Shown: piece by piece, positions 1 to 64,000 of the stretch | How positions within the stretch are numbered: position 1 is the first letter of the stretch | Layout of the letters: the number at the start of each line of letters is the position of its first letter | DNA from: Afifella marina DSM 2698 | Lineage (GTDB): Bacteria > Pseudomonadota > Alphaproteobacteria > Rhizobiales > Afifellaceae | Assembly (NCBI RefSeq): GCF_900102695.1 | Contig: NZ_FMVW01000007.1 | Coordinates: forward strand, 124,001 to 188,000 | Reading direction: 5' to 3' | Length of the DNA stretch: 64,000 nucleotides | Position numbers and translations under genes: made by a program | Notes under the pieces: model-generated | Seen by the model: the letters and a program-made list of their open reading frames with translations, nothing else | What the model was told of the DNA's origin: nothing | The model's database searches: none

Positions 1-2340
<2,340 letters not shown>

Positions 2341-2424
2341 CTAGAGAGATGAGTTTTCCCCTTATAGATGGGGATTGTGGCAACGCCAATGAAGGTGGTG
2401 CGCCATGCTTTTCGCTTTCCTCTC

Positions 2425-3570
2425 TTAAGCGCCCAAAAGCCGCCCGTCGACAACCTCGATGAACTGACCGCTGTCATTGACGGCGGAAAAGAGCGCCTTG
2501 TCGGTGCCGGTGAGGAAACTCTGCCCGCCGAGCGCCTCGAGCCGGGCGAGAAGCGCCGCCCGCCGTCCCTCGTCGAGATGGGCGGCCACCTCGTCCAGGA
2601 GCAGAATGGGCGTCATCCCCGCAACGCGGGCAACGAGCTCCGCCTCCGCCAGGATGATGGCAAGAAGCAACGCCTTCTGTTCGCCGGTGGAGGAAAGTGC
2701 AGCCGGCGCATTCTTGGCGGCAAAGGTGACGGCGAGATCGGAGCGATGCGGTCCGGAAAGGGTTCGCTTGGCGGCGCGGTCGCGCCCCCTCTCAGAGGCG
2801 AGCGCGGCGCGGTAGGCCTCCTCCGCCTCGCTTGCCGAACGGCCCACAACCAGCCCCGCCTCGAAATCGCCCTCAAGCGCAAGCCCGGCGGAGGGAAAGG
2901 CCGAGGTCTCGCCATGAGAGGCGATCAGCCCGGCAAGGAGCGCCACCGTTTCCTGGCGGGCGAGCGATACGGCAAGCGCCGCCTCGGCGAGCTCCGTCTC
3001 AACGGCCGAAAGCCAGCGCGGCCCGGCATCGTCCTCAAGCAGGCGGTTGCGGCTTGAGATGAGCCGGTCGAAGGCGCGCACCCGCGCCCCGTGCCCCGGA
3101 TCGATGGCGAGCGTCAGCCGGTCGAGAAACCGCCTTCGGTCTCCCGGCGCGCCGGTGAAGAGCCCGTCCATGGCCGGCGTCAGCCAAAGCACCCGGCAAT
3201 ATTCCGACAAGGCTTCCGAAGAGGGGGCCGTCGCCCCGTCGACGCGCACTTCGCGGCTTGCCTCTTCCGCCGACCGCAGCCCGGTACCGACGCGCCTAAC
3301 CTCCTCGCCGGCAGCGATATCGGCCGCAACCGCCCAGCCCCCGGCACCATCGGTGCGGGCGACCGAGCCGAGTTTTGCACGCCTCAGGCCGCGGCCGGGC
3401 GACAGGAAGGACACGGCTTCCAGGAGGTTGGTCTTGCCGGAACCGTTGCGGCCGGTGAGAACGACGAGCCCCGGCCGGAGGTCGCAGGCGACCGCCTTAT
3501 AATTGCGAAAGTCCGTCAGCTTCAGGGAAGCGAGCGTGACCTGCTGACAAGCCGCAGGTGCCGCGATCAT
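2425..3570 (-). CDS. recF: DNA replication and repair protein RecF
   Basis: SMC-like ATPase that loads RecA at single-strand gaps with RecO and RecR. The 381 residues start MIAAPAACQQVTLASLKLTD, contain the RecF opening FRNY and a Walker A GRNGSGKT at residues 40-47, an ABC-type signature region (LSSTGEQKALLLA) and a Walker B ILLLDEVAAHLD near the C-terminus. Length is typical of the family. Its start lies 4 nt after the dnaN stop, with a GAGG just upstream that overlaps the dnaN stop region, so translation is probably coupled to dnaN. Confidence 0.96.
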   Translation of the reverse strand: MIAAPAACQQVTLASLKLTDFRNYKAVACDLRPGLVVLTGRNGSGKTNLLEAVSFLSPGRGLRRAKLGSVARTDGAGGWAVAADIAAGEEVRRVGTGLRSAEEASREVRVDGATAPSSEALSEYCRVLWLTPAMDGLFTGAPGDRRRFLDRLTLAIDPGHGARVRAFDRLISSRNRLLEDDAGPRWLSAVETELAEAALAVSLARQETVALLAGLIASHGETSAFPSAGLALEGDFEAGLVVGRSASEAEEAYRAALASERGRDRAAKRTLSGPHRSDLAVTFAAKNAPAALSSTGEQKALLLAIILAEAELVARVAGMTPILLLDEVAAHLDEGRRAALLARLEALGGQSFLTGTDKALFSAVNDSGQFIEVVDGRLLGA

Positions 3571-3574
3571 GACC

Positions 3575-4690
3575 TCACACGCGCATCGGCATCAGCACAT
3601 AGAGCGCGTCGCCGCCCTCTTTGTCGCAAATGAGCGTCGGCGATCCCGGATCGGCGAGCTCGAAACGTGCTTCGCCCGTCGTCAGCTGGTCGGCGATGTC
3701 GAGGAGATAGCGCGAATTGAAGCCGATCTCCAAAGGCTCGGCATCATAATCGACATCGATCTCGTCGGTCGCACTGCCGGAATCCGGGTTGTTGACGGTC
3801 AAGACCAGACGCCCTTCGGAAAGCGCCAGCTTCACCGCGCGGCCGCGATCGGAGGAAATGGTCGAGACCCGGTCGACGGCGTTTTTGAAGACGTCCTTGG
3901 AGACGACCATCTCTTTGTCGTTGCCGGACGGGATGACCCGCTCGTAATCGGGAAACGTGCCGTCGATGAGCTTGGAGGTCAGCACGATCGAACCGGCGCT
4001 CAAACGGATCTTGGTATCGGAGAGTTCGAGCGTCACATTGGCGTCGCCGTCCTCCAGAAGCCGCTGCATCTCGCCGATCGTCTTGCGCGGCACGATGATG
4101 CCGGGCATCTCGTCGCTGCCGTCCGGCGCGGTCATTTCCGCCTTGGCGAGACGGTGCCCGTCGGTCGCCACGGCGCGCAGACGCCGATCCGGCCCCTCGC
4201 CCGCGACGTGGAAGAAGATGCCGTTCAGGTAATAGCGGGTCTCTTCGGTGGAGATCGCAAACTGCGTGCGCTCGATGAGACGCCGCAATTCGCTCGCCGT
4301 CAGGGAGAAGCGCACCGGAAGCTCGCCCGGATCGAGGTCCGGGAAATCGGAATCCGGCAGCATCTGCAATTCGAAGCGGGCGCGCCCCGCCATCAATTTC
4401 ATGGTGCCGCCGTCGCCGGTCGTCAGAGAGATCTCCGAGCCTTCCGGCGCCTTGCGCACGATGTCGTAGAGCATATGCGCCGGCACGGTGGCGGCGCCCG
4501 GCTGCTCGACCATCGCCGGCATCCGATTGGACACCTCCAGATCGAGGTCGGTGGCTTTCAAGAGCACGCCGCCCTCGACCACGCGCAACAGCACATTCGA
4601 CAGGATCGGAATGGTGTTGCGCCGTTCGACGACGCGATGGACGGGGGTCAGGGCTTTCAGGAAGGCAGCCCTTTCGATCGCAACTTTCAT
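3575..4690 (-). CDS. dnaN: DNA polymerase III subunit beta (sliding clamp)
   Basis: Ring-forming processivity clamp of the replicative polymerase. The 371 residues begin MKVAIERAAFLKALTPVHRV and include the conserved VERRNTIPILSNVLL stretch, then three clamp repeats, ending in YVLMPMRV. The C-terminal MPMR(V/L) ending is the family hallmark. It lies 174 nt downstream of dnaA and directly before recF on the same strand. No clear Shine-Dalgarno sequence precedes the ATG, but homology fixes the start. Confidence 0.98.
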   Translation of the reverse strand: MKVAIERAAFLKALTPVHRVVERRNTIPILSNVLLRVVEGGVLLKATDLDLEVSNRMPAMVEQPGAATVPAHMLYDIVRKAPEGSEISLTTGDGGTMKLMAGRARFELQMLPDSDFPDLDPGELPVRFSLTASELRRLIERTQFAISTEETRYYLNGIFFHVAGEGPDRRLRAVATDGHRLAKAEMTAPDGSDEMPGIIVPRKTIGEMQRLLEDGDANVTLELSDTKIRLSAGSIVLTSKLIDGTFPDYERVIPSGNDKEMVVSKDVFKNAVDRVSTISSDRGRAVKLALSEGRLVLTVNNPDSGSATDEIDVDYDAEPLEIGFNSRYLLDIADQLTTGEARFELADPGSPTLICDKEGGDALYVLMPMRV

Positions 4691-4864
4691 ACCGGCATTC
4701 CAGGAATTGGAGGGCCCGAAGCCACTGCGGATACGGGTGCATCGCAGCGGCGGGCGGTCAAATTGGCGCGCCTCACTGACAAAAGCAAGTGCGCGTGGCC
4801 GCTTGTGCGGAAGAACCAGGAAGGGAGGCGCCGGTGGAGGAAGAAATCGCCGGCGCCGGAGGCC

Positions 4865-6310
4865 TTAATCCTGCAACAATCGGCGCAGGAGCTCGATCTC
4901 GTCGGAAAGCTTCTGATCGGCTCCGACAAGTCCCTCGATCTTGCGCACGGCATGCAGGACCGTCGTGTGGTCGCGCCCGCCGAAGCGCTTGCCGATTTCC
5001 GGAAACGAGCGCGGCGTCATGGTCTTGGCGAGATACATAGCGATCTGCCGGGGCCTGACGACGGTGCGGGTGCGGCGCGCGGAGACGAGATCCTGCCGGC
5101 TCACATTGTAGTGGCGGGCGACGATCTTCTGGATGTCTTCGATGCGGATGCGCTTCGGCTCACGGTCACCGATGAGATCGGCGATCGCCAGTTCGCAGGC
5201 GTCGACCGAGATCGGCTGGTCGGAGAACTGGGCGCGACAAATCAGCCGGTTCAGGGCGCCATCGAGATCGCGCCCGTTGCTCACCACCATGCGGGCGATG
5301 AAATCGAGCACATTGTCGGGCACCTGGATCTTGGGATCGCGCTCGCGGGCGGCCGCCAGACGAAGATCGAGGATCTTGCGACGCATCGCCGTATCGGGGC
5401 GTGCCATGCCGACGACCACGCCACCCTTGAGGCGCGAGCGTACGCGCTCGTCGATCCCGTCGAGCTCGCCCGGCGCGCGGTCGGCTGCGACGACGACCTG
5501 CTTGGAGCTGTCGAGAAGCGCGTTCAGCATGTGGCAGAATTCCTGCTGCACGCTGCGGCCCGTCAAGAACTGCATATCGTCGATCAGGAGGATGTCGATC
5601 GAGCGCAGCTTTTCCTTGAAGTCGAGTGCGGCCTTGTCGCGAAGGGCGGCGACGAATTGGAAGGTGAAGCGCTCCACCGTCAGATACATCACCCGCCGCT
5701 GCGGATGCATCTTGCGCGTCTCATGCGCGATCGCCTGCAACAGATGCGTCTTGCCGATGCCGACACCGGCATGGATGTAGAGAGGATTGTAGAGGGGGGG
5801 TGCACCGTCGGGCGCCGTGGCGACGGCACGGGCCGCGCGGAACGCCACCTCGTTGGAAGCGCCTTCGCAGAAGCTCGTGAAGGTCAGCCGGGAATCGAGA
5901 GGCGAACCGGCAAAGCGATCTTCCGCATCCTCCTGCGCGGCCTGAGGCTGGACCGGCGCGGGTTCAGAATGCACAACTTTGACTTGCGCAGGAAACTTGA
6001 GAGGGCTGCGCTTGACGACGTCCACCCGGCGCACATCGCCATATTCGGCGTTCCAGAGCGCCACCAGGCGATCACTGTAATGACTCTTGATCCATCCCTT
6101 CAAAAACAGGGTCGGCGCCGAAAGGCTGACGACACCCGCCGCAACCCCGTCGCATTCGATGCGCGCAAACCATGACGTAAAGACATCGTCACCGAGCTCC
6201 GTCCGGAGCCGCTTTTTGACGCGCGCCCAGGCTTCGTCCCAGTCACGCCGCTCGACGTCTGTCTCCGCCACGTCCTGCTCCTTCATGATTTTCGCCGCCT
6301 CTGCAGACAT
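4865..6310 (-). CDS. dnaA: Chromosomal replication initiator protein DnaA
   Basis: AAA+ initiator that binds DnaA boxes and melts the origin. I place the start at the ATG at 6310 (MSAEAAKIMKEQDVAE) because AAGGAGG lies just upstream. An open frame extends to 6712 but has no homology there. The 481 residues contain domain I (WARVKKRL to about residue 90), a P/Q/A-rich linker, Walker A GVGIGKT at 182-188, Walker B LLIDDMQFL at about 241-249, and the DNA-binding signature GGRDHTTVLHAVRKIE from residue 444. It heads the dnaA-dnaN-recF-gyrB series. A rhodanese gene ends 68 nt upstream on the same strand. Confidence 0.98.
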   Translation of the reverse strand: MSAEAAKIMKEQDVAETDVERRDWDEAWARVKKRLRTELGDDVFTSWFARIECDGVAAGVVSLSAPTLFLKGWIKSHYSDRLVALWNAEYGDVRRVDVVKRSPLKFPAQVKVVHSEPAPVQPQAAQEDAEDRFAGSPLDSRLTFTSFCEGASNEVAFRAARAVATAPDGAPPLYNPLYIHAGVGIGKTHLLQAIAHETRKMHPQRRVMYLTVERFTFQFVAALRDKAALDFKEKLRSIDILLIDDMQFLTGRSVQQEFCHMLNALLDSSKQVVVAADRAPGELDGIDERVRSRLKGGVVVGMARPDTAMRRKILDLRLAAARERDPKIQVPDNVLDFIARMVVSNGRDLDGALNRLICRAQFSDQPISVDACELAIADLIGDREPKRIRIEDIQKIVARHYNVSRQDLVSARRTRTVVRPRQIAMYLAKTMTPRSFPEIGKRFGGRDHTTVLHAVRKIEGLVGADQKLSDEIELLRRLLQD

Positions 6311-6378
6311 ACTGCCTCGTCCTCCTTGCGCCGGGCGCTGACGCGCCAGGCCTTTCACCTCATGCACCCGAACCACAG

Positions 6379-6813
6379 TCACGACTGTGTCCAGGGCAAT
6401 CCCACCGCTTTCCAGCCGTTGATCTGCCCGCGATGTCCAGCCTCGTTGCGGTCCCCCTCGAACCCTCCCGAAACGTTGAAACATGGGCCATACCCTGCCG
6501 CCGTCATGGCCGCCGCTGCTGCAGCGGAACGCACTCCCGACCGGCAGATGAAATAGAGCGGCACCTCCTGCCCAACCCCAGCCTCCCCAAGGGCTGCCAC
6601 AAGCTTTCCGGCAAACTCCGGATCGACCTGTTGCGTGGGAAAAGATTGCCACTCTGCTAAGAAAAGCTGGCGCCCCAGGGGCGATAGATCCGGGAGACCG
6701 ACATAGGCCCATTCGGCACGCGTGCGCACATCGATCAGCACGGCATCCGACTCTGAGAGAGCCTTCCAGGCCTCCTCCGGTCCGACGTCACCCTGATAAG
6801 CCGCTGTACGCAA
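6379..6813 (-). CDS. Rhodanese-like domain protein
   Basis: Single rhodanese domain, family of sulfur or phosphate transferases; substrate unknown. The start is taken as TTG at 6813 because GGAGG stands 8 nt upstream (bases 6814-6830) and the protein then begins MRTAAYQGDVGPEEAWKAL, the usual N-terminus of this subgroup. An ATG at 6966 would add about 50 residues without homology. The 144 residues contain LIDVRTRAEW (26-35) and the active-site loop CRSGVRS with Cys90. Located between rpsT and dnaA on the same strand. The longer start cannot be excluded. Confidence 0.85.
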   Translation of the reverse strand: MRTAAYQGDVGPEEAWKALSESDAVLIDVRTRAEWAYVGLPDLSPLGRQLFLAEWQSFPTQQVDPEFAGKLVAALGEAGVGQEVPLYFICRSGVRSAAAAAAMTAAGYGPCFNVSGGFEGDRNEAGHRGQINGWKAVGLPWTQS

Positions 6814-7479
6814 GACAAATGCCTCCTGTCCGCCCGAGTCATGACCCGGCCGCCCAAAACACCCGTAAGAGGGGATCCCAGCCTTTTGATTTTGACGGTC
6901 TTGAAAGACCGCCGCGACGGAGAGAACCGCAGGCTTCGGCCCGCCCAGGCGCAAGGCATCCACCACGCCAGGAAGGATTCCTGGCGCCGTTCGGCTTCAC
7001 CTTTTGCTGAGGGCATTCGGGTCGCCCCGTCGTGGCGATCTAAAAACCACAGAGCAGAGGGGGGGGCAACCACCGAATCCGCCGCAGACGGAACGAACTA
7101 AAAACGACTCCGACATGACCTTCGGGAAGACCGTCCCAGCGTCGCACCGCAAGCCCTTGGAGTCTCAGAGTCTTGAGCAATATGTGCGTTTTCGGCAACG
7201 GCTTTCGAAGCGAGTCAGAATCGTTGCCGCGCAATTGGGCTTGACTCCCAATCCGGTCCAAAAATCCGGGTCCAGACGTCCGTCTTGCCCATAAACTTTT
7301 GTTAATAAAAGGATAATTCTGACAGTGCGGCTCAACCAGACTCTGCCGGGAGCGTTCGACGCCGGCCGCAAAAAGGGCACTGCAGCGTCTCTTTGGCTAT
7401 GTGTGGAAAGCGGGCAAAGCCCGCCCTGCCATGTCATCTCAGGCGAAGGCGGCGCGCCGAAGACGCCGCCAGGTTGCGT
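6814..7479. other. Intergenic region between rhodanese gene and rpsT
   Basis: Some 666 bases without a convincing gene. Overlapping frames here lack codon bias or homology. Bases 7287-7320 form an unusually AT-rich tract in a GC-rich neighbourhood; on the minus strand it contains TTATTAACA, which matches 7 of 9 bases of the DnaA box TTATCCACA, but no exact box was seen. The rpsT terminator-like hairpin lies at 7410-7424. The region probably carries the promoter for the rhodanese gene and dnaA. No small RNA can be asserted by eye. Confidence 0.5.
7410..7424 (-). terminator. Hairpin downstream of rpsT
   Basis: A 6-bp GC stem (GCGGGC / GCCCGC) with a 3-base loop, followed on the minus strand by TTTCC. 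It lies about 55 nt past the rpsT stop. The T tract is short, so this is a tentative intrinsic terminator. Confidence 0.45.
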
Positions 7480-7743
7480 TCAGCCGAGGGCCTTCACGCG
7501 CTGTGCCAAACGCGACATCTTCCGCGCCGCGGTGTTCTTGTGCAGGACGCCCTTGGAAGCGCCGCGCATCAATTCCGGCTGCGCCTCGCGCAGAGCGCTC
7601 TGGGCGGCCTGGGAGTTGCCCGAGGCGATGGCCTCTTCGACCTGCCGCAGGAAAGTGCGCAGGCGCGAACGCCGCGCCTTGTTGGTGGCCGTGCGCTGCT
7701 CGATCTTCCGAGCAGCCTTCCTGGCCGAAGGTGTATTGGCCAT
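7480..7743 (-). CDS. rpsT: 30S ribosomal protein S20
   Basis: Small ribosomal subunit protein that binds 16S rRNA. The 87 residues begin [20 protein letters not shown] and are rich in Lys, Arg and Ala, with the conserved [16 protein letters not shown] segment and [20 protein letters not shown] near the end. The ATG at 7743 is chosen over an upstream frame start at 7791 because MANTxSARK is the conserved N-terminus. rpsT close to dnaA is common in alphaproteobacteria. Confidence 0.97.
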
Positions 7744-7815
7744 ATCAAGATCCGTTCGTTGCCAATTGAAGGGCTCTGTCGGCGCCGACAATTGTCGCTT
7801 CGGCCCAACAGAAAG

Positions 7816-7835
7816 CGCGGCCGTAAACGGCCGCG
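7816..7835. promoter_or_regulatory. Perfect GC palindrome in the rpsT leader region
   Basis: CGCGGCCG-TAAA-CGGCCGCG forms an 8-bp stem with a tetraloop. There is no T tract directly after it on the minus strand, so it may be a structured rpsT leader rather than a terminator. Its function is unknown. Confidence 0.35.
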
Positions 7836-8008
7836 TTGTCGCCCGATGCTATAGTTGCGCCCTGCCCGGCAGTCAACGGCAAGCTCCACCTGCCGCAAAC
7901 AAGCATTTTTACGCGACCTGAGCGACACAGACTAGCCCCGCCGTTGTAACTCCCGTCACCGGGGCAAAGGCCCGACTTTCCTCGTCGCCTCGGTCGCCGA
8001 AAACGAAA

Positions 8009-8026
8009 CGGCCGCATCCGCGGCCG
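8009..8026 (-). terminator. Terminator of the coxGSLM-type operon
   Basis: A 7-bp stem CGGCCGC / GCGGCCG with loop GGAT, followed on the minus strand by TTTCGTTTT, about 31 nt beyond the coxM stop. Good position and tail for intrinsic termination. Confidence 0.6.
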
Positions 8027-8056
8027 CTCCCTCTTACAAATGCTGCGTGCGAAGCC

Positions 8057-8875
8057 TCAGATGATCGCTTCGGCCGAGCCGAGATTGGCGAGAGCCCGCC
8101 GCGCCATGACGGCGACGAGGTTCGCCCGGTATTCGGCCGAGCCGTGAATGTCACCCATCATCAGATCGGGATCGACGCTGAGGCCTTCAAGCGCATTGGC
8201 GGAGAAATCGCCGGCGAGCGCCGATTCCGCAGCTTGCCAGCGGAAAACGCCTTCATTGCCGGCCCCGGTGACGGCGACGCGGACCGAGCCATCGCGATGG
8301 CGTGCCACGAAAACTCCGGCCATCGGATAGCGCGAGGCGGGATTGCGGAACTTCGCATAACCCGCCGTCTCCGGAATGGCGAAGCTGACGCCCGTCACGA
8401 TCTCGCTTTCCTCCAGCGCCGTCTCATAGAGCGCCGTAAAGAAATCGTCGGCCGCGATCTCGCGGCTGTCGGTCATGATCGTGGCCGCAAGCGCGAGCGC
8501 GGCTGCGGGATAATCGGCCGCCGGATCGTCATTGGCGATCGAGCCTCCGAGCGTGCCGCGATGGCGCACCTGCGCATCCCCGATCGAGCCGGCGAGTGCG
8601 GCAAGCGATGGGATCGCCCGCTGCACCTCGCTGGAGCCCGCGACCTCCGCATGCGTCATGCCGCCCCCGATCCGGACCCGGTCGCCTTCGACCGAGATCC
8701 CCTTCATGGAGCCGATGCGGGTGAGATCGACGAGAACGTCATGCGCGGCCAGCCGCTGCTTCATGGTCGGCAGCAAGGTGTGACCGCCGGCGAGATAGGC
8801 GGCATCGGACGCTTCCTGGAACAAGCGCCGGGCCTCTTCCACGCTGTCTGCACGCTTATAGGTGAGAGAATACAT
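8057..8875 (-). CDS. FAD-binding subunit of a molybdenum hydroxylase (CoxM-type)
   Basis: Medium, flavin-carrying subunit of a three-subunit xanthine oxidase-family enzyme. The start is the ATG at 8875 (MYSLTYKRADSVEEARRLFQ) with AGGAG about 8 nt upstream; the frame is open to 8938. The 272 residues carry the two FAD-binding loops: AGGHTLLPTMK (about 29-39) and TLGGSIANDDPAADYPA (about 110-126). It follows the CoxL-type gene by 11 nt and ends the operon coxG-coxS-coxL-coxM. The substrate is set by the large subunit, which is form II, so CO is doubtful. Confidence 0.9.
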   Translation of the reverse strand: MYSLTYKRADSVEEARRLFQEASDAAYLAGGHTLLPTMKQRLAAHDVLVDLTRIGSMKGISVEGDRVRIGGGMTHAEVAGSSEVQRAIPSLAALAGSIGDAQVRHRGTLGGSIANDDPAADYPAAALALAATIMTDSREIAADDFFTALYETALEESEIVTGVSFAIPETAGYAKFRNPASRYPMAGVFVARHRDGSVRVAVTGAGNEGVFRWQAAESALAGDFSANALEGLSVDPDLMMGDIHGSAEYRANLVAVMARRALANLGSAEAII

Positions 8876-8886
8876 GGGCTTTGCTC

Positions 8887-11259
8887 CTATTCCGCCGCCT
8901 GCCGCATCGCCGTGGCGCCGGCCCGCAGGGCCCGCCACACCTTCTCCGGTGTCGCCGGCATGGAAAGGTCGTTGTTGTCGATCGCATCGGTGATGGCGTT
9001 GATCACCGCCGGCGGTGTGCCGATGGCGCCCGCCTCGCCGCAGCCTTTCATGCCGATCGGATTGGACGGACAGATCGTCTCCGTGGTCGACACCTTGAAG
9101 GACGGCAGGTCATGCGCCCGCGGCATGGCGTAGTCGTTGTAAGACGCCGTGATGAGCTGGCCGCTCTCGGGATCGTAGATGCAGCCCTCCAGGATCGCCT
9201 GGCCGACGCCCTGCGCGATGCCGCCATGCACCTGGCCCTCGACGATCATCGGGTTGATGATCCGACCGAAATCGTCGGCCGCCACGAACTGGATGATCTC
9301 GGTATGGCCGGTATCGGGATCGACCTCCACCTCGCAGACATAGGCACCGGCCGGGAAGGTGAAGTTCGCCGGATCGTAGAAACTCCCCTCCTTGAGGCCC
9401 GGCTCCATCCCCTCCGGCAGATTGTGCGCCGTATAGGCGGCAAGGCAGACCTCGTGCCAGCCGAGCTTCTTGTCGGTGCCGGCGACCCGAACCTCGCCAT
9501 CGGCGATCTCGATATCGCCCTCGGCCGCCTCCAGGAGATGCGCGGCAAGTTTTTTCGCCTTCGCCTCGACCTTGTCGATGGCCTTCGAAATCGCCGACAT
9601 GCCGACGGCGCCGGAACGCGAGCCGTAAGTGCCCATGCCGAACTGCACCTTGTCGGTGTCGCCATGCACGATCGAGACATTGTCGATCGGCACGCCGAGC
9701 CGCTCGGCAACGAGCTGGGCGAACGTCGTCTCATGCCCCTGGCCGTGGCTGTGCGAGCCGGTCAGGACTTCGATCGTGCCGACCGGATTGACCCGCACTT
9801 CCGCCGATTCCCAAAGTCCGACACCGGCGCCGAGCGAGCCGACTGCCTGCGAGGGCGCGATGCCGCAGGCCTCGATATAGCAGGAGAGCCCGATACCGCG
9901 GAGCTTGCCGCGTCGCGCGGCCTCCGCCTTGCGCTCGCCGAACCCGGCATAATCGGAGGCCGACAGAGCCGCGCTCAGCGAGGCTTCGTAATCGCCGGCG
10001 TCGTAATTCATGATCACCGGCGTCTGATGCGGGAATTCGCGGATGAAATTCGTCCGCCGAAGTTCCGGCGGCGCCACGCCGAGCTCGCGTGCCGCCGTCT
10101 CCATCATCCGTTCCACGACATAAGTCGCTTCCGGCCGCCCAGCGCCGCGATAGGCGTCGACAGGCGCGGTGTTGGTGTAGACGCCGCGCACATTGCAGTG
10201 GATCGTCGGGATATCGTACTGCCCCGACAGAAGCGTGGCGTAGAGATAGGTCGGCACCGAGGAGGAGAAGAGCGACATATAGGCGCCGAAATTGGCGATC
10301 GTGTCGATCTTGAAGGCGGTGATGCGGTTGTTGGCGTCGAAGGCCATTTCCGCGACCGTGACATGGTCGCGGCCATGCGCGTCGGTCAGGAACGCCTCAG
10401 AGCGATCACCGGTCCATTTCACCGCAAGCCCGGTCTTGCGCGCCGCCCACAGGCAGGCGACCTCTTCCGGATAGATGAAGATCTTGGAGCCGAAGCCGCC
10501 GCCGACATCCGGCGCGATCACCCGCAATTTGTGTTCCGGAGCGACATTGTAGAAGGCGGAGAGAACGAGCCGCGCCACATGCGGGTTCTGCGACGTCGTC
10601 CATAAGGTGAAATGATCTTCCGCCGCATCGTATTGGGCGAGCGCCGCCCGCGGCTCCATGGCGTTCGGAACGAGACGGTTGTTGACGATCTCCATGCGCG
10701 TGACATGGGCGGCCTCCGACAGGGCCTTGTCGGCCGCGGCCTTGTCGCCGATTTCCCAATCGTAGATGAGATTGCCCTTCGCCTCGGGATGAAGCTGCGG
10801 GACACCCTCGCCCAGCGCCTTTGCCGGATCGGTGATGGCGGGGAGCTCTTCCCATTCCACCGCCACGACATCGGCCGCATCGCGGGCCTCGGCCCGCGTT
10901 TCGGCGATCACCATGGCGACGGCCTGACCGACGAAGCGCACCACCTCCGGCGCCAGCGCCGGCCATGCGCCCATATTCATCGGCGTACCGTCCTTGGAAT
11001 GGACCATCCAGCCGCAGATGAGATTGCCGATGCCGTCGGCGACAAGTTCGGAGCCTGTGAGAACGGCGAGCACGCCCGGCATGTTGCGCGCCTGTTCTGA
11101 ATTGATGCCGCCCACCTTCGCGTGGGCATAAGGGCTTCGCACGAAAGCGACATGCTTCATGCCGGCGACGCGCATATCGTCGACGTATCGCCCCTTACCG
11201 GTGATGAATCGCTTGTCTTCCTTGCGCGCGACCCGCGCGCCGATGCCATCTTGAGCCAT
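8887..11259 (-). CDS. Molybdopterin large subunit, form II CoxL-type
   Basis: Catalytic subunit of a molybdenum hydroxylase, 790 residues. It opens MAQDGIGARVARKEDKRFIT and contains the cofactor loop DVGGGFGSK (251-259). The diagnostic active-site motif AYRGAGR is at 369-375. The likely catalytic Glu is residue 742 in GCGEAGAIGTPPA. Genuine aerobic CO dehydrogenases (form I) carry AYxCSFR with the Cu-binding cysteine; that cysteine is absent here. Many genomes annotate such proteins as CO dehydrogenase, but the motif argues for another hydroxylase. It lies between the coxS-type gene (81 nt upstream) and the coxM-type gene. Confidence 0.93.
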   Translation of the reverse strand: MAQDGIGARVARKEDKRFITGKGRYVDDMRVAGMKHVAFVRSPYAHAKVGGINSEQARNMPGVLAVLTGSELVADGIGNLICGWMVHSKDGTPMNMGAWPALAPEVVRFVGQAVAMVIAETRAEARDAADVVAVEWEELPAITDPAKALGEGVPQLHPEAKGNLIYDWEIGDKAAADKALSEAAHVTRMEIVNNRLVPNAMEPRAALAQYDAAEDHFTLWTTSQNPHVARLVLSAFYNVAPEHKLRVIAPDVGGGFGSKIFIYPEEVACLWAARKTGLAVKWTGDRSEAFLTDAHGRDHVTVAEMAFDANNRITAFKIDTIANFGAYMSLFSSSVPTYLYATLLSGQYDIPTIHCNVRGVYTNTAPVDAYRGAGRPEATYVVERMMETAARELGVAPPELRRTNFIREFPHQTPVIMNYDAGDYEASLSAALSASDYAGFGERKAEAARRGKLRGIGLSCYIEACGIAPSQAVGSLGAGVGLWESAEVRVNPVGTIEVLTGSHSHGQGHETTFAQLVAERLGVPIDNVSIVHGDTDKVQFGMGTYGSRSGAVGMSAISKAIDKVEAKAKKLAAHLLEAAEGDIEIADGEVRVAGTDKKLGWHEVCLAAYTAHNLPEGMEPGLKEGSFYDPANFTFPAGAYVCEVEVDPDTGHTEIIQFVAADDFGRIINPMIVEGQVHGGIAQGVGQAILEGCIYDPESGQLITASYNDYAMPRAHDLPSFKVSTTETICPSNPIGMKGCGEAGAIGTPPAVINAITDAIDNNDLSMPATPEKVWRALRAGATAMRQAAE

Positions 11260-11340
11260 GTTTCCTCCTTCGGCCGCGCCCTTTTGCCGGACCCTTTGTC
11301 GGGTCTCTTGCGGGGCGGTCCGGATCCAAGATCAACGCGT

Positions 11341-11832
11341 CTATTCGGCGGCCTGGCGGACCTCGCCATGCATCTCCTGCGCCGCGGCGAGGATCGCCTT
11401 GACGATGTTGTGGTAGCCCGTGCAGCGGCAGATATTGCCCTCCAGCTCGTGGCGCACCGTGTCCTCGTCGAGCTGCCCCTCGTGCCGGCGGATGATATCG
11501 ACGCCGGACATGATCATGCCGGGGGTGCAATAGCCGCATTGCAGACCATGATGCTCCTTGAAGGCGGCCTGCAGGGGATGCAGCTCGGCGCCGTCGGCGA
11601 GCCCTTCGATCGTCGTGATGGACGTCCCGTCCGCCTGCGCCGCAAGGATGGTGCAGGATTTGATCGCCTTGCCGTCGAGATGCACGACACAAGCACCGCA
11701 TTGCGAGGTGTCGCAGCCGACATGCGTGCCGGTCAGCTCCAGATCTTCGCGCAGAAAGTCGACGAGGAGGCGGCGATCTTCCACCTCCTTGGAGACCTGA
11801 CGGCCATTCACCGTCATCGTCACAGTGACCAT
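11341..11832 (-). CDS. 2Fe-2S small subunit of a molybdenum hydroxylase (CoxS-type)
   Basis: Electron-transfer subunit with two [2Fe-2S] clusters, 163 residues. The plant ferredoxin-type cluster is bound by Cys40, Cys45, Cys48 and Cys60 ([16 protein letters not shown]). The second cluster, near the molybdopterin, is bound by Cys99, Cys102, Cys135 and Cys137 (CGYCTPGM and ICRCTG). All eight ligands are present. It precedes the large subunit and follows the CoxG-type gene on the same strand. Confidence 0.95.
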
Positions 11833-11910
11833 TGAAACCCTCCCTATGAGTTTTGTTATGGGGGCGTGTCGCCCGTTATTCAGATCGCGGCCGGGAATGC
11901 GGCCGCCACC

Positions 11911-12696
11911 TCAAAAGATTGCCCAGAGCGCGATCAGAACGAGGATCGCGATAAAGCCCCAGACCATGGGCCCGCCGAGGAACCCGCCGGCGGCGCGTTC
12001 TTCGACAGCCTCCTCGGCCTCTTCAGCGGCATGCTCCAGCTCATGGGCCGCATGCGAGAAGGCCGATTCATGCTCGCCCTCGCGTCTGGCCTCGCTGCGG
12101 GTACCGGTCGCGGTCTCTTGGACGCCCACTTCCGGCACGCCTGTCGCAAGCGGCGGCACCGTGGCTCCGGGGATCGCCGCCATGTCCGCAGGTTCTGAGA
12201 GCGCGGCTTCATCGGCCGTGCCGGCAGCCGGGGCCGCCTCATCGGCCTTGATGGTGTGACCGCCGGCCTTTTCGGCGAGGCAGGAGAAAAACTGGTCGGC
12301 AAGCTTCTTCGCTGTCGATCCGACGAGGCGATTGCCGAGCTGGGCGAGCTTTCCGCCCACCTGCGCATCGGCATCGTAGGTCAGGATCGTCGTCTCGCCC
12401 TCTTCGGCAAGGCGCACATCCGCGGTTCCCTTGGCAAAGCCCGCGACCCCGCCCTGGCCTTCGCCGGCGATCCGGTAGCTTTCGGGAGGGTTCATATCCT
12501 GCAGTTCGACGGTGCCGTTGAAGGTCGCCTTCACGGGCCCGATCTTCGTCGTCACCCGCGCGGCGAGGCCGCCGGTTTCCGTTTGATGGAGTTCTTCGCA
12601 GCCGGGCAGGCATTCGCGCAGCACGTCCGGATCGTTGAGGAGCGCCCAGACCTTCTCTCGCGGCGCCGTGATCACGTATTCACCGGTGAGTTTCAT
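11911..12696 (-). CDS. CoxG-type SRPBCC protein with C-terminal membrane anchor
   Basis: CoxG proteins recruit or assist the molybdenum hydroxylase at the membrane. The 261 residues start MKLTGEYVITAPREKVWALL, a START/SRPBCC fold running to about residue 150 (LPGCEELHQ, GEGQGGVAGFAKGTADV). An Ala/Glu/Pro-rich linker of about 85 residues follows, then a single membrane segment (MVWGFIAILVLIALWAIF) at the very end. The soluble domain, flexible tether and anchor fit a membrane docking role. First gene of the cox-type operon and divergent from cysQ. Confidence 0.88.
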   Translation of the reverse strand: MKLTGEYVITAPREKVWALLNDPDVLRECLPGCEELHQTETGGLAARVTTKIGPVKATFNGTVELQDMNPPESYRIAGEGQGGVAGFAKGTADVRLAEEGETTILTYDADAQVGGKLAQLGNRLVGSTAKKLADQFFSCLAEKAGGHTIKADEAAPAAGTADEAALSEPADMAAIPGATVPPLATGVPEVGVQETATGTRSEARREGEHESAFSHAAHELEHAAEEAEEAVEERAAGGFLGGPMVWGFIAILVLIALWAIF

Positions 12697-12791
12697 ACTG
12701 CCTCCCTACGCCCCCTTGTTGATTGCGTTCGATTGTGCACACAGGCCCATTCATACTCAACTGGCAAACAAACCCCGGCAAAGGCTATTTG

Positions 12792-13673
12792 ATGGCAAGA
12801 CCGGAGACGACAAGGCCGGAGACAACAAGGGACCTCATGCCACTCAGCCAACTGCCCGCGCCGCTCGATACGCTGATGACGATCGCGATCGCCGCCGGGG
12901 AGGCCATTCTCGAAATCCATGACGGCGACCTCGCCGTGGAAAAGAAGGCCGATTCATCACCCGTATCCGCGGCGGATCGGGCGAGCGAAAAGCTCATCAC
13001 CGAAAAACTGCGCGACGCTTTTCCCGACATCCCGATCGTCGCCGAAGAGGCCTGCTCGGAGTTCGGGCCGCCCGAATGCGGCAACCGTTTCTTCCTCGTC
13101 GATCCGCTTGATGGCACAAAGGAATTCCTGAGCGGCAGCGGCGAGTTCACCGTCAACATCGCGCTCGTCGAAGACGGCCGTGCGGTCGCCGGCGTCGTCT
13201 ACGCGCCGGTGCTCGGCAAGTTCTTTTGCGGCCTCAAGCAGGAGGCCTGGCGCGGCGAGGTGGAGCGCCCGTCGGGCAAAGTCGCCGACATGCAGGCGAT
13301 CGGCATCCGACCGGTGCCGTCAAGGCCGATCGCCGTCGCCAGCCGCTCGCACATGTCGCCGGAGACAGCCGCGTTTCTCGACCGTTTCGAAGCCGCGGAG
13401 ACGCGCTCGATCGGTTCTTCGCTCAAATTCTGCCTGCTTGCTGCGGGCGAGGCGGATTTCTACCCCCGTCTCGGTCCGACCATGCAATGGGACACGGCGG
13501 CCGGCCAGGCCGTTCTGGAGGCGGCCGGCGGCCAGGTTCTCAACCTCGACGGCACGCCGTTTCTCTATGGTCGCGAACACGAAGGAGGGCCGCGTCCGTT
13601 CCAGAACCCTTATTTCCTGGCGATCGGCGACCCGGCGCTCACAGACACTCTGATCGGCAATCGTGCAGACTGA
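12792..13673 (+). CDS. cysQ: 3'(2'),5'-bisphosphate nucleotidase CysQ
   Basis: Inositol monophosphatase-fold enzyme that hydrolyses 3'-phosphoadenosine 5'-phosphate from sulfate assimilation. The motifs are EEACSEFG with preceding IVAE, VDPLDGTKEF (metal binding), and WDTAAGQAVLEAAGG. I use the ATG at 12792 (293 residues), preceded by AAAGG; an ATG at 12837 (278 residues), preceded by AAGGGA, is equally possible because the first 15 residues are a tandem RPETT repeat without homology. The end overlaps the next gene by 11 nt. Confidence 0.88.
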   Translation: MARPETTRPETTRDLMPLSQLPAPLDTLMTIAIAAGEAILEIHDGDLAVEKKADSSPVSAADRASEKLITEKLRDAFPDIPIVAEEACSEFGPPECGNRFFLVDPLDGTKEFLSGSGEFTVNIALVEDGRAVAGVVYAPVLGKFFCGLKQEAWRGEVERPSGKVADMQAIGIRPVPSRPIAVASRSHMSPETAAFLDRFEAAETRSIGSSLKFCLLAAGEADFYPRLGPTMQWDTAAGQAVLEAAGGQVLNLDGTPFLYGREHEGGPRPFQNPYFLAIGDPALTDTLIGNRAD

Positions 13674-14562
13674 CCCCCTTCCGGACGACGCCGCCTTCCA
13701 GCCGCAGGTTCTTGCAAGCCGCGGCCACGAGGATTACGCGCTTCTCGACAGCGGCAACGGCCGCAAGCTCGAACGCTTCGGGCCGATGCTGCTCGATCGG
13801 CCGGAGGAGCAGGCGATGTGGGCGCCCTCTCTTGCCGAAAAGCAATGGCAGCGGGCCGACGCCGTCTTCACCGGCGACGTGGAGGAGGAAGGCGCCGGAC
13901 GCTGGCGGCAGAACGCCAATGAGACGGAATGGACCTGCCGTCACGGCGCGCTCGCCTTCACCTGCCGCCTCACCTCGTTTCGCCATGTCGGCGTCTTCCC
14001 CGAACACGCCGTGCATTGGAATTTCGTCGAAGAGCGGCTCAAGGGACTTGAGGCGCCGAAACTCCTCAATCTCTTCGGCTATACCGGCATCGCCTCGCTC
14101 GTCGCCGCGCAGGCCGGCGCCCAGGTCACCCATGTCGACGCCTCCAAGAAGGCGATCGCCTGGGCCCGCGAAAATCAGGCGCTATCAGGGCTCGATGACA
14201 AGCCGATCCGCTGGCTCCTCGACGATGCCGGCAAGTTCGCCGCCCGCGAGGTGCGTCGCGGCAATCTCTATGACATGATCCTGCTCGATCCGCCGAAATA
14301 CGGCCGCGGGCCGAAGGGCGAGACCTGGCATCTGTTTGAGGATCTGCCGGAGATGCTGAAGCTCTGCGCCCAATGCCTGAAGCCCGGGGGAACGCTGATC
14401 CTGACGGCCTATGCCATCCGCGCCTCATATCTCGCCTTGCACCAGCTTGCGGCCGATATCGTCGGCGGCAGGGTCACGTCCGGCGAAATGGCGCTCCTTG
14501 GCGAAGGCCGCGCAAAGGCCTTGCCCACGGCCCTATATTGCCGGGCGGAGAAACCACAATGA
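13663..14562 (+). CDS. Class I SAM-dependent methyltransferase (RlmI-like)
   Basis: Probable RNA (cytosine-5) methyltransferase of the RlmI/RlmK-type superfamily; the target base is not known. The 299 residues start at a GTG overlapping the cysQ end. SAM motif I is LLNLFGYTGIASLVAAQAGA (about 133-152), then HVDASKKAIAWARENQ (motif II) and LLDPPKYGRGP, the catalytic DPP motif. The C-terminus overlaps the following methyltransferase start (ATGA), suggesting coupled translation of two RNA-modification genes. Confidence 0.85.
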   Translation: MQTDPLPDDAAFQPQVLASRGHEDYALLDSGNGRKLERFGPMLLDRPEEQAMWAPSLAEKQWQRADAVFTGDVEEEGAGRWRQNANETEWTCRHGALAFTCRLTSFRHVGVFPEHAVHWNFVEERLKGLEAPKLLNLFGYTGIASLVAAQAGAQVTHVDASKKAIAWARENQALSGLDDKPIRWLLDDAGKFAAREVRRGNLYDMILLDPPKYGRGPKGETWHLFEDLPEMLKLCAQCLKPGGTLILTAYAIRASYLALHQLAADIVGGRVTSGEMALLGEGRAKALPTALYCRAEKPQ

Positions 14563-15431
14563 ATGAAGCCGAGGAAGAGTGGCGCCCGGGCTTTCACCGC
14601 GTCACCAGCCCGTCGAACCCCATCGTCAAACAGCTCTCGGCCCTTTCGGCCAAGAAGAAGGAGCGCGACCGCACCGGCCTCTTTCTGGGCGAAGGTCTGA
14701 AGCTCGTGCGCGACGCGCTGGAGACGGGATTTCGCGTCCATGACTTCATCGCCTCCGCAGACAGCCTGCAAGAGGGTGCGGTTGCCGATACCGCTGCCGC
14801 CGTCAAAGGGGCGGGAGGGCGCGTTCTGTCCGTCAGCCGTCCGGTGCTGGAAAAGCTCTCGCGCCGCGACAACCCGCATTCCGTCATCGGCGTCTTCGAG
14901 CAGAGGCTGGCGCCCCGCAAGGAGATCGGCCGCGAAGGCCTGTGGATCGGGCTCGACCGCATCCGCGATCCCGGCAATCTCGGCACCATTTTGCGCACGG
15001 CCGATGCGGCGGGCGTCGCGGGCGTCGCGCTGATCGGCGAATGCTGCGATCCGTTTTCGCTGGAAACGGTGCGCGCTTCCATGGGCTCCTTCTTCCACGT
15101 GCCGCTGGCGACCGCCGACGAGGCAGCCTTCCTCGCCGCAGCAAATGCCAATTCGGCCCGCCTCCTCGGCACGCATCTTTCGGCCACAGAGGATTTCCGC
15201 GAGGCGGATTATACGCCACCCCTCGTCCTCGTCATGGGCAATGAGCGCCAGGGTCTGACCGATGCGCTCGCCGAAGCCTGCGACGGCCTTTTGCGCATCC
15301 CGATGCGCGAAGGCGCCGATTCCCTCAATCTCGCCGTCGCCACCGGCTTGATGATCTACGAGGCGCTGAAACATCCGCAAAACGCCGCAGCCTTGGGAAA
15401 GGCTCAACCTTTACGAAGTACGGGCCGTTGA
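14559..15431 (+). CDS. TrmH/SpoU-family RNA 2'-O-methyltransferase
   Basis: SPOUT (trefoil-knot) methyltransferase acting on rRNA or tRNA ribose; target unknown. Start at the ATG of an ATGA overlap with the preceding stop (14559-14562), giving 290 residues from MNEAEEEWRPGFHRV. An N-terminal substrate-binding domain (VKQLSALSAKKKERDRTGLF) precedes SpoU motif 1 LDRIRDPGNLGTILRTADA, motif 2 LVMGNERQGL and motif 3 IPMREGADSLNLAVA. All three are intact. Confidence 0.92.
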   Translation: MNEAEEEWRPGFHRVTSPSNPIVKQLSALSAKKKERDRTGLFLGEGLKLVRDALETGFRVHDFIASADSLQEGAVADTAAAVKGAGGRVLSVSRPVLEKLSRRDNPHSVIGVFEQRLAPRKEIGREGLWIGLDRIRDPGNLGTILRTADAAGVAGVALIGECCDPFSLETVRASMGSFFHVPLATADEAAFLAAANANSARLLGTHLSATEDFREADYTPPLVLVMGNERQGLTDALAEACDGLLRIPMREGADSLNLAVATGLMIYEALKHPQNAAALGKAQPLRSTGR

Positions 15432-15512
15432 TGGCCGCATGCCGCCGAGACTATATGTGTCCGAAACCCGCGCTTCTCGCCTGAGAAGCCCCACGCCTGG
15501 CAGGAGTTGAAC

Positions 15513-16490
15513 GTGCAACCACCGAGCGAACCGACCCGCCTCGTCACCGTTTTCGGGGGCTCTGGCTTTTTGGGCCGTCATGTCGTGCGTGCCCTTGCTC
15601 AGCGGGGCTGGCGCATCCGCGTCGCCGTGCGGCGCCCAGATCTCGCCTTCCACCTGCGCCCGCTCGGCTCGGTCGGCCAGATCGTCCCGATGCAGGCGAA
15701 TTTGCGCTACCCCTGGTCGGTGGAGCGCGCCCTTGACGGCGCCGACGCCGCCGTCAATCTGGTCGGCATCCTCTACCAGGGCGGGGCCCAGAACTTCGAT
15801 GCCGTACAGGCGAAAGGTCCGCGCACCATCGGCGAAGCGGCGAAGGCCGCAGGCGTCGATGATATCGTCCATGTCTCCGCCATTGGCGCCGACGCGAACT
15901 CCGACATCCCCTATTTCCGCAGCAAGGCGGAAGGCGAAGCGGGGCTGCGCGAACATCGGCCGGATACCGTCGTCATGCGTCCGTCGATCGTCTTCGGGCC
16001 GGAAGACGAGTTCTTCAACCGCTTTGCCGGCATGGCGGCGATGTCTCCGATCCTGCCGATTATCGGCGACGGCAGCTCGCGCTTTCAGCCGGTCTTCGTC
16101 GGCGATGTGGCCGAGGCGGTTGCCAAGAGCCTCGAAGGCAAGGCGACGCCCGGCGCGACCTACGAGCTCGGCGGCCCGGAGGTTTTGACCTTCCGCGAAT
16201 GCATGGAACTCATGCTGAAAGTCATCAACCGCCGCCGCAAGATCGTGTCGATCCCTTTCAGCGTCGCCAAGCCGATGGGCCGCATCATGAGCAAACTGCC
16301 CTCGCCGCCCCTCACCTACGATCAGGTGCGTCAGCTCCGGCTCGACAATGTCGTCTCGGAAGAGGCGAAGGCGGAAGGCCGCACGCTCGAAGGCCTCGGC
16401 ATCGACCCCGCCGCGCTGGAGCTGATTCTCCCGACCTACCTCGTGCGCTTCCGCGACCACGGGCAGTTCGCCGAGAAGCATCCCGTCTGA
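15513..16490 (+). CDS. NDUFA9-like NAD(P)-binding protein
   Basis: Atypical short-chain dehydrogenase related to the mitochondrial complex I subunit NDUFA9 (39 kDa); bacterial members are common in alphaproteobacteria and their role is unproven. The 325 residues have the nucleotide loop VFGGSGFLGRHVVRAL at the N-terminus, a DIVHVSAIGAD strand and the YFRSKAEGE active-site helix. I choose GTG at 15513 because AGGAG (15502-15506) gives it good spacing, while the in-frame TTG at 15507 directly abuts that sequence. A convergent hairpin at 16550 separates it from uppP. Confidence 0.87.
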   Translation: MQPPSEPTRLVTVFGGSGFLGRHVVRALAQRGWRIRVAVRRPDLAFHLRPLGSVGQIVPMQANLRYPWSVERALDGADAAVNLVGILYQGGAQNFDAVQAKGPRTIGEAAKAAGVDDIVHVSAIGADANSDIPYFRSKAEGEAGLREHRPDTVVMRPSIVFGPEDEFFNRFAGMAAMSPILPIIGDGSSRFQPVFVGDVAEAVAKSLEGKATPGATYELGGPEVLTFRECMELMLKVINRRRKIVSIPFSVAKPMGRIMSKLPSPPLTYDQVRQLRLDNVVSEEAKAEGRTLEGLGIDPAALELILPTYLVRFRDHGQFAEKHPV

Positions 16491-16549
16491 GGCAAGGCCG
16501 GAGCGCCAGCCGTCACCAGGCGGCGCGCCGAAGATACCAAAAATGCTGA

Positions 16550-16574
16550 AGCGGCGGGACGAGCTCCCGCCGCT
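16550..16574 (-). terminator. Hairpin between NDUFA9-like gene and uppP
   Basis: A 10-bp stem AGCGGCGGGA / TCCCGCCGCT with a 5-base loop, 23 nt beyond the uppP stop. On the minus strand TCAGCATTTTT follows, so it may terminate uppP. It may also act on the convergent plus-strand gene. Confidence 0.5.
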
Positions 16575-16596
16575 CTGCAGAGATCAGGCGCAGAAA

Positions 16597-17403
16597 TCAG
16601 CCCCAGAGCCAGAGCCCGATAAGACCAGCCGTGCCGACGGCGATGCGCCACCAGGCGAACGGCGTGAAGCCGTGGCGGGAGACGAAGTCGAGCAGGCTGC
16701 GCACCACGACGAGGGCCGCCGCGAAGGCGAAGATGAAGCCGACGCCGATGATCACCGCATCGTCGGCGGACAAGAGCGCGCGATTCTTGAAGAGGTCATA
16801 AGCGAAGGCGCCGGCCATCGTCGGCATGGCGAGAAAGAAGGAAAATTCCGCCGCCGAACGCTTGTCGCAGCCCATCAGAAGCGCGCCGGCAATGGTCGCG
16901 CCGGAGCGTGAAACACCAGGGATCATCGCCAGGCACTGGAACACGCCGATCTTGAAGGCGAGCCCCGGCGGATAACGCATCGCGTCATGATGGACCGGCT
17001 TCAGGTCCAGCCGGTCGATGAACGCGAGAATGATGCCACCCACAATCAGGGTGATACATATCAAGACCGGCGTCTCGAATAAGACATTCTTAATAAAATC
17101 GTGCGCGATGACACCTATGACTGCGGCCGGCAGGAAAGCGAGGAGGATCGCGATGACGAAGCGCCTTGCGTCGGGACTCGTCGGAAGTTGTGTCGCCATG
17201 CGCCACAACCGCCCGAAATAGACCGACAAAATGGCCAGAATGGCGCCCAGTTGGATGAGCACTTCGAAGGTCTTGCCCGTCGATTCGAAGCCCAGAAAAT
17301 GCCCGGCCAGCAGAATGTGCGCTGTCGACGAAACCGGAATGAACTCCGTCAGCCCTTCGATCAAACCGAGGAAAGCGGCATCAAAGATGGTTCCGATATC
17401 CAA
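16597..17403 (-). CDS. uppP: Undecaprenyl-diphosphatase UppP (BacA family)
   Basis: Integral membrane enzyme that recycles undecaprenyl pyrophosphate for cell-wall synthesis; overexpression gives bacitracin resistance. The start is the TTG at 17403 ([21 protein letters not shown]), matching the family N-terminus and preceded by AAAGGAAAG; an ATG at 17436 adds 11 residues. The 268 residues include catalytic motif 1 [14 protein letters not shown] and motif 2 PGVSRSGAT, with about eight membrane segments. Divergent from the GST gene. Confidence 0.95.
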
Positions 17404-17559
17404 GCTCTTTCCTTTCCCACATAGGCGAGCGCCCAACCTTCGCCCGATTGCGCCGCCATGGCAAACGCACGCCCGCGAATCGTCGCGAGCGTGCGGCTCC
17501 TACCATGCCGCAATGAGCGTTCCCATTTCCTTTCACCAGTTTGATAGCCAGCCCCGCTG

Positions 17560-18252
17560 ATGATCCGGCTTTACCACCATCCGTTGTCCGTTCCCTCCCG
17601 CTTCATCCGTCTGGCGGTGGGGGAATGCGAGCTCACATGCGAGTTGATCGAGGAGCGCCCCTGGGAGCGCCGTGAGGAATTCCTTCTGATGAACCCGGCA
17701 GGCACCCTGCCGGTGATGCAGGAAGACAACGGCCCGCCGATCGTCGGCGCCTGGCCGGCCTCTGAATATCTCGACGAGACCCGCGGCTTTGCCCTCGACG
17801 AACACCGGCTTCTGCCGGCAAGCGCCGATGGCCGCGCCGAGGTGCGCCGGCTTCTCGACTGGTTTCTCGGAAAGTTCGATCCCGAGGTGACGGTCTATCT
17901 CGCCGAAGAGCGGGTCATCAAACGCGAGATGTCTCGCCTCGGCATGGATTCCTCGCCCGATTCCTCGCTTCTGCGCGCCGGCCGGGCTAATATCCGCATG
18001 CATTTGCGCTATATCGACCACCTGATCGTGGAACAGAGCTGGCTTGCCGGCGACCGCATGAGCTACGCTGATCTCGCCGCAGCAGCAGCACTTTCCGTGG
18101 CCGATTTTCTGGGTGAGGTGCCCTGGCAGGAATACGAGGAAGTCAAGGATTGGTACGCGAGGATCAAATCGAGACCGTCCTTCCGGCCGCTCCTCAACGA
18201 CCAGATGCGCGGCGTGGCGCCGCCGGCCCATTACGCCGATCTCGACTTCTAG
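17560..18252 (+). CDS. Glutathione S-transferase family protein
   Basis: Likely cytosolic GST, 230 residues. The N-terminal thioredoxin fold starts MIRLYHHPLSVPSRFIRLAV and includes the NPAGTLPVM cis-proline loop. The all-alpha C-terminal domain contains SWLAGDRMSYADLAAAAALS, the usual GST N-capping Asp motif. The Ser12 or Ser9 region (PLSVPS) could be catalytic. The substrate is unknown. Its 3' end overlaps the likely start of queG by about 100 nt in another frame. Confidence 0.9.
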   Translation: MIRLYHHPLSVPSRFIRLAVGECELTCELIEERPWERREEFLLMNPAGTLPVMQEDNGPPIVGAWPASEYLDETRGFALDEHRLLPASADGRAEVRRLLDWFLGKFDPEVTVYLAEERVIKREMSRLGMDSSPDSSLLRAGRANIRMHLRYIDHLIVEQSWLAGDRMSYADLAAAAALSVADFLGEVPWQEYEEVKDWYARIKSRPSFRPLLNDQMRGVAPPAHYADLDF

Positions 18253-19388
18253 ACGCGGAACGCCTGAAGGCGTTCCTGGCCGAAATTTCCCGTGAGGAAG
18301 GTTTTATCACCCTCGGCGTGACACCGCCGGAGGGGCTCGGCGAAGCCGGCAAGCGCCTTGGCGTGTGGATCGACGCGGGCCGCCACGGCAGCATGGAATG
18401 GATGCCCGAAACGGCAGAGCGGCGCTCCGATCCCCGCCGCATCTTTCGCGATGTTCGCTCCGTCGTCATGCTCGGCATGAATTACGGCCCTGAAGGCGAT
18501 CCCCTCGCCACGCTCGCAGAGCGGCAGAAGGCGACCATCTCCGTCTATGCCCGCAACCGCGATTATCACGACCTCATCAAGGGCGCGATGAAGCGCATCG
18601 GTTCGCGTTTCGCCGCCGAAGCGCGCCGCCGCGATCTCCCCGACGAGATCAAGGTCTTTGTCGACACAGCCCCCGTCATGGAAAAGCCGCTGGCGGCTGC
18701 CGCCGGCATCGGCTGGCAGGGAAAGCACACCAACCTCGTCTCGCGCGAACACGGCTCCTGGCTTTTTCTGGGCGCGATCTTCACCGCCGCCGAGCTTCCC
18801 GCGGATCAGGCGGAAACGGACCATTGCGGCTCATGCCGGCGCTGCCTCGATGCCTGCCCGACGAACGCCTTCCCGGCGCCCTATCAGCTCGATGCGAGGC
18901 GCTGCATCTCCTATCTGACGATCGAAGACAAAGGCCTCATCCCGCGCGAATTTCGCAAGGATCTCGGCAACCGCATCTATGGCTGCGACGACTGCCTCGC
19001 CGCCTGCCCGTGGAACAAATTCGCCGAGACGGCCTCTGAGGCGAAGCTGAAAGCCCGCGCGGATCTTCAGGCGCCTTCCCTGAAAGATCTCGTCTGCCTG
19101 GACGACGCCGCCTTCCGGCAGCATTTCTCCGGCTCGCCGATCAAACGCATCGGACGGGCAAAATTCGTCTCCAATGTCTTGATCGCGATCGGCAATTCGG
19201 GCGATCCCGGACTTGCATCGCAAGCCCGGGCAAGGCTCGATGACGACAGCCCACTTGTGCGCGGCGCGGCGATCTGGGCACTCGCCAGGCTCGCCCCCGA
19301 AACGGCAGAGAGGGCACGGGCAGAACTTTTGCCGCAAGAAGAAGATGCCGCCGTGCGCGGCGAATGGAATTTGCTTGGCGAGGATTGA
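18150..19388 (+). CDS. queG: Epoxyqueuosine reductase QueG
   Basis: Cobalamin- and [4Fe-4S]-dependent enzyme that makes the last step of the tRNA queuosine pathway. Homology begins around 18249-18264 (LLDAERLKAFLAEI), but no ATG, GTG or TTG occurs in frame between 18153 and there. The nearest usable start is TTG at 18150 with GAGGA about 9 nt upstream, giving 412 residues and an overlap of about 100 nt with the GST gene. The motifs are clear: CGSCRRCLDACPTNAF and CDDCLAACPWNKF (two 4Fe-4S clusters), and a C-terminal HEAT-like region. A non-standard start near 18264 (CTG) is the alternative. Confidence 0.9.
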   Translation: MVREDQIETVLPAAPQRPDARRGAAGPLRRSRLLDAERLKAFLAEISREEGFITLGVTPPEGLGEAGKRLGVWIDAGRHGSMEWMPETAERRSDPRRIFRDVRSVVMLGMNYGPEGDPLATLAERQKATISVYARNRDYHDLIKGAMKRIGSRFAAEARRRDLPDEIKVFVDTAPVMEKPLAAAAGIGWQGKHTNLVSREHGSWLFLGAIFTAAELPADQAETDHCGSCRRCLDACPTNAFPAPYQLDARRCISYLTIEDKGLIPREFRKDLGNRIYGCDDCLAACPWNKFAETASEAKLKARADLQAPSLKDLVCLDDAAFRQHFSGSPIKRIGRAKFVSNVLIAIGNSGDPGLASQARARLDDDSPLVRGAAIWALARLAPETAERARAELLPQEEDAAVRGEWNLLGED

Positions 19389-20254
19389 TGGATCTCTTTT
19401 GCTTTGGTCTCGGTTATTCGGCGCGCTTCACGATGGACGCACTTCAACCGGAGAGCGTCTGGGGCACGACGCGCAGCGCCGAAGGCCTGCATGCGATGGC
19501 CGCTCTCGGCGCCATGCCGCTCCTCTTCGACGGGACCGCAGGCGCTTCCTATAACGGCGCCGTCTCCGACGCGCTCGCCGAGGCAACTCATGTCCTCGTC
19601 TCCGTCGCACCCGACGAGACGGGCGATCCCGTGCTGAACGTCTTCGGCGATACCCTGTCGGAAGCGGGTCCGGATTCGATCTGCTACCTCTCCACGGTCG
19701 GCGTCTATGGCGACCATGATGGCGGCTGGGTCGACGAGACTTCGGAATGCCGGCCGGTCTCCACGCGCTCCAAGCAGCGTGTCGAGGCGGAAAACGCCTG
19801 GCTCTCGTTCTCAGAGACGACAGGCATTCCCGTTTCCATCGTCCGCCTCTCCGGCATCTACGGTCCGGGCCGCGGCCCCTTCGAGAAAATCCGCAGGGGC
19901 ACGAGCCGCCGCATCATCAAGGACGGACAGGTGTTCAACCGCATCCATGGCGAGGACATCGGCCAGATCGCAGCCGCCGCTCTCCGGCAGAATGCGTCCG
20001 GCCTCTTCAACGGCACGGATGACGAGCCCGCCGCGCCGCAGGACGTGATCACCTACGCCGCTGAACTTCTGGGTGTCGAGCCGCCGGAGGAAATCCGTTT
20101 CGAGGCCGCCGATATGAGCCCGATGGCGCGCACCTTCTATGGCGAGAACAAGCGGGTCAAAAACGACAAGATCAAGCGCGAGCTCGGCGTCACGCTTGCC
20201 TATCCGACCTACCGCGAGGGGCTGAAAGCCATTCTCGCCGCCGAAAACGGCTGA
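19388..20254 (+). CDS. NAD-dependent epimerase/dehydratase family protein (YeeZ-like SDR)
   Basis: Extended SDR protein of 288 residues, substrate unknown. It begins MDLFCFGLGYSARFTM with the atypical nucleotide loop GLGYSA; LSTVGVYGDHDGGWVDE and the RVEAENAW/IVRLSGIYGPGRGP segments are typical of the YeeZ subgroup. The usual YxxxK pair is not evident, as in other atypical members. Its ATG overlaps the queG stop (TGATG), so it is coupled to queG. A hairpin at 20261-20284 follows. Confidence 0.85.
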   Translation: MDLFCFGLGYSARFTMDALQPESVWGTTRSAEGLHAMAALGAMPLLFDGTAGASYNGAVSDALAEATHVLVSVAPDETGDPVLNVFGDTLSEAGPDSICYLSTVGVYGDHDGGWVDETSECRPVSTRSKQRVEAENAWLSFSETTGIPVSIVRLSGIYGPGRGPFEKIRRGTSRRIIKDGQVFNRIHGEDIGQIAAAALRQNASGLFNGTDDEPAAPQDVITYAAELLGVEPPEEIRFEAADMSPMARTFYGENKRVKNDKIKRELGVTLAYPTYREGLKAILAAENG

Positions 20255-20260
20255 CCGGTC

Positions 20261-20284
20261 AGGTTCCGCCCGCAGGCAGAACCT
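20261..20284 (+). terminator. Terminator after the epimerase gene
   Basis: AGGTTC-C-GCC / GGC-A-GAACCT forms a 9-10 bp stem with one mismatch and a CGCA loop, followed by CTTTCC. It lies between two convergent genes. Confidence 0.5.
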
Positions 20285-20289
20285 CTTTC

Positions 20290-21186
20290 CTACCGGCGCC
20301 GCTCCTGCGGCGCCTGCCCGCGCGCGGCGAGGAGACAGCCGTCGAGCGCGCCGCCCTGCGGCACGTCGAAACGCTGCTCGATCCGCGTTTCGATGCGTGC
20401 GCGCAATAGCTCCGAAAGCCCACCCAAGAGGTAGAGCGGCTCGCCCTCGCTCTCTCCCCCGTCGCTCTCTTCAAGAGACCGCACCAGGGCTGCGGCCTCA
20501 TCGGCCGCCGCTTCCAGAAGCGCGTCGGCCACGCCATCGCCCGCCTCGGCGGCAGCGACGATCTCCGGCACGAGCGAAGCAAAATCCCGCGGCGTCGCCC
20601 GCAACAGCCAGTCCAGAATCGCGGCCTCGCCGCTGCCGAGAAGCGCGACGAGCCTCTGCGACAGGAGGCTCTCGGGCGCCGCGCCATCATAACTCTTCAA
20701 CGCGGCCTCTACGGCCCGGCGGCCGAGCCAGGCACCCGAGCCCCGATCTCCTCCGAGAAAGCCCCAGCCGTCGCGTTGGATCGATGTCCCGTCGGCAAAA
20801 AGCCGGTGGCCTGCCGCACCGGTGCCGAGGATGACAAGGCGCGCAGGCCGCCCACCGCTCGCCCCGATGAGCGCCGCATAACCGTCCGACATCGCCACGA
20901 TCTCGGCGAACCCCTCATGTGCGGAGAGAAAAGCCGTGCGCCGGTTGACATCGACGAGGCCCGCCACACCGAGGCTAAGAACCACCGATCCGCGCTCGGT
21001 CTGCGGCATGGTCTGCCGGCAGAGAACATTGACGAGGGCATCGAGGACGGCGATCGCGCCTCGAAGTTCCGTGGAAGGATTGCAGGCGCCGCCCTCGCCG
21101 CTCGCCAGGACCGTCCCATCGGGGGCGACAAGGCGTGCGCGACACTTCGTGCCCCCGGCATCGACTGCCAGAATCGTTCTTTCCAT
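20290..21186 (-). CDS. BadF/BadG/BcrA/BcrD ATPase-family sugar kinase
   Basis: ASKHA-fold kinase most like N-acetylglucosamine or glucosamine kinases; the substrate is inferred only from family. The 298 residues begin MERTILAVDAGGTKCRARLV (phosphate-1 loop DAGGTK), with LVILGTGAAGHRL and GGDRGSGAWLGRRAV (phosphate-2 and adenosine regions) and YLLGGLSELL near the end. The ATG at 21186 is preferred; an upstream TTG at 21237 would overlap the ligD stop. Same direction as ligD and ku but 47 nt downstream. Confidence 0.85.
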   Translation of the reverse strand: MERTILAVDAGGTKCRARLVAPDGTVLASGEGGACNPSTELRGAIAVLDALVNVLCRQTMPQTERGSVVLSLGVAGLVDVNRRTAFLSAHEGFAEIVAMSDGYAALIGASGGRPARLVILGTGAAGHRLFADGTSIQRDGWGFLGGDRGSGAWLGRRAVEAALKSYDGAAPESLLSQRLVALLGSGEAAILDWLLRATPRDFASLVPEIVAAAEAGDGVADALLEAAADEAAALVRSLEESDGGESEGEPLYLLGGLSELLRARIETRIEQRFDVPQGGALDGCLLAARGQAPQERRR

Positions 21187-21233
21187 AAAGACCTGTTCCC
21201 GGTGCCCTGCGATGCGGAGGCGACGGTCCGCGC

Positions 21234-23876
21234 TCAATCGCCTTTGACCGCCTTCATCGCAGCCTTCGTGATCGACTGCCGCACGGATTGATATTCGTCC
21301 CAGGGATCGCCGCGAAGCGCCTTGAGCCGTTTCGGGAGATTTTCCACGGTGTAGGCGTTCGCCGCTTTCACCGATGAGAGCTCGTCCCAGGAGACGGGCG
21401 TCGCCACCGGCGCCCCGTCGCGCGAACGCGTGGAGAAGGGTGCAATCGCCGTCGCGCCGCGCTCGTTGCGGAGATAATCGATGAAAATCCGCCCCTTGCG
21501 CTTCGCTTTCGACATCGTCGCCACGTACTTCTCCGGCGCCTCTTCAGCGAGCTTCACCGCAAAGCCGCGTGCGAACGCGTTCACCTCGGGCCATTCGGCG
21601 CGTCGCGTCAAAGGCACGATGACATGCACGCCCTTGCCGCCGGAAAGCATCGGAAAACTCTGAAAGCCGAGATCGGCGAGCCGGTCGCGGAGGTCGAAGG
21701 AGGCCGTCTTCACATCACCGAAATCGAGCCCTTCATCGGGATCGAGATCGAAGACGATGCGCTCCGGCTTCTCGATCTGATCGATGCGCGAACCCCAGAT
21801 GTGGAATTCCATCACCCCCATCTGCACCCCGGCGACGATCCCCGCGAGATCGTCGACATAGAAATACTGCTCTGTGTCGCCGGAGCCCTCAATGATCTCC
21901 ACGCGCTTCATCTCGTCGGGAAAACCGCCGGAATCGTGCTTCTGGAAAAAACACTTCTTGGCGCGCCCCTGCGGACAGCGCACGAGGCTGAGCGGTCGCT
22001 CGGCGAGATAAGGCAGCATCCATTCACCGATCGCCGCGTAATATTCCGCAAGATCGCGCTTCGACAGGCCCTGGCTCGGGAAGACGACACGATCGGGCGA
22101 GGTGAGGCGCACGCCTGCGATCCGCATATCGTCGCCGTCGCCCGCGGCGCTTGCGTCACCCCCGGATGAGGCCCGGCCCGCGCCCCGCTTCCCCGATCCT
22201 TGCTTCCCCGCGCCACCTTTCGAAGCCGACGAGGCGTCGGCTTTTGTCGTCGCAACCGGCTTTTCAAGGCTCACCTTGCTGGCCTCCTTGTCCTCGCGCA
22301 GCCCCAGGAAAGAGGGATGGCGCAGAATGTTGTCGCCGGTGAATTCGGCAAAGGCGATCTCGGCGACGAGCTCGGGCTTCACCCAATGCGCGCCGCGCGC
22401 CGCCGCCTTCGGCACATCGGCGAAAGGCGGGGTTTTTCGCTCGATCGCTTTCAGCCGCGTCGACAAGGCATCGAGATCGTCCTGGTCGAAACCCGTGCCG
22501 ACGCGCCCGTGATAACGGAGCTCGCCGTCCTCGAATGTGCCGAGAAGGAGAGAGGAAAAGCCGGCGCGCCGCTGCGAAGGCGACCAGCCGCCGATGACGA
22601 ATTCCTGGCGTCTGGTGCACTTGATCTTGAGCCAGGTCTTGGTGCGTCGCGAGCGGTAGGGCGCATCCGCCTTCTTCGAGACGATGCCCTCATGCCCGCC
22701 GGCACAGAGCGCCGACAGCACCTTCTCGCCCTCACCGCGCACATGTTCGGAAAACTGGATGGCGGAATCTTTCGGCAGCGGCTTCAGGAGATCTTTGAGC
22801 CGCGTCTTGCGCTCGCTCAGTTTTTCGCCGGTCACGTCCTCACCGTCGATCTCCAGAAGATCGAAGGCGAAAAAGGCGAGGTCGCCTCCCTCGCCGATCG
22901 CCCGCTGCAGGCTGGAAAAATCGGTTCGCCCCTTGTCGTCGAAGGCGACGAGTTCGCCGTCGACGAGAGCGGAACGCTCGCCAAGCGGAGCGAAGGCCTT
23001 GGCAAGCTTGGCGAACTTGGCCGTCCAATCCTGGCCGCTGCGGGTGAAGAATTTCGGGCCCCCTTCACCGAGCGCCACGATCAGTCGGTAGCCGTCATAT
23101 TTCATTTCGTGGACCCAACCGGCACCCGACGGCACGGTATCGACGAGCGTCGCAAGCTGCGGCGAGCGGAAGGCCGGCTGTGTGGTTTTGGCGCCCTTTT
23201 TCCTCGTGTTCTTCCTGGCAGCCGCCTTGCGCTTGGCGCTCGTCTCGCCCTTTACGGCAGCTTGACTGCCCTTCTCGGGTTCCGATTCCCAGACGGCTGA
23301 ATCCGCGCCCTCGGCGATCGCCTGCATGCTACGGCCCGTCGCAACGCTGGTTTCGTGGTCTTTCAGGAGCGGATCGTCATCGTCGGCCGTCTCGTCGCGT
23401 TCCTTGATGAGGAGCCAGTTCTCACGCTTCTCCTTGGGCCGGCCGCGCATTTTGACGAGCGTCCAGCCGCCCTTCATGCGCTCGCCGTCGAGGCGAAAAT
23501 GCAGCTTGCCCTCTTTCAAGCCCTCATGCGGATCGTGGAGCGGCTCCCAGGTGCCGCGATCCCACAGCATCACCGTGCCGCCGCCATACTGACCCTTGGG
23601 GATCGTGCCTTCAAAGCCGCCGTAATCGAGCGGGTGATCCTCCACATGGACGGCTAGGCGCTTTTCGCCCGGATCGAGGCTCGGACCCTTGGTCACCGCC
23701 CAGCTCTTCAGAACACCGTCGAGCTCGAGACGGAAATCGTAATGCAGGCGGGTGGCGTCGTGCTTCTGCACGACGAAGCTCGCGCCCTTGGCCTTGCCGC
23801 GCTTGCCCTTCGGCTCCTGCGTCTTGGCGAAGTCGCGCTTGGTGCGATAGGTCTTGAGAAGATCTGCCGTCGCCAT
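21234..23876 (-). CDS. ligD: ATP-dependent DNA ligase LigD (three-domain NHEJ ligase)
   Basis: Bacterial non-homologous end-joining enzyme with three activities. Domain order: 3'-phosphoesterase (about 1-165; HYDFRLELDG, DHPLDYGGFEGTIP), basic linker, ATP-dependent ligase (about 240-540; adenylated Lys259 in KYDGYR), Gly/Ser/Ala-rich linker, and primase-polymerase (about 590-870; FDLDPDEGLDF and RIFIDYLRNERGATAIAP). The 880 residues start at the ATG at 23876, with AAGGGGA upstream; GTG at 23879 is the alternative. It lies 9 nt after ku in one transcription unit. Confidence 0.97.
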   Translation of the reverse strand: MATADLLKTYRTKRDFAKTQEPKGKRGKAKGASFVVQKHDATRLHYDFRLELDGVLKSWAVTKGPSLDPGEKRLAVHVEDHPLDYGGFEGTIPKGQYGGGTVMLWDRGTWEPLHDPHEGLKEGKLHFRLDGERMKGGWTLVKMRGRPKEKRENWLLIKERDETADDDDPLLKDHETSVATGRSMQAIAEGADSAVWESEPEKGSQAAVKGETSAKRKAAARKNTRKKGAKTTQPAFRSPQLATLVDTVPSGAGWVHEMKYDGYRLIVALGEGGPKFFTRSGQDWTAKFAKLAKAFAPLGERSALVDGELVAFDDKGRTDFSSLQRAIGEGGDLAFFAFDLLEIDGEDVTGEKLSERKTRLKDLLKPLPKDSAIQFSEHVRGEGEKVLSALCAGGHEGIVSKKADAPYRSRRTKTWLKIKCTRRQEFVIGGWSPSQRRAGFSSLLLGTFEDGELRYHGRVGTGFDQDDLDALSTRLKAIERKTPPFADVPKAAARGAHWVKPELVAEIAFAEFTGDNILRHPSFLGLREDKEASKVSLEKPVATTKADASSASKGGAGKQGSGKRGAGRASSGGDASAAGDGDDMRIAGVRLTSPDRVVFPSQGLSKRDLAEYYAAIGEWMLPYLAERPLSLVRCPQGRAKKCFFQKHDSGGFPDEMKRVEIIEGSGDTEQYFYVDDLAGIVAGVQMGVMEFHIWGSRIDQIEKPERIVFDLDPDEGLDFGDVKTASFDLRDRLADLGFQSFPMLSGGKGVHVIVPLTRRAEWPEVNAFARGFAVKLAEEAPEKYVATMSKAKRKGRIFIDYLRNERGATAIAPFSTRSRDGAPVATPVSWDELSSVKAANAYTVENLPKRLKALRGDPWDEYQSVRQSITKAAMKAVKGD

Positions 23877-23885
23877 CACGTCCCC

Positions 23886-24827
23886 TTAGGCGGATTTCTT
23901 TTGCCGCCCGGATGAGTTGGAGGACTTCGCCCGGGACGAGGACTTCCCGGTGCCGGCCTTGCTGCTCGACGATTTCGCCGAAGAAGACGATTTCTTCGCC
24001 GAGGATTTTCCGCCGGTCTTGCCGCCCTCGTCGCTCTTTTCCAGGCTCTCCTTCAGCGCCGCCATCAGATCGATGACGTTGTCGCCGCCGCGTTTCGGCG
24101 CCTCGTCCTCGTCGCTTTCGACGACCTTGGGCCGCTTCTTCTTGAGCTTCGTATCGATCACGTCGCGCAGCGCCTTCACGTAATGGTCCTTGAAAACGCC
24201 CGCATCGAAGGGTGCGGTCTTGCGCTCGATCAGCTCCGAGGCGACGCCCAGAAGATCCTCATCCGCCTCCTCGTCGCCGATGCCGGAGAAGAAGGAATCC
24301 GATTTGCGGATTTCTTCCTCGTAATGCAGCGTCTCCAGAAGAAGCCCCGTGCCGCAGGGCTTGATGGCAACGAGATATTCCTTGCCGCGGAGCGCGAGCT
24401 GCCCGAGCCCCACCTTCTCCGACTGGCGCAGCGCATCGCGCACCACGCGGAAGGCATCCTCGGCGAGCTCGTCCTGCGGCACCATGAAATACGGTTTGTC
24501 GAAATAAAGCGGATCGATCTCGCAAGATCCGACGAACTGCGTGAGCTCGAGCGTCTTCTTCGTCTCGAGTTTCACCTCGTCGATCTCGTCCTCCGACAGA
24601 AGGACGTAATTGCCCTTCTCGTATTCGAAGCCCTTCAGAATTTCATCCGTATCGACCGGGCCGACGCCTGGAACCACTTTCTGGTATTTCACCGGCTTGC
24701 CGGAAGGTTCGTGAATCTGACGAAAGGAGATCTTGGAAGACGTCTTCGTCGCCGAATAGAGTTCGACCGGGATGGAAACGAGAGAGAGGCGCAGCTGACC
24801 TTTCCAGACAGGACGGGCGGCGGGCAT
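23886..24827 (-). CDS. ku: Ku protein (NHEJ end-binding)
   Basis: Homodimeric ring protein that binds double-strand ends and recruits LigD. The 313 residues begin MPAARPVWKGQLRLSLVSIP and contain the conserved VELYSATK, KGFEYEKGNYVLLSEDEI and YFDKPYFMVP segments of the bacterial Ku core (to about residue 255). The last 60 residues are a Ser/Lys/Gly-rich tail (KSSAKKSSSSAKSSSSK) like the DNA-sliding tails of other bacterial Ku proteins. Directly upstream of ligD. Confidence 0.97.
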   Translation of the reverse strand: MPAARPVWKGQLRLSLVSIPVELYSATKTSSKISFRQIHEPSGKPVKYQKVVPGVGPVDTDEILKGFEYEKGNYVLLSEDEIDEVKLETKKTLELTQFVGSCEIDPLYFDKPYFMVPQDELAEDAFRVVRDALRQSEKVGLGQLALRGKEYLVAIKPCGTGLLLETLHYEEEIRKSDSFFSGIGDEEADEDLLGVASELIERKTAPFDAGVFKDHYVKALRDVIDTKLKKKRPKVVESDEDEAPKRGGDNVIDLMAALKESLEKSDEGGKTGGKSSAKKSSSSAKSSSSKAGTGKSSSRAKSSNSSGRQKKSA

Positions 24828-24990
24828 GTCGGACTCAACTAACTGATAAGACTCACGGGCTTGTTCAACGCCGCGCCCGCGGGCGTTGTTCCACCGCGCA
24901 TGCCGGCCCTGCAGCCACGGTAACTGGCCTGGAAAACCGCGCCTCCCGCAGCATTTTCACGTGCAACGAAGAAATCGCAGGAGAAGAAGC

Positions 24991-25770
24991 ATGTTGAAAG
25001 GCAAGACCGCCGTCGTCACCGGATCGAATTCCGGGATCGGTCTCGGCGTCGCCAAGGCGCTCGCCGCCGAAGGGGCGAATGTCGTGATCAATTCCTTCAC
25101 GGATCGCCCCGAAGACCACGAGCTCGCCGAAAAGATCGCCTCCGAATACGGCGTCACGGCGAAATATGTGAAGGCCGACATGTCGGTCGATGCGGAATGC
25201 CGCGACCTCATCGAAGAGGCGGCCAAGATCGGACCGGTTCAGATCCTCGTCAACAATGCCGGCATCCAGCATGTGGCGAAGGTGGAAGATTTCCCGGCCG
25301 AGAAATGGCACCAGATCATTGCGATCAATCTCTCCTCCGCCTTCTTCACCACGGCTGCCGCCGTACCCGGCATGAAGGAAGCCGGCTGGGGGCGGATCAT
25401 CAACATCGCCTCCGCCCACGGCCTCACCGCCTCGCCCTATAAGAGCGCCTATGTCTCCGCCAAGCACGGCGTCGTCGGCCTCACGAAAACCGTGGCGCTG
25501 GAGCTCGCGGAAACCGCGATCACCTGCAACGCCATCTGCCCGGGCTATGTGAAGACCCCGCTCGTCGAAGGCCAGATCGAAGACCAGATGAAGACGCATA
25601 ACATGGACCGCGAGACCGTCGTCCGCGAGGTCATGCTGGAGCGCCAGCCGACGAAGCAATTCGTGAAGGTCGAGGATATCGGCGCCATGGCCGTTTTTCT
25701 CTGCTCCGACGCGGCCGCCCAGATCACCGGGACACCATTGTCAATCGACGGCGGCTGGACGGCTCTTTAA
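24991..25770 (+). CDS. D-3-hydroxybutyrate dehydrogenase
   Basis: NAD-dependent SDR that interconverts 3-hydroxybutyrate and acetoacetate, normally in polyhydroxybutyrate or ketone use. The ATG at 24991 has AGGAG upstream; 259 residues. The Rossmann loop TGSNSGIG is at 10-17, NNAGIQHVAKVEDFP is the family-typical strand (residues 88-102), and the catalytic residues are Ser141, Tyr154 and Lys158 (YVSAK). Sequence features such as HVAKVEDFPAEKW and ERQPTKQFV match bacterial 3HBDH closely. A macrodomain gene follows after 18 nt. Confidence 0.92.
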   Translation: MLKGKTAVVTGSNSGIGLGVAKALAAEGANVVINSFTDRPEDHELAEKIASEYGVTAKYVKADMSVDAECRDLIEEAAKIGPVQILVNNAGIQHVAKVEDFPAEKWHQIIAINLSSAFFTTAAAVPGMKEAGWGRIINIASAHGLTASPYKSAYVSAKHGVVGLTKTVALELAETAITCNAICPGYVKTPLVEGQIEDQMKTHNMDRETVVREVMLERQPTKQFVKVEDIGAMAVFLCSDAAAQITGTPLSIDGGWTAL

Positions 25771-25788
25771 AGGGCAAAGGAACGGAAG

Positions 25789-26400
25789 TTGGTCGAAGGG
25801 CCTTCTCGGAAGATGGACACGCTTAAAATCGCCGAGACGACGCTCTCGATCATCATTGCCGACATCACCACGCTTGAGGTGGATGCAATCGTCAACGCCG
25901 CCAATCAGTCGCTGCTCGGCGGGGGCGGCGTCGACGGAGCGATCCATCGCGCGGCCGGTCCCAGGCTCCTCGACGAGTGCCGCACGCTCGGCGGCTGTCC
26001 CACAGGCGAGGCGCGTCTGACGGATGGCTACGATCTGCCGGCCCGCCATGTCATCCATGCGGTCGGCCCGCGCTTCAAGGGCGGCGGCCATGGCGAGGCG
26101 GAGCTTCTCGCCTCCGCCTACAAGCGCTCGCTCGATATCGCGGTGGAGAACGGCCTTGAGACGATCGCCTTCCCGGCGATCTCGACCGGCATCTACGGCT
26201 TTCCCGCCGATCGCGCAGCGACGATCGCGACCTCCACCTGCGTCGGCTATTCGGAAGGCCATCCGGGCGCGCTGTCGGAAATCATCTTCTGCTGCTTTTC
26301 CGAAGAATCGGCAGAGCAGCACCGCCGCGCCCTCGCCGAGATCGGCCAGGAGGCCGAAATCGCCGGAGAGGAGGCCCGGGCCGAACACCCGGGCCGATGA
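25789..26400 (+). CDS. Macrodomain protein, O-acetyl-ADP-ribose deacetylase type
   Basis: Small ADP-ribose-binding hydrolase, YmdB-like, 203 residues from TTG at 25789 (AAAGGA upstream) or 195 from ATG at 25813. The ADP-ribose pocket motifs are present: [30 protein letters not shown] and [12 protein letters not shown]. It follows the hydroxybutyrate dehydrogenase by 18 nt and probably shares its transcript. It ends 9 nt from the convergent pyruvate carboxylase gene. Confidence 0.9.
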
Positions 26401-26409
26401 TCAAAGAGC

Positions 26410-29400
26410 CTATTCGGCCGCCGCGTAGCTGATCAAAAGGTCCTTGGCGTCGACGGCATCGCCGGTTTTGACGGTGATCGCTTCGATCGTGCCGTCACGG
26501 TCGGCATGGATCGCGGTCTCCATCTTCATCGCTTCGATGGACAGAAGGACGTCGCCCGCCGTCACCTTCTCGCCGACCTTGACGGCGATCTGCGAGATGA
26601 CGCCCGGCATCGGTGCCCCGACCTGATCGGCATTGCCCGCTTCCGCCTTCGGACGCCGTGCCGCATCTCCCGCGCCATGGGCGCGGTCGGGCACACGTAC
26701 GAAGCGCGGCTGACCGTTCAACTCGAAGAAGACACGCACCTGGCCCTCTTCGTCGGGTTCGCCGACCACCTGACAGCGGACCACGAGCGTCTTGCCACGC
26801 TCGATCTCGACCATCACCTCGTCGCCAGCTTCAAGGCCATAGAAATAGACAGGCGTCGGCAGAACCTCCGTCGGCCCGTAATCCTCCTGTGCCCTCGCAA
26901 AGTCGGTGAAGACCTTCGGATACATGAGATAGGAGGCGAGCTCCTCGTCGGAGATCTCGTGATCGGCCGCCTCCGCCGCCTTCGCACGCTCCGCCTCCAG
27001 ATCCGCAGGCTCCATCAGCGAGCCCGGCCGCACGGTGATCGGCTTGTCGTGCTTCAGGACCTTCTTCTGGATCGCTTCCGGCCAGCCTCCGGGCGGCTGA
27101 CCCAGTTCGCCGCGCATCATCTTGACGACGGAATCGGGGAACGCGATCTCGCGGCTCGGATCGAGCACGTCGTCGACGGAGAGATCCTGGCTCACCATCA
27201 TCAGCGCCATATCGCCGACGACCTTCGAAGACGGCGTCACCTTGACGATATCGCCGAACATCAAATTCACGTCGTGATAGGTGTGCGCCACCCGGTGCCA
27301 GCGCGATTCGAGCCCGAGGGCCCGCGCCTGCTCTTTGAGATTGGTGAACTGCCCGCCCGGCATTTCGTGGAGATAAACCTCCGAGGCCGGCGCCTTGAGA
27401 TCGCTTTCGAAGGCCGCGTACTGGTAGCGCACCGCCTCCCAGTAAAACGCGATCTTGCGGATCGCATCGCGCGTAAGACCCGTTGCGCGCTCGCCAGAGG
27501 CGAGCGCTTCCACGATCGAGCCGAGCGCCGGCTGCGAGGTGAGCCCGGCGACGGAATCCATCGCCGCATCGACGATATCGACGCCTTCCTCGACCGCAGC
27601 CAGCACCGAGGCGGCCGAGATGCCCGACGTGTCATGCGTGTGGAAATGCAGCGGCAGATCCGTCGCCTCGCGCAGCGCCTTGAAGAGCGCCTTCGCCGCG
27701 GCAGGACGTAAGACGCCCGCCATATCCTTGACGGCGATCATATGCGCGCCGGCTTTTTCCAGCTGCCTGGCAAGATCGACGTAATAGGCGAGGTTGTATT
27801 TGGAGCGATCCGGATCGAAGAGGTCGCCGGTGTAGCAGATCGTGCCTTCGCAGATCTTGCCGCTCTCGATCACGGCATCCATCGACACCCGCATATTCTC
27901 CACCCAATTGAGGCAGTCGAAGACGCGGAACACGTCGATCCCCGCCTCGGCCGCCTGGGCAACGAAGAAGCGGACGACGTTGTCGGGATAATTGGTGTAG
28001 CCGACACCGTTGGAGCCCCGCAGCAGCATCTGCATCAGGATGCCCGGCGCCCCGGCGCGGATGCGCTTCAGTCGCTCCCACGGATCTTCCGTCAAGAAGC
28101 GCATGGCAACGTCGAAGGTCGCCCCGCCCCAGCATTCGAGCGAGAAGAGCTCCGGCAGCGCCGCCTGATAGGCCGGCGCGATCGCTGCGATGTCATGCGT
28201 GCGCATGCGGGTCGCGAGCAGCGATTGATGCCCGTCGCGCATGGTCGTATCGGTAATGAGCGTCCGCTTCTGTGCACGCACCCAGCGTGCCAGCCCCTCC
28301 GGTCCGTCGCGGTCGAGGAGCTGACGTGTGCCGAGGAAATCCTCCGGCATCGCCTTCGCTTCAAACAGCGGCGGTACCGGCGCCGGCACATCGGCCGGTG
28401 GCCGTGGCCTGTTGCGCGTCTCCGGATGCCCGTTCACGGAAACATCGGCGATATAATTCAACAGCTTGGTGCCACGGTCGCGGCGCCGCACCGTATCGAA
28501 GAGCTCCGGCGTCTCGTCGATGAAGCGCGTGGTGTAGCTGTTATCCTGGAAAGACGGATGCGTGATGATGTTTTCAAGGAAGGTGAGATTGGTCGCCACG
28601 CCGCGGATGCGGAATTCGCGCAGCGCCCGGTGCATCCGCTTCAACGCCTCCTCCGGTGTCGGCGCCCAGGCCGTCACCTTCTCCAGAAGCGGATCGTAAA
28701 AGCGGGTGATGACGGCGCCGGAATAGGCCGTGCCGCCGTCGAGGCGGATGCCGAAGCCGGTGGCGCCGCGATAGGCGGTGATACGTCCGTAATCCGGGAT
28801 GAAGTTCTCTTCCGGATCTTCCGTCGTGATACGGCATTGCAGGGCGTTGCCGTTGAGGAAGATCTTCTCCTGCGTCGGCACCCCCGATTTCGGATCACCG
28901 ATGCGCTCGCCTTCGATCAGCCGGATCTGCGCCTTGACGATGTCGATGCCCGTCACCTCTTCGGTGACGGTGTGCTCCACCTGAACGCGCGGATTGACTT
29001 CAATGAAGTGGAATTCGCCCGTCACGGAATCCTGCAGGAACTCAACCGTACCGGCGCAGACATAATCGGCAGCCTTGGCGAGCTTCAGCGCGTAACCGCA
29101 CAATTCCTCGCGCTTTTCTGCACTCAGATAGGGGGCCGGCGCGCGCTCCACGACTTTCTGGTGGCGCCGCTGCACGGAACAGTCGCGCTCGAAAAGATGC
29201 ACCTGGTTGCCGTGCCGGTCGCCGAGAACCTGCACCTCGACATGGCGCGCATGCTCGACGAGCTTTTCGAGATAGACCTCGTCCTTGCCGAAGGCAGCTT
29301 TCGCCTCGCGCTTCGCCTGACGGACGGTCTCCACGAGCTCTTTCTCGCCGGAAATGACGCGCATGCCGCGCCCGCCGCCGCCCCACGAGGCTTTGAGCAT

Positions 29401-29892
29401 GACCGGATAGCCGATCTCAGCGGCAACGTTCTTCCAATGGTTTTCGTCATCGGGCAGAGGCTCGCTCGCCGGCATCACGGGCACACCCGCCTCGACCGCG
29501 AGATTGCGTGCAGCGACCTTGTTGCCGAGCCGGCGCATCGTCTCCGGCGACGGTCCGATGAAGGTGATGCCCGCCTCGCGGCAGGCCTCGGCAAATTCCG
29601 GGCTTTCCGACAAAAAGCCGTAGCCCGGATGGATGGCATCGGCGCCGCTCGCCTTGGCGACGCGCAAAATCTCGTCGATCGACAGATACGCCTCGATCGG
29701 GCCCATCTGGCTCGGCAGATGCGGCCCGGAGCCGATCAGATACGCCTCGTCGGCCTTGAAGCGATGCAGGGCGAGCTTGTCTTCCTCGGCGAAGACGGCA
29801 ACCGTCTTCAGCCCCAGCTCGTTGGCTGCGCGAAACACACGGATTGCAATTTCGGAACGATTGGCAACGAGGAGCTTAGAAACTTTCCGCAA
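26410..29892 (-). CDS. pyc: Pyruvate carboxylase
   Basis: Biotin enzyme that carboxylates pyruvate to oxaloacetate. The 1160 residues contain biotin carboxylase (1-450; FIGPSPETMRRLGNK, MLKASWGGGGRGMR), carboxyltransferase (about 530-820; TTMRDGHQSLLATRMRT, ECWGGATFDVAMRF), and a C-terminal biotinyl domain with EAMKMET and biotinylated Lys near 1123. No ATG lies near the homology start; TTG at 29892 (M-RKVSKLLVANRSEIAIR) with GAGG upstream is preferred, GTG at 29898 is possible. An open frame continues to 30066 without homology. Confidence 0.95.
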   Translation of the reverse strand: MRKVSKLLVANRSEIAIRVFRAANELGLKTVAVFAEEDKLALHRFKADEAYLIGSGPHLPSQMGPIEAYLSIDEILRVAKASGADAIHPGYGFLSESPEFAEACREAGITFIGPSPETMRRLGNKVAARNLAVEAGVPVMPASEPLPDDENHWKNVAAEIGYPVMLKASWGGGGRGMRVISGEKELVETVRQAKREAKAAFGKDEVYLEKLVEHARHVEVQVLGDRHGNQVHLFERDCSVQRRHQKVVERAPAPYLSAEKREELCGYALKLAKAADYVCAGTVEFLQDSVTGEFHFIEVNPRVQVEHTVTEEVTGIDIVKAQIRLIEGERIGDPKSGVPTQEKIFLNGNALQCRITTEDPEENFIPDYGRITAYRGATGFGIRLDGGTAYSGAVITRFYDPLLEKVTAWAPTPEEALKRMHRALREFRIRGVATNLTFLENIITHPSFQDNSYTTRFIDETPELFDTVRRRDRGTKLLNYIADVSVNGHPETRNRPRPPADVPAPVPPLFEAKAMPEDFLGTRQLLDRDGPEGLARWVRAQKRTLITDTTMRDGHQSLLATRMRTHDIAAIAPAYQAALPELFSLECWGGATFDVAMRFLTEDPWERLKRIRAGAPGILMQMLLRGSNGVGYTNYPDNVVRFFVAQAAEAGIDVFRVFDCLNWVENMRVSMDAVIESGKICEGTICYTGDLFDPDRSKYNLAYYVDLARQLEKAGAHMIAVKDMAGVLRPAAAKALFKALREATDLPLHFHTHDTSGISAASVLAAVEEGVDIVDAAMDSVAGLTSQPALGSIVEALASGERATGLTRDAIRKIAFYWEAVRYQYAAFESDLKAPASEVYLHEMPGGQFTNLKEQARALGLESRWHRVAHTYHDVNLMFGDIVKVTPSSKVVGDMALMMVSQDLSVDDVLDPSREIAFPDSVVKMMRGELGQPPGGWPEAIQKKVLKHDKPITVRPGSLMEPADLEAERAKAAEAADHEISDEELASYLMYPKVFTDFARAQEDYGPTEVLPTPVYFYGLEAGDEVMVEIERGKTLVVRCQVVGEPDEEGQVRVFFELNGQPRFVRVPDRAHGAGDAARRPKAEAGNADQVGAPMPGVISQIAVKVGEKVTAGDVLLSIEAMKMETAIHADRDGTIEAITVKTGDAVDAKDLLISYAAAE

Positions 29893-29953
29893 GGCCACCC
29901 TCTCTCTGCAGGAACGCACTTTCTTACCGGCCGGTTTTCGGCGACGCAAATGA

Positions 29954-29983
29954 AGAGGCCCCCGGCTTGCGCCGGAGGCCTCT
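29954..29983 (-). terminator. Terminator after the glycine-zipper lipoprotein gene
   Basis: A 13-bp stem (AGAGGCCCCCGGC with GCCGGAGGCCTCT, one mismatch or wobble) with a 4-base loop, located 22 nt past the stop at 30006 and followed on the minus strand by TTCATTTG. It also precedes pyc. Confidence 0.6.
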
Positions 29984-30005
29984 CTTTCGAACCAGCTATG
30001 CGCGA

Positions 30006-30287
30006 TCAGTAACCCGCAGGGCACTCCGCGGTGTAGCGGCGGCCATACCGGTCGCGGTAGTAGCAATAGCCTGGGCGGCTCGCCACCGAGCCGATGATGG
30101 CGCCGGAAGCGGCACCGATCGCGCCACCAACCACGGCGCCTCCAACCGATTTCGTCGCAAGCCCGCCGATCGCTGCGCCGCCGACGCCGCCGATGGCAGC
30201 ACCGGTCGCTGCGTTCTTGTCCGTCTGCGTACAGGCAGTGATGCTGAGGGCAGCAACAGCAGCAATGGCAATGGCTTTAATTTTCAT
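30006..30287 (-). CDS. Glycine-zipper (YMGG-like) lipoprotein
   Basis: Small outer-membrane lipoprotein of 93 residues. The ATG at 30287 (MKIKAIAIAAVAALSITAC) is preceded by GAGAGGA; the lipobox is ITA-Cys19. The mature chain is a run of glycine-zipper repeats (GAAIGGVGGAAIGGLATKSVGGAVVGG), typical of proteins inserting in or linking envelope membranes, and ends in a Tyr-rich YCYYRDRYGRRYTAECPAGY segment. Function unknown; monocistronic. Confidence 0.85.
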   Translation of the reverse strand: MKIKAIAIAAVAALSITACTQTDKNAATGAAIGGVGGAAIGGLATKSVGGAVVGGAIGAASGAIIGSVASRPGYCYYRDRYGRRYTAECPAGY

Positions 30288-30415
30288 ACGTCCATCCTCT
30301 CCGTGTCCGGGTGCGGTCAACCGTTCTCACAACACCGGCACCCATGCCAAGGTTCCAAACATTTCATCATCCAAGCCGGGGGTTTAGGCGCGACACACCG
30401 CTTACTGGCAGAATC

Positions 30416-33121
30416 CTAGGAGGCCGAGGCGAACAGGAGCGCCAACGGGGCGCGCCGAAAAAGCTCCGACGCCGCGATGCGATCACCCTCGACATCGCCA
30501 CCGCCGAGGAGATCGGAAAACCGCGCAAATCCACCTGGTAGCGACACAAACGTCTCCGCAAAGGCATCGGAGCGGAGAGAAATCCCGTCTTCCCGTTCAA
30601 GCAGTGAAAGCGGCAGCCGCGGTACGATCACGACGAGGGCTTCGCCCTCCACCTGGCGCGCATAGGCCGTGATCTGCGCCGCCATCGGCCCTTCGACGGC
30701 AAGCGGCTCATAACCGCCCTCGAGAAAGAGTTTGCGGTGCTCACCACGCAGGCGCAGCAGACGCTGCACGAGCCACGCTTTCGGCACGGCCTCGCGCCAG
30801 CGGGAAAGCGTCTCTGCGAAATTCATCTCGCCGAGTTCGCCAAGAAGCGCCTGGCGCCTGTCGAAATCGACCGGCCGGCGATTGTCGGGATCGACGAAGG
30901 AGAGATCCCACAATTCCGTGCCCTGATAGACGTCCGGCACGCCGGGTGCCGTCAGCTTGATCGCCGTCTGCGCCAGCGAATTGACCGCGCCGGCCGCAAA
31001 GAGCGGCGCGCTCACCTTGAGGAAATCCTGGCGATAGGCGGCAAAATCGTTGGAGAGCGCCGAACGCACGAAGTTGGAGAGCTTCTCCTCGTAAGCCGTA
31101 TTGGCGGCGGTCCAGCTCGTCCGCTCTTTCGCCTCGCGCACGGCCTTCAGCATGAAGGCTTCCAGTCGCTCGACGAGATCGCGCATGCCGTCATGATCGT
31201 CCGCCTGCAGTTCGAGCGGCCAGCCACCGAGAAGCGCCTGGTGGAAGAGCCACATGACGTTCGGCTCCGGCGCCGGCCCGTCGTCGATCTCCGCCACGAG
31301 CGGCAGAAGGGTGGCGTTCCAGCGCTTCACCGCGTCCGCCCATTCCTCCGCCATTTCGCTGATCGTGGAGATACGGGCGCGCGCATCCTCGCCGCGCTTG
31401 GTGTCGTGCGTCGCCGTCGTCGACAGCGCCTGTGGCTGCGTTTCGAGCCTCTCCTGCATCGCCGGGTGGAAGCTCGCCTGCGGTCCGGGCTCCGGCTCGC
31501 CGCCCACCTCGTTGAGCGCAATCAGCCGATTGAAGCGATAGAAGACCGTGTCCTCCAGCGCTTTCGCCATCATCGGCCCCGTCGTCTGCTGGAAGCGGCG
31601 GGCAAGATAGAGCGCGCTTGCGACCGTCTCGTGGTCGGAGAGGTTCTCCAAAAGGAGAAGGCCAACCAGGAAGTCGACGACCCCCGGATCCTCCACGAAG
31701 GGCGAGAGCTTGGCCTCTTCGCCCGCTCTGCGCAGAAGCTTGCGGTCCTGCTCGGATGCACCCGACAGGTCGACATAGCTGCGATAGACCGGGAAGGATG
31801 TCGCGACCTCAATCAGAGCACGGCGCAGCGAATCCGGCCCGTAATCGCGCGTCAGCGGATCGTTCTCGCCGATTTCGCGAGCGCGTTCGACGAGATAGGC
31901 GAGCTCGCCCGCGAGATTGTAAGTGAGAATGCGGCGCTTGGTTTCGCGCACGATCTCCGAAAACGGCCGAGTTTCGCCCGTCTCCTCGCGCCACGCCGCA
32001 TCGAGGCGGGAAAGCCCCTCCGTATCGACCTGCAGCGCCGTCAAGGCGTGGGCGAATTCGTAGCCGGTCGTCCCCGCCGTCCGCCAGGTTTCCGGCAGCC
32101 TTTCGTCGGGGCCGAGGATCTTCTCGACCACGACATAGGGCGCGTTCTCGATCTCCGCGAGCTGCGCGAGATAAGCCTTTGGATCGGCAAGCCCGTCGAT
32201 ATGGTCGATCCTGAGCCCCGCGACATCGCCTCTCGCCGCAAGCTCCTTCACCAGCGCATGCGTCGCCTCGAAAACGGACAGGCGATCGACCTGCACGCCG
32301 ACGAGATCGGTGATCTCGAAGAAGCGGCGATAGGTCAAAGTCTCCCGGGCCATGCGCCAATGGGCGAGCCGCCAATTCTGCACTTCGTGGAGTTCGTGCA
32401 GCGCCTCCTGGTTTGCCGCGATCTCGCGAACGGCGCCTTCGATCTTGGAGAGCGCCTCAGGATCTTCCGCAAGCGCAGCAAGCCGCTCCTGGAGAAGCCC
32501 CGCCCCATCGGCCGAACCCGTGGCGAAAGTCAGCGACAGCTCCTGAAAATCGGGCTCGTCGATCTCGCCCAAAATCCGGCCGTAGGTATTGGGCGCCAGC
32601 GGCAGCGCGATGTCGTAATAGGTGAAGCGGAAGCGGCCTTCGTCCTTGTCGAAACGCAGCCCGAATTCCCCGTCTTCGAGAACCTTGCCATAGGGCGCAC
32701 CGAGCGCCGGAATGAGCAGCTTCGCCGCCGACCAGTCGATGTCGAAATAGCCGGCATACTGGCTCTCCTCGCCCCATTCGAGCACGTCCGCCCAATAGGG
32801 ATTGGCCGTGGAGGCGCCCATATGGTTGGGTACGATGTCGAGGAGAAGCTTGAGGCCGTTCTCTTTCAGAGCATCAGCCAGGCGGGCAAACCCCTCCGCC
32901 CCGCCGAGCGCCGGATCGAGCTCGGCGAAATCGGCGACGTCGTAGCCATGGGTCGAGCCCGGCACCGCCGTGAAGATCGGCGAGGCATAGAGATGGCTGA
33001 TGCCGAGGCGCTTCAGATAGGGTGCAAGCCCGGCCGCCTTGTCGAAGTCCATCCCCTCACGAAACTGCAGGCGATAGGTGGCCGTCGGCACCGCCTCGAG
33101 CGGCGGACCTGCCTCACGCAT
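30416..33121 (-). CDS. treY: Malto-oligosyltrehalose synthase
   Basis: GH13 enzyme that turns the reducing end of a maltodextrin into a trehalosyl residue. The ATG at 33121 overlaps the treZ stop by 8 nt, giving 901 residues from MREAGPPLEAVPTATYRLQF. GH13 motifs: LLLDIVPNHM, GLRIDHIDGL (nucleophile Asp) and VVVEKILGPDE (acid/base Glu). ALSTTATHDTKRGEDARARI is a hallmark of TreY. Together with TreZ it forms the TreYZ trehalose pathway; the debranching enzyme TreX is not in view. Confidence 0.96.
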   Translation of the reverse strand: MREAGPPLEAVPTATYRLQFREGMDFDKAAGLAPYLKRLGISHLYASPIFTAVPGSTHGYDVADFAELDPALGGAEGFARLADALKENGLKLLLDIVPNHMGASTANPYWADVLEWGEESQYAGYFDIDWSAAKLLIPALGAPYGKVLEDGEFGLRFDKDEGRFRFTYYDIALPLAPNTYGRILGEIDEPDFQELSLTFATGSADGAGLLQERLAALAEDPEALSKIEGAVREIAANQEALHELHEVQNWRLAHWRMARETLTYRRFFEITDLVGVQVDRLSVFEATHALVKELAARGDVAGLRIDHIDGLADPKAYLAQLAEIENAPYVVVEKILGPDERLPETWRTAGTTGYEFAHALTALQVDTEGLSRLDAAWREETGETRPFSEIVRETKRRILTYNLAGELAYLVERAREIGENDPLTRDYGPDSLRRALIEVATSFPVYRSYVDLSGASEQDRKLLRRAGEEAKLSPFVEDPGVVDFLVGLLLLENLSDHETVASALYLARRFQQTTGPMMAKALEDTVFYRFNRLIALNEVGGEPEPGPQASFHPAMQERLETQPQALSTTATHDTKRGEDARARISTISEMAEEWADAVKRWNATLLPLVAEIDDGPAPEPNVMWLFHQALLGGWPLELQADDHDGMRDLVERLEAFMLKAVREAKERTSWTAANTAYEEKLSNFVRSALSNDFAAYRQDFLKVSAPLFAAGAVNSLAQTAIKLTAPGVPDVYQGTELWDLSFVDPDNRRPVDFDRRQALLGELGEMNFAETLSRWREAVPKAWLVQRLLRLRGEHRKLFLEGGYEPLAVEGPMAAQITAYARQVEGEALVVIVPRLPLSLLEREDGISLRSDAFAETFVSLPGGFARFSDLLGGGDVEGDRIAASELFRRAPLALLFASAS

Positions 33122-34937
33122 GGGACGCCTCCATGAAGAAGGCGACGGCGAGCGCCGGCACGAGCCCGTCGGCGATCTCCGCATCGACCCCCGGGCCGGA
33201 GACAAAGATCGGAGCCGAGGGCTTGTAGCCGTCGGTGGAGACGGGCGTGTCGCCGAGATTGGCGAGAAGCGTCAGCCGAGCCCCGTCGCCCATCGTCCAG
33301 GTGACGCGGAAGCCGTGGTCCCCAAGACGTTCCGTCTCAGCATTCATCGCCCGCATGCCGGCAAGGCGCGGCACGATCTCGCGGTGGCGCAAATGCAAGA
33401 GCTCGCGCGTGAAAGCGAGATGTTCGTGCCCTTCGCCACGCGCCGCACCCGACCAGTCGAGGCACGAGCGCTCGAACGTCTTCACGTCGTTCGGGTCGGC
33501 GATCGCCGCCCGGCGTGCGGGATCGCGAAAGCTCTCCCAGGCGGTGAATTCGCGGCGCCGGCCTTCGCGCACGAGATCTGCAAGCTCGCCATGGAAATCG
33601 GTGAAGAAGAGGAAGGGCTGCGTCTCGGCATACTCCTCGCCCATGAAGAGGAGCGGCAATTGCGGCTGCAGAAGGTGGATGGCCGTCAGAAGCCTGAGCA
33701 TCTCTTCGTCGGCGAGAACGGCGAGCCGTTCGCCGTCGGCGCGATTGCCGACCTGATCGTGGTTTTGCAGGAAGGTGACGAAGGCCGTCGGCGGCTGGCC
33801 GGCGCTGACAACGCCGCGCGGCCCGCCCCAATGCTCAGACACCTCACCCTGATAGGCGAAGCCCTCGCCCAGGATCCGCATCAGATGGCCGACGGGATCG
33901 TCGGCGTAATCCTTGTAATAGCCTTCATGCTCGGCCGTTGCCGCACAATGCGCGGCGTGATGGAAATCGTCGTTCCACTCCGCAGTGAAATAGCGCGGGG
34001 CGCCATCGTCGTCGCGCTCGTGCAGGGAGACGATGTTGCGTTCATCCTCTGTCGTCAGATGGATATGGCGGTCAGGCCATTTTTCGCGGATGCGGGAGGA
34101 AAGTTCCGGCAGGAGCGTATCGGCGCCCGGCCCCTTGATCTGATCGATCGCATCGAAGCGCATGCCGTCGAGCCGGAACTCTTCCAGCCAATAGAGCGCA
34201 TTGTCGATGAAGAACGAGCGCACGGCCGCATCATCGTAATGGATACCCGCCCCCCACGGCGTGTGCCGCTCCGGATCGAAGAAGGACGGGGCGTACATGT
34301 GGAGGTAATTCCCGTCCGGACCGAAATGATTGTAGACGACGTCGAGAATGACCATCAGTCCGCGCTGATGCGCGGCATCGACGAGCGCTTTCAGCCCCTC
34401 CGGCCCGCCATAAGCGCTGTGCGGCGCATAGAGCAGAACGCCGTCATAGCCCCAGCCGCGATTGCCGGAAAACTGCGCGACCGGCAGAAGCTCGATCGCG
34501 GTGACGCCGAGATCGGCAAGATAATCGAGCCGTTCCTCGGCCCCCGCAAAGGTGCCGGCCGGGCTGAACGTGCCGACATGCAATTCGTAGGTGACGAGCT
34601 CTTCGGCCGGGCGCCCGCGCCAGCCCGCGCTCTGCCAGCGATACGCCTTCGGATCGACGAGCCGGCTCGGCCCATGCACGTCGCCCGCCTGTGCCCTTGC
34701 GGTCGGATCGGGAACGGCAAAACCGTCTTCCAGGACGAACTGATAGTCCTGCCCCGCCTCGGCCTCCGGCACGGTGAGCTCGAACCAGCCGCGATCGGCC
34801 TTGTTCATCGCCAGATCCTGGCCGGCGAGGCGCAGCGTCAATGCGCTCTGAGCGGGAGCCCACAAGCGGAAACGGGCGCCGCCTTCCGGGCGCATGAATG
34901 CGCCCCATGTCGTTTCGAATAAGAAGCTCTGGGTCAC
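33114..34937 (-). CDS. treZ: Malto-oligosyltrehalose trehalohydrolase
   Basis: GH13 enzyme that releases trehalose from maltooligosyltrehalose. The 607 residues include an N-terminal CBM48-type domain (GARFRLWAPAQSALTL), LMVILDVVYNHFGPDGNYL, FRLDGMRFDAIDQIKG (nucleophile Asp) and HIHLTTEDERN (acid/base Glu). The start GTG at 34937 fits the family N-terminus although no Shine-Dalgarno sequence is evident before it (ATATATTCC). Translationally coupled to treY by an 8-nt overlap. Confidence 0.96.
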   Translation of the reverse strand: MTQSFLFETTWGAFMRPEGGARFRLWAPAQSALTLRLAGQDLAMNKADRGWFELTVPEAEAGQDYQFVLEDGFAVPDPTARAQAGDVHGPSRLVDPKAYRWQSAGWRGRPAEELVTYELHVGTFSPAGTFAGAEERLDYLADLGVTAIELLPVAQFSGNRGWGYDGVLLYAPHSAYGGPEGLKALVDAAHQRGLMVILDVVYNHFGPDGNYLHMYAPSFFDPERHTPWGAGIHYDDAAVRSFFIDNALYWLEEFRLDGMRFDAIDQIKGPGADTLLPELSSRIREKWPDRHIHLTTEDERNIVSLHERDDDGAPRYFTAEWNDDFHHAAHCAATAEHEGYYKDYADDPVGHLMRILGEGFAYQGEVSEHWGGPRGVVSAGQPPTAFVTFLQNHDQVGNRADGERLAVLADEEMLRLLTAIHLLQPQLPLLFMGEEYAETQPFLFFTDFHGELADLVREGRRREFTAWESFRDPARRAAIADPNDVKTFERSCLDWSGAARGEGHEHLAFTRELLHLRHREIVPRLAGMRAMNAETERLGDHGFRVTWTMGDGARLTLLANLGDTPVSTDGYKPSAPIFVSGPGVDAEIADGLVPALAVAFFMEASHA

Positions 34938-35009
34938 GGAATATATCGACTAAAAGTGTTGCGGGTGCAGTGGCCGGTCAACGCTCGGGCGATCCCAGCG
35001 TTCCGAGCC

Positions 35010-36173
35010 TCAAGCCGGCATCCCCGTTTCGACGAGACGCGCCAGATAGCTCGCCCCGTAAGGTGCTGCGCCGTCGTTGAAATCATAAGCGGGATGGTGA
35101 AGGCCGGCGGAATCGCCGTTGCCGAGAAAGATGAAGGCGCCGGGCCTTGCTTCCAGCATATAGGAGAAATCTTCTCCCGCCATCAGCGGCGGTGTGTTTT
35201 CGGTGACCGCCCCCTCCCCGGCGATTTCGCGCGCGACGGCCGCCGCTTTATGCGTCTGTTCCTCGTGATTGACGGTCACCGGGTAATGCCGCTGGTAATC
35301 GAGACGGGCGCGCGCGCCGAAAGCCTGACCGATCGTCGGCACGAGCTCGTTCATGCGCCGCTCCACCAGGTCGCGGATGCCCGGATCGAGCGTGCGCACC
35401 GTGCCCTTCAAGGTGCCGCGCTGTGGGATGACGTTGAAGGTATCCCCGGCGTGAAAGGTCGTCACGGAGACAACGGCGCTCTTCAGGGGATCGACATTGC
35501 GCGAAGCGACCGATTGCAGCGCGTTGACGATCTGCGAGCCGACGAGAACGGGATCGACGCCCGCATGCGGCTTGGCGGCATGCGAGCCCTTGCCCTCGAT
35601 CTGGATAACGAAATTGTCGGTCGCCGCCATCAGCGGGCCCGGACGAATGCCGAACTGGCCGACCGGAATGCCCGGCATATTGTGCAGGCCGTAGATCTCG
35701 CTGATGGCAAAACGCTCCATCAGCCCGTCTTCGATCATGGCGCGCGCACCGGCGCCACCTTCCTCCGCGGGCTGGAAAACGATCACCGCGCGTCCGGCGA
35801 AATTGCGCGTTTCGGCGAGATAGCGCGCCGCACCAAGCAGCATCGCCATATGCCCGTCATGGCCGCAGGCATGCATCTTTCCGGGCGTTTCGGAGCGCCA
35901 CGGCTTGCCGCTTTCCTCCTCGATCGGCAGTGCGTCCATGTCGGCACGAAGGCCGATGCCGCGATCGCCTTCTCCGCGACCGCGGATGATGCCGACGACA
36001 CCGCTGCGTCCGATGCCTTCCACCACCTCGTCGCAGCCGAAAGCCCGCAATTTGTCCGCCACCACCTTCGCGGTCCGCGGCACGTCGTAGAGGAGCTCCG
36101 GGTTGCGGTGAAAATCGCGCCGCCATTGCGTGATCTCGTCGGCGGCTTCGGCAAGGGAGTTGATGACGGGCAT
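35010..36173 (-). CDS. M20 family amidohydrolase
   Basis: Metal-dependent amidohydrolase of the hippurate hydrolase / N-acyl amino acid deacylase group, 387 residues from ATG at 36173. The metal-binding motifs are ACGHDGHMAML and FQPAEEGGAGARAMIEDG, with the dimerisation-domain GKGSHAAKPH segment. The true substrate is unknown. It is the last gene of a unit with a TAXI receptor and a TRAP permease, which suggests the imported compound is an N-acyl or amide substrate hydrolysed here. Confidence 0.9.
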   Translation of the reverse strand: MPVINSLAEAADEITQWRRDFHRNPELLYDVPRTAKVVADKLRAFGCDEVVEGIGRSGVVGIIRGRGEGDRGIGLRADMDALPIEEESGKPWRSETPGKMHACGHDGHMAMLLGAARYLAETRNFAGRAVIVFQPAEEGGAGARAMIEDGLMERFAISEIYGLHNMPGIPVGQFGIRPGPLMAATDNFVIQIEGKGSHAAKPHAGVDPVLVGSQIVNALQSVASRNVDPLKSAVVSVTTFHAGDTFNVIPQRGTLKGTVRTLDPGIRDLVERRMNELVPTIGQAFGARARLDYQRHYPVTVNHEEQTHKAAAVAREIAGEGAVTENTPPLMAGEDFSYMLEARPGAFIFLGNGDSAGLHHPAYDFNDGAAPYGASYLARLVETGMPA

Positions 36174-36261
36174 GACGCAGCTCTTTCGTGAAAGAGCCGA
36201 TGCTAGCGCCTGCATCGCACCTGGCAAGCACCGAGAGCTTGCCAGGCTTCGGGTTCGGCGC

Positions 36262-38454
36262 TCAGGCGAGAGCTTCAGCCGTTCTGCCGCGACGGTCGAG
36301 CCGGATCGTCCACAGGAGCAGCGCAAAAGTCATCGCCGCGCCGATCGCCGTCGCGACCGGCAGGCCCGGCCACAGCACGACCACGCCCGCAACGCCCGCC
36401 AGAATTCTGAGCGGCCAGGCGAGCGGCGCTTCCATATAGCCCTCGAAGGCGGCTCCGACGGCATAGGAGCCGATCACCGCCTGCGCGAAGACGAGAAGCA
36501 CCTCCGGCACGCTGCCGTGCAGGAACGGCGTATAAGCGAAGAGGATCGGCACGATGTAGAGCCCCTTGGCGAGCTTCCAGGCCGTCATCCCGGTCGCCAT
36601 ATGCGGCGTGCGAGCGATCGCCGCGGCCGCAAAAGCGGTGAGGCAGACCGGCGGCGTGACGTTGGAATCCTGCGACAGCCAGAAGATGATCATATGGGCC
36701 GAAAGAAGTGCTGCCGTGATCAGCGCCGGATCGAGCGCCTGGCCATGGACAAGGCGCAGGACTTCGGCGGGGGCCGCGGCGATGAAGGCGTTCGCCGCCT
36801 CGCGGCTCATCGGCGCGGCAAGCTTCGTCATCGCCTCGGGATCGGCGAGCAGGAAGGGTCCGCGCGCCGCCTCGGGCAAAGTGCCCGACGTCAGAAGATC
36901 GACAAGATAGCCGTTCTCGATCATCCCCTGCAGGGCCGGGGCGGAGAGCGTCGCAAGCACGATATAGGCAGCCGTCACCGGCAGCCCCATGCCGAGCACG
37001 AGCGAGGCGAGCGCGATCAAGAGGAGCGCGATCAGAAGATTGCCGCCCGCCCAGTCCGCGATCATCAGCGAAAAGGTGTTACCGATGCCCGTCATGGCGA
37101 TGACGTTGACGATGAGCCCGACGGCAATGAGAAGCACCGCCGTCATGATCATGTTCTGCGCCCCGAGCGCCAGGGCCTCCAGGATCGCCTTCGGCCCCAT
37201 ACGGTTCTTGGTGAGCCAGGAGGCGGCAACGACGGAGAGGATCGCCCAGCCGGCGGCATAGACCGGGGTGAAACCGTAGATCAGAAGTCCGATCAGGGTT
37301 GCGACGGGGACGAGGAAGGCCGGGCCGCCCGCCTTTAGCACCTCCCAGGCGCTGCGGCTTTCATTGTCGACGCCGACGATATGGTGCTTCTTCGCCTCGA
37401 TCCTGACGAAGAAAGCGACCGTGAGGAAATAGGCGATCGCCGGCAGTGTCGCGACGGCGACGATATCGAGATAGGGGATCTGCGTATTCGACGCCATGAC
37501 GAAGGCGCCCGCCCCCATGATCGGCGGCATCAGCTGTCCGCCGGTCGAGGCCGCGGCCTCCACGCCGGCGGCGAAACGTGGCGGAAACCCCGATTTCTTC
37601 ATGAGCGGAATGGTGATGACGCCGGTCGACACCGTATTGGCGACGGCCGAGCCCGAGATCGTACCGGTCAGTCCTGAGGCAAAGACGGCGACGAAGCCGG
37701 GGCCTCCGACGAGGCGGCCGGCGAGCGCGCGGGCAAAATCGATGATGAAATCACCCGCTCCGGAGCGCACCAGAAACGCGCCGAAAAGAATGAACATGAA
37801 GACGAAACTCGCCGAGATCCGCCCGATCGTGCCGAACATGCCCTCGTCTGCAAAGATCGAGCGGAAGAGAACCGTCTCATAGGAGAGGCCGGCGAAGCGG
37901 AAGACGCCGGGCGCATAGGCGCCGAGAAACGAGACATAAGAGAGCGCCAGCACGATGAGGACCGGGATGATCGGCCCCGTCGTCCGCCGCGTCAGCTCGA
38001 TCGCGCCGAGGATGACGAGGATCGCCGCCACCCAATGCTCCGGCGACAGATGCACGCCCTGCGCATAGATCGCCGTTTCCGATCCGATGATGAAGAGCGT
38101 CGCACCGGCGATAACGGCTCCGGTGACGGCATCGAGCCAGAGCGGCGCCACGAAACGTCCGATTTTGAGCGGATAGCGCAGGCAGGCGAGGAAGGCGAAA
38201 CCGGCAAAATGAATGCCGACGAGCCACAAGGTGGAAATGCGCCCGTCGATATTCGCCCAGATATGGAAGAGCGAGATGGCGATGCCGCAGGCGGCGAACA
38301 CCCGCGCCGGCCAGGAGGTGAGGCTCCTCACATGGGTTTCGACTTCGCCGTCTTTGTCCTTGCCGACGCCAATCGGGCTCGCGGCGGTTCCGCCAAGGCT
38401 GTCTTCCTCAGCGCGCGGCGCGTCCTCACCATCGTGGCTACGATCAGCGCTCAT
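36262..38454 (-). CDS. TRAP transporter fused permease (DctQM type, 4TM/12TM)
   Basis: Fused small and large membrane subunits of a TAXI-type TRAP transporter, 730 residues. About 16 hydrophobic segments follow a charged cytosolic N-terminus (about 1-45). Residues around SGLTGTISGSAVANTVSTGVITIPLMKKSGFPPRFAAGVEAAASTGGQ carry the DctM hallmark region (quoted only as location, about 275-320). It is preceded by the receptor gene and a palindromic repeat element, and followed by the M20 hydrolase gene. Confidence 0.92.
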   Translation of the reverse strand: MSADRSHDGEDAPRAEEDSLGGTAASPIGVGKDKDGEVETHVRSLTSWPARVFAACGIAISLFHIWANIDGRISTLWLVGIHFAGFAFLACLRYPLKIGRFVAPLWLDAVTGAVIAGATLFIIGSETAIYAQGVHLSPEHWVAAILVILGAIELTRRTTGPIIPVLIVLALSYVSFLGAYAPGVFRFAGLSYETVLFRSIFADEGMFGTIGRISASFVFMFILFGAFLVRSGAGDFIIDFARALAGRLVGGPGFVAVFASGLTGTISGSAVANTVSTGVITIPLMKKSGFPPRFAAGVEAAASTGGQLMPPIMGAGAFVMASNTQIPYLDIVAVATLPAIAYFLTVAFFVRIEAKKHHIVGVDNESRSAWEVLKAGGPAFLVPVATLIGLLIYGFTPVYAAGWAILSVVAASWLTKNRMGPKAILEALALGAQNMIMTAVLLIAVGLIVNVIAMTGIGNTFSLMIADWAGGNLLIALLLIALASLVLGMGLPVTAAYIVLATLSAPALQGMIENGYLVDLLTSGTLPEAARGPFLLADPEAMTKLAAPMSREAANAFIAAAPAEVLRLVHGQALDPALITAALLSAHMIIFWLSQDSNVTPPVCLTAFAAAAIARTPHMATGMTAWKLAKGLYIVPILFAYTPFLHGSVPEVLLVFAQAVIGSYAVGAAFEGYMEAPLAWPLRILAGVAGVVVLWPGLPVATAIGAAMTFALLLWTIRLDRRGRTAEALA

Positions 38455-38792
38455 ATGCTAGTCCGCGGAAGAGACGCAGGATGGCGCACTCTCATGGCGC
38501 GGAGCCAAATGTCCGCTGGGCCGGAGCCGCATGCATCCCAGTCTCCCTCTTGTGGTGGGATCGACGTTCTCCCTGGTACGCGCCGCGCACTCCATTCCTC
38601 TCCCCGTTGGGGAGAGGTGCCCGCGTAGCGGGCGGTGAGGGGTGAGAGCGGCCACGAACTCAAACGCTTGATGCTGCGGCCACCCCTCATCCGGCGCCAC
38701 CTTCTCCCGAGAGGGGAGAAGAAAGGTCCGGCAACCGCCACACTGTGCATCGAAAACGGGTCAACACCCCACGCACAGCCAAGGCTCATACT
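38455..38792. repeat. Palindromic mosaic repeat (RIME-like), copy 1
   Basis: No gene is seen here. A repeat occupies about 38597-38722: palindrome CCTCTCCCC-GTT-GGGGAGAGG (38597-38617), a small hairpin CCCGC-GTA-GCGGG, GGTGAGGGGTG pairing with CACCCCTCATC about 50 nt later, and a closing palindrome CTTCTCCC-GAGA-GGGGAGAAG near 38702-38722. Copy 2 at 50062-50177 shares this architecture. It resembles the Rhizobium intergenic mosaic elements and sits between the receptor and permease genes of one operon. Confidence 0.7.
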
Positions 38793-39839
38793 CTACTGCG
38801 CCGCGACCTTGAGACGGTCCGGGATCGGGATCCCCTGCTCTTCGTAATAGCGGGCTGCGCCCGGATGCAGCGGCAGCGGCAGACCGGCGATCGCCGCTTC
38901 GAGCTTCATATTCTTCGTCGCCGGATGAATGCCCTGCAGGAAGGGCAGGTTCTCGTAGATCGTCTTCGTCATCTTGTAGATCGTCTCTTCCGGCACATCG
39001 TCGCGCACGGCGAGGAAGTTCGGCTGCGCGATCGTGTTGATCTCCTTCTCCTGCCCCGGATAGGTCTCGGCCGGTATCGTGAAGCGCGTCCACAATTCTT
39101 CGAAATCGCCGTTCGCCTCTTTCATCTCCTCGTCGGTGAAATCGAGGACGGTGATGTCGTCGCCCATATTCGCGAAAGCCTGGCTGATCGCACCGACCGG
39201 GGCCCCCGCCGGCGTCGAGATCAGCACCACCTGCCCATTCTGCAAGGCTTCGGCCGCCGGCCCGTAGCCGGAATAGGCAAGGGTGAAATCCTGATCGATG
39301 TCGTAGCCGAGATTGCCGAGAATGGTGCGGTTGGAGCCGAGCGTGCCGGAATTCTGCGCTCCGAGATTGATCGACTTGCCCTTGGCGTTCGCGACATCGG
39401 CCATCGTGCCGGTTTCCGCGAGATCCGATTTCAGGACGAAGTGTTCGACATTCGGCCACAGCATGGTGACGGAGCGGAGGTTCTCCTGCGGCCCCTCATT
39501 TTCCAGCGGGCCGGAGCCCTTCTTCGCATAAGCGCCATAAAGGCCTTGCAGGATGGCGAACTGGACTTCGTTGTCGCGCATCAGCTTGATGTTCTCGGCC
39601 GAGCCCGCGGAGTTGATCGCCGACATGCCGATCTTCTCAGTCGGCTGCAGCTTGACCTTGATGAGCGTGGCAAGAGCAACACCCACCGGATAATAAGTTC
39701 CTCCCGTTGAAGCCGTCGCCAGAAGGTAATTCTGTTCTTCCTGGGCCCGCCCCGAAGAAGGCCAGGCAATCGCGCCAACGAGAGCAAGGCTGGTCGCGGC
39801 CATGACAAAGGAGCGTAAAACTTTGCGCTGGAATAGCAT
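38793..39839 (-). CDS. TAXI family TRAP transporter solute-binding protein
   Basis: Periplasmic receptor for a TRAP transporter, 348 residues. A signal peptide covers about residues 1-32 (MLFQRKVLRSFVMAATSLAL to SSGRAQ). The mature part has the TAXI hallmark LATASTGGTYYPVGVALATL and SAGSAENIKLMRDNEVQFAI. The ATG at 39839 is preceded by GGGAGGA. Substrate unknown; the associated M20 hydrolase hints at an acylated amino compound. Confidence 0.93.
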   Translation of the reverse strand: MLFQRKVLRSFVMAATSLALVGAIAWPSSGRAQEEQNYLLATASTGGTYYPVGVALATLIKVKLQPTEKIGMSAINSAGSAENIKLMRDNEVQFAILQGLYGAYAKKGSGPLENEGPQENLRSVTMLWPNVEHFVLKSDLAETGTMADVANAKGKSINLGAQNSGTLGSNRTILGNLGYDIDQDFTLAYSGYGPAAEALQNGQVVLISTPAGAPVGAISQAFANMGDDITVLDFTDEEMKEANGDFEELWTRFTIPAETYPGQEKEINTIAQPNFLAVRDDVPEETIYKMTKTIYENLPFLQGIHPATKNMKLEAAIAGLPLPLHPGAARYYEEQGIPIPDRLKVAAQ

Positions 39840-40026
39840 TCTGTTCCTCCCACCATTGCAGTCTTATTGTTTTGGAAGACTGAGCTTATGGGCTATCGGC
39901 CGGAAAGCAAAGCCCGCGCGAGCGCTCACGGAAACTCAAGCAAGGCGCGTTTGTGAAAGCGGGCCGAATTGTGTTACGCAGCGGCGGTCGCGTAAGTCTG
40001 ACCCAGACAACCGTGGGGCCGAAACC

Positions 40027-41322
40027 TTGACATCTCCGCTTCGCATGCTTTCGGGGGCGCGCCTGCTGCTCGCTCTCCTGTTTCTTGTGACAGCTCCGCT
40101 TGCCGCCGCCAACGAAACGGCTGGCACGGGCGACGTCCTGGGACCTTATCTCCTGGTCGATGCGAAGAGCGGGGACGTCCTTGAGGAGCACGATGCGCTC
40201 CGCCCCTGGTATCCCGCCTCCACGACCAAGCTGATGACGGCCTTCGTCGTCTTCCGCGCCCTCGAGGTTGGCGAGATCACGCTGAAATCGCCAGTGGTGA
40301 TGTCGCAGAACGCCTACAACCAGCCCTATGCTGCGCGCTTCTTCAAACCCGGTTCGGTCCTGACGGTCGACAACGCGCTCAAGGTCATGCTGGCGCGCTC
40401 CTCCAACGACATGGCGATGGCGATCGCGGAATCCGTCGGCGACGGCTACGACAATTTTCTGCTGCGCATGAACCTCGAGGCGAAGCGCCTCGGCATGACG
40501 CGCACGCAATTCGTCAACCCGCACGGCCTTTACAGCCCGCACCAGGTCACCTGCGCACGCGACCTCGCGCTTTTGACACGCGCGATCTTCGACGAATTCC
40601 CGCGCTACCAGCATTATTTCAACGTCCCCGCCATCAAGGTCGGGGGAGTGGTGAAGCGCAACACCAACCTTCTGATCAGCCGCTACCGCGGCGCCACCGG
40701 GATGAAGACCGGCTATATCTGCGATTCCGGCTGGAACTTGGTCGCGACCGCGCAGCGCGGCCGGCGCGAATTGATCGCGGTCGTTCTTGGCGCCGACAAC
40801 GCCATCGACCGCGCCGAACGCGCCGCCCGTCTGCTGGATGCAGGCTTCGACCGCGGCGGAGGGCTCTTCTCAGGCGGCCCCGACATCACCCGCATCAATT
40901 CCGGCTCCCGCTACACCGAGCCCTATGACATGCGCGATCAGGTGTGCAGCCCGCAAAAGGGCAAAAAGGTCGCCTCCAAGTCGAACCCGATCTACAAGCC
41001 CATGAAGGGCGGCCTCATCATGGTCGACGAGGGAGACGGCTTCAAACCCTCCCATATCGGCCAGCGCAAAGGCCCCGTGACCCCGATCGTCGTCGCAACC
41101 GGAGGTGTTGAAGGCCCGGGCGTCGACGACCTTGCGCAGGAGATTTTGAGCGCGCAGCTCGGGGTCATGCCACGTCCGCGCCCGACGATCGCCATCCCGC
41201 CCCGGCCGCAGCTTGCGACGGCGTTCGCGCCGAGCGAAGAAGCGAACAAGGCAGCGCCCGTCGATCCCGTCCTGCTCCTTGCAGCCCCGGCCCTGATGCC
41301 GCGCCCGCGGCCCGACCGGTAA
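40027..41322 (+). CDS. D-alanyl-D-alanine carboxypeptidase (DacC/PBP5-like)
   Basis: S11 penicillin-binding protein that trims peptidoglycan pentapeptides. With TTG at 40027 it has 431 residues; ATG at 40045 is the alternative and neither has a strong Shine-Dalgarno. A signal peptide ends near LAAANE (about residue 28). The catalytic motifs are S65-T-T-K68, S125-S-N127 and K227-T-G229, all intact. The C-terminus is an unusual Pro/Arg/Ala-rich tail (PRPRPTIAIPPRPQ, ALMPRPRPDR) instead of the usual PBP5 amphipathic anchor. Confidence 0.92.
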   Translation: MTSPLRMLSGARLLLALLFLVTAPLAAANETAGTGDVLGPYLLVDAKSGDVLEEHDALRPWYPASTTKLMTAFVVFRALEVGEITLKSPVVMSQNAYNQPYAARFFKPGSVLTVDNALKVMLARSSNDMAMAIAESVGDGYDNFLLRMNLEAKRLGMTRTQFVNPHGLYSPHQVTCARDLALLTRAIFDEFPRYQHYFNVPAIKVGGVVKRNTNLLISRYRGATGMKTGYICDSGWNLVATAQRGRRELIAVVLGADNAIDRAERAARLLDAGFDRGGGLFSGGPDITRINSGSRYTEPYDMRDQVCSPQKGKKVASKSNPIYKPMKGGLIMVDEGDGFKPSHIGQRKGPVTPIVVATGGVEGPGVDDLAQEILSAQLGVMPRPRPTIAIPPRPQLATAFAPSEEANKAAPVDPVLLLAAPALMPRPRPDR

Positions 41323-41364
41323 GCATAAGCGCCGCCCGGCCCGGCGACCTTTCGACAGGGATCC

Positions 41365-41619
41365 TCAGCCGCCGGTTTCGATCTCGTAGCGGCTGACACC
41401 CTCGTCGTCGCGACGCCCCAAAAAGCGGTGACCGCGTTCGTTGCAGAAATGCGGAATGTCGATCGCCGCCATCGGGTCGGTCGCAAGAACCACGACCCGT
41501 ATACCCGGCGGCAGAGAGGCGATCCCCTTGGCGGTTTTCAACACCGGCAACGGGCATTTCAGCCCGCGCACATCGATGACGTGGCAGTTGTGTTCTTCAT
41601 CCCCTGAATGAATGGCCAA
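41365..41619 (-). CDS. TusA-family sulfurtransferase
   Basis: Small sulfur-carrier protein of 84 residues. The start is TTG at 41619, with AAGGAGG six bases upstream; the longer frame to 41691 has no Shine-Dalgarno and no homology. The TusA motif RGLKCPLPVLK contains the persulfide Cys22. The C-terminal FCNERGHRFLGRRDDEGVSRYEI is typical. Candidate roles are tRNA 2-thiolation or general sulfur relay; no tus partners are nearby. Divergent from the acyl-CoA synthetase gene. Confidence 0.9.
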   Translation of the reverse strand: MAIHSGDEEHNCHVIDVRGLKCPLPVLKTAKGIASLPPGIRVVVLATDPMAAIDIPHFCNERGHRFLGRRDDEGVSRYEIETGG

Positions 41620-41732
41620 TATCGGCCTCCTTGCAGGCTTGACCTCTTCAATTTCCGTCCCTGGTATGGGAAGAGATTTCAGAAACAGCAAGAATGCCGC
41701 GGGCTCTTCTGCCTGAAGCGGCGGGGGAGACG

Positions 41733-43532
41733 ATGGGCTTTATCGAAAGAATCAAGAGCGAACTCGCCTATGTACGCGGCGCCCTGCGTGCACTTCGCAA
41801 AGTCAGCTCGGCGGCAAAGAACCGCAACCGTACTTTTCCCGATCTGATCGAGGACATCGCAAAAGAGCATGGCGACCGACCGGCGATGATCGCCGAGAGC
41901 GAGCGCATGAGCTACCGCGAATACAACGAACGCGCGAACCAATATGCCCGCTGGGCCATCGCCAACGGCGTCAAAAAGGGCGATTGCGTCGCGCTCATGA
42001 TGCCGAACAAGCCGGAATACATGGCCGCCTGGCTCGGCATCGCGCGGGCCGGCGGCGTCACCGCCTGCCTCAACACCAATCTGCGCGGCCCGGTCCTCGC
42101 CAATTGCGTGAACATCGTCGAGCCGAAGCACATCATCGTCGACACGGCGATCGCCGACGGCTTTCACACCGCCGATCCTTTCCTGCAGACGCAGGCGGAA
42201 TATTGGGCCTATGGCCGCGGGGTGGACGCATGGAAGCGGCTCGACGAGGCGCTGGACACGTTCAGCCGCGAGCCGCTCGATGCCTCCGAAAGGCCGAAGC
42301 TGACCACGTCGGACCGCTGTCTCTTCATCTATACGAGCGGCACGACCGGCATGCCGAAGGCGGCCAACATCAACCATTACCGCGTGCTCGCCATCTCGCT
42401 CGGCTTCAACGGCGCCATGGATATGAAGCCGCACGACCGCATCTATGTCTGCCTGCCGCTCTACCACACGACCGGCAGCGTGCTCGCCTCGGGCGCGGCG
42501 CTGACGGCGGGCGCCAGTGTCGTCATCCGCGAGAAATTCTCGGCCAGCCAGTTCTGGGACGACGTCGTCGACTACGAATGCACGATCTTCCAGTATATCG
42601 GCGAGCTCTGCCGCTATCTCTTGAACAGCCCGACGCACCCCAAGGAGCGTCAGCACAAGCTTCGGCTCGCCTGCGGCAACGGCCTGCGCCCCGACATCTG
42701 GGAAGACTTCAAGAACCGCTTCGCCATCCCGAAGATCCTGGAATGGTATGCGGCAACGGAAGGCAACGCCGTCTTCTTCAATTTCGACGGCAAGGTCGGC
42801 TCCGTCGGGCGCATTCCGAAATGGGCGGAGAAGCGTTTCGTCACCGAGATCGTCCGCTTCGACCATTCCTCCGAAGAGCCGGAGCGCGGTCCCGATGGCT
42901 TCTGCATGAAATGCGTGCCCGGTGAGATCGGTGAGGTGATTTCGCAGATCATCGACGATCCGAGCCGCCCGAGCCAGCGTTTCGAAGGCTACGCCGACCC
43001 CAAGGCGACCGAGAAGAAGATCCTCAAGGACGTCTTCGAGAAGGGCGATATGTGGTTTCGCACCGGCGACCTCATGAAGAAGGACGAAATGGGCTATTTC
43101 TATTTCGTCGATCGCATCGGGGACACCTTCCGCTGGAAGGGCGAGAACGTCGCCACCTCCGAAGTGGCGGAGGCGATCACCGTCTATCCGGGCGTCAAGG
43201 ATGCCAATGTCTTCGGCGTGGCCGTGCCCAACACCGACGGGCGCGCCGGCATGGCCTCGCTCGTCGTCGAAGAGGCCTTCGATATGAACGGCTTCTACGT
43301 CCATGTGGAACGGCACCTGCCGCGTTATGCGCGGCCGATCTTCCTGCGGCTGCAGCAATCGATGGAAATGACCGGCACCTTCAAGCAGCGCAAGGTCGAT
43401 CTCGTGCGCGAAGGCTTCGACCCGAACCGGATCGCCGACCCGCTCTATATGCTGCACCCCGAAAAGCAGACCTATGTGCCGCTCGACACGGACCTCTACG
43501 CCGAGGTCGAGAGCGGCGATCTCCGGCTTTGA
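41733..43532 (+). CDS. Long-chain acyl-CoA synthetase (FadD6/FATP-like)
   Basis: Adenylate-forming ligase that activates very-long or long-chain fatty acids with CoA. The 599 residues start at ATG 41733 (GGGGGAG upstream). The AMP-binding P-loop YTSGTTGMPKA is at 200-210, the L-motif YAATEGNAVFFNFDGKVGSVG follows, then FRTGDLMKKDEMGYFYFVDRIGDTFRWKGENV, and the C-terminal GTFKQRKVDLV with the catalytic Lys region. It shows FATP-type rather than classical FadD features. A DUF924 gene follows after 8 nt. Confidence 0.92.
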   Translation: MGFIERIKSELAYVRGALRALRKVSSAAKNRNRTFPDLIEDIAKEHGDRPAMIAESERMSYREYNERANQYARWAIANGVKKGDCVALMMPNKPEYMAAWLGIARAGGVTACLNTNLRGPVLANCVNIVEPKHIIVDTAIADGFHTADPFLQTQAEYWAYGRGVDAWKRLDEALDTFSREPLDASERPKLTTSDRCLFIYTSGTTGMPKAANINHYRVLAISLGFNGAMDMKPHDRIYVCLPLYHTTGSVLASGAALTAGASVVIREKFSASQFWDDVVDYECTIFQYIGELCRYLLNSPTHPKERQHKLRLACGNGLRPDIWEDFKNRFAIPKILEWYAATEGNAVFFNFDGKVGSVGRIPKWAEKRFVTEIVRFDHSSEEPERGPDGFCMKCVPGEIGEVISQIIDDPSRPSQRFEGYADPKATEKKILKDVFEKGDMWFRTGDLMKKDEMGYFYFVDRIGDTFRWKGENVATSEVAEAITVYPGVKDANVFGVAVPNTDGRAGMASLVVEEAFDMNGFYVHVERHLPRYARPIFLRLQQSMEMTGTFKQRKVDLVREGFDPNRIADPLYMLHPEKQTYVPLDTDLYAEVESGDLRL

Positions 43533-43540
43533 GGCAAGAG

Positions 43541-44092
43541 ATGTCAGAGACAAATCCGGGCCCGCACGACGTCATCGCCTTCTGGCGCGAGGCGGGCCCG
43601 GAGAAATGGTTCAAGAAGAGCGGCGCCTTCGATCGCGAGATCGGCGAGCGCTTTGGCGCCCTGCATGAAGCGGCATCGAAGGGTGCGCTCGAGGATTGGG
43701 CCGAGACGCCGGACGGCGCTCTCGCCCTCATTCTCGTCCTCGATCAATTCTCCCGCAATCTCTGCCGTGAGCGGCCGGAGGCTTTCGCCAACGACCCGGC
43801 GGCGCTTCGCCTTGCCAGGAAAGCGATATCCGAAGGCTACGAGAAGCAGGTCTCGGCAGATGTCGCGAAATTCTTCGCCATGCCCTTCATGCATTCAGAG
43901 AGCCTGCCCGAGCAGGACCGTTGCGTCGCGCTCAGCCATCGGCTCGACAAGGCCGGCACGCTTTCCTTTGCCCTGGAGCATCGCGACATCATCCGCCGTT
44001 TCGCCCGCTTCCCCCACAGAAACGCCGTGCTTGGCCGGCACACGAGCCCGGCGGAGCGGCGGTTTCTGGAGGGAGGCGGATTTTCCGGCTGA
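43541..44092 (+). CDS. DUF924 family protein
   Basis: A 183-residue protein of the widespread, uncharacterised DUF924 family, predicted all-helical and TPR-like. Family motifs: VIAFWREAGPEKWFKKSGAFD near the N-terminus, LILVLDQFSRNLCRERPEAFANDP, FFAMPFMHSESLPEQDRC, and FPHRNAVLGRHTSPAERRFL at the end. It lies 8 nt after the acyl-CoA synthetase stop and is probably co-transcribed. Function unknown. Confidence 0.92.
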   Translation: MSETNPGPHDVIAFWREAGPEKWFKKSGAFDREIGERFGALHEAASKGALEDWAETPDGALALILVLDQFSRNLCRERPEAFANDPAALRLARKAISEGYEKQVSADVAKFFAMPFMHSESLPEQDRCVALSHRLDKAGTLSFALEHRDIIRRFARFPHRNAVLGRHTSPAERRFLEGGGFSG

Positions 44093-44168
44093 ATCGGGGG
44101 GCCGATCCTGCGGTGCGTTCTACGAAGTCGAGCGATCTTGTTAGGGATAATTTTACCTAATTCCCTCC

Positions 44169-45380
44169 GTGCCGCGCGGCGTCTGCTACCTTGGTATAAT
44201 GGAGATGATGCCCCTCACAAGCGACGCCGGCTGGGTGAAAACCCCGGGCCCTTCCACCGAGCCCACATTCCGTCTTCTCATCGAGAAGCCGGAAGCCTTG
44301 AGCGTCCATGCCGACGAGATCGAAAGGCTGGCGAGCGAGAGCCTCGACGCCAATCCGTTCTATCTTCCGGCCTTCCTCGGCCCCGCGATCAAGGCGTTCG
44401 GCAACGGAGAGGTCGAGCTCGCTCTTTTCTATGCCGGCACGCGCCTCGTCTTTTTCGCACCGATCCTATGCGCACCATTTCACCGCGGCGCGCTGCGTAT
44501 GGCTCACATCTGGAGCCACAATTACGGCCCCCTCGGCGTGCCGCTGCTTGATCGCGCGCGCGGCCACGCCGTCGCCCGGGCGCTCTTCGCCGATCTCGCA
44601 GACGTTGGCATCGAGCTTCTGATGCTGAACGACACCCCTGCCCTCTGCGACACCTGGATCAGCATGCGGCGCGCGGCCGATAGTCGGGTTCACACGATCT
44701 TCCGCGAAGAACGCCCGATCCTCACCGTCGAGCCCGATGCCCTTCAGCAATTCGAAGCTGGCATCTCGTCACAGCGCCGCAAGGACATCGGCCGCCTTCG
44801 CCGCCGGCTGGAGGACGTGGGCCCGGTCGAGTTTTCAACGGCGATCGGCCCAGCGCTCCCCGCGGCACTCGACGATTTCCTCGCGCTGGAGGCCGCCGGC
44901 TGGAAGGGCCGCCGCGGCACCGCCATCCTCAACCATGCCGGCAGGCGCTTCGCCGAAGATGCAATCCTCGCGCTCGGCGCACGCGATGCTGCCAGAATCG
45001 AGCGTATGACGGTCGGCGGCAAGCTCGCGGCCTCGTCGATCACCTTCGTCTCCGGCTCTCTCCTCGTGCCCTGGAAAATCGCTTTCGACGAGAGTTTTTC
45101 GCACTTTTCTCCGGGCGTGCAGCTGCTCCTGCGCAACACCCGTCTATGGCTGTCGGACCCGACCATCGCCCGGATCGATCCTCTTTCGAACACCGCAGAT
45201 GCCAGGCTTCTCACCCATTACTGGCACCATTCGGAGCCTTACGAATCCGCTGTTCTGGAGGTCACTCCCTCCGCCGCACGGGCGCGGCTTGCCCGCTCGG
45301 CGGAACATGGGCGCAGGCTCCTCCGCCGGCAGGCACGGGCCGTTCGCGACCGCCTGCAAGAACGCTTCGGCCGCAGCTGA
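44169..45380 (+). CDS. GNAT-family (BioF2/CelD-like) acetyltransferase domain protein
   Basis: A 403-residue protein resembling BioF2/CelD-like acyltransferases with a duplicated GNAT fold. The C-terminal half has LEAAGWKGRRGTAILNH followed by RIERMTVGGKLAASSITFVSG and KIAFDESFSHFSPGVQLL, the pattern of that family. The start is uncertain: GTG 44169, ATG 44199 or ATG 44205/44208. The acceptor is unknown; CelD-like members are often linked to exopolysaccharide synthesis, but no such genes are near. Confidence 0.75.
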   Translation: MPRGVCYLGIMEMMPLTSDAGWVKTPGPSTEPTFRLLIEKPEALSVHADEIERLASESLDANPFYLPAFLGPAIKAFGNGEVELALFYAGTRLVFFAPILCAPFHRGALRMAHIWSHNYGPLGVPLLDRARGHAVARALFADLADVGIELLMLNDTPALCDTWISMRRAADSRVHTIFREERPILTVEPDALQQFEAGISSQRRKDIGRLRRRLEDVGPVEFSTAIGPALPAALDDFLALEAAGWKGRRGTAILNHAGRRFAEDAILALGARDAARIERMTVGGKLAASSITFVSGSLLVPWKIAFDESFSHFSPGVQLLLRNTRLWLSDPTIARIDPLSNTADARLLTHYWHHSEPYESAVLEVTPSAARARLARSAEHGRRLLRRQARAVRDRLQERFGRS

Positions 45381-45573
45381 CCCGCCTGCCCCGATCTTGC
45401 CCGGCAGGTGCGTTCCGCACCACGTCCGGAAGGTTCCCGCAAGACAGGCGCAGCACGCCAAAACAACCTCCGGCAACATTTGCTTCAGGTTTTAGCCGCA
45501 ATCGTTTCGTCCTCTCAGGAGAATATTACGAATCTCGTGTAACGAGCTGAAAGCGATCTCAGAGGAAACGACG

Positions 45574-46812
45574 ATGGCCAATTACGGAACGACCTTCGAC
45601 CAGGCGATCATAACCTTCGCGTCGGTGGCGCCCGATTATGGCTTCAACCTCGCCGAGGCTTTTGCGATCTGGGATCCGTGGATGGAGCCCGATTTCGTCC
45701 GAGCCGCCAATTTCATGTCCGCGGACATTCAGATCGACCAGGGTCCGATCGACGGCTACGGCGGCACGCTCGGCAATTGTGTGACCTATATGAGCGGCAC
45801 GACCATCACGAGCGCCGAGATCACCATCGACGAGGCCGATCCGGATCAGGATCACCTGTCGGTGCTCGCCCACGAGATCGGCCACGCCATCGGCCTCGAC
45901 CACGACGATGATCCCACCTCGATCATGTACCCCTATTCGATGGGCGTGATCACGCTGAACGCTGCAAACATCACCGAGCTGCAGTCCCTCTACGGGCCGG
46001 ATAGCGGCGACAATTATCTCGTTGGATCCGCCGAAGCCGACAATTTTTCCGGTGGCGGCGGCGCCGACACCATGTTCGGCGGCACGGGAGCGGACAACCT
46101 CCGCGGCGCGGACGGCGCCGACCTCATCTTCGGCGGCAAGGGCAATTTCGGCGATTATCTCGATGCCGGCAATGGCAATGACACGGTCTATGGCGGTGAC
46201 GGGGTCGACACGATCCACGGCGGCAGCGGCAACGATGCGCTCGGCGGCGGCGGCGGGACAGATCGCATCTATGGTGGCGACGGCGCAGATCTTCTCTTCG
46301 GCGGCGGCGATACGGCCGCCGACGATCTGAACGGCGAGGTTGGCAACGACGCCCTCTACGCCGGCGCCGGCAACGACACCCTGAACGGCGGCACCGGCAA
46401 CGACGAATTGGGCGGAGCCTCCGGCAACGACGTGCTCCAGGGCGGCGACGGCAACGACACGCTCTATGGCGCGGCCGGCAACGACACGCTTTACGGTGGC
46501 AACGGTGCCGACCTCCTCTTCGGAGGCACGGGTGACGACCAGATCTATCTCGGCACCTCTGACGGCGCCGCAGACATCTATGCCAGCGTCGCAGACAATG
46601 GCGACGACACCATCTTCGGCTTCGAGAACGGGATTGACCGGATCGATGTCTCCGACAACGGCTTCGGCAGCTTCTCCGAGCTCGCGATCGCCCAGGACGG
46701 CGCCGGCAACGCCACCCTCGATCTCGGTGGCGGAGATGTCCTGACATTGAACAACATCGCCGTCAGCGCTCTCGACGAAAGCGATTTCATCTTTCTGACG
46801 CTGACAAGCTGA
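45574..46812 (+). CDS. Matrixin-type metalloprotease with RTX repeats
   Basis: Predicted secreted zinc protease, 412 residues from ATG 45574 (AGAGGAA upstream). No N-terminal signal peptide is present, so type I secretion by C-terminal signal is likely. The zinc motif HEIGHAIGLDH is at 100-110 with Met-turn M118 in SIMYPYSMG, placing it in the metzincins (matrixin/serralysin). From about 149 to 335 runs a series of Ca-binding nonapeptides of the type GGxGxDxLx. The catalytic part (about 145 residues) is shorter than in serralysins. No type I secretion genes lie in this window. Confidence 0.88.
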   Translation: MANYGTTFDQAIITFASVAPDYGFNLAEAFAIWDPWMEPDFVRAANFMSADIQIDQGPIDGYGGTLGNCVTYMSGTTITSAEITIDEADPDQDHLSVLAHEIGHAIGLDHDDDPTSIMYPYSMGVITLNAANITELQSLYGPDSGDNYLVGSAEADNFSGGGGADTMFGGTGADNLRGADGADLIFGGKGNFGDYLDAGNGNDTVYGGDGVDTIHGGSGNDALGGGGGTDRIYGGDGADLLFGGGDTAADDLNGEVGNDALYAGAGNDTLNGGTGNDELGGASGNDVLQGGDGNDTLYGAAGNDTLYGGNGADLLFGGTGDDQIYLGTSDGAADIYASVADNGDDTIFGFENGIDRIDVSDNGFGSFSELAIAQDGAGNATLDLGGGDVLTLNNIAVSALDESDFIFLTLTS

Positions 46813-46929
46813 CACTCGGCCCCCCGCCGCCCCCCTCCCGCGCCCACGGCGCATCCTTGCGGGCAACCCGATCTCGACCTCGGCCCCGTGCGCAGCTAAG
46901 AGGTGGGCGAGGCAGACAGGGGGTTTTCC

Positions 46930-48384
46930 GTGTATCTCGGCATCGACATCGGCACGTCGTCCATCAAGGTCATCCTGATGACGGCGGAACAGGACGTTCT
47001 CGCTTCCGCCACCGCGCCGCTTGAGGTGATGCGCCCGCAACCTGGATGGTCGGAGCAGGATCCGAACGCCTGGATTGCCGCGCTCGGCGGCGCCATGGAC
47101 ATCTTGAAGCGCGAACGTCCGGCAGAGGTCGCCGCCGTCAAAGGGATCGGCCTCTCCGGTCAGATGCACGGCGCGACCCTGGTCGCCAAGGACGGCGCAC
47201 CGATCCGCCCCTCGATCTTGTGGAACGACGGGCGCTCCGCAGAGGAAGCCCGCCGGCTCGACGCCGATCCGCGCTTTCATGAGATCACCGGCAACCTCGT
47301 CTTTCCGGGCTTCACCGCGCCGAAACTCGCCTGGGTGAAGACGCACGAGCCGGACAACTTTGCTGCGACCGCCAAGGTGCTGCTGCCCAAGGATTTCGTG
47401 CGCCTTTATCTGACGGCGGACGCGGCGACCGACATGTCGGACGCCTCCGGCACCTCATGGCTCGATGTCGGCAAGCGCGCCTGGTCGCCGGAGCTCCTGG
47501 CGGCAACCGACATGGACGAAAGCCGGATGCCGAAGCTCTACGAGGGCTCGCAGGCGACCGGCACGCTGCGCCCGGCGCTCGCCCGACTTTGGGGCATGGC
47601 CGGAGAAGTGGTCGTCGCGGCCGGCGGTGGCGACAATGCCGCGGCCGCCTGTGGCGTGGGCGTCACCCATCCGGGCGCAGCCTTCGTCTCGCTCGGAACC
47701 TCGGGCGTCGTCTTCGCCGCAACGGAGGCTTTCGCACCGAATGTGGAAAGCGCCGTTCACGCGTTCTGCCACGCCCTGCCGAACACCTGGCACCAGATGG
47801 GCGTCATTCTGTCGGCCGCGGGCTCGCTCGAATGGCTGAGCCGGCTTCTCAAGGAGCCGGTGCCCGATCTCATCGGCCATCTCGGCAACACCCCGGATTA
47901 CCCGGCGCCCGTCCTCTTCCTGCCTTATCTTTCCGGCGAGCGCACGCCCCACAACGATGCGGCGGCGCGCGGCGTCTTCATTGGGCTGGCGCAGGAAAGC
48001 GACCGCGCCACCCTCACCCAGGCGGTGCTGGAAGGCGTTGCCTTCGCACTCGCCGATTGCCAGGCAGCCCTTGCCGCCGCCGGCACCACCATTCCGCGCT
48101 ATCTCGCCGTCGGGGGCGGCTCGCGCTCCAAGACCTGGCTGACGATCATGGCGAGCGCCCTCAACACACCGATCGGGATTCCCGAAGAGGGCGATTATGG
48201 CGCCGCCTTCGGCGCGGCCCGTCTCGGCCTCCTGGCGGCAGAGGGCGGCGATCCCGCCGAGATCCTCACGCATCCGCCGCTCGCCGATACCATCGATCCG
48301 GTACCCGCGCTGAGCGAAGCCTACCGCGACAGCTATGAGCGCTGGCGTGCGCTCTATCCGGCCGTCCGCGACGTCATGCGGTAG
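46930..48384 (+). CDS. xylB: Xylulokinase
   Basis: FGGY-family kinase phosphorylating D-xylulose to xylulose 5-phosphate. The start is GTG at 46930 (M-YLGIDIGTSSIKVIL) with AGGGGG upstream; the frame opens at 46903. The 484 residues include GLSGQMHGATLVAKDG, ILWNDGRSAEEARRL, the FGGY signature region LFLPYLSGERTPHNDAAARG and AVGGGSRSKTWLTIMAS. No xylA or sugar transporter is adjacent, so the gene may serve another ketose route. A hairpin at 48499-48517 follows. Confidence 0.92.
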   Translation: MYLGIDIGTSSIKVILMTAEQDVLASATAPLEVMRPQPGWSEQDPNAWIAALGGAMDILKRERPAEVAAVKGIGLSGQMHGATLVAKDGAPIRPSILWNDGRSAEEARRLDADPRFHEITGNLVFPGFTAPKLAWVKTHEPDNFAATAKVLLPKDFVRLYLTADAATDMSDASGTSWLDVGKRAWSPELLAATDMDESRMPKLYEGSQATGTLRPALARLWGMAGEVVVAAGGGDNAAAACGVGVTHPGAAFVSLGTSGVVFAATEAFAPNVESAVHAFCHALPNTWHQMGVILSAAGSLEWLSRLLKEPVPDLIGHLGNTPDYPAPVLFLPYLSGERTPHNDAAARGVFIGLAQESDRATLTQAVLEGVAFALADCQAALAAAGTTIPRYLAVGGGSRSKTWLTIMASALNTPIGIPEEGDYGAAFGAARLGLLAAEGGDPAEILTHPPLADTIDPVPALSEAYRDSYERWRALYPAVRDVMR

Positions 48385-48498
48385 GCGGCACCGCCGCCTG
48401 CGCTGGCCGGTTCGCCCGCAGCTCGGCGAAAACCCGCTCTCGCCTCGGCTCCGGTGGCGTCGCCCGCTTTCCCGCAACCCTTTGATCAAAAAGCGCTC

Positions 48499-48517
48499 GC
48501 GCCCGCTTTTCGGGCGC
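48499..48517 (+). terminator. Hairpin after xylB
   Basis: A 7-bp stem GCGCCCG / CGGGCGC with loop CTTTT, 115 nt past the xylB stop and just before the RutR-type site. No T tract follows, so its role as terminator is tentative. Confidence 0.35.
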
Positions 48518-48543
48518 CTCAAAGTGTTGCGCAAATGAAAAAT

Positions 48544-48559
48544 TTGACCAATTGGTCGA
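48544..48559. promoter_or_regulatory. RutR-type operator upstream of preT
   Basis: TTGACCAATTGGTCGA matches 15 of 16 positions of the published RutR consensus TTGACCAnnTGGTCAA. It is 52 nt upstream of the preT start and is nearly a perfect palindrome. A RutR-like repressor is encoded at 53556-54185, and the same motif recurs at 54276-54291. It probably represses preTA until uracil or thymine releases the repressor. Confidence 0.8.
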
Positions 48560-48610
48560 AAATGCGCATTCTTCCCGTGGGAACAGCAATATTCACGGGA
48601 GAAAAATGCC

Positions 48611-49990
48611 GTGAACCAGATTTCGTCAGGCCTGCCGGCAGCAACACCGGTGGACGAACCGGACATTTGTGCCGGCCGCCTAAATGTTGAAGATTACCTG
48701 AAGAATTTTTCTGACCTGCACCCGCCACTTTCGCCGCACGAAGCGCTGGTGGAGGCGGATCGTTGCTACTTTTGCTTCGACGCCCCCTGCACCGAGGCCT
48801 GCCCGACCTCGATCGATATCCCGCTCTTCATCCGCCAGATTCAGGCGCACAATCCCAAGGGCGCAGCGGAAACCATATTCGAAGAGAATATTCTGGGCGG
48901 CATGTGCGCCCGGGTCTGCCCGGTGGAGACTTTGTGCGAGGAAGCCTGCGTCCGCAATCTCGCCGAGGACAAGCCGGTGAAAATCGGCTTCCTGCAGCGC
49001 TTTGCGACCGACACGATGATGGCGGCGGGTGAGCATCCCTTTGCGCGCGCGGCCCGAAGCGGCAAGCGCGTCGCCATCGTCGGCGCGGGCCCGGCCGGCC
49101 TCTCCTGCGCCCATCGGCTGGCCATGCATGGCCACGACGTCACGATCTTCGAAGCGCGCGAGAAGCCGGGCGGCCTCAACGAATACGGCATCGCCGCCTA
49201 CAAGACCCCCGACGGCTTTGCCCAGAAGGAGGTCGAATTTCTGCTCAAGATCGGCGGCATCACCATCGAAGCCGGCAAGGCGCTCGGGCATGAGCTCAGC
49301 CTCGACGGCTTGAAGGCGGATTACGACGCCGTCTTCCTCGGCCTCGGACTTGCCGGCGTCAACGCGCTCGGCGCCGAAGGCGAAGACGCCTCAGGCTCCG
49401 CCGACGCCATCGCCTGGATCGCCGATCTGCGCCAGACGCTCGACCTTTCCACCTTGCCGATCGGCCGCCGCGTCGTCGTCATCGGCGGCGGCATGACGGC
49501 GGTCGATGCGGCCGTTCAGTCAAAACTCCTCGGCGCAGAGGAAGTCACGATCGCCTACCGCCGCGGCCCCGACGCGATGAAGGCCTCCGGTTTCGAACAG
49601 GAGCTCGCCCAGACGAAGGGCGTCACCATCCGCCATTGGGCCAAGCCGAAACGCCTCATTGCCGAGAACGGTCATCTGACCGGGATCGAGCTCGAGCGCA
49701 CCCGCGACGAAAACGGTCGTCTCCTCGGCACGGGCGAGACTTTCGTGCTCGCCGCCGACCAGGTCTTCAAGGCGATCGGCCAGACGTTTCTTCCCGCCTC
49801 GCTCGACGGCGCGTCCGAAGCCATCACGCTCGATGGCGGCCGCATTCAGGTCGACGAGGAACGCCGCACCTCGGTTGCCGGCATCTGGGCCGGTGGCGAC
49901 TGCATTTTGGGCGGCGAAGATCTCACCGTGGCGGCCGTCGAAGACGGCAAGGTCGCGGCCGAGAGCATCCACCGCGCATTGATGGGGTGA
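48611..49990 (+). CDS. preT: Dihydropyrimidine dehydrogenase subunit PreT
   Basis: NAD(P)H-oxidising, FAD and iron-sulfur subunit of bacterial dihydropyrimidine dehydrogenase, which reduces uracil and thymine with PreA. The 459 residues start at GTG 48611 (GGGAG upstream). The N-terminal cysteine-rich domain has CYFCFDAPCTEACPTSIDIP and GGMCARVCPVETLCEEAC; the FAD loop is VAIVGAGPAGLSCAHRL (about 150-166) and the NAD loop VVVIGGGMTAVDAA. It precedes preA with a 338-nt gap that holds a repeat element. A RutR-type site lies upstream. Confidence 0.95.
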   Translation: MNQISSGLPAATPVDEPDICAGRLNVEDYLKNFSDLHPPLSPHEALVEADRCYFCFDAPCTEACPTSIDIPLFIRQIQAHNPKGAAETIFEENILGGMCARVCPVETLCEEACVRNLAEDKPVKIGFLQRFATDTMMAAGEHPFARAARSGKRVAIVGAGPAGLSCAHRLAMHGHDVTIFEAREKPGGLNEYGIAAYKTPDGFAQKEVEFLLKIGGITIEAGKALGHELSLDGLKADYDAVFLGLGLAGVNALGAEGEDASGSADAIAWIADLRQTLDLSTLPIGRRVVVIGGGMTAVDAAVQSKLLGAEEVTIAYRRGPDAMKASGFEQELAQTKGVTIRHWAKPKRLIAENGHLTGIELERTRDENGRLLGTGETFVLAADQVFKAIGQTFLPASLDGASEAITLDGGRIQVDEERRTSVAGIWAGGDCILGGEDLTVAAVEDGKVAAESIHRALMG

Positions 49991-50328
49991 GTGTCATGCC
50001 GAGCCTCTCAAACAGCCTCGCCCCTCGGATCGGGGCACTATCAGTCGCAACAGGCTCCACTCCTCTCCCCATTGGGGAGAGGTGGCCGCGCGCCAACGGC
50101 GCGAGGTCGGTGAGGGGGCGGCGTCTCAGCCGGTCGCAGGAAGAGCTGAATGGGGAAAGGCAGCCCCCCTCACCGCCCGAGGACGGTGTATCCGCCCTCC
50201 GGCTGCGGCAGAAGAAGGACAGTATATCTCCGCTCGTCCGCCATACTGAACACAACCTCCCGCTCTGGTGCGGCCGCCTCGAATTTATCTCGTCTCGCCG
50301 AAACTCCCAAGCCTGAGAGGTTCTTCTC
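49991..50328. repeat. Palindromic mosaic repeat (RIME-like), copy 2
   Basis: No gene is seen. Repeat at 50062-50177: CCTCTCCCC-ATT-GGGGAGAGG (50062-50082), a hairpin CGCGCC-AAC-GGCGCG (bases about 50090-50104), GGTGAGGGGG (from 50109) pairing with CCCCCCTCACC (to about 50174). The outer blocks match copy 1 at 38597-38722 while the inner hairpin differs in sequence but not in position. It sits inside the preT-preA unit and may add an RNA structure between the two genes. Confidence 0.7.
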
Positions 50329-51663
50329 ATGGTCAGTCTCGCTTCGAACTTCCTCGGCATCAAATCGCCGAACCCGTTCTGGCTCGCCTCCGCGCCGCCG
50401 ACGGACAAGGAATACAACGTGGTCCGCGCCTTCCGCGAAGGCTGGGGCGGCGTCGTGTGGAAGACGCTCGGCGAGGACCCGCATATCGTCAACGTAAACG
50501 GCCCGCGCTACGGCGCCATTCACGGGCCCGACCGGCGGCTTCTGGGTCTCAACAACATCGAACTGATCACCGACCGGCCCCTGGAGGTGAACCTTCGCGA
50601 GATCAAACAGGTGAAGCGCGACTGGCCCGACCGCGCCGTCGTCGTCTCGCTCATGGTGCCCTGCGAAGAACAGAACTGGGTCAACATCCTGCGCCGCGTG
50701 GAAGAAACCGGCGCCGACGGGATCGAGCTCAATTTCGGCTGCCCGCATGGCATGTCGGAGCGCGGCATGGGTTCCGCCGTCGGCCAGGTGCCGGAATACA
50801 TCGAGATGGTCGCCCGCTGGTGCAAGGCGAATACACGCATGCCCGTCATCGTCAAGCTGACGCCGAACATCACCGACATTCGCTACCCGGCAAGGGCGGC
50901 AAAGAAGGGCGGGGCCGACGCCGTCTCCCTGATCAACACCATCTCTTCCATCACCGGCGTCGATCTCGATCTCTTCGCCCCGGAACCGACGATCGACGGC
51001 AAGGGCTCGCATGGCGGCTATTGCGGTCCCGCGGTGAAGCCGATCGCCCTCAACATGGTGGCCGAGATCGCCCGCGACCCGGAAACCCGCAATTTGCCGA
51101 TCTCCGGCATCGGCGGCATCACGACGTGGAAGGACGCGGCGGAGTTCATGGCGCTCGGCGCCGGCAACGTCCAGGTCTGCACCGCGGCGATGACCTACGG
51201 CTTCAAGATCGTCCGCGAGATGGTGGAAGGTCTTGAACGCTGGATGTCCGAGAAGGGTTTTGAGACCCTCGACGACTTCATCGGCCGCGCCGTGCCGAAC
51301 GTCACCGACTGGCAGTATCTGAACCTCAACTATGTCACCAAAGCGCGCATCGATCAGGAGCTCTGCGTCAAATGCGGGCGCTGCCACATCGCCTGCGAGG
51401 ACACCTCGCACCAGGCGATCACCCACATGGTAGATGGCAAACGCCATTTCGAGGTGATCGACGCCGAATGTGTCGGCTGCAATCTCTGCGTCAATGTCTG
51501 CCCGGTCGAGAACTGCATCACCATGGAGCAGATCGCCGATTACGATCCGCGCACCAAGAAGCCGATCCCGGCGGAATACGGCAACTGGACGCGCCATCCC
51601 AACAACCCGATGGGAACACCCGACGCCGAGATCGAGAAGATCGTCCCGGACGCGGCGGAGTAG
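50329..51663 (+). CDS. preA: Dihydropyrimidine dehydrogenase subunit PreA
   Basis: Catalytic FMN and 4Fe-4S subunit of NAD-dependent dihydropyrimidine dehydrogenase, 444 residues. A dihydroorotate dehydrogenase-like TIM barrel (about 1-320; NPFWLASAPPTD, FGCPHGMSERGMGSAVGQVPE, ISGIGGITTWKDAAEF) is followed by two 4Fe-4S clusters (CVKCGRCHIACEDTSHQ, CVGCNLCVNVCPVENC). Val151 stands where I recall mammalian DPD having its general-acid cysteine. PreT and PreA together start reductive uracil and thymine breakdown. Confidence 0.95.
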   Translation: MVSLASNFLGIKSPNPFWLASAPPTDKEYNVVRAFREGWGGVVWKTLGEDPHIVNVNGPRYGAIHGPDRRLLGLNNIELITDRPLEVNLREIKQVKRDWPDRAVVVSLMVPCEEQNWVNILRRVEETGADGIELNFGCPHGMSERGMGSAVGQVPEYIEMVARWCKANTRMPVIVKLTPNITDIRYPARAAKKGGADAVSLINTISSITGVDLDLFAPEPTIDGKGSHGGYCGPAVKPIALNMVAEIARDPETRNLPISGIGGITTWKDAAEFMALGAGNVQVCTAAMTYGFKIVREMVEGLERWMSEKGFETLDDFIGRAVPNVTDWQYLNLNYVTKARIDQELCVKCGRCHIACEDTSHQAITHMVDGKRHFEVIDAECVGCNLCVNVCPVENCITMEQIADYDPRTKKPIPAEYGNWTRHPNNPMGTPDAEIEKIVPDAAE

Positions 51664-51689
51664 GGTGATCCCTCTCCGCCGGCCGTGCG

Positions 51690-52553
51690 TCACCTCGCGC
51701 TGGCGATGGCCGACGAGCCGTCGGTGCTGTCTTCATCCCACCAGGCCAGGAGGCTCGCTCTCGCCTCCCCGAGGGTGTTCTGGACGGCGATGAGGTGCCA
51801 CCAGGCCGTGTTCGGCGTCCGTCGGACATAGTTGACGTCGCCAGCCTCGATGCAACGGTCGTAGAGCTTGAATCCGAAGAACATGTCCCGGCCGTCGAGG
51901 ATGGTATTGAAGGTGGCGCTCAGATTGCCTTCGACCTGTTCGGCCAGCTGCCGCTTGATATCGTCAGAGATCTTCTCTTCGGCGTCCGACGCACCGAGTT
52001 CCCCGCCGTTTTCTCCGCGCAACTCGATTCTGCCGTTGGCCATCAAAGATTTGTAACTTTGCGACACGCACAGCCCGTCTTGCTGCGCCCGCCGGATCGC
52101 CTGCGCGCAGAACTCGTTCTGGCTGAGCTTCCTAAATATTTCGATCCGCGAGGTGTCGTCGAGTTCGTACATCCGGACATTGGAGATCTTGACGGAGACT
52201 TCCCTGGCGCCGCTGGCGCTTAGATCCGGAACGAAACCTCCGAGCAGATTGAACGATCCTCCACTAGAGGAGGCGAAGGAAGCGACCTCGACCACGTCGG
52301 GAAGCCGGCTCAGTCTGCTGCGGTCGTCAATGTCCGCGGCACTGCAGACGATCCTCTCGATGCCGCCGTCGTAGCGCACCACATAGAGCGATCCGGGACC
52401 GTAGATGCTGCTCGGCGGCACCATCGGATCGACCCGAAAGTTCTTTCGGATGACGGCCTCGAAGCCCGCCCCGTGGACCAGCTGAAGCGCGGTCGCTCCT
52501 CCACCACCCAGGGCCGGGACACCGATGGCGAGCATGACGGCACGACGGTTCAT
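51690..52553 (-). CDS. Exported protein of unknown family
   Basis: I do not recognise this protein. It has 287 residues from ATG 52553 with a hydrophobic N-terminal segment (MNRRAVMLAIGVPALGGGGA) that looks like a signal peptide or a membrane anchor. The rest is mixed alpha/beta in appearance, with YGPGSLYVVRYDGGIERIVC and a C-terminal region AWWHLIAVQNTLGEARASLL. Its codon use looks less GC-biased than its neighbours, hinting at acquisition. It follows a 39-residue exported peptide gene by 18 nt on the same strand and interrupts the pyrimidine cluster. Convergent with preA. Confidence 0.7.
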   Translation of the reverse strand: MNRRAVMLAIGVPALGGGGATALQLVHGAGFEAVIRKNFRVDPMVPPSSIYGPGSLYVVRYDGGIERIVCSAADIDDRSRLSRLPDVVEVASFASSSGGSFNLLGGFVPDLSASGAREVSVKISNVRMYELDDTSRIEIFRKLSQNEFCAQAIRRAQQDGLCVSQSYKSLMANGRIELRGENGGELGASDAEEKISDDIKRQLAEQVEGNLSATFNTILDGRDMFFGFKLYDRCIEAGDVNYVRRTPNTAWWHLIAVQNTLGEARASLLAWWDEDSTDGSSAIASAR

Positions 52554-52571
52554 GGCAACAGCCCGCCGTTG

Positions 52572-52691
52572 TTATTTCGGGACGCAGAAGCCATTCACGA
52601 GCTTGGCGTTGTCGGGACACGCCAAGACCACAGAAGATCCCCACAAGAGGACGGTCAGACCGAGCGAAAAGGCAGCAAATCGATTCAACAT
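52572..52691 (-). CDS. Small exported Cys-containing peptide (39 aa)
   Basis: A 39-residue frame starting ATG 52691, preceded by GGAGGAG at good spacing. MLNRFAAFSLGLTVLLWGSS, then VVLA and Cys25, look like a signal peptide with a possible lipobox (VLAC). The mature part would be only about 15 residues with a second cysteine, Cys36 (KLVNGFCVPK), so it may be a lipoprotein or a disulfide-closed peptide. It heads a two-gene unit with the exported protein at 51690. No relative is known to me. Confidence 0.65.
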   Translation of the reverse strand: MLNRFAAFSLGLTVLLWGSSVVLACPDNAKLVNGFCVPK

Positions 52692-52903
52692 CGATATACT
52701 CTCCTCCACAAATACAATCGCCACACAACTTAAAGTGTATAGCATTTCTAAGCTGGATTCAACCGCGCAAGTAGATCAACCCACCTCTACGTGATAGGCA
52801 CCATCTATTCCGCACCATGCCGCGCCGGCGCGACGTGTGCCTCACGACCGGGAGAAATCAACGGGAAGAAAAGTCCGACAGGCCTTGTTCCCCGCCTCCG
52901 CCC

Positions 52904-53422
52904 CTATTCCGCCCCGCTTGCCGGCACGATCAACCCCTCGGGCACCAGCACCTTGTCGATGACGTCGATCAGGCCGTTGCTGGCCGCGATATCGGCCTTG
53001 CGGATCCGCGCCTCGCCGACCATCAGCTGATCGCCGATCGAGGTCACGGTCAGCTTCGAACCATCGAGCGTTTCGACCTCCGTCTCGCCGTCGAAGGATT
53101 TCGTCGGCAGCGCGGCCTCCACGATATGGTGGCGCAAGAGAGCGGCGAGCGTCTCCTTGCTGTCCGGCTTCTTCAGCATTTCTTCGAGCTCGCTCGGCAA
53201 TTGCTCGAAGGCGACATTGTCCGGCGCGAGCAGGGTCAGCGGCTCATCGCCCTGCAGCGTTTCCTTGAGGCCCGCCGTCTCGATGGCTTCCGCCAAAGAG
53301 GAAAGTTCCGGCCGGGTCTCGATCGCGCCCCACAGATTCGCCTCGGCGGCAAGCGCCGGCGCACTTTGAAGCCCAAGGCCGACAACAGCGGCGGCGGCCA
53401 GAATTTTGAGATGATTGCGCAC
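52904..53422 (-). CDS. Fasciclin (FAS1) domain protein, exported
   Basis: Secreted adhesion-type domain protein of 172 residues. The start is GTG at 53422, with GGAGG five bases upstream and a signal peptide directly after it (MRNHLKILAAAAVVGLGLQS, cleavage near ALAAEA). An open frame to 53485 lacks this. The FAS1 motifs are LTLLAPDNVAFEQLPSEL, LLRHHIVEAALPTKSF and NGLIDVIDKVLVPEGL. Bacterial FAS1 proteins bind surfaces or matrix; the ligand is unknown. Confidence 0.88.
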   Translation of the reverse strand: MRNHLKILAAAAVVGLGLQSAPALAAEANLWGAIETRPELSSLAEAIETAGLKETLQGDEPLTLLAPDNVAFEQLPSELEEMLKKPDSKETLAALLRHHIVEAALPTKSFDGETEVETLDGSKLTVTSIGDQLMVGEARIRKADIAASNGLIDVIDKVLVPEGLIVPASGAE

Positions 53423-53555
53423 GATATCCTCCCTCGTTGCGGGATCAACGGCGCGGGCCGGAACCCGTTCGATCGGCGCAGTCATATTTGCGCGAGCCGG
53501 CTTTCTGACGACGACAAGGAGGCGGAGGTGAGGCCTGCCGATCAGTGCTGCCCGA

Positions 53556-54185
53556 TCAGCGTGGCAGGAGGCCCTCGAGAACCACCCGCCGTATGGTCTC
53601 GGACGCGTGTTTAAACCGCCCCTCGTCGTCGGAGGCGAGCACCGCCCTCACCTGCACATCGAAATCGGCATAATGCTGGGTCGTTGCCCAGATCATGAAG
53701 ATGAGATGGCGCGGATCGACCGGACGGAGGCGGCCGGCCGCGATCCAATCGGCAATGATGCGCGATTTTTCATCGACGATCGCCTTCAAGGGCCCGTGGA
53801 GGAATTCCGTGATGGCGCCCCCGCCTTGCAGGATCTCGCTCGCAAAGAGCCGAGACGCCGCCGGATTGTCCCGCGACATGGCGATCTTCGCGTCGATATA
53901 GCGTGACAGCTCGTCCGCCGGGTCGCCATCGGCCTTCATCGCGGCAAGCGGTGCGAGCCATTGCGCCAGCGTCTCTTCCAGCACCGCCACGTAAAGGCTC
54001 TTCTTGCGCGGAAAGTAATAAAGAAGATTGGGCTTCGACATGCCCGCCTTTTCGGCGATCTCGTCGAGCGTGGCACCGCGATAACCATAGGCGGAAAAGA
54101 CGGAAAGCGCTGCCTGCAGAATGGCTTCGCGATTGACGGTCTGAATGCGCGTTCTCTTCCTCTTGGAGATGGCCTCATCCAGCAT
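53556..54185 (-). CDS. rutR: RutR-type TetR-family transcriptional regulator
   Basis: Repressor of pyrimidine catabolism of the RutR group, 209 residues. The N-terminal helix-turn-helix (about 20-66) includes REAILQAALSVFSAYGY and DEIAEKAGMSKPNLLYYFPRKKSLYVAVLE. The C-terminal ligand domain has SRLFASEILQGG, DEKSRIIADWIAAGRLRPVDPRHLIFMIWATTQHYADF, a near match to E. coli RutR as I recall it. Two RutR-type operators flank the catabolic genes in this window. It lies divergent from the beta-ureidopropionase gene with a 147-nt control region. Confidence 0.93.
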   Translation of the reverse strand: MLDEAISKRKRTRIQTVNREAILQAALSVFSAYGYRGATLDEIAEKAGMSKPNLLYYFPRKKSLYVAVLEETLAQWLAPLAAMKADGDPADELSRYIDAKIAMSRDNPAASRLFASEILQGGGAITEFLHGPLKAIVDEKSRIIADWIAAGRLRPVDPRHLIFMIWATTQHYADFDVQVRAVLASDDEGRFKHASETIRRVVLEGLLPR

Positions 54186-54215
54186 CTTTGCCCCGCCCGG
54201 ACCGATGCCTACTTG

Positions 54216-54233
54216 CTAGGCAGTCAGTCCAGC
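54216..54233. promoter_or_regulatory. Imperfect dyad near the rutR start
   Basis: ACTTGCTAGGCAGTCAGT just upstream of rutR shows partial dyad symmetry (ACT..CT....AG..AGT), like other TetR-family operators. It may mediate autoregulation of rutR, but only some positions are symmetric. Confidence 0.3.
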
Positions 54234-54275
54234 TTTTCGCCTTGACCGTAAATTAAGCCCCACCTAGCGTGAGAT

Positions 54276-54291
54276 TTGACCATTTAGTCAA
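54276..54291. promoter_or_regulatory. RutR-type operator upstream of the beta-ureidopropionase gene
   Basis: TTGACCATTTAGTCAA matches 15 of 16 positions of the RutR consensus TTGACCAnnTGGTCAA. It lies 42 nt before the GTG start at 54333 and in the shared control region with rutR, so it could control both divergent transcripts. A half-site TTGACC lies at 54242. Confidence 0.8.
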
Positions 54292-54332
54292 GTTTTCTGC
54301 CCCGCATGGCAGAAACCACAGGGGGGAATGCT

Positions 54333-55574
54333 GTGGACTCCAATCTGCGGATCAATGCCGACAGGCTGTGGAATTCCATCCACGAAATGGCCGAGATCGG
54401 ACCGGGCCTGCGCGGTGGCAACAACCGCCAGACCTTGACCGATGACGACGCCGAAGGCCGTCGCCTGTTCCAGAAATGGTGCGACGAGGCCGGGCTCACG
54501 ATGGGCATCGACGAGATGGGCACGATGTTCGCCCGTCGCGAAGGCACGGACCCGGACGCCCTGCCCGTCTATGTCGGCTCCCATCTCGATACGCAGCCGA
54601 CCGGCGGCCGCTATGACGGCGTTTTAGGCGTGCTCGGCGCGCTTGAGGCCGTGCGTTCGCTCAACGACCTCAACATCAAGACGAAGCACCCGATCGTCGT
54701 CGTCAACTGGACGAACGAGGAAGGTGCGCGCTTCGCCCCGGCGATGCTCGCCTCCGGCGTTTTCGCCGGCGTGCACACGCTCGATTACGCCTATGGCCGC
54801 AAGGATCTCGAAGGCAAGACCTTCGGCGAGGAACTCGCCCGCATCGGCTGGAAGGGCGACGAAAAAGTCGGCGCGCGCAAGATGCACGCTTATTACGAAT
54901 TGCATATCGAGCAGGGCCCGATCCTCGAAGCCGAGAAGAAGGAAATCGGCGTCGTCACCCATTGCCAGGGTCTCTGGTGGCTCGAATTCACGCTGACCGG
55001 CAAGGAGGCCCATACCGGCTCCACGCCGATGGCCATGCGCGTCAATGCCGGCCTCGCCATGGCCCGCATCTTTGAGATGGTGCAGAAGGTGGCGATGGAC
55101 GCACAGCCGAACGCCGTCGGCGGCGTCGGCCAGGTGACGTTCCAGCCGAACTCGCGCAACGTTTTGCCCGGCAAGGTCGTCTTCACCGTCGATATCCGCA
55201 CCGTCGATCAGGAGAAACTCGACGGCATGCGCGCCCGCATCGAGAAGGAAGCGGCCGAAATTTGCGCCGAGATCGGCGTCGGCTGCGAGGTGGAGGCGGT
55301 CGGCCATTTCGATCCGGTCACCTTCACGCCCGAGCTCGTCGCCACCGTGCGCAAGGCCGCCGGAACCCTCGGTTACTCTCATATGGACATCGTGTCGGGC
55401 GCCGGCCACGACGCCTGCTGGGCGGCAAAAGTCGCCCCCGCCACCATGGTCATGTGCCCTTGCGTCGACGGCCTGTCGCACAATGAAGACGAAGACATTT
55501 CCAAGGAATGGGCAGAGGCCGGCGCCAATGTCCTCTTCCACGCAGTGGTCGAAACCGCGGAGATTGTGAGCTGA
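54333..55574 (+). CDS. Zn-dependent amidohydrolase, probable beta-ureidopropionase (PydC type)
   Basis: M20-fold N-carbamoyl hydrolase that would convert N-carbamoyl-beta-alanine to beta-alanine, CO2 and ammonia, the last step of reductive pyrimidine breakdown. The start is GTG at 54333, with AGGGGGG upstream; ATG 54306 has none. The 413 residues include GSHLDTQPTGGRYDG (zinc site), VVNWTNEEGARFAP, ELHIEQGPILE and SGAGHDACWAAKVAP. The carbamoylase family has other members (amino-acid carbamoylases), so substrate choice rests on context: PreTA, dihydropyrimidinase and RutR. Confidence 0.9.
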   Translation: MDSNLRINADRLWNSIHEMAEIGPGLRGGNNRQTLTDDDAEGRRLFQKWCDEAGLTMGIDEMGTMFARREGTDPDALPVYVGSHLDTQPTGGRYDGVLGVLGALEAVRSLNDLNIKTKHPIVVVNWTNEEGARFAPAMLASGVFAGVHTLDYAYGRKDLEGKTFGEELARIGWKGDEKVGARKMHAYYELHIEQGPILEAEKKEIGVVTHCQGLWWLEFTLTGKEAHTGSTPMAMRVNAGLAMARIFEMVQKVAMDAQPNAVGGVGQVTFQPNSRNVLPGKVVFTVDIRTVDQEKLDGMRARIEKEAAEICAEIGVGCEVEAVGHFDPVTFTPELVATVRKAAGTLGYSHMDIVSGAGHDACWAAKVAPATMVMCPCVDGLSHNEDEDISKEWAEAGANVLFHAVVETAEIVS

Positions 55575-55626
55575 GCGGCACTGCCCTAATGTCTGGCAAG
55601 ACCAACGAGCCGGGTCATCTCGCAAA

Positions 55627-55824
55627 ATGGCGACTGAGAACCTCATCCTGGAGCATCTGCGGGCGATCCGCGCGACCCTCGACCGTCACGGCGATGAACT
55701 GCGGGAAATCAAAAGCCGGCTCGGCATTCTCGAACAACAATATGCAAGTTTATCCGTTCGCATCGACCGGATCGACGAGCGCGTGGCACGCATCGAGCGG
55801 CGGCTCGACCTGCAGGAAGCCTGA
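55627..55824 (+). CDS. Small coiled-coil protein, 65 aa
   Basis: A 65-residue predicted helical coiled coil: MATENLILEHLRAIRATLDR then heptads with Leu/Ile (LREIKSRLGILEQQYASLSV, RIDRIDERVARIERRLDLQE). Similar small proteins occur widely in alphaproteobacteria, often beside toxin genes, but no PIN toxin is adjacent. It lies 52 nt after the beta-ureidopropionase gene and before the dihydropyrimidinase gene. Function unknown; codon use is normal. Confidence 0.75.
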   Translation: MATENLILEHLRAIRATLDRHGDELREIKSRLGILEQQYASLSVRIDRIDERVARIERRLDLQEA

Positions 55825-55935
55825 CCTGCATCGCCCTCGACAGCAAAACCACGACCGCTCGCAAATCAGTGCCCGGCTCGAGCCTGCGGACGATAGAAAA
55901 AGCGATGCCCACCTTCTGACGGGAGCAAGAGCGCC

Positions 55936-57390
55936 ATGACCAAGATCATCAAGGGCGGAACGGTCGTCACAGCTGACCGCACCTACAAGGCCGACGTCTT
56001 CATCCAGCACGACAAGATCGTGGCCGTCGGTCCCGACCTCAACCACGACGCCGATCACGTGATCGATGCGACCGGCTGCTACGTGATGCCAGGCGGTATC
56101 GACCCGCACACCCATATGGAAATGCCCTTCATGGGCACGCATTCGACCGACGATTTCGATTCCGGCACGGCCGCGGCGCTTGCCGGCGGCACCACGATGA
56201 CGGTCGATTTCTGCCTGCCGGCGCCGAACCAGGGCCTGATCGACGCGCTCCAGCAATGGTACCAGAAGGCCGGCAAGGCGCGCACCGACTATTCCTTCCA
56301 CATGGCCATCACCTGGTGGGACAAGCAGGTCTTCGACGAGATGCCGAAGGTCGTCGAACAGGGCATCAACACCTTCAAGCATTTCATGGCCTATAAGGGC
56401 TCCTTGATGGTGAACGACGACGAGATGTTCGCTTCCTTCTCCCGCTGCGCGGAGATCGGGGCGATGCCGCTCGTCCATGCCGAAAACGGCGATGTCGTCG
56501 CCTTCCTGCAGCAAAAGCTCCTCGCCGAAGGCAACAACGGTCCGGAAGCGCACGGCTTTTCACGCCCGCCGGAAGTCGAGGGCGAGGCCGCCAACCGCGC
56601 CATCATGATCGCCGATCAGGCGGGCGTGCCGCTTTATGTGGTGCATGTCTCCTGCGAGCAGACGCATGAGGCGATCCGCCGGGCGCGCCAGAAGGGCATG
56701 CGCGTCTTCGGCGAGCCGCTCATCCAGCATCTTCTCCTCGACGAGAACGAATACCTGAACGACGATTGGGATTATGCCGCCCGCCGGGTGATGTCGCCGC
56801 CCTTCCGCAGCAAGGATCATCAGAACTCGCTTTGGGCGGGGCTTGCCGCGGGTTCTCTCCAGGTCGTCGCCACCGACCATTGCGCCTTCACGACCGAGCA
56901 GAAGCGCATGGGCCTCGGAGACTTCACCAAGATCCCGAACGGCACCGGCGGCATCGAGGAGCGTCTGCCGCTTCTGTGGACCTATGGCGTTCGGACGGGC
57001 CGGCTGACGATGAACGAATTCGTCGCCGCCACCTCTACCAACATCGCCAAGATCCTCAACATCTATCCGCGGAAGGGCGCGATCGTCGAAGGGGCTGACG
57101 CCGACATCATCATCTGGGATCCCGAGGCGACGAAGACGATCACCGCGGGGAGCCAGAAATCGGCGATCGACTACACGGTCTTCGAGGGCATGCCCGTGCA
57201 TGGCCTGCCGAGAATGACCCTGTCGCGCGGCCGCGTCGCCTATGAGGAGGGCGAGGTGAAGGCCGACACCGGCGACGGTCGCTTCGTGGAGCGCCCGGCC
57301 AATCCGCCGGTTGCGAAGGCTCTGTCGACGTGGAAGGAGCTCACCGCGCCGCGCCGCGTGGAACGCGCGGGCATCCCGGCAGGTGTTTGA
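55936..57390 (+). CDS. Dihydropyrimidinase (D-hydantoinase family)
   Basis: Zinc amidohydrolase that opens dihydrouracil or dihydrothymine to the N-carbamoyl compound, second step of reductive pyrimidine breakdown. The 484 residues contain the metal ligands His58 and His60 (DPHTHMEMPF), the carboxylated Lys154 in FMAYKG, His181 (HAENGD), His236 (HVSCEQ) and Asp313 (ATDHCAF). All expected ligands are present. It lies between the beta-ureidopropionase and ABC transporter genes. Confidence 0.95.
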   Translation: MTKIIKGGTVVTADRTYKADVFIQHDKIVAVGPDLNHDADHVIDATGCYVMPGGIDPHTHMEMPFMGTHSTDDFDSGTAAALAGGTTMTVDFCLPAPNQGLIDALQQWYQKAGKARTDYSFHMAITWWDKQVFDEMPKVVEQGINTFKHFMAYKGSLMVNDDEMFASFSRCAEIGAMPLVHAENGDVVAFLQQKLLAEGNNGPEAHGFSRPPEVEGEAANRAIMIADQAGVPLYVVHVSCEQTHEAIRRARQKGMRVFGEPLIQHLLLDENEYLNDDWDYAARRVMSPPFRSKDHQNSLWAGLAAGSLQVVATDHCAFTTEQKRMGLGDFTKIPNGTGGIEERLPLLWTYGVRTGRLTMNEFVAATSTNIAKILNIYPRKGAIVEGADADIIIWDPEATKTITAGSQKSAIDYTVFEGMPVHGLPRMTLSRGRVAYEEGEVKADTGDGRFVERPANPPVAKALSTWKELTAPRRVERAGIPAGV

Positions 57391-57449
57391 GGAGCCACAT
57401 GCGCCACGCCTCTTTCATCCCATCAACGCATTCGGGAGCCTAGAGGCCC

Positions 57450-58307
57450 ATGGTCGAAGCTGAAACCGCGGCCTCACCGGCCGCATCCGCCGCGCCTCCC
57501 AAAGCGGCGCCCGCCAAACCGGCGCATACCGGCGCGGTCATCGCCGCCTCCGATCTGTCGCTGACCTTTCAGACGGCCGACGGCCCGGTCCAAGCGCTTG
57601 CCGATATCGACCTTGCGATCCATCGCGGCGAATTCGTCTCGCTGATCGGCCCGTCCGGTTGCGGCAAGACCACCTTGCTGCGTGTCATCGCCGATCTCGA
57701 ACAGCCGACATCGGGCGAGATCAGCGTCAACGGCGTCTCGCCCGATGCGGCGCGCCGCGAGCGCTCCTACGGCTATGTCTTTCAGTCCGCGGCGCTCTAT
57801 CCCTGGCGCACCATCGCCAAGAACGTCGCTTTGCCGCTCGAAATCATGGGTCTGCCGAAGGCCGAACAGCAGAAGCGGGTCAAAAAGAACCTCGAGCTCG
57901 TCAACCTGTCGGGATTTGAGCGCAAATTTCCCTGGCAGCTTTCCGGCGGCATGCAGCAGCGCGCCTCCATCGCCCGCGCCCTCGCCGTGGAGCCGGACCT
58001 TCTTTTGATGGACGAGCCGTTTGGCGCGCTCGACGAGATCGTCCGCGATCACCTCAACGAGCAGCTCCTGCAGCTCTGGGCCAAGACCAACAAGACCATC
58101 GTCTTCGTCACCCACTCGATCCCCGAAGCGGTGTTTCTGTCCTCGAAGATCGTCGTCATGTCGCCGCGCCCGGGCCGCATCTACGACGTCATCGATTGCG
58201 GCCTCCCCCGCGACCGCGGCCTCGACATCCGCGAGACGCCGGAATTCCTGGCAATCGCCCACCGCGTCCGCGAAGGCCTCCGCGCCGGCCATTCCTATGA
58301 GGATTGA
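57450..58307 (+). CDS. ABC transporter ATP-binding protein (nitrate/taurine/pyrimidine-type)
   Basis: ATPase subunit of an NMT1/THI5-type import system, 285 residues. An Ala/Pro-rich N-terminal stretch (about 1-30) precedes the ATPase core. Walker A GPSGCGKTTLL, ABC signature LSGGMQQRASIARAL and Walker B LLLMDEPFGALDE are intact, with the H-loop THSIPEAVFLS. It probably imports pyrimidines or their derivatives given the RutR-linked cluster. A repeat separates it from the first permease. Confidence 0.92.
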   Translation: MVEAETAASPAASAAPPKAAPAKPAHTGAVIAASDLSLTFQTADGPVQALADIDLAIHRGEFVSLIGPSGCGKTTLLRVIADLEQPTSGEISVNGVSPDAARRERSYGYVFQSAALYPWRTIAKNVALPLEIMGLPKAEQQKRVKKNLELVNLSGFERKFPWQLSGGMQQRASIARALAVEPDLLLMDEPFGALDEIVRDHLNEQLLQLWAKTNKTIVFVTHSIPEAVFLSSKIVVMSPRPGRIYDVIDCGLPRDRGLDIRETPEFLAIAHRVREGLRAGHSYED

Positions 58308-58401
58308 GATGCGGGCCCGCGACTTTGCTCTCGATCCGACCCCAGCGTTTGTGCCGTCAAAAGCCGGCCCGGAATCCCGGGGCGCCGGGGACGCTTTTGG
58401 C

Positions 58402-58429
58402 GTCCCCCTCCCCCTTGTGGGGAGGGGAC
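58402..58429. repeat. Short palindromic repeat inside the ABC transporter operon
   Basis: GTCCCCCTCCCC...GGGGAGGGGAC forms an imperfect 11-bp palindrome with one bulged C and a 5-base loop, followed by CAGGGGTGGGGGTC. It resembles the palindromes of the mosaic repeats at 38597 and 50062 in base composition and lies in the 195-nt gap between the ATPase and the permease. Confidence 0.55.
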
Positions 58430-58502
58430 AGGGGTGGGGGTCGAACGAAGGCCTGAAGGCGGCCGCTTGTCCGTCCGAGTCCCCAGTCAAAGGGGCGCAC
58501 CT

Positions 58503-59435
58503 ATGAGTGAGATCGCGGAGCCCGGCGGCGGGGTCGGTTATGCGCCGCGAGTGTGGGTTCAGCGCATCTTCGCTGGCCAGACGGGCCCCGTCCTCGTCGT
58601 CGTCGCCGCCCTCATTCTCATCTGGTATGCGGGCGCGATTTATCTCAACGCCCCGCAGCAGATCGACCGCGACCGCCGCGCCGGCATCGAGCGCAATTTC
58701 ATCGACTTCGCCGCCGCCACCTACGCCCAGGAGCGCCCGGTCCTGCCGGCCCCGCATCAGGTGGCCGCGGAAATCTGGAAGACGACCGTCGAGGTGAAGC
58801 CGACCTCGAAGCGCAGCCTCATCTATCACGGCTGGGTGACGCTCTCCTCCACGCTGACGGGCTTCGGCATCGGCACGCTTTTGGGCATCGTGCTTGCGAT
58901 CGGCATCGTCTCCTCGCGCACGCTCGACAAGAGCCTGATGCCCTGGATCATCACCTCGCAGACGATCCCGATCCTGGCGATCGCGCCGATGATCGTCGTC
59001 GTTCTCGGCTCGCTCAACGTAGCGCCGATCTGGGCGAAGGGCACCGTCTCCGCCTATCTCGCCTTCTTTCCGGTCGCCGTCGGCATGGTGAAGGGGCTGA
59101 GATCGCCCGACCCGATGCTGCTCGATCTGATGCGCACCTATTCGGCAAGCCCGACCCAGACGATGTGGAAGCTGCGCCTGCCGGCCGCGATGCCCTTCCT
59201 GTTTGCAAGCCTCAAAGTCGCGATCGCCATCTCGCTCGTCGGTGCGATCGTCGGCGAAATGCCGACCGGCGCCCGCGCCGGGCTTGGCGCCCGTCTCTTG
59301 TCGGGTTCCTATTACGGCCAGACGGTGCAGATCTGGTCGGCCCTGCTGGTGGCCGCATTCATGGCGGCGATCCTCGTCACCATCGTCGGAATGGCCGATC
59401 GCATGGTGCTGCGCCGCATGGGGGTGAAGGCGTGA
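58503..59435 (+). CDS. ABC transporter permease 1
   Basis: Integral membrane subunit, 310 residues, ATG at 58503 with AGGGG upstream. It has one N-terminal membrane segment (VLVVVAALILIWYAGAIYL), then about 80 mostly polar residues (about 50-110) before the BPD_transp_1 core of five to six segments. The EAA-like loop, TYSASPTQTMWKLRLPAAMPFL, contacts the ATPase. The TGA stop overlaps the GTG start of the second permease (GTGA). Confidence 0.88.
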   Translation: MSEIAEPGGGVGYAPRVWVQRIFAGQTGPVLVVVAALILIWYAGAIYLNAPQQIDRDRRAGIERNFIDFAAATYAQERPVLPAPHQVAAEIWKTTVEVKPTSKRSLIYHGWVTLSSTLTGFGIGTLLGIVLAIGIVSSRTLDKSLMPWIITSQTIPILAIAPMIVVVLGSLNVAPIWAKGTVSAYLAFFPVAVGMVKGLRSPDPMLLDLMRTYSASPTQTMWKLRLPAAMPFLFASLKVAIAISLVGAIVGEMPTGARAGLGARLLSGSYYGQTVQIWSALLVAAFMAAILVTIVGMADRMVLRRMGVKA

Positions 59436-60574
59436 GCGCGGCACATATCACCGCCGAGCGGCCGCAGAGCCAGGGCGCCTTCCTGCTCACCGTTCTGGCG
59501 GCGATCTTTGCCATCGTCGCGTTGCCTCTGCCTATTTCCGAAGGTGGCTCGCGGGTTGGGGGCTCCTCGCTCCTGCTTGCCTCCCTCCTCCTCGTCGTCC
59601 CGACGACGGGTTGGCCGCGCATCGTGGGCTTGCGCCTTCTTCTCAATGCCGTCATCGCGACCGCCGCCTTCGGCCTTCTCCTGGCGCTCCTGTCGGCCGT
59701 GGAAGGGCGGGCGGGCCTCGGTTACTGGGCGGTGTTGACGGCGACCGCCTTTCTCACCGTCCAGGTGATGCGTGATCTCGCACGCCTGACGGAGGGCCGG
59801 CCGACGCCTCTGCGGCGCGCCTTCTCGCTCGCCGTACCCGTCGTCTTCGGACTGTGGCTCCTGATCTTGTGGGAATGCCTGGTGCGCGGCTTCGGGGTGC
59901 CGCCGGTACTCCTGCCGCCGCCGAGCGCCATTGCCGTCACCTTTGCCTCATCGCTTCCCACGCTCTGGGCCGATTTCAGGCAGACCTTTTTGAAGGCCGT
60001 CATTGCCGGCTATGCGATGGGCTGCGGTGCGGGCTTTCTGCTTGCCCTTCTCGTCGACCGCGTGCCCTTCTTGAAGCGCGGGCTCCTGCCCGTCGGCAAC
60101 CTCGTCTCAGCACTTCCGATCGTCGGCATCGCCCCGATCATGGTCATGTGGTTCGGCTTCGACTGGCCGTCGAAGGCGGCCGTCGTCGTCGTCATGACCT
60201 TCTTTCCGATGCTGGTGAACACGGTCTCGGGCCTCAATGCCGCCGGCGCCATGGAACGCGACCTCATGCGCACCTATGCGGCGACCCACACCCAATCGCT
60301 CATCAAGCTGCGCCTGCCGGCGGCGCTGCCCTTCATCTTCAACGCCCTCAAGATCAACTCCACCCTCGCCCTGATTGGCGCGATTGTTGCAGAGTTCTTC
60401 GGCACGCCGATCGTCGGCATGGGGTTCCGGATTTCGACCGAAGTCGGGCGCATGAACATCGACATGGTCTGGGCGGAAATCACCGTCGCGGCCATTGCAG
60501 GCTCGCTCTTCTACGGCCTCGTCGCCCTGATCGAGCGCACCCTGACATTCTGGCATCCGTCCTACCGACATTAG
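59432..60574 (+). CDS. ABC transporter permease 2 with N-terminal membrane extension
   Basis: Second permease subunit, 380 residues from GTG 59432, overlapping the previous stop by 4 nt. About 130 N-terminal residues form extra hydrophobic segments (LLTVLAAIFAIVALPL, SLLLASLLLVV, ATAAFGLLLALLSAV) not needed for the core permease, which begins around residue 140 with VFGLWLLILWECLVRGF. The EAA loop is RTYAATHTQSLIKLRLPAAL. Heterodimer with permease 1 is likely. Confidence 0.87.
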   Translation: MSAAHITAERPQSQGAFLLTVLAAIFAIVALPLPISEGGSRVGGSSLLLASLLLVVPTTGWPRIVGLRLLLNAVIATAAFGLLLALLSAVEGRAGLGYWAVLTATAFLTVQVMRDLARLTEGRPTPLRRAFSLAVPVVFGLWLLILWECLVRGFGVPPVLLPPPSAIAVTFASSLPTLWADFRQTFLKAVIAGYAMGCGAGFLLALLVDRVPFLKRGLLPVGNLVSALPIVGIAPIMVMWFGFDWPSKAAVVVVMTFFPMLVNTVSGLNAAGAMERDLMRTYAATHTQSLIKLRLPAALPFIFNALKINSTLALIGAIVAEFFGTPIVGMGFRISTEVGRMNIDMVWAEITVAAIAGSLFYGLVALIERTLTFWHPSYRH

Positions 60575-60605
60575 GGCGGCGCCCCAATAAAAGAGGGAGA
60601 ATGGT

Positions 60606-61604
60606 ATGAAACGAGTTTTGGCAGCTCTCGGACTGGCCGTCGGCATGACCGCCATCGCAGCCGGCCCCGCGGCCGCAGACGACAATGTCGTGCTGCAGCT
60701 CAAATGGGTCACGCAAGCCCAGTTCGGCGGCTATTACGTCGCCCAGGACAAGGGCTTTTACGACGAGGCCGGCCTTGATGTCGAAATCAAGCCGGGCGGC
60801 CCCGACATCGCGCCGGAACAGGTGATCGCCGGCGGCGGCGCCGATGTCATCGTCGACTGGATGCCGGCAGCCCTTGCGGCCCGCGAGCGCGGCGTCCCCC
60901 TCGTCAACATCGCCCAGCCCTTTGCCAAATCCGGCATGGAGCTCACCTGCCTCAAAGAGACCGGCATCACCAAGCCGGAGGATTTCAAAGGCAAGACGCT
61001 CGGCGTCTGGTTCTTCGGCAACGAATATCCGTTCCTGTCGTGGATGAGCCATCTCGGCATTCCGACGACCGGCGGCGAGGATGGCGTCACCGTCATCAAG
61101 CAGGGCTTCAACGTCGACCCGCTGATCCAGAAGCAGGCCGATTGCATCTCCACGATGACCTACAACGAATACTGGCAGGTGATCGACGCCGGCATCCCGG
61201 AAGATGAACTCGTCGTCTTCAAATACGAGGATCAGGGCGTCGCGACGCTCGAAGACGGGCTCTACGTCATGGAAGAGAACCTTCAGGATCCCGAATTCGT
61301 CGACAAGATGGCCCGCTTCGTAAAGGCCTCCATGAAGGGCTGGGACTATGCCCGCGAGCATCCGGACGAGGCGGCCGAGATCGTGCTCGACAACGACGAC
61401 ACCGGCGCCCAGACCGAAAAGCACCAAAAGCGCATGATGCGCGAAATCAACAAGCTGACGGAAGGCTCCGACGGCACACTCAACGTCGAAGATTACGACC
61501 GCACCGTGAAGACGTTGCTCGAAGGCGGTTCCGACCCGGTCATTACCAAGGAGCCGGAAGGCGCCTACACGACAGCCGTCACCGACAAGATGAAGGAGAT
61601 GTGA
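60606..61604 (+). CDS. NMT1/THI5-like ABC transporter substrate-binding protein
   Basis: Periplasmic receptor, 332 residues. The signal peptide MKRVLAALGLAVGMTAIAAG ends near PAAAD. The mature chain opens VVLQLKWVTQAQFGGYYVAQDKG, the motif of the NMT1/THI5 (pyrimidine-precursor or thiamine-precursor) receptor group. GGGADVIVDWMPAALAARERG and TLGVWFFGNEYP line the probable ligand cleft. The genomic context suggests a pyrimidine-type ligand. Followed by the terminator at 61638. Confidence 0.9.
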   Translation: MKRVLAALGLAVGMTAIAAGPAAADDNVVLQLKWVTQAQFGGYYVAQDKGFYDEAGLDVEIKPGGPDIAPEQVIAGGGADVIVDWMPAALAARERGVPLVNIAQPFAKSGMELTCLKETGITKPEDFKGKTLGVWFFGNEYPFLSWMSHLGIPTTGGEDGVTVIKQGFNVDPLIQKQADCISTMTYNEYWQVIDAGIPEDELVVFKYEDQGVATLEDGLYVMEENLQDPEFVDKMARFVKASMKGWDYAREHPDEAAEIVLDNDDTGAQTEKHQKRMMREINKLTEGSDGTLNVEDYDRTVKTLLEGGSDPVITKEPEGAYTTAVTDKMKEM

Positions 61605-61637
61605 GCCGGGCTCACATCATTTGCGCACATGACAACG

Positions 61638-61664
61638 AAAGGGGGGCTCAGGCCTCCCTTTTTT
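61638..61664 (+). terminator. Intrinsic terminator of the pyrimidine/ABC operon
   Basis: A 10-bp stem AAAGGGGGGC / GCCTCCCTTT with one G-T wobble, loop TCAG, and a TTTT tail on the plus strand, 34 nt past the receptor stop. Its right arm overlaps the end of the convergent mgtC coding region. Confidence 0.8.
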
Positions 61665-62199
61665 CTTTCCCGCCGGCTTCCCGGCCGGCCTGTTTGCCGT
61701 GGCCGCCATTGTCCTCGTCCCCCGGCACTTTCGCAGAGACGATCCTGAGCGCCAGGATGATGAAAAGCCCGATCCCGGTCCCAAGCATGGCGATGATGCC
61801 GTAACCGAGACCGGCCGCGGCCCCGATCGCCCCCGACAGCCACATGCCAGCACCGGTCGTCAGCCCTTCGACGCGCCCGCGCGAATGCAGGATCACCCCG
61901 GCGGCGAGAAAGGCAACACCCGCGGTAATGGAATCGATGAGCCGGATCGGATCTGAGCGCACATTGTCGCCCGCACCCTCGAAAAGGTCGACGATCTCCA
62001 GCGTCAAAACCGCGAACGTCGCAGCCGCGAGCGCCGTCACCATATGCGTCCGCAACCCCGCGGGCTTTTCCTGCCATTCGCGTTCGAGACCGAGAATCGC
62101 CCCGAGCACGGCCGCTAGGATCAGCCGGGCCGCAATCACCGCGACGGGTGTCGTCGTGGTCTGAAACACTCCGTCCAGCGCTACGCTCATCTCCTCCAT
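61648..62199 (-). CDS. MgtC/SapB family membrane protein
   Basis: MgtC-type membrane protein of 183 residues. The start is ATG 62199, just after GGAGGAG; ATG 62190 is only 2 nt from another GAGGAG. The family core is RLILAAVLGAILGLEREWQEKPAGLRTHMVTAL, followed by SITAGVAFLAAGVIL and GLTTGAGMWLSGAIGAAAG, with about four to five membrane segments. The C-terminal tail is charged (KQAGREAGGKEKREA). MgtC proteins relate to Mg2+ limitation and ATP synthase control; here the function is unproven. Confidence 0.88.
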   Translation of the reverse strand: MEEMSVALDGVFQTTTTPVAVIAARLILAAVLGAILGLEREWQEKPAGLRTHMVTALAAATFAVLTLEIVDLFEGAGDNVRSDPIRLIDSITAGVAFLAAGVILHSRGRVEGLTTGAGMWLSGAIGAAAGLGYGIIAMLGTGIGLFIILALRIVSAKVPGDEDNGGHGKQAGREAGGKEKREA

Positions 62200-62301
62200 G
62201 CCGCTCCTCCAGGCCTTTTGCTCGGACAGGGAGCGAACACGCGTCAGGCGCTTGAGTTGCGTCGCCCGGCGACGCACACAGCCTCCAAAAGCACAAACGG
62301 A

Positions 62302-62329
62302 AAACGGCAGGTGCTTCCACCTGCCGTTT
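62302..62329 (-). terminator. Terminator after glcB
   Basis: A perfect 12-bp stem AAACGGCAGGTG / CACCTGCCGTTT with a CTTC loop, 40 nt beyond the glcB stop, followed on the minus strand by a short T tract. Both strands carry T-rich tails, so it may work in both directions. Confidence 0.8.
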
Positions 62330-62368
62330 CCTCACGCGTCAATCTGTTGTCGGTCTGCCCCGGCGGAC

Positions 62369-64000
62369 TCAACCGGCGTGCTTCGCCTTCGCCTCGATGC
62401 GCCGGCGATAGAGGACCGGCTCCGTATAACCGGAAGGCTGCACGCGACCCTTGAGCACCAGATCCTTGGCGGCCTGGAAGGCGACGCTGTCGTCGTAATT
62501 CGGCGCCATCGGCCGGTAGCTCGGATCGCCCTCGTTCTGACGGTCGACGACCTTCGCCATGCGCTCCAGCGTCTCCACGATCTGCGCTTCGCTGACGACG
62601 CCGTGGTGAAGCCAGTTCGCCATATGCTGAGACGAGATGCGCAAGGTGGCCCGGTCTTCCATCAGCCCGACATCGTTGATGTCCGGCACTTTCGAGCAGC
62701 CGACGCCCTGATCGATCCAGCGCACGACATAGCCCAGAATGCCCTGGGCGTTGTTGTCGAGCTCTGCCTGGATCTCGTCGTCGGTCCAGTTCGGGCTCTC
62801 GGCGACCGGAATGGTGAGGATGTCGTCGAGGCTCGCCTTTTCGCGGTTCTTCAATTCCGCCTGGCGCTCGAGCACGTCGACCTTGTGGTAGTGGATCGCG
62901 TGCAGCGTCGCCGCCGTCGGCGACGGCACCCAGGCGGTGTCGGCGCCGGCTTGCGGATGGCCGATCTTCTGCTCCAGCATCGCCGCCATCTTGTCCGGCA
63001 TCGCCCACATGCCCTTGCCGATCTGCGCGCGGCCTCGAAGCCCGCAGGCGAGACCGACATCGACGTTCCAATCCTCATAGGCGCGGATCCAGGCAGAGCC
63101 CTTCATGTCGCCCTTGCGGATCATCGGGCCGGCTTCCATCGAGGTGTGGATCTCGTCGCCGGTGCGGTCGAGGAAGCCCGTATTGATGAAGACGACGCGG
63201 TTCTTGGCGGCGCGGATGCATTCCTTGAGGTTGACGGTCGTGCGCCGCTCCTCGTCCATGATGCCCATCTTCAAGGTGTTGCGCGGCAGGCCGAGCGCAT
63301 CCTCCACACGCCCGAAGAGCATGTCGGAGAAGGCGACCTCGAAGGGGCCGTGCATCTTCGGCTTGACGATATAGACCGAACCCGTGCGGCTGTTGCCGCG
63401 CTTGCCGTTCGGCCCGATGTCGTGCAGCGCGATCAGGCTCGTGCACATGGCATCGAGCATGCCTTCGAAGACCTCGTCGCCCTTCTCGTCGAGCACCGCG
63501 GGCGTCGTCATCAGATGCCCGGAATTGCGGATCAGCATCAAGGAACGGCCCGGCAGGACGAGTTCCGACCCGTCGGGCGCGGTATAACGCCGGTCCTCGT
63601 TGAGCGCGCGTGTCTTCGTCTCGCCGCCCTTTTGGAAGGAGGCCGTGAGATCGCCCTTCATCAGGCCAAGCCAGTTGCGATAGACGACCGTCTTGTCTTC
63701 GCCGTCGACCGCGGCAACCGAATCCTCGCAATCCTGGATGGTGGTAACGGCCGATTCCAGGATCACGTCGGCGATGCCGGCCTGATCGGTGCTGCCGATC
63801 GGATGATCGCGGTTGATGACGATTTCCGCATGCAGGTGGTGGTTGGTCAGGAGGATGGCCGAGGGCGACCCCGCCTCGCCGCGGAAACCCGCAAACTGCT
63901 CCGGCGCCTTGAGACGGACGGAGCGCCCCTCCTCGACCCAGACGGCCAGTGCCTGGTCCTGGACGGTCAGGCCCTTTGCATTGCGCCAGCTGTCGCCGTC
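62369..64000 (-). CDS. glcB: Malate synthase G (5' end beyond window)
   Basis: Glyoxylate-cycle enzyme that condenses glyoxylate and acetyl-CoA. The visible 543 residues are the C-terminal three-quarters of the roughly 720-residue family; about 180 N-terminal residues lie beyond base 64000. Typical G-isoform segments are present: [76 protein letters not shown] and the C-terminal [28 protein letters not shown] strong terminator follows at 62302. Confidence 0.96.

Follow-up and report, generated by a model that had tools for sequence, protein, structure and literature searches.

The window analysed here, a 64,000-nucleotide stretch of the Afifella marina DSM 2698 genome, carries a gene for a RutR-type repressor in the midst of genes for pyrimidine degradation and for an ABC importer. 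The Rut system of Escherichia coli is an oxidative pathway, whereas the neighbours of the repressor gene in the window are genes of the reductive pathway. The locus thereby raises the question of whether a repressor of this type governs the uptake and reductive breakdown of pyrimidines as one unit, and of how widely such a unit occurs.

Gene content and layout of the locus

Nine genes and two putative operators make up the pyrimidine unit, all of them within the window, with the genes spanning positions 48611 to 61604 according to open reading frames and family scans (Table 1). From left to right, the order is operator 1, preT, preA, an orphan gene, a fasciclin gene, rutR, operator 2, bup, hydA, the ATPase gene, the genes for permeases 1 and 2, and that for the binding protein. 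The genes named in the sequence-only reading are all present on the strands it gave them, as judged from the open reading frame list, Pfam and NCBIfam, and family matches together with relatives of solved structure agree with its view of a set that is complete from presumed import to β-alanine. That reading left unmentioned the two genes between preA and rutR, which encode a 287-residue orphan and a fasciclin-domain protein and lie, like rutR, on the minus strand, the other genes of the unit being on the plus strand. The orphan found no match in the plasmid collection and, at the thresholds used, neither it nor the fasciclin-domain protein was found in any of the 84 related loci described below, a set that may include no genome of the same genus. 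Because of this absence, we consider their membership in the unit unlikely, and probably neither the orphan nor the fasciclin-domain protein is part of it.

Table 1. Features of the pyrimidine unit and its surroundings (positions in the window).
Feature	Position	Strand	Evidence and remarks
RutR-type operator 1 (putative), TTGACCAATTGGTCGA	48544..48559		1 mismatch to TTGACCANNTGGTCAA; called preT GTG start 51 bases downstream
preT-type dihydropyrimidine dehydrogenase subunit	48611..49990	+	Pfam Fer4_20 124 bits, Pyr_redox_2 128 bits
preA, FMN and 4Fe-4S dihydropyrimidine dehydrogenase subunit	50329..51663	+	NF006183 PreA 733.8 bits, cut-off 335
287-residue orphan	51690..52553	-	without Pfam or NCBIfam match
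fasciclin-domain protein	52904..53485	-	PF02469 107 bits
rutR-type TetR-family repressor	53556..54185	-	NF011584 236.4 bits, PF08362 171.5 bits
RutR-type operator 2 (putative), TTGACCATTTAGTCAA, in the rutR/β-ureidopropionase gap	54276..54291		1 mismatch to TTGACCANNTGGTCAA
M20-type amidohydrolase, read as β-ureidopropionase (bup)	54306..55574	+	NF006769 692.1 bits, cut-off 452
dihydropyrimidinase (hydA)	55936..57390	+	TIGR02033 599.5 bits, cut-off 393.25
ABC importer ATPase	57450..58307	+	PF00005 119 bits
ABC importer permease 1	58503..59435	+	PF00528 94 bits; frame opens at 58434 (GTG), ATG at 58503 is the assumed start
ABC importer permease 2	59432..60574	+	PF00528 81 bits; GTG start overlaps the end of permease 1
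NMT1/THI5-type substrate-binding protein	60606..61604	+	PF09084 144 bits
terminator-like hairpin and T run, 3' of the binding-protein gene	61638..61664	+	read by eye

A RutR-like repressor beside reductive-pathway enzymes

The repressor passes the NCBIfam RutR model NF011584 (cut-off 230 bits), matches PF08362 and aligns over residues 9-209, nearly its whole length, with solved RutR chains, including the E. coli-type chains 3loc and 4jyk, which are identical in sequence (E 7e-63); the presence of a RutR-type repressor gene, as proposed earlier, is thus well founded. On the other hand, it fails the TIGR03613 RutR equivalog model (256.3 bits against a cut-off of 368), and we read it as a RutR-like or PydR-type protein, not as the RutR of a Rut operon. 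No match to RutA (TIGR03612), the pyrimidine oxygenase of the oxidative Rut pathway, was obtained in the genome of origin, which is 99.7% complete, while 7 of 14 control genomes, E. coli included, did match.

PreA, the dihydropyrimidinase and the M20 hydrolase all score above curated NCBIfam cut-offs. For preT, none of the 25 models shown, from 84 that matched, was over its cut-off, and the product is provisionally named PreT from its domains and its position beside preA; together with PreA it would provide both subunits of dihydropyrimidine dehydrogenase. The M20 hydrolase is read as an N-carbamoyl-β-alanine amidohydrolase (β-ureidopropionase), an activity predicted through its family. Its best NCBIfam model, NF006769, carries the name 'allantoate amidohydrolase', its two best PDB chains are N-carbamoyl-L-amino-acid hydrolases (8apz, E 4e-234; 8aq0, E 1e-231), and the third is an N-carbamoyl-β-alanine amidohydrolase (8c46, E 1e-217). 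For the dihydropyrimidinase, the two best chains are a D-hydantoinase (4tqt) and a dihydropyrimidinase (3dc8). Elsewhere in the genome, one methylmalonate-semialdehyde dehydrogenase scores over its cut-off and could extend the pathway further.

The importer genes encode an ATPase, permeases and an NMT1 binding protein side by side, which makes the NMT1/THI5-type set complete. Of the 186 NCBIfam models that the ATPase matched, 25 were shown, and it exceeded the cut-off of none of these; permease 1 and the binding protein likewise exceeded no cut-off among the models shown. All the importer proteins, permease 2 included, bear putative names, taken from their domains and position. In the PDB, the binding protein has its best match in 3ix1, an N-formyl-4-amino-5-aminomethyl-2-methylpyrimidine binding protein (E 1e-17); next come an unnamed solute-binding protein and THI5/THI13 chains. 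Two further NMT1-family proteins of the genome have higher scores for the family model (239.7 and 174.5 bits, compared with 145.5 for the binding protein of the unit), and neither an NCS2 (PF00860) nor an NCS1 (PF02133) permease was found in the 99.7% complete genome, control genomes having matched both.

Occurrence of the arrangement

When a five-sequence RutR alignment was run against a collection of genomes, 593 places were confirmed, of which the best 80 were taken; with four annotated plasmid loci, they form a set of 84 related loci that is biased towards window-like loci because it was chosen by RutR similarity. The nine genes occur in the order seen in the window in 35 of these loci (a test to which intervening genes are invisible), 16 keep that order from rutR to the binding-protein gene and have no preTA in the stretch compared, and the remaining 33 are altered or partial, some of them perhaps because a contig ends there. 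Overall, preA is present in 58 of the 84 and preT in 54.

A less biased sample was provided by 199 genomes from the bacterial order to which the window belongs. At thresholds of E ≤1e-60 for the binding protein, ≤1e-100 for PreA and ≤1e-20 for RutR, these proteins were found in 84, 68 and 88 genomes, respectively, and all three in 64. The sequence-only reading had proposed a scan for co-occurrence among alphaproteobacterial genomes. In 46 of the 199 genomes, all among the 64, preA and the binding-protein gene both start no more than 30 kb from a rutR that shares their contig. Considered pairwise, the binding-protein gene lies within this distance of rutR in 64 of the 81 genomes having both, and preA in 55 of 66; these proximity counts are probably undercounts, because genes split over contigs were scored as not near. 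The same arrangement is therefore common in rhizobia and their relatives and not new, a point on which the sequence-only reading was undecided, and for this reason we judge the cluster to be ordinary.

Conservation of the predicted operators

As motif, we used TTGACCANNTGGTCAA, the pattern of the sequence-only reading, which we take to be the E. coli RutR consensus. Both operators are near-consensus, as that reading held, but its figure of 15 matching bases of 16 counts two N positions, and the true match of each site is 13 of 14 specified bases, with one mismatch. At one mismatch they are the sole sites in the window; at up to three mismatches, the window contains 3 matches against 0.98 expected, and 7 of 100 shuffles gave at least as many. 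Across the whole genome, the pattern matches 15 times with up to two mismatches and its reversed form 8 times. Three of the 15 have a single mismatch, namely operators 1 and 2 and a site inside a 691-residue reading frame, which we take, from reading rather than a family search, to be a glycogen-debranching enzyme. Further regulon members were considered at eight of the 13 other genomic places and rejected there: each of the eight overlaps a reading frame of 100 residues or more. One lies 58 bases into a frame matching leuC, and another belongs to a 343-residue frame that has no family match (limit E 1e-20) and adjoins a UbiD-family gene. With 8 matches for the reversed pattern against 15, and with a one-mismatch site inside a frame, the motif alone is weak evidence, and we rejected it as an argument by itself.

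What makes the operators convincing is that the motif recurs before preT and rutR in relatives. Of the 54 preT-bearing loci, 51 were long enough upstream to be scanned (3 were too short), and a site was found in 19 of them with up to two mismatches, in 39 with up to three and in all 51 with up to four. The reversed pattern, run up to three mismatches, was found in none of the 51, and permuted palindromes at up to two mismatches hit a mean of 0.03 loci and at most 1. Upstream of rutR, 80 of the 84 loci gave a profile match exceeding the 99% level set by shuffled sequences, and the other 4 (L037, L068, L072, L089) gave none. As a qualification, the training set of the profile consisted of preT sites, in large part from these very loci, and contained no rutR sites, and the shuffling preserved nothing beyond base composition. 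An identical copy of the reverse complement of operator 2, TTGACTAAATGGTCAA, stands upstream of rutR in two Aurantimonas loci (L049 and L057). The predicted TTGACCANNTGGTCAA-type sites for the repressor are thus present and are conserved in related loci, which, with the 13-of-14 match of each, supports the earlier proposal of two RutR-type operators.

Sites at up to three mismatches also occur in the region upstream of bup, in 33 of 77 loci (3 of 77 with the reversed pattern), and upstream of preA, in 13 of 55 loci, where none were expected. Further downstream, the same limit gave no site before hydA (0 of 71 loci) or before the binding-protein gene (0 of 60) and sites before the ATPase gene in 4 of 70; given these counts and the 361 bases between bup and hydA, control of the importer would depend on a putative long transcript.

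Proposed function and alternatives

In our assessment, the unit very probably serves the RutR-controlled scavenging and reductive degradation of pyrimidines, i.e., uracil and thymine. The analysis establishes what the genes are, through families and relatives of solved structure, that their order recurs and that the operators are conserved. From this we infer the enzyme activities in this organism, the substrate of the importer, the effector, repression, binding by the repressor and how far the second transcript reaches, and these combine into the following model: the ABC importer would take up a pyrimidine base or a close derivative, PreTA would reduce uracil or thymine to its dihydro form, the dihydropyrimidinase would open the ring, and the M20 hydrolase would release ammonia, CO2 and β-alanine or its methyl analogue. 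When pyrimidines are lacking, the repressor would occupy both operators and keep preTA as well as the β-ureidopropionase, hydA and ABC genes off, probably shutting its own gene too, and binding of uracil or thymine would release it. Read this way, the unit is a clean and recurring case in which a RutR-type repressor accompanies the reductive pathway and not the oxidative one.

Two other readings concern the substrates. The importer could carry a thiamin-precursor pyrimidine, in the manner of ThiY or THI5, and adjoin the Pyd genes for other reasons, as the NMT1/THI5 family name and the formylaminopyrimidine-binding protein and THI5/THI13 chains among the relatives of its binding protein would suggest. 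Against this speaks the company that the importer keeps, since its genes follow rutR, bup and hydA as a block in 51 of the 84 loci (35 with and 16 without preTA) and the binding-protein gene lies near rutR in most genomes that have both; moreover, either of the two higher-scoring NMT1 proteins of the genome could be the thiamin-type protein. We regard a thiamin-precursor importer as improbable, and the substrate is open to direct test. The dihydropyrimidinase and the M20 hydrolase, for their part, come from families with hydantoinases and carbamoylases among their members, and the names of their best PDB chains (4tqt, 8apz and 8aq0) would fit a unit that works mainly on hydantoins or N-carbamoyl amino acids, through a D-hydantoinase and a carbamoylase, rather than pyrimidines. 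Yet in related loci these same genes are repeatedly accompanied by preT, preA or both and by a RutR-type gene with operator-like sites, at the frequencies given above, and we give a hydantoin-based role very little credence.

The degradation of pyrimidines may have a second use. A single family search found no PanD in the 99.7% complete genome, control genomes having matched, and the genome encodes one PF00282 decarboxylase, which may make the β-ureidopropionase gene redundant for β-alanine supply. In PMC7142369, rhizobial β-ureidopropionases (AmaB) are described as converting 3-ureidopropionate to β-alanine, and Rhizobium etli as being without panD and as needing β-alanine when its amaB (β-alanine synthase) is mutated; single and double mutants of Agrobacterium fabrum C58 stayed prototrophic, which counts against a general dependence on this source of β-alanine. 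Since no panD was found, the pathway of the window may, by analogy with R. etli, also supply β-alanine for coenzyme A. A stronger version, in which the unit would be a main source of β-alanine for pantothenate and coenzyme A, a pyrimidine-sensing repressor would gate a vitamin precursor and the ABC set would be the only dedicated base importer, seems to us rather unlikely. A possible β-alanine link in organisms without panD is the one point that might matter beyond annotation.

Relation to known systems

Genes of this kind are presumably annotated in RegPrecise and SEED. Among the related loci, that on pSymB of Sinorhizobium meliloti (CP090106) has the same genes in the same order with a divergent rutR, its RutR being 53% identical to that of the window, and its annotation reads NAD(P)-dependent oxidoreductase, preA, rutR, Zn-dependent hydrolase, hydA, ATPase, two permeases and binding protein. 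Unlike in the window, its preA and rutR are separated by two transposases and three other genes, and a cupin and a GNAT gene lie within the part from hydA to the importer. On a plasmid of Qingshengfaniella alkalisoli (NZ_CP042265), all nine genes keep the order and orientation of the window without any insert, the orphan and fasciclin genes being absent; the RutR encoded there is 49% identical.

Pyrimidine catabolism under RutR-type control has been published before, and so has a RutR-like repressor that acts on the reductive pathway. An in silico RutR regulon of Proteobacteria, spanning 68 genomes of 13 taxonomic groups and 743 target genes (10.9 per genome), places RutR under pyrimidine catabolism and finds motif substitutions to be taxon-specific (PMC5343134). 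Bacterial Pyd clusters are described in PMC7332683, which cites a study (Hidese, 2012) whose title has the dihydropyrimidine dehydrogenase gene of Pseudomonas putida repressed by PydR, a regulator described there as RutR-like. According to PMC9603854, preA and hydA are upregulated by RedB. RutR and dihydropyrimidinase also occur together in one open-access paper, and the phrase 'pyrimidine ABC transporter' in one, where it stands in the legend of a figure dealing with ocean microbes.

Operator form and related clusters

In most of the related loci with sufficient upstream sequence, which were picked by RutR similarity and are thus biased towards window-like loci, position 12 of the 16-base RutR-type operator before preT is A rather than G (45 of 51 sites) and position 14 is A rather than C (46/51), giving an asymmetric form, e.g., TTGACCAATTGATAAA. 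In contrast to these, the preT site of the window keeps the symmetric bases at both positions. Upstream of preA, scanned from 350 bases before to 60 bases after its start, we found an operator-like match with 3 mismatches in 13 of 55 related loci and none with the reversed pattern.

Such a cluster is also placed beyond alphaproteobacteria by the related locus L037, which shares the functions of the window unit but in a rearranged gene order. It is found on the Klebsiella quasipneumoniae plasmid NZ_CP091807.1 (typed IncFIA), in the midst of insertion sequences. Several sampled genomes of the window's order encode two adjacent RutR-type genes on the same strand, about 0.7 kb apart (see table).

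Beta-alanine supply and other features

As a family search of the genome of origin returned no match to PanD (PF02261), beta-alanine from the predicted pathway of the unit may feed pantothenate; the same kind of search found one PF00282 decarboxylase there, which leaves an alternative to this supply. The 287-residue orphan matched no family in Pfam or NCBIfam and nothing in the plasmid collection. Short GC-rich inverted repeats of the CTCTCCCC...GGGGAGAG type possibly form an interspersed family, and two of the three fall in intergenic gaps of the pyrimidine unit.

Coordinates of features in the window, the genome of origin (G000) and sampled same-order genomes (G089, G050); C, contig
Feature	Position	Remark
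RutR-type gene pair	G089:C1:797144 and 797857	same strand
RutR-type gene pair	G050:C12:161947 and 162660	same strand
PF00282 decarboxylase	G000:C14:67449	
RTX-repeat protein	window 45574-46812	matrixin-like (M10) peptidase domain
287-aa orphan	window 51690-52553	N-terminus signal-like by eye
Inverted repeats	window 38598, 50063, 58406	short, GC-rich
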